Positions 1 to 64,000 of a stretch of DNA of 64,000 nucleotides are shown piece after piece. Made by a program: the position numbers and the translations under genes. The DNA is taken from NCBI GenBank assembly GCA_034687125.1, contig JAQGBZ010000025.1:1-64000 (forward strand), read 5' to 3'. The notes under the pieces were generated by a model. It was not told the origin of the DNA. It made no database searches and was given only the letters and a program-made list of their open reading frames with translations. Position 1 is the first letter of the stretch. Each line of letters starts with the position of its first letter. This DNA is from Neelides folsomi. Its lineage: Eukaryota > Arthropoda > Collembola > Neelipleona > Neelidae.

Positions 1-76
1 TTGATTTACTTTAATTTTGAATTTTATATTGATTTACTTTAATTTTGAATTTTATATTGATTTACTTTAATTTTGA
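1..76. repeat. 28-bp minisatellite in an SLC4 intron
   Basis: A 28-bp unit starting TTGATTTACTTTAATTTTGA begins at 1, 29 and 57. The first two units are complete and identical, and the third breaks off at the ATAG splice acceptor of the next SLC4 exon. The array probably continues to the left of the window. Its T-rich units form the pyrimidine tract in front of that acceptor. Confidence 0.9.
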
Positions 77-81
77 AATAG

Positions 82-3000
82 GGCGGAATTAGTCGATACC
101 ATGAGGTTGGTCGAGCAATGGCGACGCTTATGTCCGACGAAGTATTCCATGACGTTGCGTATAAAGCGAGAAATCGTGGGCACCTTTTAGCTGGTGTTGA
201 TGAGTTCCTTGATGCCGTGACGGTTCTTCCACCTGGAGAATGGGATCCTTCAATAAGGATCGAACCTCCAGCAGCCATTCCATCACAAGTAAAATATTTA
301 CGAATCAAGGGATTTGTTAAACATAAGATTTGAATGGATTAGGATCCGCGGAAGCGACCCGATCAGCCAAAAGACGAAGGAGATGAAGAAGAGGACGAAG
401 AAAAATTAAGAGAGGAATCTGGTCTTACTAGAACTGGACGTCTCTTTGGTGGCCTCATAAATGATATTAAAAGAAAAGCTCCTTGGTATGTTTTTGATTA
501 ATTAAATTTTAATTTTAATTAAATATAAATATTGTATTTTTTGGTTTAATTATAGATTTAATTACTTAATTGGGATTTGTAGAATAAATGATTAAATTGG
601 GTTTAATTGTTATTTCAGGTATATATCGGATTTTAAGGATTCTCTTGCCATTCAATGCGTTGCTAGTTGGATCTTTCTCTATTTCGCCTGTCTCACTCCG
701 ATTATTACATTTGGAGGACTTTTGGGGAAAGCGACTCATCAGAAGATGGCTGCAATCGAGTCTCTTGTTTCCGGATTCGTTTGTGGGATTATTTATGGAT
801 TCTTCTCCGGGCAACCTTTGACCATTCTTGGTTCAACAGGCCCTGTCCTTGTATTTGAAACTATACTGGTCGAGTTCACCGAGTAAGATTTTATATTAAT
901 ATTTTAATTAGGAACATTCGCTAAATATTTACAGTTCATTAAATTGTAGTGGTTAATTTGTTTGATATTAATTAATTTATTATAACTTGACAGCCGTAAT
1001 GATCTTGATTACCTGGAATTGAGGCTATGGGTTGGAATTTGGATGGGAATCATTTTGATGCTTCTGGTGGCATTGGATGCGAGTGCCTTTGTCTGTTACA
1101 TTACTAGATTCACCGAAGAAAATTTTGCTACTCTCATCGCATTCATTTTCATGGTTGAGGTAAAGTTTAATTTATATTAAATATCAAATTCAATGTTAAT
1201 CAAATCATTTATATTGTAGTATATATTAGCTGTAATCTCTTTAATAATAAATTTTTAATTAACATTTTTTAATTTCTGTAAAGGCTGTAAAGAACGTGGC
1301 AGAAGTGAAGAAAAACTATCCAATTGTTCCGTATCCACTCACAGCAGATAGATTCACTTGTAATTGTGTTCCTTCCAACACATCAGAACTTCCACCAAAC
1401 ACCACTTGGAAATCGGTATCTTTTCAAGAATGTGAAATGATGGTAATTAACTAAACTAACAGTTAGATTAATTTTAAGTTAATTAAGTTAAATGATAATT
1501 CAAAACTAATCAAATTTTTTAATAGCCTTTGAATGGAACGTTGATTGGAGAAGGTTGTGGATATTATCCAGACGTATTCCTCATGTCTGTTCTCCTCTTC
1601 ATCGGAACCTTCCTCATCTCAATTTTGCTCAAAGATTTTAGGACTTCTTCATTTTTCCCAACAAAGGTTAAATAACTTCCAATCTCTTATATTCATTATG
1701 TTAATATATAATTAAAAAAACGTTTTTTGATTTTAATTATATTTTTATTGGCAATTAGATTCGTCAAATGGTTAGCGACTTTGCAGTCATTATTGCGATA
1801 TTGAGCATGACATCTTTGGACATGGCGATGGGTCTTGATACACCCAAACTTGAAGTACCTGAGAAGTTTGCTCCAACTTTGAGTGAAAAACGGGGTTGGT
1901 TCATTCCGCCTTTTGGGAAAAATCCCGCTTGGACAATTTTTGCAGCTCCACTTCCAGCGCTCCTTGCAACGATCCTTATCTTCATGGATCAACAAATCAC
2001 TGCAGTGATTATTAATCGAAAGGAGCATAAACTGAAGAAGGGCTGCGGGTATCATTTGGACTTGTTTATTCTCGCCATTCTGATCGTCATCTGCTCGTTC
2101 ATGGGAATTCCCTGGTTCGTGGCAGCGACTGTTCTCTCAATGAATCACGTCAACTCATTGAAGATGGAAAGCGAATGTGCAGCTCCGGGAGAGAAACCGC
2201 AGTTTTTGGGTGTGCGAGAACAACGGTCGACTCACATCTTAATTTTCCTCATGATCGGACTCAGTGTCCTCATTACGCCTTTCTTGAAGAACATCCCGAT
2301 GCCGGTTTTATATGGAGTCTTCCTCTACATGGGATTTGCATCTCTCAAAGGAATGCAATTCTTTGAAAGGATTCTAATCATGTTTATGCCTACCAAATAT
2401 CAACCTGATTACATCTTCCTCAGACAGGTACTTAATTACAATTAGAGTAGCAATTACATAATTATATAGAAATTTAAGTATCCAAATTTAATTTTTTTTT
2501 AAATATTACACAATATTTCAATTGGAAATTTTGTAGAAAAATAATTTTTTGGAATGAAAAATGAGTTCATTTAGTTTTTGGGGCAATATGGTACAATATA
2601 TAGCTCAATCTCTGAACGGCCAAAAAAAATACGCCATCTGCCCAGATGGCGTATTGAAAGATTGTTTTTTGTATCCCCGTTCTCTTTCAACTGCATGATT
2701 ATTTTTTAATTGAATGACTTTAAAATATACTTTCGATAATTTTAATTGTGATTTAAAATATGAATAATTTTATAATTACAGGTGCCAATAATGAGAGTTC
2801 ACATGTTCACGGCTATTCAGATTGCATGTCTCGCCTTGCTATGGATCATTAAATCCTTTAAATCAACTTCGATTCTATTTCCAGTTATGGTAAGTTTTGT
2901 CTCTGGGATTAATTGGATATTTATTGGAATTTATTAATTGGAATTAATTGGAATTTTTTAAAGCTTGTCGTGATGATCATCGTACGAAAGCTACTTGATT

Positions 3001-4323
3001 ATGTTTTCACTCAAAGAGAATTGAAGATCTTGGACGATATCATGCCAGAGAATACTAAAAGACATCAAGAAGAAGAACTGAGAATGAAAGATGAATTTGA
3101 TGACGAGGTAATTTTAACAACCTTTAAGAATTATTTAAAATGCCTTATAATTACCTAAAATTTCATTAGTGCTTATAAATACAAATATCTTCCTCTCGTT
3201 AATTGCATTTTAGAATAAACTTAATTAATTACATTTTCTAAGCTTTATATACTTATAGTGTTGATAGTTTGGCATTCGAAGTGTCATAAAGAAATGCATT
3301 TTTATTCAATGCGTCATACATAATTTGTAAATTGTATTTGGATTATATTTAAGCTTGCTTTACGACCAGCCTTGCATATTTAATAAGATATATACTTTTA
3401 GTAAAATTGAATATATTACCTATACACAATATTCGTGTATGTAATATATACTTTTGAGATATACATAAGTTATTATGCCGCATACTCGAATCGCCAGATC
3501 CGTTTTTTAAGTAAATTAATAGTAGAACTATAATTTGTAAATAGAGCTGAACCTTCTTTAATTACCAATGCTCTTGAGGCGAATGGAAAAAGTAGGGAAA
3601 TTTGCAAATTTGATCAACCACTGGGAGAAGTAAATAATGAATAAAAATGTACAATTATTTTTCTTCCATTTTTCGTTCCATTTGCCGAAGAAGGGGCCCA
3701 AGGGAGGTTCAAATGAGAAAGGGGGAGGCGTAAGTGTTTCAAACTCATCATCCCATCCACACACTCTCACTATATACTTCATCGCACTACGCTCTCTTCG
3801 CTTTCTCTTCTAATAATTTAATTAATCTTTTAATGGAAGTTTTAATTTCAATTGCCTTTGTGTTCAGAAGCCAGGTATGCAGTTTGGAGGTTCGGACGGT
3901 CACATGCAAATCCCGCTGGCTAATGGAAACGTTATGAAAATTCCCCTTTCTTCGGTCAACATCACGGAAGAAGTAAACAAAACTGGAATTTGGAAACATG
4001 TGAATAATTGCAATACTAAAGAATCTCCAACTAAGGACAAATCAAAAACCATTCCATTAATTGGGTATTAATAATTTAAATAAAATAATTTAAATTTAAA
4101 TAAAATAAATGGGACAGTATAATTAATAAATCTAATTATTTCAAATAATTGATGTTAGACTATAATAATTTAATTATGTAATTGTAATTTTTTATTTAAT
4201 TTTAGTGGGAAAGATAAAGGAGCAAGGAAACGTGGAAATAAGAAGGACGCGATGAGTGAAGAAGAAAAGCGTAGACTTTCCATCATGTGCGAAGAAGAGG
4301 AAGACGACGGAGTTAACATCAAG
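82..4323 (+). CDS. Ndae1: SLC4 family sodium-coupled bicarbonate transporter, 3' part
   Basis: Membrane transporter that moves bicarbonate with sodium (and probably chloride) for pH control. Exons: 82-288, 343-485, 619-882, 994-1159, 1284-1442, 1526-1666, 1759-2427, 2782-2889, 2964-3107, (3691-3729), 3868-4064, 4206-4323; all phases close. The first exon is the end of the cytoplasmic domain ([17 protein letters not shown], then [16 protein letters not shown]). The membrane domain follows: [48 protein letters not shown], an extracellular loop with four Cys and Asn-glycosylation sites (NTS, NTT, NGT), then [20 protein letters not shown] and [13 protein letters not shown]. The tail is charged ([10 protein letters not shown]). 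The Cys-bearing loop fits the Na-coupled NBC/NDCBE/Ndae1 branch rather than the AE exchangers. Ndae1 is the arthropod member, assigned by similarity from memory. The N-terminal part is outside the window and the last coding exon is unresolved. Confidence 0.93.
2628..2655. repeat. Perfect 13-bp hairpin in an SLC4 intron
   Basis: AATACGCCATCTG at 2628-2640 and its exact reverse complement at 2643-2655 are separated by two bases (CC). The arms are richer in GC than the intron around them. No function is recognised. Confidence 0.85.
3691..3729 (+). CDS. Candidate 39-nt cassette exon of the SLC4 gene
   Basis: A pyrimidine-rich tract runs into CCGAAG at 3690, then 13 codons ([13 protein letters not shown]), then the donor GTAAGT at 3730. 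It is phase 0 at both ends and lies between two phase-0 exons, so it can be included or skipped without shifting the frame. SLC4 genes commonly vary their C-terminal tail by cassette exons. Support is splice-site quality and phase only. Confidence 0.5.
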
Positions 4324-5403
4324 GTACATCCACCTTGCTGACACTAACTTAAACTTAATTGTTCTTATTTATTAAAATAGTGAACCAGATTTATTTAAAT
4401 TTAATTTATATTAATTAGTGAGAAATAGCTCTTTACCATACAGTTCCACTAATTTGCCTTTTTCTTGATTTATCTTGGAAATCGCTATTTTATATTCATA
4501 CCGGTTAATTACTAACTTTAATTAAATGGAAAATGTATGATTGCTATTATTAATGCCTATAGTACTTTAATTTGTTGAAAGTTAACAAAATTTATCACAT
4601 TGTTAAAAAACAACGATGACATTATTAACAAAAGCGGATATATTATATTATTGATTAATGCATAGTATATAAATTATTAATAAATAGTATTTTCTTAATA
4701 AGAATAGAAAAATAGTTAATTTCTAATTTTTGTGTAGAAATATTATATAAAAAAGTAGTGAAATAAAGATCACATTAATGTTATAAAATAATTGGTATGT
4801 TGATAATTGCACATTGTCTTGAGTAGAAGAAACATTGCTTAAATTCCATGTTAAATAGAAGCATGAATTTTAGAGAAAGCACCAAAGAAAAATAATTTTA
4901 ATGGTTTTCTAAAACATTAACCATTTTAGCATTTATTGTTACAAACTCGCAATTTTTAATTTCGCTTTGGATCATTTATTAAGTATTTTATTATTTATTC
5001 CTTTTCGAATTATTTATTTAAATATTCCAAGTTTTAGCCCTCTGTGAGATCGTCGACTGGGCATTCGAATCCACTTCTTTACCTTTTTCTATCTCTGTCA
5101 ATCTTGATTTGATTTAAAAGTTATTTAATTATAACCGCTATTACCAATTTAAATATCTCAATTAAATCTAAAATCCTAGATTTTTCATGTGAAAATTTTT
5201 TTCATGTTTATCTTAATTTCATTAACCAATTACATAATATGTGTTGTGTTTGATATTGGAAATATTAATACTTTAACTTTCCAATTAACTGGACAAGTTT
5301 ACATATTCTACTTTTTTGGTTTTTTTGAATTTGCAATGTTGCATTATTTAATAGAGTTGTTTGTTCAACTTTTCTTTTCGTGGGTTAATCATCTCATTTT
5401 TAG

Positions 5404-5427
5404 GACAAATTGGGAATACAACAATGA
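5404..5427 (+). other. Possible terminal coding exon of the SLC4 gene
   Basis: A TTTTTAG acceptor at 5403 is followed in the required phase 0 by DKLGIQQ and a TGA. In another frame the same segment stays open to 5455. A second phase-0 candidate follows the acceptor ending at about 5038 and reads PSVRSSTGHSNPLL before a stop. I cannot choose between them; transcript data would. Confidence 0.25.
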
Positions 5428-5455
5428 GCAGCTGAAGTTCCCCTTTAAAGAGTAA

Positions 5456-7148
5456 TGAAGTGAAGATTCGATTCAAGCCTCAGTTAACGGTTTTAATTCA
5501 TCAGATAGATTAATTTTGTATTAAATACATTATTTAAAGGTGTTAACTGTAACTTTTAACCGTTTTAGTATTTATTTTATTTATTTATTATGGGTTTGGT
5601 TAAAATAAATTGGTTAATTCACTACGTTGGTGTTTAAATGGTTCACACGCATTATATTTTTTCATGCATGTTTTATAGAGTTTGTAAATATGTAAAATGA
5701 ACACTAAATGGGAATTATGGCCTGAATCCAATTTTGCTTAATTTCATTCACAATTTTTTAATTTTAATAAATTTTTAAAAATTTATTAAAAATTTAAAAG
5801 TAATTTGGGTCGAATCAATCCAATTAACTTTTTGGGAAGGTTTTTAGAATTTTTTTGAATTATGAAGAAAAAAAGTTTTGTGTCTTTGTGGTCTCTGTAG
5901 ATGGTTGGTTCGGGGTTGAAAGGAAAGAAATCGGAAACCCGTGTTTGAACTCACTTTACTCCCTCCGAAGACGGGATAAAAATCTCTTCACGCATCAATT
6001 CGTCTTTTTGCTTTTTCCCCTCAATCTCTCACTACCGATGAAGTAGGCAATCAATTTACCTGTGTATACGATTCCTCATCTTTCTTCTTTGGGAATAATC
6101 AAAGTTGGTAAAAGTGTGACTCACCGGGAATTGCAATCAAATTGATGCTTTAAATAGGCTCCAAACACTTTTATGAACTTTATTCATTCCTCTAATTATT
6201 ATTTATTAAGCAAAATATTCCTATTTAATTTTTTCCTTCATGTTTTACATATTACCTATTATAATTCTGTTTGCCTAAGTAGTTAAATTAAATTATTTAA
6301 ATTAAAATTAATAGTTGTACAATGTTTAGAATAATTAGTTAAATAAATTAAATTATCATTGTCCAAAATATTTAGCATATTTAACACAAGAGTTTAATTG
6401 TTCAAAATAATTTGTCAACTTTCATTATTTTACAATCCAGTGAACTTTTCTCATTTGTCTTTACATGGTCAAATTTCGAATTATTGCAAGTAATTTAAAT
6501 GTGAAAAGCTAAAGTGTTGAATTCATATAGTGAGTGTAAATTCTCTATATGTTTTCTTCTAAAACGAAGTTATGCATGCAATAAGCCTAAAATTGGATCT
6601 TATAGTTAGGAATAATTAAATAAATAGTTTATTATTGAGTATTATATAGGTATAATAAAAATGTTATATGTAAATAGTTTTTATAATTAATCATAGCATT
6701 TAAGTATTTATGTAATGAGTACAGTTTATACTTGAGAATAGTTAGCATTGTAAAATACATTAAATTGTATAGTTGTATTTTACTATCATTTAAAAAATGA
6801 AAAAAATCTATACTTTATTTTCTATAACTTGAATAGATTTAATAGATTTAATGGTAAAGGAATTAATGAATAGTATTTTCTAGAGTAAAGTCCAATTAAA
6901 CATTTGGTCTAATAACTACGGAAAAAATCAGTCTTGATCTAACAGAGTTGGCTTAAAGTTAGAAAGGAAATGACGTTGCCTTCTAATAACGATCGTTAAT
7001 TTAGGATAAATATTGTATTCTAGTAGTTGAAGTAAGTAGCTTAAGTTTATAAAAGTTTAACGTTTCAAATGTACTGATAAAGTGTTTAATTCATATTTAA
7101 CTAACTTTATTATGGTAAATAATATATGAATTTATATTCAACGATGCT
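5456..7148. other. AT-rich intergenic DNA, no gene seen
   Basis: Very AT-rich sequence between the SLC4 gene and the cytochrome b561 gene. A 63-codon open frame at 5855-6046 has no splice context or family resemblance. Nothing else is recognised. Confidence 0.6.
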
Positions 7149-8131
7149 GCAAAAGCAAGTAAATGGACAAAATTATTCTGTCTAGAGTTGTTCCTATTTT
7201 ACATAAATTTTAGGCCTAGAAACCTTTTACATTTTATTAATTTTGTTCAATTTTTGCGGTCTAAAATTATTAATTAAAATAACTAAGTTTGCAATTGTGG
7301 CACTTACGTATTGATATGAATTTATGTATTTAAATTTAATATTCAATTAAATGTTTTAAATTGGGTAGGATTATGTACAAATTTTAAATAATACTTATTT
7401 ATTATTAAATGATGTAATGTGTTTATAAGGCATTAATGTTTAATTTACTTAAAGTTAATTAAGTTAAAATTGATTTATTAATTATTCGTCAAAAAACTCA
7501 TTAGAATGATAATGACGTTTAGTACTAAAGTATTGGAATGTGATTTGAATTTAGAATTAATTAATTAACTAATTAATTATAATGTGGCTACATGGAATAT
7601 GCTAAATAACTAAATATGGAAAAGTGGAAAATGTATTTTCAAAGATTCGTAAAATGGTTAAATTGAAATTCATTCAACCATTTACTTATGTTGGTACATT
7701 TTTTCATAATTAATAGAAAACAAGTATTTATTAAACTCACAATATGAGGAAATCGAATATAGAAATGAACTTATGAAAAAGGTAAATGGAGAAGTTTTAG
7801 ATAATTCGTCAAAGCTGTCAAAAGGCCCCTAATTAAACTTAAACAGAAGAAAACTTACAAATATGATAATTAAAATAAATTACAAAAATAAATACTAAAT
7901 ACATGAAGTCATGGAGTGAAACATGTAAAACAATGTGGGAGTTTTCGCCAATAAAAACACCGCCTGAAAGCGTCAAATCGACTGGGTAAGAAAATATTAA
8001 AAATTGAAGACGTCTTTTGGGATCTTTAACGTTGTGTAGTAAGAAACGAAGACACAAAAATGTAATTTGTGATAGTCTATGGAATAGGGAGACCGTAACA
8101 ATCAACAACGTAAAATTCAATAAAATAAATT
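7149..8131. repeat. Dispersed non-coding repeat, copy A
   Basis: Shares a start block (GCAAAAGCAAGTA, then GAGTTGTTCCTATT), a middle block (around AATTTATGTATTTAA and ATTATGTACAAA) and an end block with the segment at 10531-11431. The end block, 8082-8131, is identical over 50 bases to 11382-11431. Order and orientation are the same. No open frame or clear terminal inverted repeat is seen. Confidence 0.7.
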
Positions 8132-8214
8132 CATATAAAAAATTATATTTATTTAATTGCAAGAATTATCTTTAATTGAGCATAGATTAAATATCCTTAA
8201 AATATTTAATCGTA

Positions 8215-9041
8215 TCATTCTATATATGTTTTATAAATGATGAGTGTGTAGAGATAGGCAAGAGACGCGAAAGATAAAGTCCATAAAAATTGTGTTTCGG
8301 CCACTGACTGGAACCATGAGGAATAAAGACCAAGAACTGCTGTTCCAAATCCAAGGGTCAATGACAACACGCCGCTGTATCGATGACCACTTTTAACAAC
8401 TGACGGTCTGACCTTTAAACACCCGCTCAGTTTTACTGCATATTTGGCAATCACTCCTCCAACAACCTTGAGGATAAAAATTCTTAATGTTAATGTTAGT
8501 TAATTAATTAATTTAAAATTCTAACAATTTAACAATTTATCGCTATTGTAAAGATAGATAATTTTTCTCACTTGTACAAAAAGGTAAATAAGGGTTATGA
8601 TCCCAACAAGCCCGTGCCATGTAGTAAAATGTTCCTTATTGTTTAATTCTTTATTTTGGTAAATAGCGTAGAAGCCGAGGGCAGCAGAGGTCATTCCTAC
8701 TCCTTGAATTAAACCGTGTATGGTAACTCTCCATTTGGGTGGAATCAGGCGAAAGAGCAAAATTCCTTCGCTCATGCTAAAGATAACCTGGAATTGTTTT
8801 ATTTTGTCAATAATAATAATTAATCTGCATAATAATTAATAATAATAATTAATGTAAAAATGCAACATTAATTTTTATAAAATTAATTTTGAAATTAATT
8901 AATTATTATTATTATAATGTACTTTACCCCAATGATCATGAGGGTTGGATGCCATGAAAAGAGCGAACTGCCGGGGTTCGCCGAAAAGATAATAAACCCC
9001 GATAAACTAAAGAGAATGACTTGAGCTGCGAGTTTCTCCAT
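8215..9041 (-). CDS. Cytochrome b561 domain protein (CYB561D1/D2-like)
   Basis: Predicted 193-residue transmembrane ferric reductase or ascorbate-dependent electron carrier of internal membranes. Exons on the minus strand: 9041-8928, 8787-8572, 8466-8215, all joined in phase 0, ending in TGA. Translation starts MEKLAAQVILFSLSGF; an in-frame TAA lies upstream and no earlier Met exists. Helices are interrupted by SANPGSSLFSWHP, PPKWRVTIHGLIQG, FTTWHGLVG and KSGHRYSGVLSL. His 31, 62, 96 and 138 sit where the four haem ligands of the family lie. Length is slightly under that of vertebrate CYB561D2 (about 220), mostly at the N-terminus. A CAG acceptor at 9114 suggests an upstream non-coding exon. 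The gene is divergent from the Ly6 gene. Confidence 0.92.
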
Positions 9042-9436
9042 TACTTTCACACGGGACTCTTCGGATTTTTCAAACTTTCTCCAAACCCCGTAAAAATGAA
9101 TCCTTTAGTGAATCTGGAAATAAATCCCTTCGTTATTGTCCCTTCGTACTTTAATCGAATCAAAGATGATTTGATTTGACTCGCAGTGTTTATTATCTTC
9201 TTTTCAAGGACATTCGTCTTAGTCTATCATTTAATTAATTCTATCATTTAGCATATTTCAAATTCCCAATTCTTAAATTAAACATAACGAAAATTTGATT
9301 GTGGATCTCAGGTTTGAATTCACAGGTGTTTAAATGTGATTTTAGAGCCTTGGGGTGTTTAGTGGGCATTGTGGGTGGTTTTGTTTCCCCTCCCTCCGTG
9401 ACCCTCAAAAATTTTAAACTCTTTCGCTCTCCCAAC
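9042..9436. promoter_or_regulatory. Short divergent intergenic region (b561 / Ly6)
   Basis: Only 395 bp separate the start codons of two divergent genes, so both promoters, or one two-way promoter, should lie here or just around it. I see no convincing TATA box. The right half contains a long open frame that runs into the Ly6 start, but the signal peptide begins at 9437. Confidence 0.4.
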
Positions 9437-10157
9437 ATGATGTTGCTGTCGTCTCTTCTGGGTCTCCTCCTCCTTATCGTTGTCTCCGTGTCTGGTGAGT
9501 TGGAAGGTCAGAGGTTAATTTTTATTAATTAATTTCTTTTTTCAGGGATCTCCTATCGATGTTTCTCCTGTCGATCAAGGGGAGATCTTGGAGACTGCAG
9601 AGGTAGAGAAATGTCAAATACATTTTGATTTGTCAAATAACAAAAACTGTCTTTCAGATATCTCCTTTTACAACAATGACACTTCTTCTGATCACAATCG
9701 CGATCGTGGGGTTACAATCATTCCATGCAGATCTGGATGGTGTTCAAAATCAATGGAGGGAATTCGCGAGGGAAGAGACGGTAAATTGATAAAACATTAC
9801 ATAAATTAAACTTAACATTTTTACTTACAATGTTAAGTTATTAATATTAAAAATCCTTAATTCTTAGCTACATTTAACATTAAAAAGTATACAAAGGTTG
9901 AAAAGTTGAATTATAGGTGTTTAATTTTTAATTTAATAATTAATTAATTAATTATATTTTCAGAATTTGGCACTCGAACTGAGCGTAGTTGTTTGACCAA
10001 TCCCCCACACGACAATGAAGAACGTTGTGCAGAAATCCTATTGAGCAGCAAACCCTCCAGAATTTGCTTCTGTCGAGGAGATTTGTGCAACGAAGGAAAT
10101 TCACTTTCAGCCCTCGTTCCATTTCTCGTCTTTCCCGTTCTGGCCCTCTTCTTTTAA
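9437..10157 (+). CDS. Ly6/three-finger GPI-anchored protein (quiver/sleepless type)
   Basis: Predicted 143-residue secreted, membrane-tethered small protein; arthropod relatives modulate channels and receptors or help form junctions, but the role of this one is unknown. Exons: 9437-9494, 9546-9602, 9658-9780, 9964-10157; phases close at 144 codons with TAA. The start MMLLSSLLGLLLLIVVSVSG is a signal peptide. The mature part has ten cysteines: RCFSC, DC, PCRSGWC, SC, RC and a final ICFCRGDLCNE block, the usual CxC...CN end of the family. After it, SLSALVPFLVFPVLALFF is a C-terminal hydrophobic segment typical of a GPI-attachment signal. The first two cysteines follow closely after the signal peptide (YRCFSC), as in the quiver group. 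Confidence 0.9.
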
Positions 10158-10530
10158 AAATCTGGAGAGAGATCTCCAAATCTACTTATTTTATACCTTA
10201 ACATTGATCTGTACATGACTTTGATTCATAATAATGATTTTGCCAAAGTGAGATTTAAATGTAAATGTATTTAAATGTAAAAATGCATGTAGAATAATCA
10301 TAAACTGTGTTTTTTGTATTTAAATGTAAATTATGGGATTCCGTCTCCAATACTCGTTCATTATGAGAGGAATTTCTTCACATACAAGGAACTGATGTTT
10401 TATTATCCAAATGTGAGTATTTTTGTAAAAGTATTATTGTGATTGTTTATTTTCACATGAATATAGAAGAGAGATCTTACAGATATTTTAAAGAGTTGGA
10501 GTGTTGGAAGATTCAATGAAAGTTTCTTTT

Positions 10531-11431
10531 GCAAAAGCAAGTAGGTTGATGAACAAAATTATACTCTATTGAGTTGTTCCTATTTGGACCCTATACGATA
10601 ATATTTAACATTTGGGCTAAGCTAGATATTTTTTGATAATATCAATTAAAATTAAATTATAAATATTATTATTACTTGACAATTAAAATAAACAATATTT
10701 CCATAATTCAAAAAATTTTTTTATTAAAATGTCTAAAAAATTCATTTATATTATACAATTAAAGGTTTTTAATGAGATCTTTATAAAAGAACAAATATGA
10801 AATATTGTAACATTTGAGAACAAGAGAAAAAATGTAAAATGTAAACAAAAATATTAAGTAAAGAATAGAGAAGATAAATCAAATGTTCAGTAAATTCTTA
10901 AGTGACTGAGAAGTTCAAATGTCAACTGAAAAATTCAAAATCCCAAACATTAATAAAATTACAATTGATAATTAAGTAAACAATTTAATTCAGATTAAAA
11001 ATATTTTTTAATAAAAAACTTACATTGTGTAATATTCGCAGCATCAAAAACATGCACGAAAGCCAAAGATTTCTTCCCTTTAATTAAATGAGGCCACGTT
11101 CAAGATAGAGAATTTGTGCGGTTTACAATTAATTATTAAAAGAAAAGTTGTTAATAGAATTTAATTATCAATTTATATAATATATTGGTATAAATTTATG
11201 TATTTAATATTCGAAATGTTTTAAATTTGGTTGAATTATGTACAAACTTTAAAAGATACTTATTTACGAATTTTTAACATTGATATTCTTAAACTACAAA
11301 ACTTGTATGTTGTTAAAATTGAATTACATGACATGTGCTAACTTAATTATTAAAAGATTGAAATTTGTGCTATTGTCTATTGAATAGGGAGACCGTAACA
11401 ATCAACAACGTAAAATTCAATAAAATAAATT
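10531..11431. repeat. Dispersed non-coding repeat, copy B
   Basis: Diverged second copy of the segment at 7149-8131 in the same orientation, with the same order of conserved blocks. The last 50 bases (11382-11431) are identical to copy A. The two copies bracket the b561 and Ly6 genes; the identical ends are exactly 3,300 bp apart. Confidence 0.7.
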
Positions 11432-11468
11432 TAATAAAAAACATTATTTAAATACGGGAGACTGATCG

Positions 11469-11990
11469 ATTGCTGGTCTACCTTAATAAAATATCAGTGT
11501 TTGTATGAAATTTGGCATCTTTTCTCTCTTACTACAACAGTGCGGGATGAATTGTAAATGCCAACCTGATGGGAATCTATCCATGAGTCCCATGACATGT
11601 CCCATGGTTTTTTTAATTAAACCGATCGTTGTCGAGAAATCTGCGACAACGTGGGTTTTGCCAAGGAGGAGTTACAAAAGCTTTTGAAATATTTTGTAAA
11701 AGTAGGCGAGTTTGAGTTTGAAAAACGTTTCAATAGGAACCAATTTTCCAAAGATTTCCAATTTTCCAAGTAAAAGTTCCTTTTAATTGACCGCTAAAAG
11801 ATTCATTTCTTTGATATTGTTTACAAATTCTTTAAAGCATGCCGAAAAGACCATTCAATTTAGAAATTAAATACTATATCATGATTTTAAAAGGTTTTTA
11901 ATTTTAATTCAGCCCACACTATTGTAATAAGAGCTAAATGTCGACAGGTTACCGAAATACACTGATATTTTATAAAGATAGACCAGCAAT
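11469..11990. mobile_element. Element with ~36-bp terminal inverted repeats
   Basis: ATTGCTGGTCTACCTTAATA at 11469 and onward to about 11504 is matched in inverse orientation at 11955-11990, with about 31 of 36 positions equal. The 522-bp unit has no transposase frame; a 60-codon frame at 11505-11687 is unrecognised. This looks like a small non-autonomous DNA element (MITE-like). Target-site duplications are not obvious. A related GGGAGAC...AGCTGGTAAC block follows at about 12035-12060. Confidence 0.55.
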
Positions 11991-13077
11991 GGGCCCATTT
12001 AATAGTTTTAAATGAATAGAAGTTATCAATCCGTCGGGAGACGGGCCCATAGCTGGTAACTATATATTAAATAACACAATTTTCAAAGAATGAATATTTT
12101 GGGGCTATACTGAACAAACTACTGGACAAACTTTTGGGCCATCTATCAGGAGTAATTCAAGTTATTACAATCGCAAACTTGTAGAAATTCAAAAATCCCT
12201 TCACAGATGTCGATACTATATTGTTCTATAATTCCCCAATTTACTTTTCTACTTGACATCTTTGTTTAAAATACATATAAATAGCGCATATTATATTCAT
12301 TATTTGTATGTACAATATTAGGTAGATATTTAATATTCATATACTAATTTGATTGCATAAGATCTTAATTGATAAACAATGGAATTGCACATTTCTTTTA
12401 TCGCCTACAAAATAGATCTTAAAGGATTCCATTTTCAATTAGAACAATCGTGGGTTTACTTGGTCATAATTACCCTTTAGGATAAATATTTGAAAGGAAG
12501 CTCCTTATAAACTTTCAAGTTTGTGCAATTCAATTGTTAAAACTTTGATGAAGGTAAAGTAGGAGAGTCCCAATTTCAAACCATATTTTTCATACTAATT
12601 AATCATAATACAAAGTTGAAGTTCTTCATCCTTGAGACGTTTTCATTTTGCAAATTATAGAGTATCAGTTAATTAGTAATCAGAACAGTCTGGTTCAAAT
12701 TTATTAAAAAAAATAAGTTCAACAATCTTACTGTATTTAACATTTTTGTATCTTTTGTATTTGAGATAAAGGTATTTTTTTCTATATGGTATTATATTAA
12801 GTCATGGGCAAAATATGAGTCAAGTAAAAAATTTAAAAAAATGTAAACATTTGAAATCACACGAGATTACTTCATGCTCAATGTCAGTGAAATTGTGAAG
12901 GAGGAATCTGAGTCACCCCCCACATTTAAGCTACTACATAATAAGTATACTTATGTAGTTGAAGAGATGTTGAGTCGGCGGATGAACTACTTACCATTAG
13001 TAATTCTTAATTCAAATCCTTATTTGAGTCATACTTCAACGAGAGTGGTAAATACAGATTGTACATACCGTACATAT

Positions 13078-13176
13078 TGTACTACTCGGGGTCATGGGAG
13101 TTGCGAAAATCTCTGGTTTGCCTGGAAGGTAGTCAAACCAGAGATTTTCTCAACTCCCATGACCGTGAGTAGTACA
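13078..13176. repeat. Long stem-loop (42-bp arms, 15-nt loop)
   Basis: Arms 13078-13119 and 13135-13176 pair at 39 of 42 positions, with mismatches only at arm positions 11, 12 and 27. The loop is 15 bases. The arms are more GC-rich than the neighbourhood. It could be a recent fold-back element or a microRNA-type precursor; neither is shown. Confidence 0.85.
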
Positions 13177-13421
13177 TACAATGGCGAATCTCAATGCTTG
13201 AATTCTTTGAATATACAGATTTGAACAATTATTTACAATTAGCACTCAAGCCAAGTATGCTACAATCAAAAGAATTTTACAAGCGAATGACGGCACTATT
13301 TGAGTTGTATCATTTATTCTGCTTATCAGATTTAAGAGATTCATTGGGTGAGGTTTCCCAGTAAGATGATACATAAAGTGAGGAATGAGCTGAGAATTTT
13401 CTTGGACACTGTTTAGCATCT

Positions 13422-13622
13422 TTAACTACGCAGTTTTAACAACATTTTGACTCTTGCAAAATTTCCACTTGAGATTCCAATATAAAGCATAGGTAAAATT
13501 GTAAAATCTATCATGCGAATTGTGAATGAATCTGCGCCGCTAAAGAATATCACTGCAATAAAGTTTAAAGTCATTTCCCCTATTTTGCATTTAAAAGTAT
13601 TTGAAGGCCAATGTGAAAACAC
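13422..13622 (-). other. Orphan hydrophobic open frame, possibly a gene fragment
   Basis: A frame that is open on the minus strand reads GEMTLNFIAVIFFSG, FTILPMLYIGISSG and ends VKMLLKLRS before TAA; an ATAG acceptor precedes GEMTL. Base composition is less AT-rich than the flanks. I recognise no family and see no partner exon, so it may be a relic or chance. Confidence 0.15.
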
Positions 13623-16186
13623 ATGAAGACTTTTTATGGAGTTTTAATTTTCTTCAAATTACTTTTACTTTCAGAGTTGACATGATAAATAAAGCGAAGG
13701 GTTGCATAATCAGTTAATCGCGGAATTGTCAAATGACTTTTCTGTCTACAATCCCCTCATAAATATTAATTTATCCTATAATTACAATTTAATTTACTTT
13801 CCAGAAAGTAAGGATTATATGAACGAAACGAAGATGTGCACAAACTCATAATGTATTTCAAATTTTCAAACCATGAATTTATGAATAAACACTGAAAATA
13901 AAGGGTCGCTTTAATCTTGAATATTTATGAATAAATTACAAGCTCATTTTAATATAGATGTTTCAATTGGAATAAAATTAACAAATTCCTATTTTAATAA
14001 ATATACACTTTATGTAACATTTAACATTAAATAAATCAGTTAAATGCTTTATAATTTCACAACACTAAACATTATGTGTAAAATATATCGTATTTGAAGA
14101 TTTTAAATATTTCTTATGTGACATCAACAGCCAAAAAAGTAACAAATGCATAATGAGAATAATGACCATATCGAGCTAAAAAAATCTCAAAGAACCAAAA
14201 TGTTAAAATAGTAAGCCCATACAAGCGAGTAGTGTGATTATCATTAAATGCTTTATTTGTTGTTACTTTTCCTATCTAAATATACAATCTTAACTTTTTT
14301 GCATCCATGCACATGTACCATATACAATATCCATGATACATGTACAAGTTTGTAAATATTCCTCCATTCATTCGACATTTTCAAGTACGGGTTTAAAACC
14401 CCAAGTTTGTACATTTTAAAGTGTATACGAATTATATACAGTATGTATCCTTAAATTAATAGAAAAAATATAGTCATTCATAAATCAATCCGATTTCTCA
14501 TACATGTAAATATACAATATGCAAATGAAATCAAGTACTGAATTCAGTATAAGGCAAATCCCACGTAATTGTAGTAGAAATCACAGATGTAAATATTTGC
14601 CTTTGAGATGAATCTAAAAATCGTGTAATGTTCATGTGATCTTTTTAGGCTCCAAATAATCATTTGTATGCATTGAACATTTGAATGTGCAATAAATCCC
14701 GAATGTCAACATGCAGAGGATTTAGTTATATGAATACGATATAAATTGTGTATGTAAGAAATACCAACTGTGAAACATTAAATTTCGAATGCTCCGAACC
14801 GTTGAAAATTGTATTTTTCAACATATTTCATCCACTCGTTTGTTTCTCCATACGAATGTAAGAAATGGAAGTTGTGTAGTATTCAAAAGATTGGTCTTAT
14901 CATAAGATCCATAAGAGTTTGTGTATCAGCAGTGCAGAGGGAGAAAAAATTTTTTTCTTCCACCCCCTTGAACTCTCTTTTGAAGCTTTTGAGTTTGTTG
15001 GGTGGATCTAAAACTCTCCACCTTCTGGAACAGGTTGCAAAATCACCCTCAAAGTCAAATTGAAGAGAATTGAAGTTTGAGAAAAAACATACACGTTCTC
15101 AGCATGGAGCTTTGTAAAAGGAAGCGAGGCGAAACAAACCCCTTCGACTCTCCACGTTCCAAACTTATTTTATGACCCAACTCGCCTTCTCGCTTTCAGG
15201 ATCGGCTTCACATATTCTCGGAATCTTTAATATCTCACGATTTTTCAAAATGTATAAAAAGAAATACAAATCTTCGCATTTGTTTTTTGCATGGATGGAA
15301 AAGACACAGATCTGTTTTCAATATGCTCAAGAAGGCTGTCAAAAAAACTTTTGGTTTGAGTTTGAGTTTATTCACGTAGATCAATTTTCAAGTTTATTGA
15401 TTTTGCAAATCAACAGACAATTTTTTTGTTTTTACTTAAATTTTTTGTTTTTTCTTGAATTTGTCTTTTTACTTGAATTGAATCTTTACATCCGTATCAA
15501 CATTTACAAAAGTTTTGAATTAAATTAGATTATATCAATTATTATAGTTAACAGATTTTAACTACATTCTTGAAAATTCTTTAGGAATAAAATATGTATT
15601 TATATTACACTATTTATATTTTTTATATCATGACACAATTTCTTTTCCTGTTTTGGGTATAAATCAAATAAGTCCTTTGAATATTTTGAATTGTATGTGT
15701 GACAGATGTTGTTCGTGTTCATCATCATCGTAGTTCATTAGCCAAAATAAGATATGCATGGAATAAACATATTTCCTCTCAACTGCATAATTATAATTAT
15801 AACTTGTACACATGTAGACTAATTACATGACGTAATGTTCCTTATTTGAGTCAAATTGAGACTTGAGTACGAATAACAACTAGTAATGTAAAACAACTTA
15901 AAAATTATTAAATACCACACTATGCTATTACAATACTTATTCATAAATATACACTTACAATAGTATATGGTATATTAAGAGTAATATATTGCTCATCTCA
16001 TATGTAAAAGAAAATGAGTCAAAGTATACGTAATATCTGTATAAGTGTATAGATCAAATGTCAAGACATGTCTACGAGGCTTCTTTTAAATTCGCAAATG
16101 ATGTGAGCGTTATAGCGTAATGTTAATACCTGAAGGGATTAACCTCGTGGGTTGGCCGGAATGTGGGGGAGTTTCCTTCATTTCAT

Positions 16187-16222
16187 TTAAAGGGGAGTTG
16201 AGGAGTGAAGGAAGTCTCAGTT
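16187..16222 (+). promoter_or_regulatory. Core promoter of the FAMeT-DM9 gene
   Basis: TTTAAA at 16187-16192 lies about 30 bp before TCAGTT at 16217-16222, an arthropod initiator motif, with transcription expected near 16219. This leaves a leader of about 65 nt before the ATG at 16284. Spacing and motifs agree; there is no experimental support. Confidence 0.5.
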
Positions 16223-16283
16223 ACTTCTCTCTCCCTCTCAAAGAATCATCATACCTTTGGCCATCGACCAACAACAGATCAAG

Positions 16284-19200
16284 ATGACGGGTGAGTTGGA
16301 ACTTTACATCTCCTTTTGGCTTCCGCCGAAATCCGACACTCCCACTACTTATTAATCCACAAATAAATCCAATACATTAAATCCTATAAATTTTCAAATT
16401 CCCAAATGTTTAGATCTACCAATATAAAGTAAATCCTTTCTCCACCATTATGACCCTTTTATGCAATGTAATTAAATTTCATGATATTTACATTTTAAAT
16501 GATATCCATATCCAATATATGTACAGATATGTATAGTATTTACACTCTTATATTACATTTACATATTGTAGTATTATTTTCATATAACATACTACAATTT
16601 TATCTATATTATTTATCAATAGTAGAAGTTTATCTAGAAGTATCTGCAGATGTCTCATATGGCGAATAAGTAAAAACAAATTGGCGCTGTCCTCATAAAG
16701 TTTATTCCTATAGAATGGACTACTATAGAGGAGAATACAATTGTAGAGTACTCGAGATAAATGGCAAAGATTGTTGGACTGGCGGCGGTGGCGGAACGTC
16801 CCGCCTCATGAATCCGAACTTTGATACAATCAAAGATTCCTTTCCTTCCCGTCTACATTTCCACTCTCCAAACTTATACTTGGCATCCATATGAGAGTCA
16901 TTGGCAAAACTATTTGCAAAAATTTCATTTGGAATATGATAGTTTAACCACAGTCTTAATGCAGGAAAGCTATTGCAGAAAACCTTATGTACAAATATGA
17001 AGTTCACTCATTAACTTATGGGTAACATTGCCATTGTGCATCACACTGTATAGGAATTGGTAAAGGAATTCTATGTACGATTGTATTACTTACAGATATG
17101 TACTTATGTGCAGATAGGTATTAAAAGGATGAGAGCCGACAGACTGGAATCATTTATAATATATTTCTAAACCCTCTGGCCTTCATTCTCTTAATAGGAA
17201 ACTTGGCTCTCGTGATTCATCCATTCACTGCATAGGAGAATATTTCTACGCTCTGTAGCTAAAGGATTCATGTACAATGCAGTCATCATTTATTTCAACT
17301 TCAGTTCACGAGATGTGGATGACAGTGGAGCTCTGTTCATTGCTCTGCAGTTCGCAGATCTCAATGCTTTATAATATAAACCGCAACCACTGGAATTCAT
17401 GTTATGCTACTTTATAACTAAATATATACACAATTCATACAATAGGTATGGTACGTACATTTTCTAGGTATTACATATTTTTCATATTTTTATTTGACAT
17501 TGCCTGACTTTCCTTCACCATTGCCGACATATGTTAATAAGAATTTGCATTGAGGTGATTTCATCCATGTTACATTTTACAATCGAAGCCACACCTACAA
17601 TACAATCATAGTATTAAAATACATATTACTAAAATACGTGACGTGTACTTGCATTGTGGCTAATATACAGTGTGTATGGTACATATAAGTATGTATATTG
17701 TACTCATGAATTTTATGCATTTGGCATTCCACATGTTACACAATATTTTCAAATTGGATTTTCTATTCTAAACCGTATTTATGAATTCAGATCATGAAAA
17801 TATAAAAATTGAATTTTACAATTTACTAAGAATTGGCATTAAGTAAAGGGGGAAGGATGATGGCTGTGCTAAAATATAAAGGTGCCAGCGTCGCAATCGC
17901 AATTGGATCTTATTGAAGTATAGGAATTCACTTATTGTTCAACACTTCACACTTTATCTTATGGGGCCGAATAGAGGCAATTTTACAAAGGCGTTAGGTT
18001 TAGTTTTATTGATAGCCTAAGGGAGGTAACAAAAAGATTCCATAGATAGTTGGATGCATCATCGGCAAAAAGTAATCGAAGTAATTGGCAAACCCACGCG
18101 AAAATGCATTTCCCATTTCATTTACTTTTTGCGTTAGTTTTGTAGACGGCTCGATGAAATTTAATGATTCTCAACCTTTCAACTTTCATATCAGAGTCAT
18201 ACTACTTTTAGAATACTTACTAAACTACGTTACTATTACTCATTCAATTAATCAACTTGATCCATATATTGACCTTCGTGATATTTTACAGAAAATTTAC
18301 ATTATGATTCGTAGTATCAAACTCAAGAGACTTTATCTTTTCCCTTTACATCTCGACATTTAATTTTGACCTTTTACTAATAAAGTATGAGGATGATCTA
18401 GTATATACTATGTTATAATTATGCGCTAATTAGAATAATTTAAAAATCTATATTTTATTCAATCAACTTTTTGACATGCTTAAATTGATTTTAATTATCA
18501 ATAATTCTGTAAAACTAATTTGATTCGAACCATTTTAATACGAGTTACTAAAATAATGTCTTCCTTTCCATATACATACTTATATATAGTACAGGTATAA
18601 TATACTTAGGTATATGCTAAATTCAATTATTTTATCGCATTCTCATAAATTGGTGTTAAATTTCAGGCATAAAATCTATCAAAAATATCTCCGGAAAGAG
18701 AACGAGTTCTAAATGGGTGTATTAAACATAAAAATATTAATAAAATAATGTAAAAAATGGTGGGACTTAGAACGATGAGTGAACATGAAAGGTATTGAAA
18801 AAAGTGATTTGATATTAGAAATAAATGAAATAAATAAGTAAGATAGGAATTTGTGGATTGAAGAAGACGGCGATGTCGGTCGTTATCGTTAGATTCATTC
18901 ATATGGAAGGAAACCAACCCAAGTTTCGTCCTTCCTCTTTCATGTTCTCTTTCAAAGTTCTCTTATTTATATCCCAATTCAATTCATTGATTTCCAACAT
19001 GTTTTTCAGAGGAAATGGGTGAATGGAAAGAATGGGAGAACCATTAACATTATGTGCAGACATTTCAAATCCCCAAACTCTCAACCAGATAAATTCATTA
19101 GTGAATTTGGGAACCCTTCGAATAAGAATATTTTAATTAACTCTGGTTAATTAACCCAATTCTAAACGTACTAATTGTAAGTATTTATTTGGATAAAATA

Positions 19201-22200
19201 GGAACAGTTTACACAGAGGACAAACTCGAATATACATTCTATCCAGTCAAGACATTCAAGGTTGAAATTGGGGTGAAAGCGGGAAACGACGCTCACGTTT
19301 CTCTCGCAAGCGAAGGATCCGATGCCGGGTCACTCATCGAGATATTTCTTGGTGGGTGGGGAAATTCAAAATCGGCTATTCGACTGAACAAAGAAAAGCC
19401 CGATGTGGCCGAAGTGGAAACTCCTGATCTTTTGTCGGCTGATGAAGTCAAGGAATTCGTCCTTACTTGGAATTCTGAAGGAAAAGTTGAAATTGGATTG
19501 AAGGGAGCTGAACCGTTTTTGTCTTGGGTTAATCCGACGCCGTTCTCGATTAATCACCTTGGAGTGAGAACTGCTTGGGGAGCAAGTGGACAATGGACAT
19601 TTGATGGTAAGATTTTATTCTTTTTTAATTTAATTTTATTTTCTATTGATTAGTTAACTATTTATTTAAGACTTGTTAAGTTAAGACTAAAAGCTGCGAA
19701 GTAGAAATAAATTGGGTAATGAAGATTTAAACGATTCATTACAAGTTACAACATGTTACAAGTAGAAGCAATATATGAATAATTACATAGGAAGAGCTCG
19801 TGAAGAGCTAATAATGATTTATTTCGAATCCGCCATATGAAAAAGGCCAAGACGAGTATTCAATTTAGCGAGCCAGGTGTTCAAGCTAAGAAAACAACAA
19901 ACGGGGTTCTTTGTCAAATAAAATAGGAAAAAAGGAACAAAAAACCGCTCCCTTGTTATAAAATATTCAAAGGATCGACATCAAAACACCAAATGCTAAT
20001 AATGAAGCTAATTTTTTGGAATTTTACAAAGAAATTTACATTTTTTATTTAAATTATTCAAGCATAAAAATGTCGTCTGTAGAAAAAAATAACACGAAAT
20101 ATCATTAAGGAATTATCAGATTACTAATTATCATATTTTGATATTATCCTTAAATATTAAATATTTAGTAATGGTATATATTACAATATAATATGTATTC
20201 TACGTACATGATATTGTATAATATGGTATGTATTTGAATGTAAATTTGTATTCCTTTCACAAAATTAATTCTTTATGTATTTTTAAACAGAGATTAATAG
20301 AATTTACTTGGTAAAGACATTTAACTGTCAGCAAGATCCTAATTGAAATTAAGATTCATGAAATGGGGCGTGTTTAATTTACACAAATATTACTTTTGAT
20401 GATATTCGTGATATTCTGAAACTTGATCTACTGAAATTAAACCAGGTGTTAAGAACATGCCGAGCCAAGCCCTTAATTTTTTGAGTGGAAGGAAGAAAAT
20501 TATTGTTAAATAACATGAATAGCCATTGTGAATCCCTCGTAAAAATCGGTTCGCTGCAGTTGGAAATGCCACGGGTAAGTTTGGCCATTGTTCTCGCAAC
20601 TGCCATTTACGCCAATGAAGTTAGATCGGAGAAAGTCACGAAGGAATTTTGACGCTAACGAAAGACACGAAATGTCAAGGTTCTTACCCGAATTTATTCA
20701 AACGAAACACCGTCACGGACATTCATCAATTCACAATTTATTCCATAAAAACTTTTCAATCCTTTTATTATAATGAACTTTATTACTTAAATTATTAAGT
20801 AGAGTATATTACAAATTCTTAATGTAAGATTATAGATAGTATTGTGCAATTTAAGTTTAGTATACCATATTAGTGTATAAAAGTTAATTAATCTTTAATT
20901 TTAACGCTAATTTTTAAGTAATTAAAAATTCAAAAAATCGAATAAGAATCAATCTATAACTCGAAGATCGCAAAAACACCTGATTACTATTTGATATAAA
21001 TTTTTTTTAAATTGATTTTGTTTAATTTTATTAAAAGGAGCAAAGGAAGTTTCGACTGAAGATAGCATGGAGTATGCATTCTTCCCAGTTCATTCAGGCG
21101 AAGTTGATTTTGATGTTCGAGCAAAAAACGACGCTCATCTCATCTTATCAAACGGAACTGCCGAAGCGCCAATGTACGAAATCATTTTGGGCGGATGGGA
21201 CAATTCAAAGTCAGTTATTCGAAAGGATGGAAACGACGTTGCAGAGGCTTCAACGGAAAATATCCTCAATGGAACGACATTTAATAAATTTTGGATCAAG
21301 TGGAACTTTGCTGGAGTTCAAGTAATAATCGTTTAATTTAAACTTATTGTTAATTTAATCTTAATTTAAACTCAATTTAAACTAAATCACAATAAAATTC
21401 TATTGTGATTTGCAACCATAAACTTTCACTCAATTCATTTCAATTTAAATACAGAAATTGTAATTGCCTTGCTAAAAAGAAATGGACAATAATAGAACCA
21501 TTAAAAATGCAAATTTGCAAATTCCACTAGAATGATTTAAAACTACAATATTTTCCCATAAATATAAATAGAAAAGTTCTATAAGTATGAAAAAAAAAGT
21601 TGTGCATTTTGCTAAAAGCTAAAATGTTTAACGAGTCTATAAGTGGAAAAAGAGATTGGAAAAAATTGAATAGAAGGGCCCAAGTTAAGTTTATGGAAAT
21701 ATGGGTAGAAATGTATGGGTCATAAAAATTCTCATTTTCTTTCCTCTTTATGATCTCTTCTCTCAGTTAAGGCATTAAAATTCGACTCCACTTGGATTTC
21801 TCCTATGAATTCTGCTGAGTGAGTCGTTTCTCAATTGGCGGGATCATAAATGAGTTCTAAGCCTAAACTAAAGCCTTAAACAGTTTTAGTAAAAACTTGT
21901 TGGAAAATAATTTTGTGGCTCTTTTGTACTTCTCCCGCCAAACTTATTTTTTGCAGTATATGAGAAAATGGTTGAGAAAATGAACATTTTGTTTTTGCAG
22001 GTTGGCCGAGGGGGAGAGGAAGAGAATTTCCTCAATTGGAACAACTCCGACCCATTTCCCATTTCTCAGTTTGGAATCCGGACTTCATGGGGTTCCGACG
22101 GATACTGGCACATCAACGGTAAATCCTTCAGAACCATTTACAAAATCGTATAACGCCTTTCCCAAACCCTCCTTTAACTCCTAAGCTTTTACAAATGATC

Positions 22201-23401
22201 CTTTCCTTTTTATGGGGCCACAATTTGTCCAAAGAAGCCCTCACCGCTGTCACACTACAACTCTTTGCTTACCATTACGCTTTCATGGACCAAATAAACC
22301 AATCACCTTCCTAAGCTTAAAACTTTCCTCAAAATCCTTTCATTTGTCTCATCAACAACATTTCACGCCCCAAGTCAAAGGCCATCATTGTTACCAAATC
22401 CAATGGCAATTCCCCATTCCAATTCCTTAAATCTCCCTATGGGATTCAACTTGACATTCTGAATTGTTGCAGGAGTTGATGGAGAGGCGGAGGATCCAAT
22501 CGAAACTGCCGTCACTGAAGATAATGAAGTCTCCGTTGATGGCGAAGGAGATGAAGTGAATGAAGTGGTGAAGCAAATTCCTCCAAGTATGGAAGGAGTC
22601 AATTGGGTTGCAGCTTCCGGCGGTTCCGTTCCCGAAGGATCTCTCGTTGGCGGATCCGATCATGGGGAAGTTCTCCACATTGCCCGCTGTGAACACGAAG
22701 GAGCATTCATTCCCGGAAAACTCAACCCAACTCATGAAAACGCCTGGTACCCCTGGGGTGGAGAAGAAAATGCTGCTGATTCTTATGAGGTACTAAAAAT
22801 CATTAAGACCCCTTAATATATCAAATACAGAAAATATTTACAATACTTGTATATTTACTATACAATATAATGTATTATGTATAGTGTATTATGTAGTATA
22901 TTTTGTAAATGCCAAAAAAACTAATATAAGAATTTTTGGTACTTGGACAAAATTTTGTTGCCAATTCCTATGATCCCTTTACTTTTGCACATTTGCTTTT
23001 AAGCATAAATAAAGGCAGTTTGTGCTGAATTGTATATGTTGTTTAATTTGAATGGAGCCCTTTGTAAATTTATCTTCTCTCCACTTCAGTTTTATTTGAA
23101 GGGGAGGAGTTTGGGTTCATTTGAACGTGAATAAATTGTCAACTGGGTTTGTTTCAATGTGAAGGTTCTCGTGATTGGGGAAGATGAAGTGACTTGGGTT
23201 GGTGCGTCTGGAGGTGAAGTTCCTGAAAATGCCATCCCGGGAGGAATCTCCCTTGAAGCTGAGCCGCTGTACATTGGACGAACAACTCATGATGATCAAA
23301 TGGCAGTTGGGAAAATTCATCCGTCTCATGGACTTCTCTACATCTCATATGGAGGGATGGAAATTTCATATCCGGACTACGAAGTCCTTTGCAAAAACTA
23401 A
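16284..23401 (+). CDS. FAMeT-FAMeT-DM9-DM9 domain protein
   Basis: Predicted 455-residue protein. Exons: 16284-16290, 19202-19606, 21038-21321, 22001-22118, 22473-22789, 23165-23401; phases close with TAA. The first coding exon has just MTG (seven bases), after which lies a 2.9-kb intron. Residues 3-137 and 138-271 are two FAMeT-like domains (LEYTFYPVKTFKVEIGVKAG, EIFLGGWGNSKSAIR; MEYAFFPVHSGEVDF, YEIILGGWDNSKSVIRK, FGIRTSWGSDGYW). An acidic linker follows (272-312), then two DM9 repeats (WVAASGGSVPEGSLVGG...; WVGASGGEVPENAIPGG, ending YPDYEVLC). No signal peptide is visible, so it is probably cytosolic. Despite the name, FAMeT-like domains are not established methyltransferases; DM9 proteins of other invertebrates bind sugars, so a carbohydrate-recognition or immune role is a reasonable guess. 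Confidence 0.92.
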
Positions 23402-23465
23402 TTATGATTCCTTCAAGATCCAATTGTGATGGTTACATTGTAATTCGTAGCTTCCCATCTCTAAT

Positions 23466-23471
23466 AATAAA
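23466..23471 (+). terminator. Polyadenylation signal of the FAMeT-DM9 gene
   Basis: AATAAA 65 bases after the stop codon of the gene, followed by a T-rich stretch. Confidence 0.55.
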
Positions 23472-26400
23472 TTGCCTCTGCATAAATGTAATATAAATCA
23501 TAAAATTCAACACTTCTAAATTACATACAGTTATGTACTAAAAAGTATATGCACTTATATAATGAAGATATATTATACTACCTACCTATATAACTTTCTT
23601 ATATAATAATGTCCACTAGCTTAATGTTGGTAGTTACATTGTGGCTTTAAACTCATAAATTGCAAGCATTTAAAATAAATTGAGAATATTTAGTAGAAAA
23701 TTAGAAATATTATGACATAACAGATAAGACCGTTATGTGTAGGCTATAAAATGCTATATGTAAAATTTTAGTATCATAATAAAATATATTAAAAGCTACC
23801 AACAATGTTAATTAGATTATATTGAGATATTGAGATCTTATATATTTAGCTAAAATTAATTATAATTTACATATTTAGGTATTAGTAATATTATAGCTTT
23901 TGAACTTTCAAAATTTGATTTACCTAATCATTGAATCTCACAATTGAGAATTTATAACTTTCGCCCATGAGAGCCCAATAGACTATAAATGTACTTAGGT
24001 ATGTATATTAAGGTATATAAATTATACTGTATGGTATAATGCCTATATTATACAGAATAAGTATGTTATGTAAAATTTATTGAAGGTTCATAAATCCATG
24101 GAAGATGTGATATGGGATGCTGCTGTGGTTCTCTTTTAGAGCTAACTCTATGACGCTTATATCAATATATGATTAATAACCTTCGTATATCAATTTTGAA
24201 AAATATTAAATGTATTATTACGTATAAAAATGAATAATGGGAAATGGGAGCATATCAGAAATGTATCCTGAACAATTTGAAAGAACTTTGAAAGGCCATG
24301 TATTTAATATCATGGTTCAAGAATGATAAATCTGAAATTTTAAAATAGTGAAATATCATATGAAAAATCTCGATTTATTTACTCCTGTTTCTCATTAATG
24401 GATGAATTAAATGGGCTTATTCTTGTTAATTATTTGATTATTAATTATTACCAAATAATCTAGTTTTAATGATATTAAATAGTAATTAGTTATTTGATGA
24501 CTTTAATAGTCATATGATTATTTACCATTATTATTTGTTTATTTAATTATAGGATTATTGTTACAACCACTATGAGTTCAATAACTCTAGTGAATGTCAC
24601 AATCGTGACCTTAAATAGTGTGAAATATTTTATATTCATTTAATAAAATATTCATATTATATTTAATTGTTATTAATTAGCGTTAAGCTTTGTTATATTT
24701 AAAACATCTATTTTCCATTTATCTCTATTTGCAGCATTTAAATCGGGATTGTTCAACTAAAGACAATTAAACAATTATGTATTATAATTATCATTGTATT
24801 CCATAAAAGCTTCAATGCATAATATCTGTATAGGAATAAATATGGGATAAAATAAAAAATGGTGCAGTGAAATATGTGTTTTAATTTTAATGCATTTTTA
24901 TCATATTCCTATCTTCAGCATTCATTAATTTCAATAAGTAATTCGCCCATTTAATATACTGCCCAATAAGTCCATTCATTTGAGTGTTTGTCCCTCTTAA
25001 TCCTTCTAATGATAAAAACTTATTACTGCTCTTTGTTCAATTAAATCAAAATCATAATTATCCATTTTAACTTTATTAAATGCGTCTTAAAGATAAACTA
25101 ATTATAAAATTATCGTATCTCATCAATTAGCATTTTCATATACAATATACATAGATGAATGAACTTTTTGGGCAGTATATTATTTATCTATAAGAATTAA
25201 GAAATGAAAGTTCCAAAATTTTGTTCTCAATACTTTTTTTTTACTTTTTTATTTTCCATACACACGAATCAATAGTCAAATGTTAAAGACTGGAATTGAT
25301 ATTCTTAACATTCTAACGATATTAAATACTTAAATACGTAATAATTGCTATTAAATATAATCTTGCTTCTTCTTTGAACGATGTATTCACGAACATGAAA
25401 ATGATTCGTTGTTGAATATTTTTGAACATCGTGATTTTATTTCGTGTAAATGAAATCTTAATTCTTTTAAAAATTTTATATTCAATTTTGTGGCTTCAAG
25501 AAGGATGATTTTTCTTTTTGGCAATTTACTTTGAATTTCAATACAGATTTGTCTGCCAATATCATATTTACATATAAAACAATTGAACATTGAACATTTA
25601 TCTAATACTAACAAATTACATTACTTAATTTAAATTAAATCTTTGTTATTTTATTTCATACTGACCAATCAGCCCAATACATATAATATTTATACTATAT
25701 TTAATTTAATTGTAAGTACGAAACATTTAGCTTTTACAAGTTTTAATATAATTAACATTTAGGTACTTTAAAGTATACTTCATGCACGCTTCATAATTTT
25801 AATTAAATTCTTAATTAGCACATTGTCACCAACATTAAACTTCTTTATGGATTATCTAATTGTATTATTGTCTCCATCAGTTTTGATTGACGTAGGTATC
25901 ATCAGAAGTTTGACCTATGAATTTAACTTTACCAAATTCATCTTTAATTTTAAAGACTTTTATATTGTCGGTTTGAGATTGAACCTATTTAGCTTTTTAC
26001 ATTTTAAATACAATTTAGTACTTTCACATGTAGACATCACATTCATTATCTTTGGTATGGCAAAGAACGGAAAATGAACAAGAGAGATTTTGCTTTTGCA
26101 ATGATTTCTGTATTAATTAAAACTAGAGATAACAGCAGTACAAAAGTAAAATAATTAATCATCAAGTCCTTCAGAGAATAAATATTTACACAATTAGCAG
26201 ATCTCTATTACTGGCAGTAAACAATTGGAAAGGTACAGAAGGTAAGGTATGTAAATTTATATATAAAAAACAAAATACCACATTCCAATACATAACATAC
26301 TTACATTAAATTTAAATATGTGTCAAAATCTTTAAAATTTTACAAAGTAGAAATCAAATGCAGACTTGTACATTACTTATTTATGGGAATTGGTTTTAAT

Positions 26401-26809
26401 AAAAATAAGAATTTTAATAAAAAATTATGTATTAAGTAATACCATACTAAATTGGTATTATCTGTATTTGGGTACATGTATCAGTAAATATTACTTCTAT
26501 AAAGCTACCTTTAATTTACCTTAAAAATGATAAGGTTTAAAAATTTCGTAGTATTTGGCTATATTGGTTTTCTTACTTTGTTTTCTTATTGTCGTCATCT
26601 GTCTTTGTCATTGTTCATATACGAATTGTCAAGATGAATGATGGATTATCCAATTTTTATATTTATAATCCTATGATTTAATTAGGATTTAATCCTATTT
26701 AGAAATGTCCTCTAAATGATTAATTTTACTATTCACTGGTAATTGGCATCACTGGGAGAAATTGATCTTGGTTGACTTAAGTAATGTAAAACTTTAATGG
26801 GATTGAGAT
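23472..26809. other. Gene-free AT-rich spacer
   Basis: No supported gene between the FAMeT-DM9 gene and the end of the FLVCR-like gene. The open frames at 25387-25614 and 25823-26077 are low-complexity and lack splice or family support. Confidence 0.55.
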
Positions 26810-29800
26810 TTAAGGTATCTGAGGAGTAGAAATTTGTGGGTCGGTGGCTCTCTGAGCGGCCGTTCTTCTCAGATCAGGTTTAATGAGGAAAGTCATGATG
26901 ACTCCGAGAAAGAGAATCCCGCAAAGCCCAATGTTCGCTCCCAAATCTCCCATCGGACTCTCAAAGAGAAAACGCGTCATGGGCGTCATGAGAATCCCAA
27001 ATATTTGAGCTGAGGCGTTCAAAAGCCCTGAAGACGTTCCTTCCGATTCGGGATACGTGAGCTCGGCAGCAAACTCGAACCCAACAGGCAAATAACCCGT
27101 CATGAAGAACCTTTTTTTCAAAATAGGAAATTAAATTACAATCCTCTCGTCGCACCATCGGAAACTTAATTTCCAAAGTTTCGAATGTTCAATTAGCCCA
27201 AGAGTGAATTTACCCCAAGAGAGAGAACATGACGTAGAGGAGAATGATGCTGTTTCCATATGGCAGAGTCAAAGTGTAGCCAATCATGCCAAGGAAGGAG
27301 AAAAAATAAATGAGGAGCGTCGTTTCCCTGAAATTAAATTTCCCGCTTTTAGCTCCAAAACTCTTCATATAACTCATATTTATGCTCAAAGTGTTTCTAA
27401 TTTATTTAACAATGTTTAAAATTCACATAGCATTATCATGTATTATATATGAACTCCAGCTATTACACTCTGTAATACTATTTTGTAAGTGATGAACTTT
27501 CAGTTTAAATTGAATTCCCATTGTAAAATAAAAGTTTCACTTACTTGTACTTTCGAGTTTTATCAAGAACAATTCCCGAAATGACCGAACCGACCATTCC
27601 GCTCACGACAATTGTCAAACCAATCCAACCCGTGTCTTCTTCATTATCCTTTAAAGAACATAGTAATTTCAATAAAGAACATAATTTGAATCGATTGATT
27701 AGAAATGCTGATTGAAGAAAGCAAAGAATTCTAAGAATTTCCCATTCAAAATGAATAGAAATGAAATGAGTCAGACTGAACGTTAAGATGTAAAAGAATG
27801 ACATGAGAGCATTGAGTCTACACAGAAAAACTTTTAAAGTGCCGGGAGGATTTATAGGGAATCTTCCCCTTAGAAAAAAACAATTTATGTTGGGAAAATA
27901 AAACATTCAATTTAGGGAAGAGAAAGGATCTGAATGAAGGTGGAATTAAAGGATTCAAAACTTTTCTCATTGCAAAATAAAAAAAACCTAATTTTGTTTG
28001 AAGATTACCTTTAAAATACAACCCAACTCTGTACAATTGATTACCAACAGATAAGATAAAAACAGTAGAAAAATAAAAAAAACAGTAAAAAATAAAAACA
28101 AACTTATGGTTAGAATTAGTGAAGTGTTAAATAGAGTAATGTAAAATATTTGTAGCAGAAGTGAATTAGTGAATTAAAGAGAAACTTACTGGGAAATACT
28201 TGAGGATGAAATTTGCCAAGAGAGTGGAAATGGCATAGAAAACCCCCACATTCATTCCATAGGATGTAAGAAGAAGGAGATAGCCTTTGTTCGTCAAGAG
28301 TCTCTTGATGGAGTTGACATAAGGTTCTTGTTCTGCCGTGAGAAGAGCCGCTTGAGCGAGACTCGGCGGCGTTGGAGGTTTCTTGTCAAAGACTAATCAC
28401 ATCACATTACTCTTAATCTCATCTCATAAACCTCAATGAATAAATTGAATTTACTCCAACGATAAATTACCAAAAGCTCTAAACTACTAAAAACCATTTT
28501 TGCTAAAAAGAGACTGGGATTTTTTAACAAAATTATTTATTTTCTTAACTATCCATACTTATACTTAATATTGTAATATAGTGTAGATAAATATTGTATT
28601 TACATATGATAAAGATAATTTTAAAGATAAATAAAAAAGGACAAATTGGATCTTGTCATAAATTTGAGATCTTTCTATGAATTATGTGACTTACTTATGA
28701 GGACCAGAACGAAAATGATGGCTGTGATCGTTCCAGTTCCATAAAACATGGTTTGAAATCCTGCTTGGACTTCTTCGGTTGTTGCTCCTTTGACAAGATT
28801 TGGCGGAAGTAAAAATCCCATTGCAACTCCGAGCTGGAAAATGTAATTTAATAATTTAAAAAGGTTTCGAACTTTCCAGATTTTGTCAAAAAATAACCAG
28901 ACACCTTTAGTCTTCACAGAAGACTCCTTCTGTCAATATTTTATTAGATTTCATGACCAAAATTGAATTTTCACGGAACGCGAAAATATCGCGAAAAATC
29001 AGATTGAGTGGTTGCTGTCATTGAATTATTCAATATAAGACATTTCCTCCAATCATCTTTTACCGTTCCTCTCACTTTATTTAAAAGCCTCTCATAGATC
29101 AATTTGCTTTTTTATATTGAAATCTTATAATAGACTTCAGACCCACCCTGTATAATATATACATTATGGTATCTATCTGCAGTAATATTTGTAGTACCTT
29201 GTAAATTGTGTGGGTTTAAAAAAAGTTTATTATCTTTAAAACTATCCCTAAACATTGTAAAAACTTTACTAATTATGTTAGATCTATTGCATTTGAAAAT
29301 CATCACATAGTGTGTAATTATTTCAAAGCTAATTATCACAAAATTAGTTCATTTTTACATTTAAATAGAAAAGTTGATAAAAGTTTTCCCAATTTGGGTG
29401 TGGTTTTATGAAAGAAAATGGGAGTGTTTGAAACTCCGTTTTGACACTTGCCATTATTCCCTTCCATTTCAATTCCTCCTACTTCCTGCTCAAATTCTAA
29501 AGTTATATAATCGTATGTATATCCTGTCATTACACATACGCCGTGTTCAGATTTAAGCTCAACGCAAATTCGATTCTTAATTAAACCTCATAAACTCATA
29601 CTGATATATATATATATATATATATATCATTTGTAAGTAAAATATTCTATAGTCCTAATGACTGATATACAAACGCATTCTACATAAATATATTAAACCC
29701 ATACACATTCTCTTTTGTGCTATCGTGCAGAATTATGAATCTGCAAATAGTGAACTTTGAAAATTAAAATATCGAAAAGGAGGATCATAAAGCGTAACGA

Positions 29801-30895
29801 ATAAGTAGAGAGGCGTGAAGAGGATTTATTATTTTAATTAAAGAAGAATTGATTAAGTAATTAAACAGCCGCAAGAAAGTCATTACTTGATTTCCAAACA
29901 CTCCAATGGAAGTAGCTGTTGAGACTTGATCAGGGCCGAACCAAACTGCAGCAAGAAGGGGCGGAATGCCAAGGATGAAGATTTGAGAAATGGCCACGAC
30001 CGTCTGTCCAAGAAATGCCACCCAAAAGAGATCCGGAGATGCGGAAAAAACTTTAATCCAGGAGCCAAGACACGTCCCAAACGATCCGCAAATAATGGCA
30101 AATCGGAGTCCCTGAAGGGTCAAACACCATGTGGTGAATTTTCATATGAAATTTTCATAAAATCATAAATTTAAGTCTTTAATTAACATTAAATATTATG
30201 ATCAACCTGTCTGTATTATGATTATGATCAACCCAGATGGCATTTACACATTAAGTTTAAGTTTAACATTAAGTTCAAACCTCCGCTCCGAGCAATTCGG
30301 AAATTATTAAACGTTAACCTTTCAATTAAATGGGAAGGAAAGAAATAAACATTAACTCATAAGAAATTAACATTACATTACTTCATTACTAAAACATAAG
30401 TACTTTAAATATTATACCAAGCCTTCTTTAATTATCAGTACAATCTCATTAAAATATTTAATATAGTGAGAATAAATTCCTTATTTGAATAATCTTCTAA
30501 TCTTAAATTTAATCATTCAATCTTTTTAATCTTCTAATCTTAAATTTAATCTTCTAATAGAAATTTTGTATAAAATATAAATATGGATAAAATATATTAA
30601 TTAATATTAAATTCCTTACCCTTTTCTCAAGAATGTAAGTTGCTGGGAAGATGAGTGGGATGTATGAAATCATGTAGATCATAGAAGTCATATCGACCAT
30701 ATATTCGCTCACGTTGAAGAACTTCACCACAGTTGGGTTGATGATTGAAAATTGAATCCATTGAAAGGCGTTTGACATCGAATATGCCACAAACAAACCG
30801 AGGACGAGCCATCGTTTCAAATAAACCGCCGTTTCGGGTCGTTTTGTCACTTCGTCTCCGGCAGTCTCCGGCGGTTTTTCCGGAGAGCTTGCCAT
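26810..30895 (-). CDS. FLVCR/SLC49-type transporter (major facilitator superfamily)
   Basis: Host membrane transporter of 453 residues; relatives FLVCR1/FLVCR2 move choline and have been linked to haem export. Minus-strand exons: 30895-30620, 30111-29887, 28833-28695, 28392-28190, 27648-27545, 27327-27214, 27110-26810; phases close with TAA. Landmarks: [20 protein letters not shown] (first helix), [32 protein letters not shown] across exons 2-3, a cytoplasmic loop rich in Pro and charged residues ([10 protein letters not shown]), [35 protein letters not shown], and [20 protein letters not shown] then [16 protein letters not shown], the strongest family signature. It is shorter than vertebrate FLVCR1 (about 555) mainly at the two ends. 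The acceptor of the last exon (TTGAAAAAAAG) is unusually purine-rich. An acceptor at 30924 implies a 5' non-coding exon. Confidence 0.93.
29604..29627. repeat. (AT)12 microsatellite in an FLVCR-like intron
   Basis: Uninterrupted AT dinucleotides, 24 bases. Confidence 0.95.
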
Positions 30896-30923
30896 TTCGC
30901 CCAGAAGGGAAATCTCTTCCTCG

Positions 30924-33900
30924 CTTTAAAAGTAAAATGAATTTGAATGAGGACCAGACTCACTCAGCTCAGCTCGGCACTCCACTGGACCGAGATGGAG
31001 ATTTCAATTCCTCTTATTAAACAATAAAGTGGGCGGAGGGCCACGAAATTAATTGTTGCTCTCTCACAGGAATCAAACACAATTTTCCTCTATGTATTTA
31101 AACACATAGGAAATGTGAGAGACTTTGAGTGTGTGTATAAAAGATACAAATACGATTTTATGCTCTTTTCTATTGTCTTTGATAATGGAACATTTTTAGT
31201 ATTATTAGTATAGAAAGAGTTAATCAAATATTTGCCATACCATATACTGATACAACTATTGTACAATTTGTATGTATAGTATATACAATTTGTATATGAA
31301 AGAATTTAATTTACTTTCATATTAAAATGAAATTGGATGAAGAAAATATGTCGATTGGTTTTGTAATAAAATTCTTAATAAAGCCATGCAGTAAGTAGCG
31401 TTACGTAAGGTATTTACGTAATTTATATATTTAAATCTTCTATAACTTTTAGAGAATTCTTCAAAATTTCTTACTTCATTTTCAGTTAAATATTTCTTGA
31501 TTTTAAACTTCTTGATCAACTTGTAATACTTACATTGTACAAACTTGATATCATGTTGAATCTTAAGATTAAAAAGTTATAAAAAACAAAGAATTGTTTG
31601 GAAAATGAAATTGGTGAACCGTTTCTGATTTAAAGCTTCTTGGTTTGAAAAGAGGTTTTTGGGAAATGGGAATATTAAGAATGGAAATCCTCCGTGGTTC
31701 ACTCCGTTCGAATTTGGCAAGAAGACAAAAAGGAGCCTTTTGGGATTTTCACCCTTCTTCGGATATAACAATAATGAGTGGAGTGAAGATCCATTTGTGT
31801 AATTTATATCAACATTTTACACTCGACGGAACAAATCAGAGCAAAGATCCCTTTTCTCATTTCTCTCTCCAACCAATTCCTTTCCCTCCAATATTTCTTC
31901 CTTAATGTTTATTTATCTAAATTAATTTTATGTCCCGACTGATATAAATGTCATAAGTTCTTCACCCAAAGAACCTTTTATAGAATTCACTTTAATATTT
32001 CTCTTAATATTCGAACCAACACTAAAAGTAAGAGAGGAAAATGGGAAAGATAAAAGTTAAAATTCGGGAGTTTTAATCTTCACGTCTTTCATTGTATAGA
32101 ATTATAGGAAATGTATCTTATAACAAATATACCATTGGTATAAGGAGTGTATCTGTATATGTATGGTATAAGGATTATTTCCTTTAATGATTCCCGGATA
32201 GATGAAATTTTTCAAATTGATTTCCAGTTGGGAATAAAAGGAAATGAAAATGTTGTAATAAACTCTTAAAACTCTTTTGCACAAAAGTTTCTTTTCCGCT
32301 GTTAAACTCTTGGGACTCTGGAAGGGAATTTCTCTCTATTAACTTTCTTCCTTTTCCAAAGCACCTGAAAGAAGTCAAAGGAGGAAAATGAAGAAGTGAA
32401 CCAAAGACCTCACAAATAAAACCGAATGAAGCTGAAACTCTTAATGAATTGACTGATGATTCTTTTCCTCTAATTGACGACTCTCTTCTAATCTTATCAA
32501 AATACTCTGGTTGGAAAAGCGTTATGCCACAGGCCAAGCAATTATATAAAATACAACAAAATGTGGGAATACTTCACTTATTCTCAAATTGACTTCGGCT
32601 ATACCCAGAAGCTTACTTTTATATCTTTTACATATACCTAAGTATTAGCTATCTGTATATCTCAAGCTATTTAAAAAGAAATACAAGGAAGTTCAATTAC
32701 GTCATTGATTTTCAATTGACCATTTGTTAAATCCTTAAAGACGATTTGGTTCCTTAAATGAATTTTTATTTAAGGAACATTCAATTTTATCTTTATATCA
32801 GTACTTTATACATATAGTTTACAACTATAGTACATATTACTTTGAACTTTTAATAGTACGTACTTAAATGTACTGTGTTGATATTGATAACCTTACTTAC
32901 TTAATATACTATGAGAATTTAAAGTGTTTATATAAAATAGCCTTCATTCGTGACTTTTAATAAAAGTAGTGGAAATTTCAATCTGTCTTGTTCTTGTCTG
33001 TGTCTGGACGACTAACGAGGGCCATTTTTACATATAAGAAAAAACGAGGAGAATTAATTGAAAGTGAAAAGAGCAAAAAGGTTGAGTGGTTACATAAAAG
33101 CTCCTCTATGTATTACTCAACTAAACTCCTCTATTATTATATACAAAGAAAAAAAGAATTTATAAAAATTTAATTCTACTCTACTCGAACATATGAATTA
33201 AATATAGTACATTATGTATTTAGTCTATTTAGAAAGGACATTCAATGAAAAATAATTGGGTGTGTAATGTCACTGTAGTGTAACTGTATACTGTAACTAC
33301 ACTCTACAGTCTTCACACATAGCAATTAGCAATACAATGAATTACAATAGAGTCAAACTGTCCACGTGTTTATGGCTGTTCAAAGTGAAGTGGAAATTTT
33401 ATTATACAAAGTAAATTCAAAGGAAACGTCATTATCAAAATAAAATGTATAAAATAATAATGAATACGGAAAATGAATAAAACACAAGTGGTTGAATTAA
33501 AGTATGTGTTTCACTTTCACGTGGCTTGACTAATAATCACAAATTATTCCATACAATCAAAAGAGCATTTAATAAACTATCACCTAAATACATTGGAGTA
33601 AATACACAAATATGTATGGTATGGTATATGTATACCACAAATATGTATACCATACTTACTTTATATGTATGGTATGGTACATATAAATATATAATTATAC
33701 ATATCTTGTACATCGTAATCAAAATAGTCATTTTAATCAAACAGCAGAAATTTTTATGTTGAGGTCGTAAATTTTCAAGTTGAACCATGGTTCATTAATA
33801 TTATAAATATACCATATTATATGTATGGTATTGTATATAGTGGGGATTGATGGGTAACAATGAATGAATGAGATTGTCCAACTTACATTAGAATTAAACT

Positions 33901-36900
33901 CCCAGACTCTGATTGACACTTCAGATGGACTTTGATGGTCGCAGGGAAGCTCAGACGAGTTGTGGTCCAACGGGATGAATGTTCAATTGGCGAGACTCTC
34001 CAAACAATAAACGTTCAATGCTAAACATATCAACAAGTCCTTCAACTCGCTCTATCTAATATCATAAATATGAAATCTTTAATCATTTTTATTATCTTCC
34101 AAGCTCCTCGTTCTCTCCTACCCAACTACTTCTAATAAACCAGAACAGTTAACAATAATAATAATCTCCTTAATCTTGATTGAAATATACAGATGGTTTC
34201 TTGATTGTACACTCGCTATATTTTCATCCTTTAGACGATTGTCTTCAAAACCGGCAAATAGATAATACTGTTTATATACACAATTGATGTAATTCCAAGT
34301 CGTTAATAAAACATTCTTTAATAACCAATTGTCAACTTATAGGAATTGCCCGAATTGCCAATTCACAATTTTCTTCAATGTAACTTGATATCTACAACCT
34401 TGTGGGTTCAACCAAGGAGTCAAACATGGAAAAATAAAATGGACAAAAAACCATGCGTGCTTTCGTGCCGAAAATATTCTCAATTCTCACACAGAGGAAA
34501 CGTGAGGGAAAATTGCAAAAGAAAATAAATAATTAAAAATAATTATTGAGGAAATTGCCAGGTGGTGGAGCAAATATGGAATTAATTATTGAACCAAGTT
34601 GATTGAGCAAATTAGAAAAGAGAGATGAACTGAATGAGGAAATGTGCTCGTGTGGTGTGAGAGGTTAAAGGAAGTGTGGTGGTGTGGAGGAGTGCAGATC
34701 AGAAGTGGTATCCCTCCTCGAATCAACCCAAAAATATAACAGAGATCTTGCGCATGGAGGAACTGGGAGACACAGAATTTCGCAAAATTATTTTATTGAT
34801 TCCAAACTGAATAGAAACCGGGAACGGGAAAGTTGTACAGAAGTACAAAAGTACAGACAGTAAATAAAACTACTTTTCCAATACTCACATTAACAACATA
34901 TTTCAAATAGAAGTGATAGTGAGTAATGAGTAAAAGCCATTCTGATCAATACGATTTTTCTTTATTATTAACCACGCTCCTGTGCACGGAATCAATAAGA
35001 AGCGAAAGATACACAGCATTTATTAAACCTTCATATAAATTTTGATTTTTATTTCCCCTTGAACAATATTTACAATCACTTGAATCACATATGGTATATA
35101 TTTAATATACCATAACCATATGTTAAGCACCATGTGTACCATATAAGTAAGTCTTAAGTGTAAAATATATGGTACATATATGGCACATATTGATGTGATT
35201 CTGTGGCCTTTTATTACTTTATAAAGAAAAATCTCTCATGTGAGTCTGAATTACAATCATCTTAACTTTATTCTTAAGACGAGTCGTAAAATCCTTTTAT
35301 TATTATTAAAACTTGAGAAAGCTTCTTATCTCAGGGATGAACGGGAGCACATAAATTCATATTGTTGTTTTCTCCCCATCCGCTTTTCACCCGATTGAGA
35401 CGTTTTAAAGATGAAGAAAAACTCATTTCTTAGCGAGAGTGAAAAGAGTTGTTGGGTGAAAATAAAGTGAGTTTGATATTGAAAGGATTTTCCTAACTGG
35501 CTTTTTCTCCCTTCAAATCTCTTCACCCTCCTTGATTATAAAAGTGTTCAATTGCTCAAAGCCAATTTCCAATTCAAGTCTCATCAAATGGATTTGGAAA
35601 GCGGCTGAAGATCCATTCAATGGAATTCTAATATCATTTCAACAAGGGAAAATTCCTCATTTTCTTAGGCGGCATTTACATAATTGAATTAATTCGTTTG
35701 ATTATCAAACCTATGGAAGCAGGTGAACATTGGATCCAGGGATTTACCATTGTTGAAACTTCATCAATTTCTAATCTCATAAAATAACAATCATGCAAAT
35801 ATGACAATTATGAATGTAAATTTAATAGCTTTATGATAAAAGATGTTACATAAAATTTATCATTTCAAGATCATGCAAATACATTGTTTAACGGCCTTTG
35901 CACATTTAAAATGAGAATTATTACCTGCTTTCATAATACATATTTAATGTACTTATAAATGTATAATAATAATGATAACTTTTTTATATACCTAGTTTAT
36001 TATATTTTGAGAATTTAATTTTGGCATATTCTTAACGTCGTTTGCTTTATAAATTAAAATTTATTATATTATTAGAATTAACATTAACAGTTAATAGGTG
36101 ATCCCGGAAGATTAAATTAAAAAATTAGTTCATATTTTCATATATCGTTAGGATTGTTAATGCAATGTGGATTGACAAGGATTCCTAGTTCTGACATTCC
36201 CAGAGTTCATTGGCACGCAAGGAGTAAATATACAGAGTGGGAATCTCTCGAGTTAAAACAGACGAACAGAAGAACAGATATTTTACATTTACACACAATA
36301 CGTGCTTTTCTCTCTTTTCAATACTTTCCTAAAATTGACACATTTCCAAAGACTTTTAAAGCATTTACTATTTTCTCTCTTCGAACCATTTCAATTGGTA
36401 TCGTTAAATGTGATAACATTGGCTAAATAAGCTTTTAACCGTTTTTTACTTTGAAATACTATTTTAGTTTGTTTCAAATCGCTCAACATTTTAAACATTA
36501 GATAAAATAATATTATATTGGAATCATATTTTTGTGAGTTTGTGAATTTGTAAAATTCGGGGTTTGTATTATTAGCATTCATCCAGACTGTTAAATTGAC
36601 GCCAAAAATCAATAATTCGTTAAGTGCCAAGTACAGGGTTGTAAATAGAGGAAGCTTTTTGAACTTTGGACTTTATTTTTTATCTTTTGTGTCTGGTCGA
36701 TTGAAGCTGAAAAGAGGAGAGGAAGAGACGAATTTGGAGCGGAAGAAACTATTTCGCTTCTCATCACTTCCCCATTATTTTGCCAATCTTCGATCTCTTG
36801 GAATGTTAAAAACCTATCCAACTTTGATCAAATCTTAAATACTCCCATCAAGTAAATCTGCTGCAAGTAAAACTCTGGAAGTCTACAAGTGAAAAATCAA

Positions 36901-36902
36901 AA
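30924..36902. other. Spacer between FLVCR-like and RMDN genes
   Basis: Apart from the candidate leader exon near 33.9-34.1 kb, no gene is supported. GC-richer patches at about 31640-31760, 32200-32540, 34600-34790 and 35330-35660 hold short open frames without family resemblance. The stretch 36640-36900 may contain the RMDN leader. TATGGTA/TACCATA-rich islands occur near 33600-33700 and 35090-35180. Confidence 0.45.
33887..34060 (-). other. Candidate 5' non-coding exon (FLVCR-like gene)
   Basis: On the minus strand a GC-richer block ends at 33887 in AAT|GTAAGT, an excellent donor. The next good acceptor in the same direction is TTTTAAAG at 30924, just before the FLVCR-like start codon. The block has open frames (for example VEGLVDMFSIERLLFGES, ending in TGA) but none fits a known protein, so a leader exon is the simplest reading. 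The upstream limit is a guess. Confidence 0.3.
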
Positions 36903-39900
36903 ATGCAAAGTATTTGTTTAAAAAGTCTCAAACATTCTTCACTACAAAAATTCATCAACTTGAATGTAAATAAAACTTGAATAAATCAATATTTTTAAAT
37001 CAATAAATAATTATAATTTCTCTTTAATTAATTTTTATTTAGTTTACCATTTTATTTATTATGACATTTTTAATTGTAGTTTAATTATTCATAATGTAAT
37101 TTTTAATTTAGATTCCAAATCGAGCTTATTTATTATCACACAATATACAGAGTTTAAGAACCAAGTCATTAAATCGACCAAATCCAAGAAAAATCTTTGA
37201 ATCTCTTTTGAGTCGGAAAAGAGTTTTATTTGGTCTTCCCATCTTACTTGCAGCCGTTCCAAAAGAAGAAAAGAAGAAAGAAGTGCGAATTATCAAAATC
37301 CTCAATCCTCGGTCTCCTCCCGAGTTAAAAAAGTCCATCGAGGCGGCTGACGATTTGTATGAAGCGTACATTAACGGACAAACTGAGCTTCTTGGCCAAC
37401 TCTACGAAAACCTCTCAAACCTTCGGGTATTTCCCCAACATTGAAATATTTTATGGACAAATATTTTATGAGAATTTTGGCACAGAGCTCTGGAAAGTCA
37501 TTCAAATTCCCATTTAAGGTCTTAAAATATCTTGATATTTTCTTTTGAATTCTATTAGAAATTTATAGGCTTGGAAGCTAAAACCTTAAAACCCTATCAT
37601 ACTTATCCCATTCTATTTTATATCCTTACTTAAAAAACGATCCCTTAATGGTGAATTTGTATTTAAAAAAATCCTCGTGGCTTTGTAATATAAAAAAATA
37701 TCCTAGATATAAATACCATACCGTATAAAAACCATATAAAAATACACCATATAAATATACCATATAAAAATATCTTTATAGATATAAATCCACTATATAA
37801 AAAATATATAGTATACGTATCTTCTGTATAAAAATAGTATTTGTATTGAAAAAATTCTAAAAAAGTGTAATTTTGGGTCAGGGGACGGAAGAACCCGAGG
37901 TTTTATGGCGTTTGGCACGAGCAATCTACGAGAAATCCAAAGGAGCCAACGGAGCTGAGAAGAAAAATCTGTTAGAAGATGGATTTTCTCTTATGCAAAC
38001 GGCCCTTGCCCGGGATGAACAGAATTTTGCCGTCCACAAGTGGATGGCCATTTTCCTCAACGCAGTGAGTGGCCTCAAAGGAACCAAAGAACAAATCACT
38101 CAACTAAAAAATGTCAGAGCCCACATGGAAGTAAGTTGTCTTTTTTACATAAATTTCATATACTGATACTTTATAATAAACATCTGTAGTATATTCCGAG
38201 AACTCGTACTTAAACGATATGAAGGATTCGCACATTTATACTTTCACGTCCCATTTCTCTTCTTCAACAATTTGTATGCTGAGAAAGATTGTAATTTTGA
38301 TTTAAGTATGTCTTTTATATGCGAAGACTCCGCATGTCAAAAGTTCACTTTTTCACTTCACAAACTTTTAAACATAAAAATTTCCAAAGTTTTTCTCAGA
38401 TTGTTCAATCTCATTTCATAAAAGCTGGTCCATTTTTATACATGTTTTTTTCCTTTGATAACTTACAAGATGTTGGCAAATACAATTTGGATAAATATTA
38501 CTAAAGTCTTATAAATGCGATAGTATTGTATTTCTTTAAATTAAAATATGATCTACAATATGATTTAATCCCTTAACCATATTTATGGGACCACTTTTCT
38601 CGTTTAAATAACTTTTTTTATTAATCAACCAATTTTCATGAAATTTGAGCCCAATAAGGAGAATATCATGTAGTTTAAGGGGAAAAAAGGTTAGGTGTCA
38701 AAGGTTGGCTTAAATGCACTTCTTGAGTCGATATCACCAAACGTCAATCGCAGCCTTTTTCACTATATGAATCATTTATGGAGTTTGGTTATGATGTTAT
38801 ATCGAATTGCCAGCATCCAGTTCGGACCTAAATCCATTAGACAACTAAAAATATGGTACCAAATAGAAGCAAAGGTCAATGCGAAACTAAATCAAACAAT
38901 CGAATGATTATATAAGTTTTAAAAAGAGAATGGAAAAATTTTCTAATGGACAAAATCCGCTCGCGATTGACGATTGGTGACCGCGGCTTAAGAAGTGCAT
39001 CGAAGCTGATGGGGTGACCTTTGACACCCAACCTTTTTTTGCCTTATACTACATAAGATTATACATATTAGGTTCAATTTTCATGACATTTTGTTGATTA
39101 ATTAAAAATTTAATTATATGAGAATATAATTAACCCCGTAAATATGGTTAAGGGATTATATGATCTAAATATGTATAAGAAAAGATCCTAAAATATGTAA
39201 TATAATACCATTATGTAATATAATACCATTATGTAATATAATACCATTATGTAATATAATATTTATATGGAGGTTTAAAGGTAAAAGAGTAAATAAAGAA
39301 AATAGGAGAATTTATCTAAAACTTCATTTGAGCTCTCTTTTGAGAACTTAAAGAGTTTCCGCCTTGCTTGGCTTCAGCGAAATTCAACATCTTTTGAGAA
39401 AATGTGCGAGAGAGTGAAAGTTGCGAACTTCCGTCCGTTTTCTCCCTTTTGCTGTCGAAAGTTAAAAATGTGTGGAAATAAATACAAAAACGAGGATTTG
39501 AAAGCATAATGGAAATTCTTTTATAAATTCTGGAAACTCAACTTGTCAACTTGTCAACTTATTTTGTATTTTCATTTATTTATTTATTCATTTCAGAGGG
39601 CCATTGAATTGAACCCGAAGGATCCTACAGCAGTTTATTTGCTTGGAAATTGGTATGAATATTTCAAATCTCTTTTAAATCTTTTTTGATCAATTCCTTG
39701 AATTTTTAGCAAATATTTAATGTTGGATTACTATTGAAGATCTAAGTTCAATATTGATGAAAAAAATTCATTTTAATTTTACTTTATTCAATTTTACTTT
39801 ATATGAAAAATCAATTTAATTTAATTGATTTACTTAAAAAAATTGCATTTTTTAAATTGTTACATTTACGATTAGTTAATTTTGTGACTTGGGACATTTA

Positions 39901-40513
39901 AAGCATTTAAATGTAGAAAATTAATTTAAGTAAAATGATTCGGGTCGTTGTGAGTAATGGAACAATTTGGGAATTTCAATTAGGTGCTATTCGGTCGCCG
40001 AAGTTCCCTGGTACCAGAGGAAAGTAGCGGAAACGATCTTCGCAACACCCCCGACATGCTCCTATAAAGAAGCTGCAGACCATTTCATCAAAGCAGAGAA
40101 TTTGGAACCGCTCTTTTACAGGTATTTTCCATTAACACTAATGAAAATTTTGTCGACTAAATGTTCCCCCTAACAAACTAAATGTATGTGTAAGTGGTAC
40201 GTCAATTTTATTTCCAGTATGAACCTTTTAATGCTTGCGAAAAGTTTCCTGCGAATTGGGAATAAAGTACAAGCGGAAGAATTTCTACAAATTCTGAATA
40301 ACTTCAACTGCGGAACACAGGAAGACAAAGATGTATGTTATACAGCTTATGCATATTAAAATATTTTATTATATTTTCACTTATTTTTAGTACTTTTTTA
40401 CAATAAACCCCTCGAGTCATTTTTTATAACTTTTTTTACGTATTTTAATCCTACAGGCAAAAAAAGAAGGAGACGAACTTTTGGAAAAACTTCGTAAAGA
40501 GAAAAAAGCTTGA
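36903..40513 (+). CDS. Regulator of microtubule dynamics protein (RMDN1-like)
   Basis: Predicted 330-residue TPR-like protein of the RMDN (FAM82) family, which binds microtubules; family members sit on mitochondria or the spindle. Exons: 36903-36965, 37112-37426, 37882-38130, 39597-39652, 39984-40121, 40218-40332, 40457-40513; phases close with TGA. The first exon (MQSICLKSLKHSSLQ...) is short and inferred from start codon, donor and phase. The N-terminus is basic and Ser/Leu-rich, followed by a hydrophobic run (VLFGLPILLAAVP), fitting mitochondrial targeting or anchoring. Family landmarks: AADDLYEAYINGQ, EVLWRLARAIYEKSKG, NFAVHKWMAIFLNAVSG, RAIELNPKDPTAVYLLGNWC, EVPWYQRKVAETIFATPP and KAENLEPLFYSMNLLMLAKS. 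Human RMDN1 is 314 residues. A putative mobile element lies in intron 3. Confidence 0.92.
38567..39157. mobile_element. Long-inverted-repeat element in RMDN intron 3
   Basis: A left arm (38567 to about 38750) is matched in inverse orientation by a right arm (about 38963-39157). Both begin AATCCCTTAACCATATTTA from outside, share TTAATCAAC, TCATGAAA and GGTGTCAAAGGT, and meet at GTCAATCGC. A unique centre of about 210 bp lies between. Arms are diverged but clearly related over nearly 190 bp. Probably a non-autonomous DNA transposon or fold-back element; the 70-codon frame at 38695-38907 across the left arm and centre is not recognised. Target-site duplications are unclear. Confidence 0.7.
39195..39260. 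repeat. 18-bp tandem repeat
   Basis: ATGTAATATAATACCATT is repeated three times exactly (39195, 39213, 39231), with a partial fourth copy. It lies just beyond the inverted-repeat element in the same intron. Confidence 0.92.
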
Positions 40514-40558
40514 AATATTTAATGTTTTCTTCCAATGTATTTTATATTTATTTGTTTA

Positions 40559-40564
40559 ATTAAA
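40559..40564 (+). terminator. Polyadenylation signal of the RMDN gene
   Basis: ATTAAA about 45 bases after the stop codon. Confidence 0.45.
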
Positions 40565-40989
40565 ATATCAGTATGTGTTTTTATTTTGTTAGATTGGTAA
40601 TATCGCGGACAAAATATAATTATACACTAAGTAGGTTTCTTATTTTAATTGTATTTAAAGTATTATTGTGTACCTTATTTTATTACATATTACTAAATTG
40701 TATTTAATTATATACATGTTTATACAATACTTAAATATCTAATGTTAATGTTATATACGGTACGGTAGAATAAAAAATCGATCTATTCTATTCGAGTAAA
40801 CCAAATAATAAATCATTCCTAAATACAAATACTAACTTATATCGGTAATTTATAAAGACCATCTTATTAAGTTTAGGGCAATTATAGTTATCTGAGTAGG
40901 TATATCAATTATACAGTTTACTGATATCCTATTGCTCTAAACTGACAATTTAGGATAAAAAACATTGATTTATTAGGAGCTTGCGCTTG

Positions 40990-41947
40990 TTAGGAAAGAA
41001 TTGGCTTAACTTTGTAAACTATGTTTTTCCTGGGCAATGTTATCTCTTCAGGAGTCACTTGATTCTTAATAGAAAATAATTGCCGATAATGACCGTTTTC
41101 CTCTTTTTTGAAATAAATTTTTGGAACAGGAAATTGTGATGGTTTTCCCACTCCAAAAAGATCAAGAAAATTTTCACGATCTTTCCCTCTCCATCCAATT
41201 TCATCTAAATCAATAGAACAAACAAATATACAAAACTACGTATAATTCATACAGATACATTTTACATACCATAAATATTACAAAAGTACAGTAGTTATAA
41301 ATCATACATAACGTGCTGATATATGAAATATGAATTATACAACATTACTATAAAGATATATCTTAATGAATTAATGATAAAAGTCATTCTGATCAATTAC
41401 TTGATTGCTTTGCTGAAATTGGCGGTGAAGGCTTCAATTGAATGGAAAACGAAGGAATTTGAGGTGAAAATTGCTCAACGTTCCAGAACTTTGTTGGTCT
41501 CCGTAAAGTTTCTTGCTTTATGAATGAAAAATCGCAAATGACAGTTTTTAGAATAATTCATGACTTTAATGATAATGTATGGGGTTCTAAAATTGAATTT
41601 TGTAAAATACGAACATTTTTCGCAAAGTTGGCAGTGTGAAATTGTGGAAGAAAGAGAAAATCCCATTTGTCCCTCCAACGTTTCGCCAATTTCCTTTCAT
41701 GTTTAATTTCATCTTTCCTATGTACGAATTATCCTCGATATTATTATTCCTATATTATTCGGATATTATTCCTTCTACATTATATGGAATGGACGAGGGT
41801 TTATGTAAATGAATTAAAATTCCTATTTGATTAAAAGTATTTTCACCAGGAATTGTCAGCACCGACGAAATTATTCTTCAACTGTTTCCCTCCATGGAAT
41901 CCAAAATTGATGGAATTTGGCGAATTTCTCCTTCCGTCTTCGCCCAT
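40990..41947 (-). CDS. LLC1/C20orf85-family protein (ciliary microtubule inner protein type)
   Basis: Predicted 177-residue protein not visible as a single open frame. Minus-strand exons: 41947-41847, 41717-41611, 41511-41401, 41204-40990; the four exons close in phase with TAA. An alternative second intron (donor after 41615, acceptor before 41515) keeps the same frame. It starts MGEDGRRNSPNSINFGFHGG. The core FVGADNSWKDEIKHERKLAK, then RWRDKWDFL, resembles the part of human C20orf85 (CIMIP1, LLC1 domain) reading VGQDEIWKYRLKAESEA...NWGFL, and both later have an IGWR motif. Vertebrate members are axonemal microtubule inner proteins; a role in sperm or sensory cilia is inferred here. The C-terminal part (RENFLDLFGVGKPSQFPVPK) is unfamiliar. 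The gene is convergent with RMDN, stops 476 bp apart. Confidence 0.7.
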
Positions 41948-44092
41948 CTTCAAGTCCCTATTAGGATTAAATGGAGGAATTCAATCGATTGAACATTCAA
42001 CTTATGCGTGTACATTCCAAATACCCTTTTTAGACCTTTAGGTTCAGGAAGTAAAGGAAGTTTAGTCGATAAGATCATTCCCATATCATACCAAATTAGA
42101 TCTATTAAAAATGATTGTCTGCACTTAAGATTTCAGCTAGTGATATACTCCATTTAAATGCATTAAAAGTGATCGATTTTTTCATGTTAAAGAAATAAAG
42201 TTTATTTTTTATATTCTTCGCTCACACCCAATTAATATTATATCAATTTTTACACAATATTACATTTTTATCTTCATTTAGGACAATATATGAAATGTTA
42301 CACATTTGACTACCAATTACATTACCAATTAAGTAATTACTATATTTAAATATTTTTATTATCTCTAAGTTCTATGAATGGGACACTCGGACTTTACACA
42401 AAAATTTACAGATCTCTTTGTTAATTTTTATTTAAATAATCTATGAGAATCAACGTCTCAGTCTTAGTTTCATATAACTCATATTTATTTACTAGTAAAG
42501 TAATAATGCTAGTATTAAAGAATATGTTTAAGTTTAATTGTAAATCTTCAACCGTTGTGTTATTTGATATTACATAATACAGTGTCCTTAAAACATGGCT
42601 TAAGTTACTCGTAAATACGTTCCCATATAATATATTCTAGTTGTAGTTTTATTAAGCTTCACCAATTTATAATTGCTTGAACAATTGTTTATATTTTATA
42701 AGTAATATTGGTATCATGCATGATATTAATCAGTAGATAGAATATAACTTAAGATAATAGAGTTGTGTAATAAATTAAGATTTGTATAAATTAACAAATT
42801 TTTATATAATTAAGAATATAATTAAAGAAGCTCCTCATATGATATTTCACACATAAACTATTATTAAGTATAAAATATTGAATTAATAGTTATTTTTTAC
42901 GATAAAATTAATAGCTTACAATCTTAGTACATTTGTACCATCGTACAACTTTAGTTTATACAAACATTTTATTTTTAAATTATATATAATGTATTTGTAA
43001 TATTTCAAAAATCATTCAATTTAAATCTTTTTTCTCTTTTATATAATTGTGAACGTTCATTTTATAAATACGACAACTTCACACCAATTAAATTGGCTTT
43101 ATAAATTGCATTGATTTTTAAAAACTATTACAAGTTTTACTTCAAATTACAGAATAGACGACGGAACAAAACATTTCTAACAAAAATCATGTTTAACAAA
43201 TTTTATTTCTAAACACGTGTTTATTAACTAAAAGGAGAAGAAACCATTCAATAATATTTATATTATTCATTTATTACTAATAATTCTAAAATAATATATT
43301 ACAGTTACAGTATCTGAGTAATTTATTAATTCCAATCATTCATTATTCTTTGATATTTGTGTTCACATACTTAATAATTAATCAATTTGTACAAGAATCT
43401 CCAGTAATAATTATACACAATTACACGTGCCATTTTGGTAAACAGATCGACAAGGTTTTATACTTATGTATATCAAGTAAAATTTTAAACAAATCTTCAA
43501 TAATTTGGGTTATTTACTAGTTATCACAAAAGAATAAATAGAAAATGCAATTGAATAATTTGTATTTTAAACTACTCAAATTATTGCTTTTAGAATATTT
43601 TATACTCCATATTATACCTAATTTATATTATAAACTTTATAAAGTTTATAGACTTAAGGTCATTTAAATAATCATCCAACTTTAATTGCTGGTTACACCT
43701 TTAGCGGCTAATAATAAACAATTCAATCAACGTTTACACATAATATATAACAAATAAATATAGTCTTAAATTGTTTAGAAAATTCAATTCGACTCATTTT
43801 TTGTATCAACGAATGATATTTACTTAATTATTGTTAAACTTATTATCATTTTGGGACAATATGTATTTCTTAATATGTATACGTTTAAACATGAACATTT
43901 ATTAAAATATCGTAAGTTCGTGAAGGAGGATCAGCATTTACATTTAGCACGCCACTTAAACACATCTTAACAATTATACAAATATAATATTTTTAATCAT
44001 AAATTAATCATATCTCTAGTAAATACAATAATTATATAATCAATATTGTATAATTTAATTAAATATTAAATTACAATTTACAAACAAATTTG
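41948..44092. other. AT-rich spacer / mim 3' region
   Basis: Very AT-rich DNA that must include the mim 3' untranslated region on the minus strand. No gene or conserved motif was recognised. Confidence 0.5.
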
Positions 44093-44260
44093 TTAGGGCT
44101 CCTCCTTCACTCTTCTTCTTCCCATCAATTGAACACAAGTTGGTTTAGGAGGTAAAGGTGGTTTCATATAATTTCTCCCAACATATCTTGGCAATGTATG
44201 CCGCACTAATTTGTCTTCCGCGAGTCTCTCAAATTTAGCAACGAGGAGCCCTACGTGAAG
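44093..44260 (-). other. mim: In-frame 55-codon extension after the mim stop (readthrough candidate)
   Basis: The annotated mim frame ends ...NDRSAPRIQ-TGA (44263-44261). The next base is C, a context that favours readthrough of TGA. Without change of frame there follow 55 sense codons to a TAA at 44095-44093, including LLVAKFERLAEDKLVRHTLP, YVGRNYMKPPLPPKP and LMGRRRVKEEP. PPLPPKP is a proline-rich SH3-type ligand. The segment is clearly less AT-rich than the DNA beyond it. An alternative is splicing onto the CACGTAG acceptor at about 44250, which would enter the same frame. Confidence 0.5.
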
Positions 44261-47200
44261 TCATTGAATTCTCGGAGCAGAACGATCATTCACTGCCCGA
44301 GTCGTTCTTAATTTCTTTCCTCGACGGATTTGATCCATTAGTGATTCTCTGCAAATATTCGGATCAGATACAGTCTTAGACGAAATCCACTGTCTAACTC
44401 TCAAAGCAGTTGAAATTTCTCCAACTGAATTTCCTTTCCCTGTCGGTCCTTGATTCCCATGATGGCCAATAGCTCCAGCTAATTTGGCTGCAAAACTATT
44501 ATTATTATTACTCATATTATTTCTTGGTGGTTGTCGTGGAGGGGTTCGATCAGGACTTGGAGCTCTCATTGCACTCAATTTAGCATTCAATGTTTGAACA
44601 AAAATTTCTTTTGAGGTCATCACAGGTGGAGGAGTTCTTGTACCAAGGACACGATTTTGAACAAATGTTGCTGTTGATTTGAGTAATTCTTCAGAAAATC
44701 TTCTTGGGGTCGATCGTGGTAATGGAGCTGCTGAATCCACACGTTCATAAATTGGTTGTTGTTGTTGTGGAGGTGAAGTTGGAACATTTGGAGGAGTTCC
44801 TGGTTGTTGTGGATGATAAGGAGAATGATTGTTGTAGGAATTAGTTTGATATTGTCCAGGTGGAGAATGACTATAGGAATTATTTGGACTGTAAGGACCA
44901 CTCTGTGGAGGAGGATAATGTGAATTTTGACCCTGTGGATGTTGCCCATATGAATTCCCTTGCAAGTTGCTCTGTTGATGATTGTAGCTGATATGCTGTT
45001 GGCCACTGTAGTTATTTTGATGATTGGATTGAGGATTATAATTAGAAGGTTGATAATGCTGTTGGTTTTGTTGTTGTTGTTGCTGGGTTGGATAATTTGG
45101 TTGTTGTGGATGATGCCCATAATTGTTCTGAGGTGGCAACGACTGTGGCGGTAAGGGCTGAGGTGGCAATGGCTGTGGCGGTAAATTTTGTGGAGGTAAT
45201 GGTTGTGGCTTATGCACATATTGTGGACTGTAATTTGACTGTGAATTATGATTTGGATGTTGTTGATGATTTTGATGTTGCAATTGTTGTTGTTGTTGAA
45301 GATGCTGCAATTGTTGCAAATGTTGGTTTTGCTGCTGATGGTGATTTTGTTGTTGCTGTTGATGGTGATTTTGCTGTGGATTTTGCTGCTGATGGTGATT
45401 TTGTGGATTTTGGCCGTGATTGGACTGGACGTGATGATTCGGAGGACTTTGACCCAAGTTCCCATAAGTAGGTTGAGCTTGAGCATTTGCAAGCTTCTGA
45501 TTTAACACTTGCATAATTGTAGCTCTAGTTTTGGCAGCTTCTTCCAAAATCCTTGCAGTATTCCCTTGTGATCCTCGCCGTGAAGATGAACTACTCCGAG
45601 ATGAAGGAGACGCTGGAGAATTATTATGACTCCCAGTGGAGGAATGCTCTGATGAAGATTTCTCATCTTGTCGCAAATTCTTTCTAACCATGTTGGGACT
45701 CACAGGTTGATGGTTCTTTTCAGTAAGACTTTTAATTGTTTCAGCAACTGAAATTCGTCTTGACTCTTCTTGTAGTTGTTGTTGTAGGAGAATTGCAGCT
45801 CTTTGCTCAGCCGTAATGAGGTAAGCAGGTGGAGGAGGAAGTTGTTCCATTGATGCGTGTGGAGTCGTTTCGCTACTATCAACAGACGACGACGTTCCAG
45901 GAATTGACGATGAAGAATTTCCTCCGTAAACAGACATTGACTGATGAACATGATGAGGAATTGGAGACGAAGGAATTGATGAACCACGTGAAGGAGCCGG
46001 AGACGAAATTGCTGAATTTCGCCTAACTGGTGGTGGAGGTTTTTCTTGATTTCCGCATGAATTTCGTCTTGATCCAACTCGTAAATGCCCGTAAACAACT
46101 CCTGAATAAAATAATAGTAAAAATTAACATTTTAGAATTTCCGATACGAAAGTTGTCATCAACCTAAATTTATTCTACAATAATTTTAATTAATTAATTT
46201 TAATTTTAAAATTAATATGGCTTACTTGTATTTACTAATTATTTTAATATAAAAATATGTATATACAATTTACCCATACAAAATATATTAAAATAAACAA
46301 AGAGTGTAAGAAAGGTGTAAAAACAAATTAAAATGTCAATGTCCCATTGTGTACCTTGATTCCCATTTGTAAGCCGGTGTTTTGAAGTAGCAAGGGGACA
46401 ATGAGTAAAGTGACGGGCATTCCTGGGAAGAGTGCAATACCCCGATGAACCCCCGGCAAAGCATTTACAAACCCCATTACGAATTCTCATATCTAGAAAG
46501 GAAATTGGGGAAAATAATAAATTATAAATGTGTTATTTAGGCAAAGTATAAACATTGAGCAAGTGAACCAAAGCAAAAATTAAAGTTTTTATAATTTACC
46601 ATATTATTATTTATACAAGGTATGTACTAATATATTGGATTCAATTTAGACATAGTCAATCTAATCGAATTAATGAATAATTTTTATTTCTGCAAAAAAT
46701 ATATTAAAACCAAGCGGCAAATGATTTTAATTGTAAATTAAGCGAATTAGGGACATTTAATTGTAAATTAATAAAATATAAAAATTACTTTGTGACAATC
46801 CTGAAGTCATCTCATGCCGAAAAGAAGGACGTCGATTAACGGAACACATGGAATCATGCAGGTTCAAAAATGATTAAAAAATATAATAAAAATATCATGC
46901 AGACAGGTAAACAATTTATTATTGACAATTAATTATGTACCAGCCATGTTAAAAAAATAAAAATAAAAATACGAAACACGTTGTTTATTCAGCAAATTAT
47001 AAGCTAATACTTGAATGTTATTTTATTATCTTTTACGATATATTATAAATTATGTATAATATTTACAATAACATTTACTTATTGTAGAATGCATAATTAA
47101 ATTAATTAAATGAACGTGTATTTTTAGTTAATTTACTAGATTAATTACTCTAAATATATATTAAACTTATATACTCTAGTACTCTTAATTGTTATTATAT

Positions 47201-50200
47201 TTATAGATATTTCTGCTCTGTTCTATACTTAAATTTTTTATATAATCTTTGTTATTTTAATAAATCCTATGTTAATACTTATTACTATTTGATACTCATT
47301 TATTAAACCCGATCAAATCCCCACTTTACAAATATTAAATTATGCCTAATAATAAATTAAGCCTAATTAAATGAAATAATTTCATTAATCACTACACCTA
47401 AATACTTAAAGATTATGTAAAGCACGAAAGTTGCGCAAATCTATTCAATTCTCCATTGAAAGAAAAAATTGGCGTGTAACGATAATTTACACTTATTATT
47501 TAATAATAATTTATAAATATAAAGTAGTGCTCGGGAAAATCTACAAACTTAATAAATAAAAGAATTCGTTCACCATTCACGTCCTATTGCACACACACTA
47601 AATATTTAGTAGTTAGTTAATTTGAAAACTAAAGTAATAATGATGAGGCATATAAATTCTATTATCATTCAAGATTCAAATTATGTAGAAGAAAGAGAAG
47701 GTAAATCATAGGTTACTCAACATTAGGATTAAAGGAATGTTTTACACATCTCCATGTTCATCCAAGAGGAAAAATACAAAACTCTCAAATCCTATCCGAT
47801 CCGTGATGTAGAGGATTGAATATAGAGTAGAGCGTGTGTGTATTATTATTCAACGTGATTATCTCATCCTTCCCTCCGTGACAAAACTTTCTCTTCTAAA
47901 ATGTGAATCTTTGCCCTGAATCTCAATTCGTATGTAAACTAATATAAATGTGACACCGGAAATTGAAATTATCCTCACCAACTCCCTTCAATGTAACTCC
48001 AAACACCGTTGAGACTTCGTACATATATAATCTACGTATATAACTATAATTTGAGTGAGTGACATGCAAAACGGGGACATTATTATGTCAGCCAACTCAT
48101 CAAACGAAAAACAGTCAACTTACACACTTTCCCTTCCCTCCCCAACAATTTCAAAATGAAATCTGGTAGAGTGAGAGTGACATTTAAAAATTCTAAATCG
48201 ACATCAGGGGGAAAATAAAATTAAATAAACACTCACAATATTACAAGGAACGACAAAATATGAACAAAACATTTTTTAGTAAATATAGTTAAAATACAAT
48301 ACATATTACATACATATAGGATACATACACAAAATAACTTCATTCAAACAAACTAGACACAAAAGACGAATAGTTAAATTGAAGCACCAAAAGTAAAATC
48401 ATTCCGACTTCAATCATTAAACATAAAATAATTGGTAGAACATAAAATACCATTATTGGCAGAACATAATTAAATAACAAATAAATACACAAAATTAATC
48501 ATATATTAATATGTTAAATACCATTATTCATTAATTTTAGGACAAGAAAACAAATAAAGTATTTATACGTATAACCAATCACTAGCATTAAATTGTTAGA
48601 TTCAAAAAAACAAAAATAATACGAACAGGTGAGGATGTACGTAATTAATCATTTTTTCCTATCGTTCACATTTATCGTTCATTCATCGTTTTCACATTTA
48701 TAAACTCTTATTTTCTCATCCATTTATCCGCCTATTAAACTTCTACGCGCTTACGCATCATAAACATGATTTATGATCTTCCTGAATTTGTAAATATTTT
48801 AACTACCATGATACTTATACCATAAATATGGTATTATGTATAAGTGTACTCTATATCAAAAAGATACGAGGGGATAGTGAGGTTAACTGTTAAGACAATT
48901 CAACGGGTTCAAGTCGACTCAAGGGAAATGTAAATGTATCTCTAATAATAATAAAAAAAAAGTGTGATATTAAACGAAATCTCTTTTCTTGGCCATTGCC
49001 AACCTATAATGAAGGAGGTTTGAATGTGCAAAAGAGTGTGGGCGAGGGAGTGAATTATTCCTTTGAATTTGCCCCGTGAGAATTCCACCGTTCATCATCA
49101 CCATCCCACTACCGCCATTCAAAATGGTTCCATTAAGACCTTGGCCGTTCATGCTCATACTCTGAGTATGGCCAAGAGTCCGTCGGGGAATTTGCCTCCA
49201 ATCATCTCTTAACTGAACTGGTGTAAAGGAGGCGATCATGCTATTCAGTTCGCTTTCAAATTCAGTAGAACTCAGAGGAATCAGACGGTCTTTACCTTCA
49301 CTCTCCACAACTTCTTCAGCTCCGACCATCACGATCTGTCCTTGGCTTCCATACCCAGAAGATGCCAATGATCCTTCGCTTTTTACTCCACGACCATCGA
49401 CGACTTCAACCTGGAACACAAAAATCAATTTAATATCAAACTCTGAATAATTTATGCATTTAGGATAATTTGTGGTTCAAAAAAATTTTTCATTTTCTTT
49501 TCATTTTGATTTTCTATTCATTTTGATTTGCCTTTAACCATCACGTTTGAATGAGTCTTTGAATTTTATGAACTCTTTGAATTTTATAATTCTCATGAAA
49601 CTCATGCCTTTACAAAGCACATATAAAATACCACGGTTCGATAATTAAATTTTCGATCCCAACTTCCCATTCACTCTCAATTCATTCAAAAAACCTCGTC
49701 GTGAATGATTACGGAGGCAGAAAATGAAGTGAAGGAGAGTTCACAAGAGGATTTCAAAGCATGCCGCCTTTTCATTTCCTGCTCGACATTCAACCCAATT
49801 TAATTTGAATCGGGAGACTCAATAAGTAATCGACTTGGAGTCAACTGACCATCATGTACGATGTTACATTTACATTCTCCCTTTAACTCATCGGTTCAAT
49901 GGCCCCACTCGAAAAAACATAAAAGAAGATCTCCACAACATCGTCCGCTACTTTGCGTATTTGCTCATCCCTCGCTCTCCACCTGCCGTTCTTTTTCATT
50001 CCATTCAAACCAAATTCACACGATGATGTAATACATTAAAACCCATGTTAGGTATTACATAGCTTTTTACATATCCTACATAATACTTACTACATACCAT
50101 ACATAAGTACATAATATACTTTTACGCACTACTTGTAATATGCAAATCAACTCGTATGAATCAAACGTGAAATGAACCTTATTGGCACGTCAAGAATATT

Positions 50201-53200
50201 AAAGTAAATAATTCCTCTTTTAATGTTCATTCAGACCGCACTCAATTCAAGGAATAACCTTCATACATATATCCAACCGTGTCATGTCCTTACATCCATA
50301 CATAAGTAATATATGAAAGAGTAAGATATTTCCTACAATAATATTCTCTATGAAATTAAGATATGAGTAGCATATTAGAAGTTCATAATTTAAGTTAGAA
50401 TTCATATTGATCATAAATAATATTAAATTCTCATATCCGAGTCCCGAGCATGGGAAAATAACGAGAAAAGTAAATAAATCAAACGAGTTGGTGGATAAAA
50501 GGACCATAAAAACATTTCATAAAAGAGAAACGCATTTTACGAGAACCTTTGAAACCTGGAACCTGTAAATATCCCCGTTTGGTTAATGTGAATTGTATAA
50601 ACTTACGAATTCATCATGTTGGATTTGTACAACAACTTCGGGTTTCATTCCGTTTCATATAACCAACATATTTATTAATTGAGAGAACAAGGAGCGCAAT
50701 TCATCATTGTTGTAAATTTTGTAAAGGTGATATCCCTCACCGGTCTAACTACTCCTAACAAACTCAACTCACCCAAAAAATTAAAACATTAATAAGAAAA
50801 TTTCTCACCCGGTGAGCATCCGTACAAGGACAATTCCCAAATTGCATTAATATAAATTACATAAAAATACTGTACATGCATAACATAAGCTGTGCATAAC
50901 ATAAGCTTAGTAATTTAATAGTAATTTATCCTCCAGATCCCAACAGGGGCTAAAGGCTTAAACCTTAATTAACCCTTCCCAAATGCATATATTGTAATAA
51001 GGGCCAAGAAGAGGAAAAAAATAAACACAGGTGTAAAGTGTGTAATATTGAATAATGTTCTTTCGACGCCCATAAGTTCAATTCCTGAATTAAGGTGAGG
51101 AGATTCACTAGTTAAACATTTGTTTTTTAACTTCTTTCCCTTCCACCATGAACAATTGTTCTAACCCAAGAGAATCTCACACTTCCTCGTAACTTACTCC
51201 CCTTTGGTAATCGAGAAAGGCGTGAATTAAATTTATAGTTCTAGCGAGGGAGTTGGCTATAAAACAAAGAGAGAGAGAATTCGTCTCCCTTATACGCTCC
51301 CCTCATTAACTCTCCTATCAAATGATACTCATTTTTTTCTATTTCAATTATTTTCACGACTTCGTTCTTCCCCTTCGTAATTCTTCAATGGGGGGCTCTG
51401 GATTTAATATCATCATTATCCATATAGATTTATTCTTCACTGTAAACCATAATGAGTTCCAACCAATGTCCTATATATCCACAATATAACTCCTATAAGA
51501 GAATTCACTCCTGAACAAAGTTGTGGAAAAGGAGAAATGGGGAATTTGACTTGCAAATGGTCAGAAATCCTCGAATCCCTCTCCTGACTTCTTCCCATTT
51601 CTCTCCAAACTCTCTTCAACCCCTCAACTCACCGATTCAAATCCTTTCTCTACCAATGTATGAAACCACACACACATACTGTACACACCATCATAATCTT
51701 TCAATTTCATAATGAAAAATCTGTGTTTAAATTGATAATTTATACAGTCCTAAACAAATACCCAGAATTTAATTTTGAGCTTTTGGTTAAATAATTAAAT
51801 AAGAAAAGGGATTTAAAATTTAATGGGACATGGTGAGCAAACATTCCCACTGCAGGGGTACTAACAATATAAAAGTTTAATTATCGTCTCGAATGTATTT
51901 CATTCCTTTTAAAGAACCAGGCGGCAAAAGAAGCAGAGTCGAAAGAATTTGCATTCTTATCTTACTAACACTCTCAAGGAGTTCCAAACACTTCAACCCA
52001 TTCGTGTCCTCAGAGAGCATTGGACAAAAACGATCTTGTTCGTAATCTAAAACTCTTTTTCAAAAACTCTCCACGTGGAATTGGATAGGAGTCAAAGGGA
52101 ACAATTTCCGTGTGTCTCTTCAAGTCTTCAAAGACTTCTTTCCTTCTATCCAAAAGGATTCAATTCCTTACCTTTGGTGGTGGTGGCATGAGCTCAGGAG
52201 GAGGCGGTGGAAGGTCGAGATCTTGCTGTTGTTGCTGCTGTTGAAGTTGCCTCCGTGCAGATGCCATTTGGTTCAATTCGTGCATGTTGACGTAGACAGG
52301 TTGCGGAACGACTGGAAAATACAAAGAGAGTCAATCAATCATAACAATAGGATACATTTGAATACATTAGATGTCCAGGAAAAAGGGGGAGAGGAAAAGG
52401 ATATGTTAAGTAGATTTAGATAACATCTTGTCAACATTTCATTTCAAATGTACAGAATGAAATATCTTTAAAAAAATTTAAATTTCATCGATCCAATAGG
52501 AGGAAATACAAGATGAAAATAACCATTCTATTGTTTCCTATTATAATCGACAAATAATGATAGATTCATAATAAATATACACCTAATACCTACATAGGAA
52601 TATTAGATACCTTTCTGTATTTACATCATACGAGTATTGTATAGATACATTTCTGTATATCTGACAAATAAAAATTTACCAACAAGTCAAGATATAAAAG
52701 AAGTAACAAAAAAGAATTGCATTTATAAACGTATATTATGAATATGATAAATATGGTCAGTATAAGAAAAAGAGTCTCTTAATAAGATCCGTTCAACTTG
52801 GAGTACAAAAAACCAAAAGTGAGATGAATGGTTGGAATCCAGGTGGTTTCCGTGTGTGTCCAAATTTGGGATCTTGGACCCCCTCACGAATTCATTCTCA
52901 AGCTGACGAAATTCCAGCGACAAGTCCGTCTCTAATCCCTAATTCCTTTCCCATGCATTGTGAAAAATATCTCTCTTTTTTCGACCCTCCCTGTCTGTCC
53001 CATATGGCTCGAGCCGGTCGGAATGAATATTAGATGGGAGAAGGAAAAGGGTTGAAAGTGTTTGCCAAAAACCTCTTTTCCCTTTTACGCCTATCTAGAT
53101 GAAACGAGGGGGAGGATGAAAACCAATAGGAATGGGAAAAGGTGAAGAAGAAAATTGAATCTCATCTCAACCACAGAGATCCATGTTTCATTTGATCGGC

Positions 53201-56200
53201 CCCGTCCAATTGAGCCATCTTCGCCGTTTTCCTATTGAAGTGCGAAGGGTGAAAAGGCCATTAATTCCCAACATCCTTCTCTTTCACTTTTCTTATCTCC
53301 CCTACCAAAAAGTCAATTTTCAATCGTTGATGGCAAACCATTTTCAAAAACTATTCCATGCATAGTTCAATACATAATAAATATATAGTATAGTACATAT
53401 CGGTATTTTGTATTATATGGTATATTGAATACATATATGGGAATTTGAATGAATTTGTATAGGAAATTTTGTTTTGATATCTGCACGTTTGTTTGTAAAG
53501 GAATCTCCTTTCTCTTTCAAATCCTTTGGCTCATTAGAAAATACGCAACAAAGAATTCACCTCATAGGAAGTTGATTCGATAAAAGGCGGAATTAAGAAA
53601 AAGGAATGTTAGATAGGGAAAGGAAATCTTGGAAATGCCATTTTCTACACGGAAGATTAGAGACGGGGATTAAACCCGAATGAGGCCAGAGCTCAAATAA
53701 CATAAGCTCCCAGAGTTCAAACTCTCATTAAAAGAAATGAGAGAAGAGGTAAAGAGAAGCTTTCATGGTTCCATTAACACTTTTATGAACTCGGTCTCTA
53801 TAATCCTCTAATTCCTTTGGCCAAACCCCAAGACCCAAGAAGAAGAAAAAAATGAAAAAAGATGAAAATTGCGTAATAGGAAATAATTCGTTCCAAAAAA
53901 CTTTCTTCTAAAATTTCTTTTCTCCAAAGATCAAATGAACCCGAAATTCAGACGTTGAACGGCACATGGTTATAATAGTTCCATGGTTCATCGATTCTTC
54001 TGCGACAGTTTTGAACCAACGCAAGAACTGAACTGTTGATGAAAACCCTTTACCTTTAATAATTTCATCTTACATAATGACAAAAATTTAATAGCAAAAC
54101 ATTCACAGGATTATGCGGGAACAAAAACCTTCTCTTTAAAATAAATAAAAATATTGCATTTGAAATAAAAGTAAACTACTCGTAACCGTGTAGAAAAAAA
54201 ATTTATGTTTAAAATTTACAATACGTGACTTTTGACTCCAACGACCCTATTTTAGTTCCTATGTTAAAATCCACCATCCTTTCAAAGTGGAATGAACCCT
54301 TTTGAACAGAATGGTTTTTATTTAGTAAACGCACATATATCTGTAAATAGGAACATTTATAAAATCTCCGTTCGTTTAAGGTTAGAAATTTTAAGAGCGT
54401 AACGTGTCGTTTGAAAGAACTGCTTCAATTTTACAACTTCCGAAGATGGAAATTCCTTCGCTTCTGTATGTACCATACTTCTGTACAAATGTAAGGAAAT
54501 TGGGAAAAGGGCCATCGTTAAGTCAATATGTGTACATTAGTAATAAAAAGTAAGAGATGAGACTTAGCATACTCATGTCATCAGAAGATTGGTTGAAATC
54601 AGGTAGAGGCACTTCCCTCACTTCTTTCTTCATATCTTTAGTTCCTCTTGGTGCCTTCGGTCCCAAAGCTGGAGTGTTAAGAGATGATGAAGATGAGGTT
54701 CGTGAAGATGCAGAATATCCCGGTGCACCACGTTCCAATGAAGATCCACGTTTTGGTACTGGTGGTTTACTCTCCCCTTTCCGACCACCAAGAACACCAT
54801 AAATTTCCGATCGGCTCTGGTAGATTGCTTAAAAATAAATTATATCAAATTATGACTTTTTCATACAAAAATGTATCATACATACACTAAAATTCATATC
54901 TTTCATAATATAATAAAGAATCATATATAAAATTCTAAAATTCATATAAATCATACAGAACCTTTTAAAGAATCATACAGATACTTTCCCAACTCATCAT
55001 TTTCTCTCCAATAACAATAAGATAGATTGAAGCTTTACTCAGATTTAACGTTCCTTTTGTGAATAAAAAGACCCAGAGTTCCATTACATTACTCCCATTG
55101 AACACATTGATCCGGAACAATGTGGAGAGCTTGAGATTTATTCTTAGTCTCTTTCCAACGATAAGTAAGTTCTTCGCTCTCCATAAATTATATTTTTTAC
55201 TCTCACTTTGAAATGGGTTCGAAACGGAAGTGCTTTCCTCCCCTTCAGTCCCCTGCCCAACTTAACTTTAGTTTTATCAATCCCACCACGGCAGTTTTGT
55301 TAAAAAAAAGAATACACTCCCTTTGCTCTCTTTTAAGACTTAAATCTCGGGATCTTACATGCTGTTTTAATACGACGTCTTCCTGTGTACAAACCTTCCT
55401 GTGTATAAAACCTCTCCTAATATCCTTTTAGCTCTCATCGGGCATTTAAGGAATGAGAGCGGACACGGGAAGAAAATTTAATCCTATTTACCATCTGGGA
55501 AAGCTTGAGCTCAAATTAAGAAATTAACTTGTTCACGTCTCAAAGACAATAAAATTCGTCTACAGAGACCAAGCTTAAACTTTTAAAATCCCCAACCCCG
55601 ACAAGTGAGTTCAGAAAGTGTAGACAATTTAATTTAAACACCAAACATTTGTTGCTTCCTCGTTAAATCTTCAAAAAAGAGATTCACGCTAATAAGAACC
55701 ACTTGAGAGTTTGACCTCATTTCACTTTCATCAGCTTGGCAAAAACATAAACACATGAAAATAGATGAATCTCACTTGATTAAATTAACTAATCTGACGT
55801 AATATTCTTTAAGCATAATATTGTAAATCTCATTTGTAAATTAAAGCACAGCATATATAATTCTCAATTTATAGTTTCGAACAAGACTTGATGTAATGAA
55901 ACGACTTAACTAAATTAAATTCTTTATAAAAAGTTGTGTATAATGTAATGAGTGTTCTGGGAGAAAATTCCATTCTTAATTGTGCATATAAGAACTGGAT
56001 AAATTTTTTTCTCAAACCCATATAACTCTATAGCCAAATATTCACCAAATATACCAAAGTAGATCTATTCAAGAGTCATGGGTGAAGAGTTAAAATAATA
56101 ATACCTTGTTGGGAGTTTTGGTCTACAAGGGGCGTTGTAGCAGGCGTTGTAGAAGAACTATTCCCATGTCCATCCATTGGTCCTTGGAAAGTGTAAACGG

Positions 56201-59200
56201 TCAAAGGTGGACGTTGATGACCACGTTCATATGCTAAAACAAATATCATATAAAATTAATCCCAGTTCTCAAATTTCACATCACAAATATCAATAACTTA
56301 CAAATGCAATGAAATTGTCTCAAATTCACAGAAATATAATCCAAATGAAATATTATTTACAAATGAAAATTCAATGCATTTTTGAAATGAATTCCAAAGT
56401 ATTAAAACCAAACTGCGTTTTTGATTTTTATAGTCATTAGATGAATTTCAGGTGCTCTGTAGATAATATCGATATAGCCGTATTGCAGATGCCATGAATG
56501 TTAATAAACTCGAGTACAACTTTTAGCAAAAGGGCACCAATATATTTAGGAACTTTAGCTGCATAATGGTAATTTATGACACCAGAAATGACTATAATAC
56601 TCGCCTAGGTTGCTCGAGGCACATCCAATTGGCAATTTCCTCTCTCGCCTCTCTCGAGAGAGGAAACCACGTTTCTCATAATCAATTTCCAATTAGAAAA
56701 CTTTGACTTGACAATTTCCTTTTTTATTAAACAACTCGTGTCAAAAATAAACCCATACAGCGAGAAAAAACTCAAAACACTCGGAGTTTCAAGAATCCCT
56801 AAATTCATATATTAAAAGCTCATAACATTAAAAATTAAAGAGTTCTTTTCATTACTCCCAAAGATTCTCAAAGTCCTTCTCTATCAGTTAACCTCGTGTT
56901 ATATTAACTTCTCCTAAACTCTTACCTTCCATATCTTAAAGCTTAAAAATACCAGTCGTCCTCTTCCATCATTTAAACCTTCAAGTCTTCGACCCTTGAG
57001 AGTTACAAATCTAATAAAGAAGAAGATCCAGCTGAAACAAGACCCATCAGAGACCTTGCTTGGTTCATCATTTGTGAAAGAGTCTTTTGAGCTCATATCC
57101 ATCTTGTAGTTCAATAGGTATGTCGATCGTGTCTCCATATATGGGAGTATAGATAATAGAAGACCTAACACTTGATTCAAGCTAGTCATCCATCACGACC
57201 CGCCTGCCTTATCAATACTCCTTTAACACATGACAGAGTTGAAGTGTCTTGAAGAAGAATATATAGGCAAATGAGTATGTAAATCATGAATTCTCATTCA
57301 TAACTTATGTCTTCCTCACTCTCACATTCACAGAGAGCAAATTGAGATCGTCAGTTGCTTTTACCTCCGGGATTGTTCAATTTGTATGAGTCTCACTAAA
57401 TCATTTCTTTTCATATTAAAATCCCAGACGATTTCATGTTCAATTGTTATCAATATATCAATACCAATACATACAGATATATCAATAATAAAAGAAGTGT
57501 GCAAAACTATTGTTAATCAAATGTCAATAAATAAATTCGCTTAATCATGAGGTATATAAAAAATGTAAATATAGCTTCAAAGACTTCTATGTATCCAAAT
57601 TGTAAGTATTCCATTTTACCAATTACCAATTTAGCAATCTTAAGAATAGAATTGATATTTAAAATGCAAACAACATCCCAGCCAGATGACTCTTATTTTT
57701 ATACATTCATATTGTACCTAAATGCATTATTAGTTAAAGTAAAGAAGTAGTTGCATTGAGAAAATACCAGAGGAAATGGTGTGTGGCCGGTCGTTCATAA
57801 TGGCACAAGCGGCTCTCTCGAACTGAATAGAATCTTGAAGATTCGGCCATGTGGCGTTTGTCGTCGGGACGAGGGACCCGGGAGGATATGGTGAAGACGG
57901 CGTGCTCGAATTGCTGCTCCCACTCGAACTTGGGTTGCTCCCTTCCGATTGATTCCCTCCCTGCAATTATGCATTCAAGTCAACTATCTTCCACACACAC
58001 TTTTTTCTTTCCTTTCCAGATCCACCCTCTGCATAAACTAATGACTACACACAACTGTTACAAGTAATACCCTTATATAATTTTATCCAGTTAAGGCTCC
58101 TTAAGCCTCCTTTGGTCTCGTCTTGTACTCGCTGTATATAACTTGTATATTAAGTACAAGAAAAGGAAAAAAGTTTCTCCGAGGTTTTCAAGTTATTCTT
58201 AGCTTAAATGTCTCCGGGTATTTCTCTCCCCCCTTTTCCTTCTCTCAATTCCTCATATACAAAAGTGTGAGTCAAATAAGAGATTTCTCCACCGGAAATT
58301 CAACTTCCTCTCTAAAGGTCCCTTCATTCCCAAGTGAAAACAATCAATTGAAGGAAAAATAATAATAATAGGGAATTTCTTATTTAGAGTCAAAATTTTA
58401 GAACCCTCGACCTCCCAGAGTTTTCTTCACAATTTTCATTTCTCTTTACTTTCTTAAAAGTATTATTTATTTTCTTAAAAGTGGATGAATCAAAGCTTTT
58501 GAGATCTTTTTTCACCATCCTTCATTTCCACACCTAACTCCTCCCTTCCAAGATTTCCAACCACAGAGACAAATAGAGTCAATTAAAATTTGAAGAATTT
58601 CTTATGGGAAGAAAAACAGAAGCTCCTTAAGATGCGAAGAATTTAATGAAGGATGAACAAATGCGAACCAAAACTTAACGAAAACTTCCCTCAAAGACCA
58701 AAACTCCACTGCACTTTATATGTTATAACAAGTTTAAGTTCCTTTTAAGTCTAAGAAATTCTCTTTTTAGATAACTTTTTTTACTTCGCAAGTTTAAATT
58801 CCACTGGCTTTAAAGAACAATATGTCGTCTCGGTTCTTCCAGTTATCTTTCTTGCAGATCCCCAAACTCATGATGGAAAAATTAGGATGTCTCGTATCAC
58901 TTCTTTTTCTCCTACTATGTGTATGGGAGCTTCCTCCAATTCCTACACATCATTTTTTATTTTAATACTATTCTTAGATCTTTTGACTCTCCCGTTAGAA
59001 ATGTATTGGAACAATTTCTACTCCTTTTTTAATCTCTAGTATAGGAGATAGAAGTGTAGTAATTGGACGAGAGAACAACTTCAGTGTCACTTTCCATTCT
59101 GAGAAGAAAGATACTCTTGTGTTTAAATTGACACACGCAGATAATAATATCACATTACATTCGCGTCACTCAATCACCCTTTCCTACCGCGCAGTCTATT

Positions 59201-62141
59201 TTAATTTAACAGTTAGAACTCTTCTCATAAAGTTGAAAGGTGAAAGTAACTGATTCTAGTTTAATTAAACAGCAAAACAATAAACCACTGATAATAGCAT
59301 TTTTACTAACTATAAAAGACTACATCAATTACACGATACAAGTACATCTAAAATTAAGTATCAGATAAATACAAAACCTAAGCTATGTATGATATGTAAT
59401 ATTTCCTACGCCCTGCCCTTATTTAAATACAGTTATAAAATGAACATAATTGAAATAAATATTAGGTATTACGTAGGGGGTCGATAGAATTAAAATAAAA
59501 TAATAAAGCGAATGAAAATAAATACCTTGCAACGATCGTAATAAGGCATACGGGAAAAGAGTGCATCCTGTGACGTAAAACCAGAATCTTGAGATGAGAC
59601 ACTTGAATATCTAATCGTAGCACCAACTGGGTGGCATTTTGACTAATAAAAATAAAAAACAACAAAACTTCAAAGCTAGATCAAATCACAATGAATTAAA
59701 AAATTAAATCAAAGTCAACTCAATGACTAAATAAAATAAATCAACTAAACCCATTTCATATACAAAATATGAAAATTTAATAATTTAATACACAAAATAG
59801 TTAAATAGCTCATAATAAAACAATAAGCTGAAACAAGTATAAAATGAGAGCTTAAGAGCAAAAGGTAAACTTCTTGTCATTTAAGATTAATTAATTTATT
59901 ATCTAACACATGGCGCTTGGTCTACGATTCAAGACTAGACGACCCTTCACTCGTTCTCGTTGGTTTTAAAGCAGACGCATTCAAGTAAACTTGTAAGCCA
60001 ATTAATGGGGTTAAAAATTCTTAATTGCTTCATCACTTGGATGAACGATTTTAAACTGGACTTGAAAGTCACTTAACGTGGAAAACGTTAGATAAGAATT
60101 AAAGATGCCAAACTTGATTGACATGATAATCACTTACACAATATCTACATTTTTTCCAAGTGTCAATGGTTTAAGAAGAAAATGATACACTTGTTAGTTT
60201 ACATAATAAGTTAGTTTGTATAAAATAATCAATATTAGACGGAAGTCAAAATTGATTTTTTGTTTACTTTTTCTTATATGATTAAAATTCATAAATTAAA
60301 TTCTGTAATTTTTTTCAACCTTATTCAGAATCGTCCTTTGATGAATCTGATGTGAAGGCGAATGTGCCGAAGAGGAAGAAGAGGAATTAGCTGACGAGAT
60401 GGAGCACATAGACGATTTTCTTGAACCAAGAGAACTTGGGCTGCTTGGAGGAGTTTGGAAACAGAAACCTACACCATCTGCACTGCCCTTCAAATCCGCT
60501 ATCACCTGTCACACGCAAAATATTTAGAAATTTATATTTAACACAAATCTAGTAATTTACGCACATTCTCAAAATTCAACTATCTGTAGTGTTACAAATA
60601 AACCTCATCTATAGTTGTAAGATAAATATAACCATCATTTCTCCTGATATTGACTATAAGAATTTTACTACTAAATACACGTGTATTTAACATTTTCAAA
60701 AGCATATGAATCTCTATTTATCCATACATAAATATGAGGTGTATCGTATATGTGTATGTAGGTATATCATATATGTGTATGTAGGTATATCGTAAATGTA
60801 GGTAATATATTCTCATATATGGTATATGTAGGTCCTCAAGTTTAAAATGGTAAGGACGGAAGTCAACATATCACGCCTACAATCGAATCATAAATACTTC
60901 AAAAAGGAGATTCCAATCACTTTGAACTCTAGTTGGAAATCAAGATTCTTAATGAAACGAAACCGCTTCGACACTCCCGAGCTCGTTCATTTTAAAAAAG
61001 ATGAAAGGCGTTCCCTTTAAATTTAACGCTCAAAAGTCTCCTGCCCTACAAAACTCCATATTTCAATTCCTATCTGACATTTTATACTCTCCGTCTCAAA
61101 TATCTCGATAGACACACGCTTGGATTACTCATGGAAGTTTAAAGTGTTAGTAACACGAACATTTTATACGATTCATAAAGTCATACGATTCATACCTATG
61201 ATATGTAAAGGCCAAAGTGTGGCTCTCAAATTATTTCTATATCATTTCCATCTCTAAATGTCTAAATCTAATCTTTCTAAATTTAATATTGGGAGATTTT
61301 ATAAAGAAAATAATTAAATAATTTTATTCCCATCAACAATAAATTGACCCGAACGAGTTTTAACCATAATCATTTACCATTGAATTGCAGAATACAAAAG
61401 AAATAAAAAGTTTAGTCAATGTTTACCATACAATATTATTACAACAATGTCCGAAACATTTCAAATTAAAGCCAAGTTCATCCGTGATGTGAATATTAAT
61501 TGATCAAGAACAGAACATACAAATACATTAGAAGAATAAGGCTAAAAGAAAATGGTTGAATTGCATATCACAAATCTTCAAGGAGGGATAACAAGAGAGA
61601 GAACGGAAAGATTAAAAGAATGTCAATGTCAAGATGGCAATCGGAGTAAAAGGAAATTATACTTTTCCTCTCAACAAAAACTATTTTGACATTCAGGGTT
61701 GATTGAGTATAAAATTTAATGGATTACCATTCCTCGCATGCCCAACCATTCCCTTTCATCATTTAAAAAATTTATGATAGATTAATAGTTTAAACCTTCA
61801 TTTAAGAATTAATATTAATTGATTATTTAAAATTACACTTTACGCTCAAGCTCAAGTCAAAAACCCTATCTATATAATTTTTCAAGTTCTTCAACTTTTC
61901 TATACTGCTACAGGTATAATAAGATAATAACTCCTTATGGCTCCATTATATGTAAATGTAAGAAAACTTGAATTAGAAAATTGTCAGAATGATAATAAGT
62001 AAATTATAAGTAATGGTTATAAGTTAATATTACCTGTTCACTCGCCGGCGGGAGTGCAAATGGGTCAGCGGCGTGTTTTTCCAGTTGGACCATAGCTTCT
62101 TGAACATGGGTCAATTCATACAACATGGCCACTTCTTCATC
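44261..62141 (-). CDS. mim: Missing-in-metastasis / MTSS1 (I-BAR and WH2 actin regulator), 3' part
   Basis: Scaffold that bends membrane through its I-BAR domain and binds actin through WH2. Minus-strand exons: 62141-62034, 60505-60320, 59642-59526, 57960-57768, 56233-56105, 54827-54573, 52311-52172, 49410-49296, 46492-46355, 46101-44261; phases close over 1,074 codons. The first exon here is the end of the I-BAR domain (DEEVAMLYELTHVQEAMVQL, PPASEQ|VIADLKG); the rest lies to the right of the window. Then QTPPSSPSSLGSRKSSMCSI, YSSVSSQDSGFTSQDALF, MNDRPHTISSAYERGHQRP, a Gln/Pro stretch ending DLDLPPPPPELMPPPPK, SCGNQEKPPPPVRRNS, a long Q/H/P-rich region, and the WH2 motif SLMDQIRRGKKLR with NDRSAPRI, nearly as in vertebrate MTSS1. 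The donors at 54572, 60319 and 49295 are less certain. Confidence 0.93.
45000..45440 (-). repeat. mim: Gln/His/Pro-rich low-complexity coding segment of mim
   Basis: CAA, CAC and CAT codons dominate, giving runs such as NHHQQQNPQQNHHQQQQQ and a tandem (LPPQP)n block. Such tracts vary in length between individuals and favour condensate or aggregation behaviour. They also create long open frames on the opposite strand that are not genes. Confidence 0.9.
46789..46849 (-). CDS. mim: Possible alternative first exon of a short mim isoform
   Basis: ATG at 46849 opens MCSVNRRPSFRHEMTSGLSQ and ends in phase 1 at the donor GTAATT, which joins the exon at 46492 in frame (next codon AAT, Asn). There is no AG upstream for about 100 bases, so this is not an ordinary internal exon. 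A transcript starting here would give a protein of the proline-rich and WH2 parts without I-BAR, comparable to a short MIM form known in mammals. Inferred from phase only. Confidence 0.4.
48970..49410 (-). CDS. mim: Long form of a mim exon giving an alternative C-terminus
   Basis: After the CCAG acceptor the frame runs 146 codons: VEVVDGRGVKSEGSLASSGY, SELNSMIASFTPVQLRDDW, a Gly/Met/Asn stretch and LLHYRLAMAKKRDFV-TAA. An internal donor SEG|GTAAAG after 49296 allows phase-correct joining to the exon at 46492 and so to WH2. Reading past that donor ends the protein without WH2. Which form predominates cannot be told. Further weaker phase-1 donors (GTAGTG, GTGGAA) lie downstream. Confidence 0.6.
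   Translation of the reverse strand, partial: VEVVDGRGVKSEGSLASSGYGSQGQIVMVGAEEVVESEGKDRLIPLSSTEFESELNSMIASFTPVQLRDDWRQIPRRTLGHTQSMSMNGQGLNGTILNGGSGMVMMNGGILTGQIQRNNSLPRPHSFAHSNLLHYRLAMAKKRDFV
60745..60808. repeat. 23-bp tandem repeat in a mim intron
   Basis: Two near-identical units containing ATATGTGTATGTAGGTATAT begin at 60745 and 60768, with a shortened third unit after them. Confidence 0.85.
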
Positions 62142-64000
62142 CTACAAATATTCCAAATTTGACACATCATTCCCATTCATAAAGAAAATAATATAAAGGT
62201 GATTAATATAAAGCTGTGGAAAAAGGACCGAGTTTTATTTCTTTTGGGAGCTGAACCTAATATTCCCAAACAATTCCAATCACAATTCATTCGAATCGAC
62301 CGAAACCAATTCCACAACAACAACGTGTCTCTATGTCTCGAATTCATTCTCTACGTACCTACTTACACTTACACCTACCAAGAATATAATACACTCATGT
62401 GGGTCATAAAATGACACAGTCTTGTATTACCAAGATAAAAGATTCCCCTTTGGAGATTTCAAACCTCGCCCATTTCCCTTCAACATAAATACAATATTTC
62501 AGTATTTCCTTTAAACATTTGTTTAGATAGCATTTCGGAATAGAGGATTCTAGGCCGACCCGAAAGGAACTCCCCAAACCCACAATTGGATCATGAGAAC
62601 AAATTGGCGTCAAGTATTAATTTCTTCCGTTAATTATTAAGCCAATAACCCTTTCTTGAATCTCATTTGTAATTACACGCTTCAAGTCAGTGATACTAAT
62701 TTTTCACCTTTGGGCTACTTATTAGTGAGAAGTGCTACAAGTTATAACAAATAAATAAATTTTATTAAGATGATCTTAACTAGCTGGCTTTTCTTCAATT
62801 CCTCACTCCATTCCAATAAATTATAAAAAGGAGTTGAAACATGGAGAGAAATATCGATTCAAAATACTCAATGCAAAATACATACGTTTGATTAAGTACA
62901 TGAAATAGTAATTTCATTACTAGAATTGTGAATTATTAATTGAGGTCCTTGGTCCAAATTGGAGTCAAGCAGTCAAACTAATTCCTTAAACCTGTCAAGT
63001 CAAAAAGGCCCAAGTACATTTCAAATATGTATAGGATTTGGACTTGTGCTTAATGTTAGATGAACATATTGGATGAGAGTGGAATTAAATATTAAAGAAT
63101 ACAAGTTCATCTTAGGTTGTAAATATCCGAGTTAACCGTTATAAATGGAACAGGAGACACGAGAAAGGAAACTAACAAGAAGGTTATTTACTATTTAGAA
63201 ATTAAATAAATCCAACTCATACACAATTACTATCTTGTCATAAAAAACAGGTATGTGCGATAAACAATCCACATATAAATACTCCCATCGTTCACTGTCA
63301 AGGTTCACAAAGGGAGAAACACCTTAAGAACACGTTTAGCCCCTAAATACGATAAATAGACGAATAAATAGATAAATAAGTCTTATCCAAAATTTATATT
63401 TATGAAAATTGCATAAATATTTTGTTAAAATTAATAATCTAGCAGGTGCTCACGAGGAGTCAAAAATATAAAATTATATAAAATGTTCCAACATTACCTG
63501 TATACCTAAGATATAAGTATGAAAAGACAACTCTACAGGGAGAATAAAATGATGAAAAATAAGGATCATCAGTCTCCAAAAAACTGTTGCTAGCATCTCG
63601 CACACGTTTCCACTAAGCTTCTTGAGTAATTGGTTCAATTTCTCATCTCTGCCTTCTACCCCAAGTGAATTCCAAGGAAAAGTTCCCAATAAAGAAAATG
63701 GTTTTGAAGAGTTAAGCCCTCTCTATAAGATCAACCATCTTTTAAGAATATCAATACTGTCCTCCTATTCAACTCCCTACTTGTACATATACAAAATCTA
63801 TATTTCACTCAACATACCCCTATACAAAATCTACAAAATTCTATATTACTCGTATATAGAATAAGTGTAAAAAGGAGCAATAACAGAAGTCTTCAATCAA
63901 AGAGAGAGAAAGTAGGATTGTAGTAAAGAAACCTCCTCTATCCAAACACAAAGTCTTATAATTTCTCCAAGACCTTTCTCACACCCTACGACCTTCTTCC
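62142..64000. other. mim intron, no exon recognised
   Basis: The rest of the I-BAR domain should lie further right. The 71-codon minus frame at 63474-63689 does not resemble I-BAR sequence and has no matching splice sites. Confidence 0.5.

Follow-up and report, generated by a model that had tools for sequence, protein, structure and literature searches.

A candidate stop-codon readthrough extension of mim/MTSS1 enclosed by a predicted long-range RNA helix

Known readthrough systems and the mim stop

In the Drosophila gene dfr, readthrough of the stop codon is promoted by a stem that spans about +9 to +59, and shifting this stem by 3, 6 or 9 nt lowers the readthrough. The corresponding screen looked for a compact stem-loop with a terminal loop of 3-10 nt, lying within 60-80 nt of the stop (PMC13170385). 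A second Drosophila case of stem-loop-promoted readthrough is hdc, as cited in PMC5100048. The same source conjectures that readthrough is abundant in insects and crustaceans but not beyond Pancrustacea, and describes a tendency of readthrough genes towards TGA with a following C, while 851 readthrough candidates are given for the bumblebee (PMC7826183). Beyond animals, tombusviruses possess the long-range PRTE-DRTE readthrough elements, which are governed by an RNA switch (PMC3234231), and a further paper deals with readthrough in plant viruses (PMC9553062).

The locus that we compare with these systems lies in a stretch of 64,000 nucleotides (the window), which is part of a 390-kb contig (C25) in an assembly of 75.1 Mb and 840 contigs. 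Here, the mim/MTSS1 gene ends with a TGA-C stop that is followed by 55 open codons, and we consider it probable that this is a case of programmed UGA-C readthrough promoted by an 11-bp helix (helix 1) immediately downstream. In common with dfr/vvl, the locus has a coding-like second frame and a helix starting about 9-11 nt from the first base of the stop, the start of helix 1 at +11 being close to the +9/+10 of dfr. The two differ in that dfr combines a UAG stop with a compact hairpin, whereas mim combines UGA-C with a 138-nt loop, its helix enclosing the extension up to the second stop. As a loop of 138 nt is outside the range of the compact stem-loops of the dfr screen, we do not place helix 1 in the dfr class; by analogy, it may work like the dfr stem. 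The readthrough genes of fly and mosquito (PMC5100048) and of the bumblebee (PMC7826183) share with mim the TGA-C and the second frame; those cases rest on multi-species PhyloCSF, whereas that for mim rests on one genome. The likeness to the tombusviruses is of another kind: in both, sequence just 3' of the stop codon has a distant pairing partner towards the 3' end, and a second possible pairing stands in competition. However, the tombusvirus elements are part of a viral genomic RNA, lie about 3.5 kb apart and have the PRTE in a stem bulge, whereas those of mim belong to a cellular mRNA and are separated by 138-169 nt, making this an analogy rather than a membership.

The name "mim" is absent from the main texts of three readthrough papers (PMC3840789, PMC5100048, PMC13170385), as are MTSS and "missing in metastasis" from the bumblebee paper PMC7826183; mim may figure on one of the existing supplementary lists of readthrough genes. 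A literature search returned no title on point for mim or MTSS1 with readthrough and no paper that combined readthrough, alternative polyadenylation, RNA structure and an insect, and in its listings readthrough-linked RNA switches were confined to plant viruses.

The mim gene and the frame behind its stop

The last coding exon of mim/MTSS1 (44264..46101, minus strand) specifies a proline/glutamine-rich part and a C-terminal WH2 motif, and ends in ...NDRSAPRIQ. Its open frame comprises 620 codons counted from 46123 on the minus strand, and the acceptor ahead of 46101 has a splice score of 5.7 under an approximate matrix. A PDB search with the C-terminus recovers the chain 2d1k_C ("Metastasis suppressor protein 1") with E 0.0054, aligning query residues 37-63 of 64 with residues 6-31 of 32 of the chain; WH2 chains of Spire and N-WASP score higher in this search, and the Pfam WH2 model reaches 13.3 bits, below its cut-off of 23.1. 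Just beyond the window end, on the minus strand like mim, lies a partial IMD domain (C25:64059-64220) that matches profile positions 143-196 of 219 with 32.3 bits against a cut-off of 26.2. The matched stretch contains one TAA, so the match may overrun the end of the exon. The IMD part and the C-terminal WH2 probably belong to one MIM/MTSS1 gene, which has in common with the family the IMD part, the proline-rich middle and the C-terminal WH2 ending NDRSAPRI, and differs from it by the candidate 55-residue C-terminal extension. MIM couples curved membrane to actin, and vertebrate MTSS1 itself presumably ends at the position matching the mim TGA. The genome has a second IMD match, at C270:39281-39424 (29.2 bits, above the Pfam cut-off), which is perhaps an IRSp53-type relative of mim.

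The first stop codon, TGA (44261..44263, minus strand), stands in the context TGA-CTT-CAC and is followed by the candidate readthrough extension of 55 codons, LHVGLLVAKFERLAEDKLVRHTLPRYVGRNYMKPPLPPKPTCVQLMGRRRVKEEP (44096..44260, minus strand), and by a second stop codon, TAA (44093..44095, minus strand), the first two bases of which lie inside the downstream arm of helix 1. The first-pass annotation had described this TGA-C with exactly 55 in-frame sense codons before TAA, and we confirm it on the minus strand. The extension is also GC-richer, as had been claimed: 100-base windows within it range over 0.38-0.50, versus 0.15-0.29 at and past its end. The leaky stop context of TGA plus C is present; a point against readthrough is that positions +4 to +6 read CTT, where the UGA-CUA motif has CTA.

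How often such a frame opens by chance depends on the reference chosen. Stop triplets amount to 6.5% across 264 kb of the contig, to 10.5% in the 593 nt past the TAA and, over all frames, to 5.4% within the extension. Shuffles with the composition of the extension leave 55 codons open in 2.6% of cases (2,000 open among 77,523); an equally long open run follows 405 of the 10,731 TGA triplets in 264 kb (3.8%; any frame, both strands); and among all 34,218 runs between stops in the contig, which take in real exons, 3.4% are at least 55 codons long. At UTR composition, an arithmetic estimate gives a chance of about 0.2%. The earlier figure of about one in a hundred is thus of the right order, our estimates covering roughly 0.2-4%, and since chance opens such runs at this rate, openness alone argues weakly for a coding function. 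The codon score and the RNA pairing weigh more than the open frame. Searches with the extension gave no Pfam family up to E 1 and nothing meaningful in the PDB (best E 0.27), and its DNA has one match in the genome in a search that skips very common words. Four pattern scans of genome_contigs and viral_contigs, two with the mim end and two with the extension, yielded 214, 48, 19 and 102 pattern-matching stretches; no relative of the last 59 mim codons or of the extension was confirmed among them, these being prokaryotic and viral collections that are silent on conservation.

The codon model was derived from 29 other open frames of the contig (4,696 codons), likely exons that were picked by eye alone from 80 of 89 frames of at least 110 codons; the first 20 and last 8 codons of each were dropped, and mim was kept out of the training. 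Scores are relative to a segment's own base composition, and in-frame stops are skipped without penalty. The extension scores +3.3 bits in frame, and its +1 and +2 frames on the same strand score -5.9 and -8.2, with 5 and 3 stops. The reverse-strand frames, each with 2 or 3 stops, score -7.7, +1.9 (3 stops) and +9.1 (2 stops). For held-out coding segments the mean is 6.0 (sd 8.3, n=69, minimum -31.0); for shuffles of the extension's composition that stayed open (n=2,000) it is -11.9 (sd 5.5). Of these shuffles 0.3% reach +3.3, as do 6.5% of the other open runs of 55-79 codons (n=753), some of which may be real exons. Upstream of the TGA, mim yields scores of 7.0, 6.4 and 2.5 for its last three blocks of 55 codons and of -24.0 for the glutamine/proline-rich block preceding them, while the three blocks past the TAA score -35.9, -28.4 and -33.7, with 4-6 in-frame stops each. 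By these block scores the coding signal crosses the TGA and stops at the TAA, on a measure that is noisy, as held-out segments drop to -31 and one mim block to -24. The second frame after the mim stop bears a coding signature by this noisy, single-genome score.

Predicted pairing around the extension

Helix 1 is formed by arm 1, TAGGGCTCCTC (44243..44253, minus strand), at +11 to +21 with the T of the TGA as +1, and arm 2, GAGGAGCCCTA (44094..44104, minus strand), at +160 to +170. It is a perfect 11-bp duplex with a 138-nt loop and a predicted energy of -21.1 kcal/mol, and becomes a helix with 13 of 14 pairs if one mismatch is tolerated; arm 2 extends into the second stop, TAA. With pairing weights of 3 for GC, 2 for AU and none for GU, no dinucleotide shuffle out of 2,000 attains the weight of helix 1 when one arm must lie within the first 25 nt; one of 2,000 has 11 bp there at a lower weight, and two of 2,000 attain the weight anywhere in the sequence. 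Synonymous recodings retain such a helix in 14 cases of 5,000. Among the 10,731 TGA triplets in 264 kb, five are followed by a comparable helix, mim included, three of the others overlapping as one site, and mim alone joins the helix to 55 open codons. The word TAGGGCTCCTC occurs 4 times on both strands of the 75-Mb genome, two of the four being the arms of helix 1, and its reversed control word occurs 31 times. Since the helices were noticed by eye before they were tested, part of this significance is lost to the look-elsewhere cost. The folding energy of the whole region is not unusual (z -1.0 and -0.9), so we confine the claim to the specific helices and propose no globally structured region. 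Rfam searches were negative, both for 43500-44700 at E values up to 1 and for the whole window at gathering scores. At the level of these specific helices, the pairing potential at the mim stop exceeds chance. The CTTCAC directly after the TGA (44260-44255) also complements the GTGAAG at the start of the purine strand (44110-44105). Relative to the purine strand, the segments that follow the stop thus come in permuted order, and on geometric grounds this pairing should not coexist with helix 1.

The purine strand has a further partner downstream. Arm 2', GTGAAGGAGGA (44100..44110, minus strand), overlaps arm 2 by 5 nt and finds its perfect complement in arm 3, TCCTCCTTCAC (43920..43930, minus strand), within the presumed 3' UTR. 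The resulting helix 2 has a 169-nt loop and a predicted duplex energy of -18.6 kcal/mol, was reached by 0 of 2,000 UTR shuffles, and is mutually exclusive with helix 1. An exhaustive scan of 264 kb found 11 perfect inverted repeats this strong with a spacer of 20-220; helix 1 and helix 2 are two of the 11 and the sole pair with a common strand. A scan in steps of 7 found such a complement within 20-220 nt for 27 of 75,356 17-nt words and for 7 of 8,255 GC-rich ones; it returned no triple, missing that of mim too, which the exhaustive scan recovered. Elsewhere in the window, at 13090-13164, lies the inverted repeat GGTCATGGGAGTTG (14 bp, 47-nt spacer), which has the highest weight of 4 GC-rich inverted repeats in 264 kb.

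Which of the helices is favored in folding predictions varies with the ends of the RNA. If the RNA ends before arm 3, helix 1 has a predicted pairing of 0.91-0.99 for 5' starts from 44253 to 44600, of 0.53-0.78 for a start at 44800 and of under 0.01 for one at 45000; if arm 3 is included, it ranges from 0.003 to 0.86 by context. The values of 0.003-0.012 predicted with the longer 5' stretch from 45000 count against the proposed role of helix 1. For an RNA from +11 onwards, which mimics a ribosome occupying the TGA, the prediction for helix 1 is about 0.98 up to 454 nt and 0.30 at 654 nt. Three motif matches are possible poly(A) signals on the minus strand: two ATTAAA before arm 3 (44054..44059 and 43992..43997) and one AATAAA just past it (43898..43903). 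Within the AT-rich presumed 3' UTR, the stretch 43850-43999, which contains arm 3 and has the AATAAA right behind that arm, has a GC content of 0.27-0.28, versus 0.18-0.21 on either side.

We offer as a doubtful further step that the three strands form an RNA switch that sets mim readthrough in an animal mRNA. Pairing of the purine strand with the strand after the stop (helix 1) would turn readthrough on, and its pairing with the 3'-UTR strand (helix 2) would turn it off. As the candidate poly(A) signals flank arm 3, the choice of the 3' end could decide between the helices and hence the amount of long MIM. Alternatively, this could be decided by the ribosome parked on the TGA.

Readthrough and its alternatives

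In the readthrough that we consider probable, most ribosomes would terminate at the TGA and yield the MIM form ending at the WH2. By a minority, UGA-C would be decoded as an amino acid and the 55 further codons translated, and the MIM made in this way would have a basic tail with the proline motif PPLPPKP. With the UGA in the A site, helix 1, which begins to pair at the 8th base past the stop, would be located at the mRNA entry of the ribosome, where it might slow termination and favor a near-cognate tRNA; a ribosome reading on would then melt it. This presupposes that helix 1 forms in the cell and stimulates readthrough. The tail, if made, could act by binding an SH3 partner near the WH2-actin site, with PPLPPKP as a putative SH3 ligand. 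If this is correct, this arthropod has a second form of MIM in which a basic tail with a proline motif directly follows the actin-binding WH2, and readthrough signals would extend from compact hairpins to a helix that encloses the whole extension, touches the second stop and has a rival strand in the 3' UTR. Our results partly support the readthrough proposed for mim by the first-pass annotation, and add to it codons that are coding-like through the TGA as far as the TAA and a helix beyond chance at about the spacing that is effective in dfr.

The principal alternative, which we regard as unlikely, is that the frame is a chance opening in a normal 3' UTR that happens to be GC-richer over its initial 170 nt, and that the repeats arose by mutational accident, for example template switching, and have no role. 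The frequency of equally long open runs after TGA triplets (3.8%) is compatible with this, as are the ordinary global folding energy and the fact that the evidence comes from a single genome. Against it, the extension has a codon score like that of the last mim codons, with a fall to -36 directly past the TAA, two of the 11 strong perfect inverted repeats in 264 kb meet at this very place, and helix 1 appears in just 14 of 5,000 synonymous recodings. Chance is possible for the frame, but unlikely for the frame, the codon score and the helix jointly.

A coding-like extension would equally be expected if it were reached by splicing, either through a rare intron that removes the TGA or through an acceptor inside the extension that joins it to an upstream exon. 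On paper there are 297 in-frame GT-AG pairs that would remove the TGA. However, by approximate matrices the best acceptor in the extension scores -0.1 as against 5.7 for the exon's own, and the best in-frame pair sums to 0.7 and implies a 492-nt intron within the coding sequence. A splice that removes the TGA had been named in advance as an outcome that would tell against readthrough; such pairs exist, but their sites look poor by the approximate score, and we consider splicing improbable. A GT at 44254, in the extension seven bases past the TGA and just ahead of arm 1, has a donor score of 2.3, and a 3'-UTR intron might start there and take out the extension. The inverted repeat raises the further prospect of a small transposon relic (MITE) inserted just past the stop, with a TA, a 9-bp terminal repeat (GGGCTCCTC), the inverted repeat and another TA, and a length of about 156 bp in all. 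A mariner-type target duplication would leave flanking TA, and TA is indeed present on both flanks of the 9-bp arms, but the single genome match (in the DNA search that skips very common words), the mere 4 occurrences of the arm word in 75 Mb, 2 of them here, and the coding-like interior make a MITE highly improbable. We give the least credence of all to the idea that the assembly is wrong at the TGA, or that a recent nonsense mutation has shortened a longer protein, as the stop falls one residue past the match to the MTSS1 WH2 chain 2d1k_C.

Two further families were considered as readthrough controls. The Pfam model of headcase has no match in this genome and none in the control genomes either, and the POU genes, with 8 loci of which 4 were translated, provided no usable readthrough comparison. 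The assembly also contains a 15-kb mitochondrial contig (C742) with ND2, COX1, COX2 and part of the ATP6 region. Between COX1 and COX2 a probable tRNA-Leu(UUR) can be read by eye (motif TGGCAGA...TTTAAG), which was not called by ARAGORN (bacterial code) or Rfam. We take COX1 - tRNA-Leu(UUR) - COX2 to be the pancrustacean order; given how this tRNA was read, we infer from it that the assembly, with its small nuclear genome, is of pancrustacean placement.
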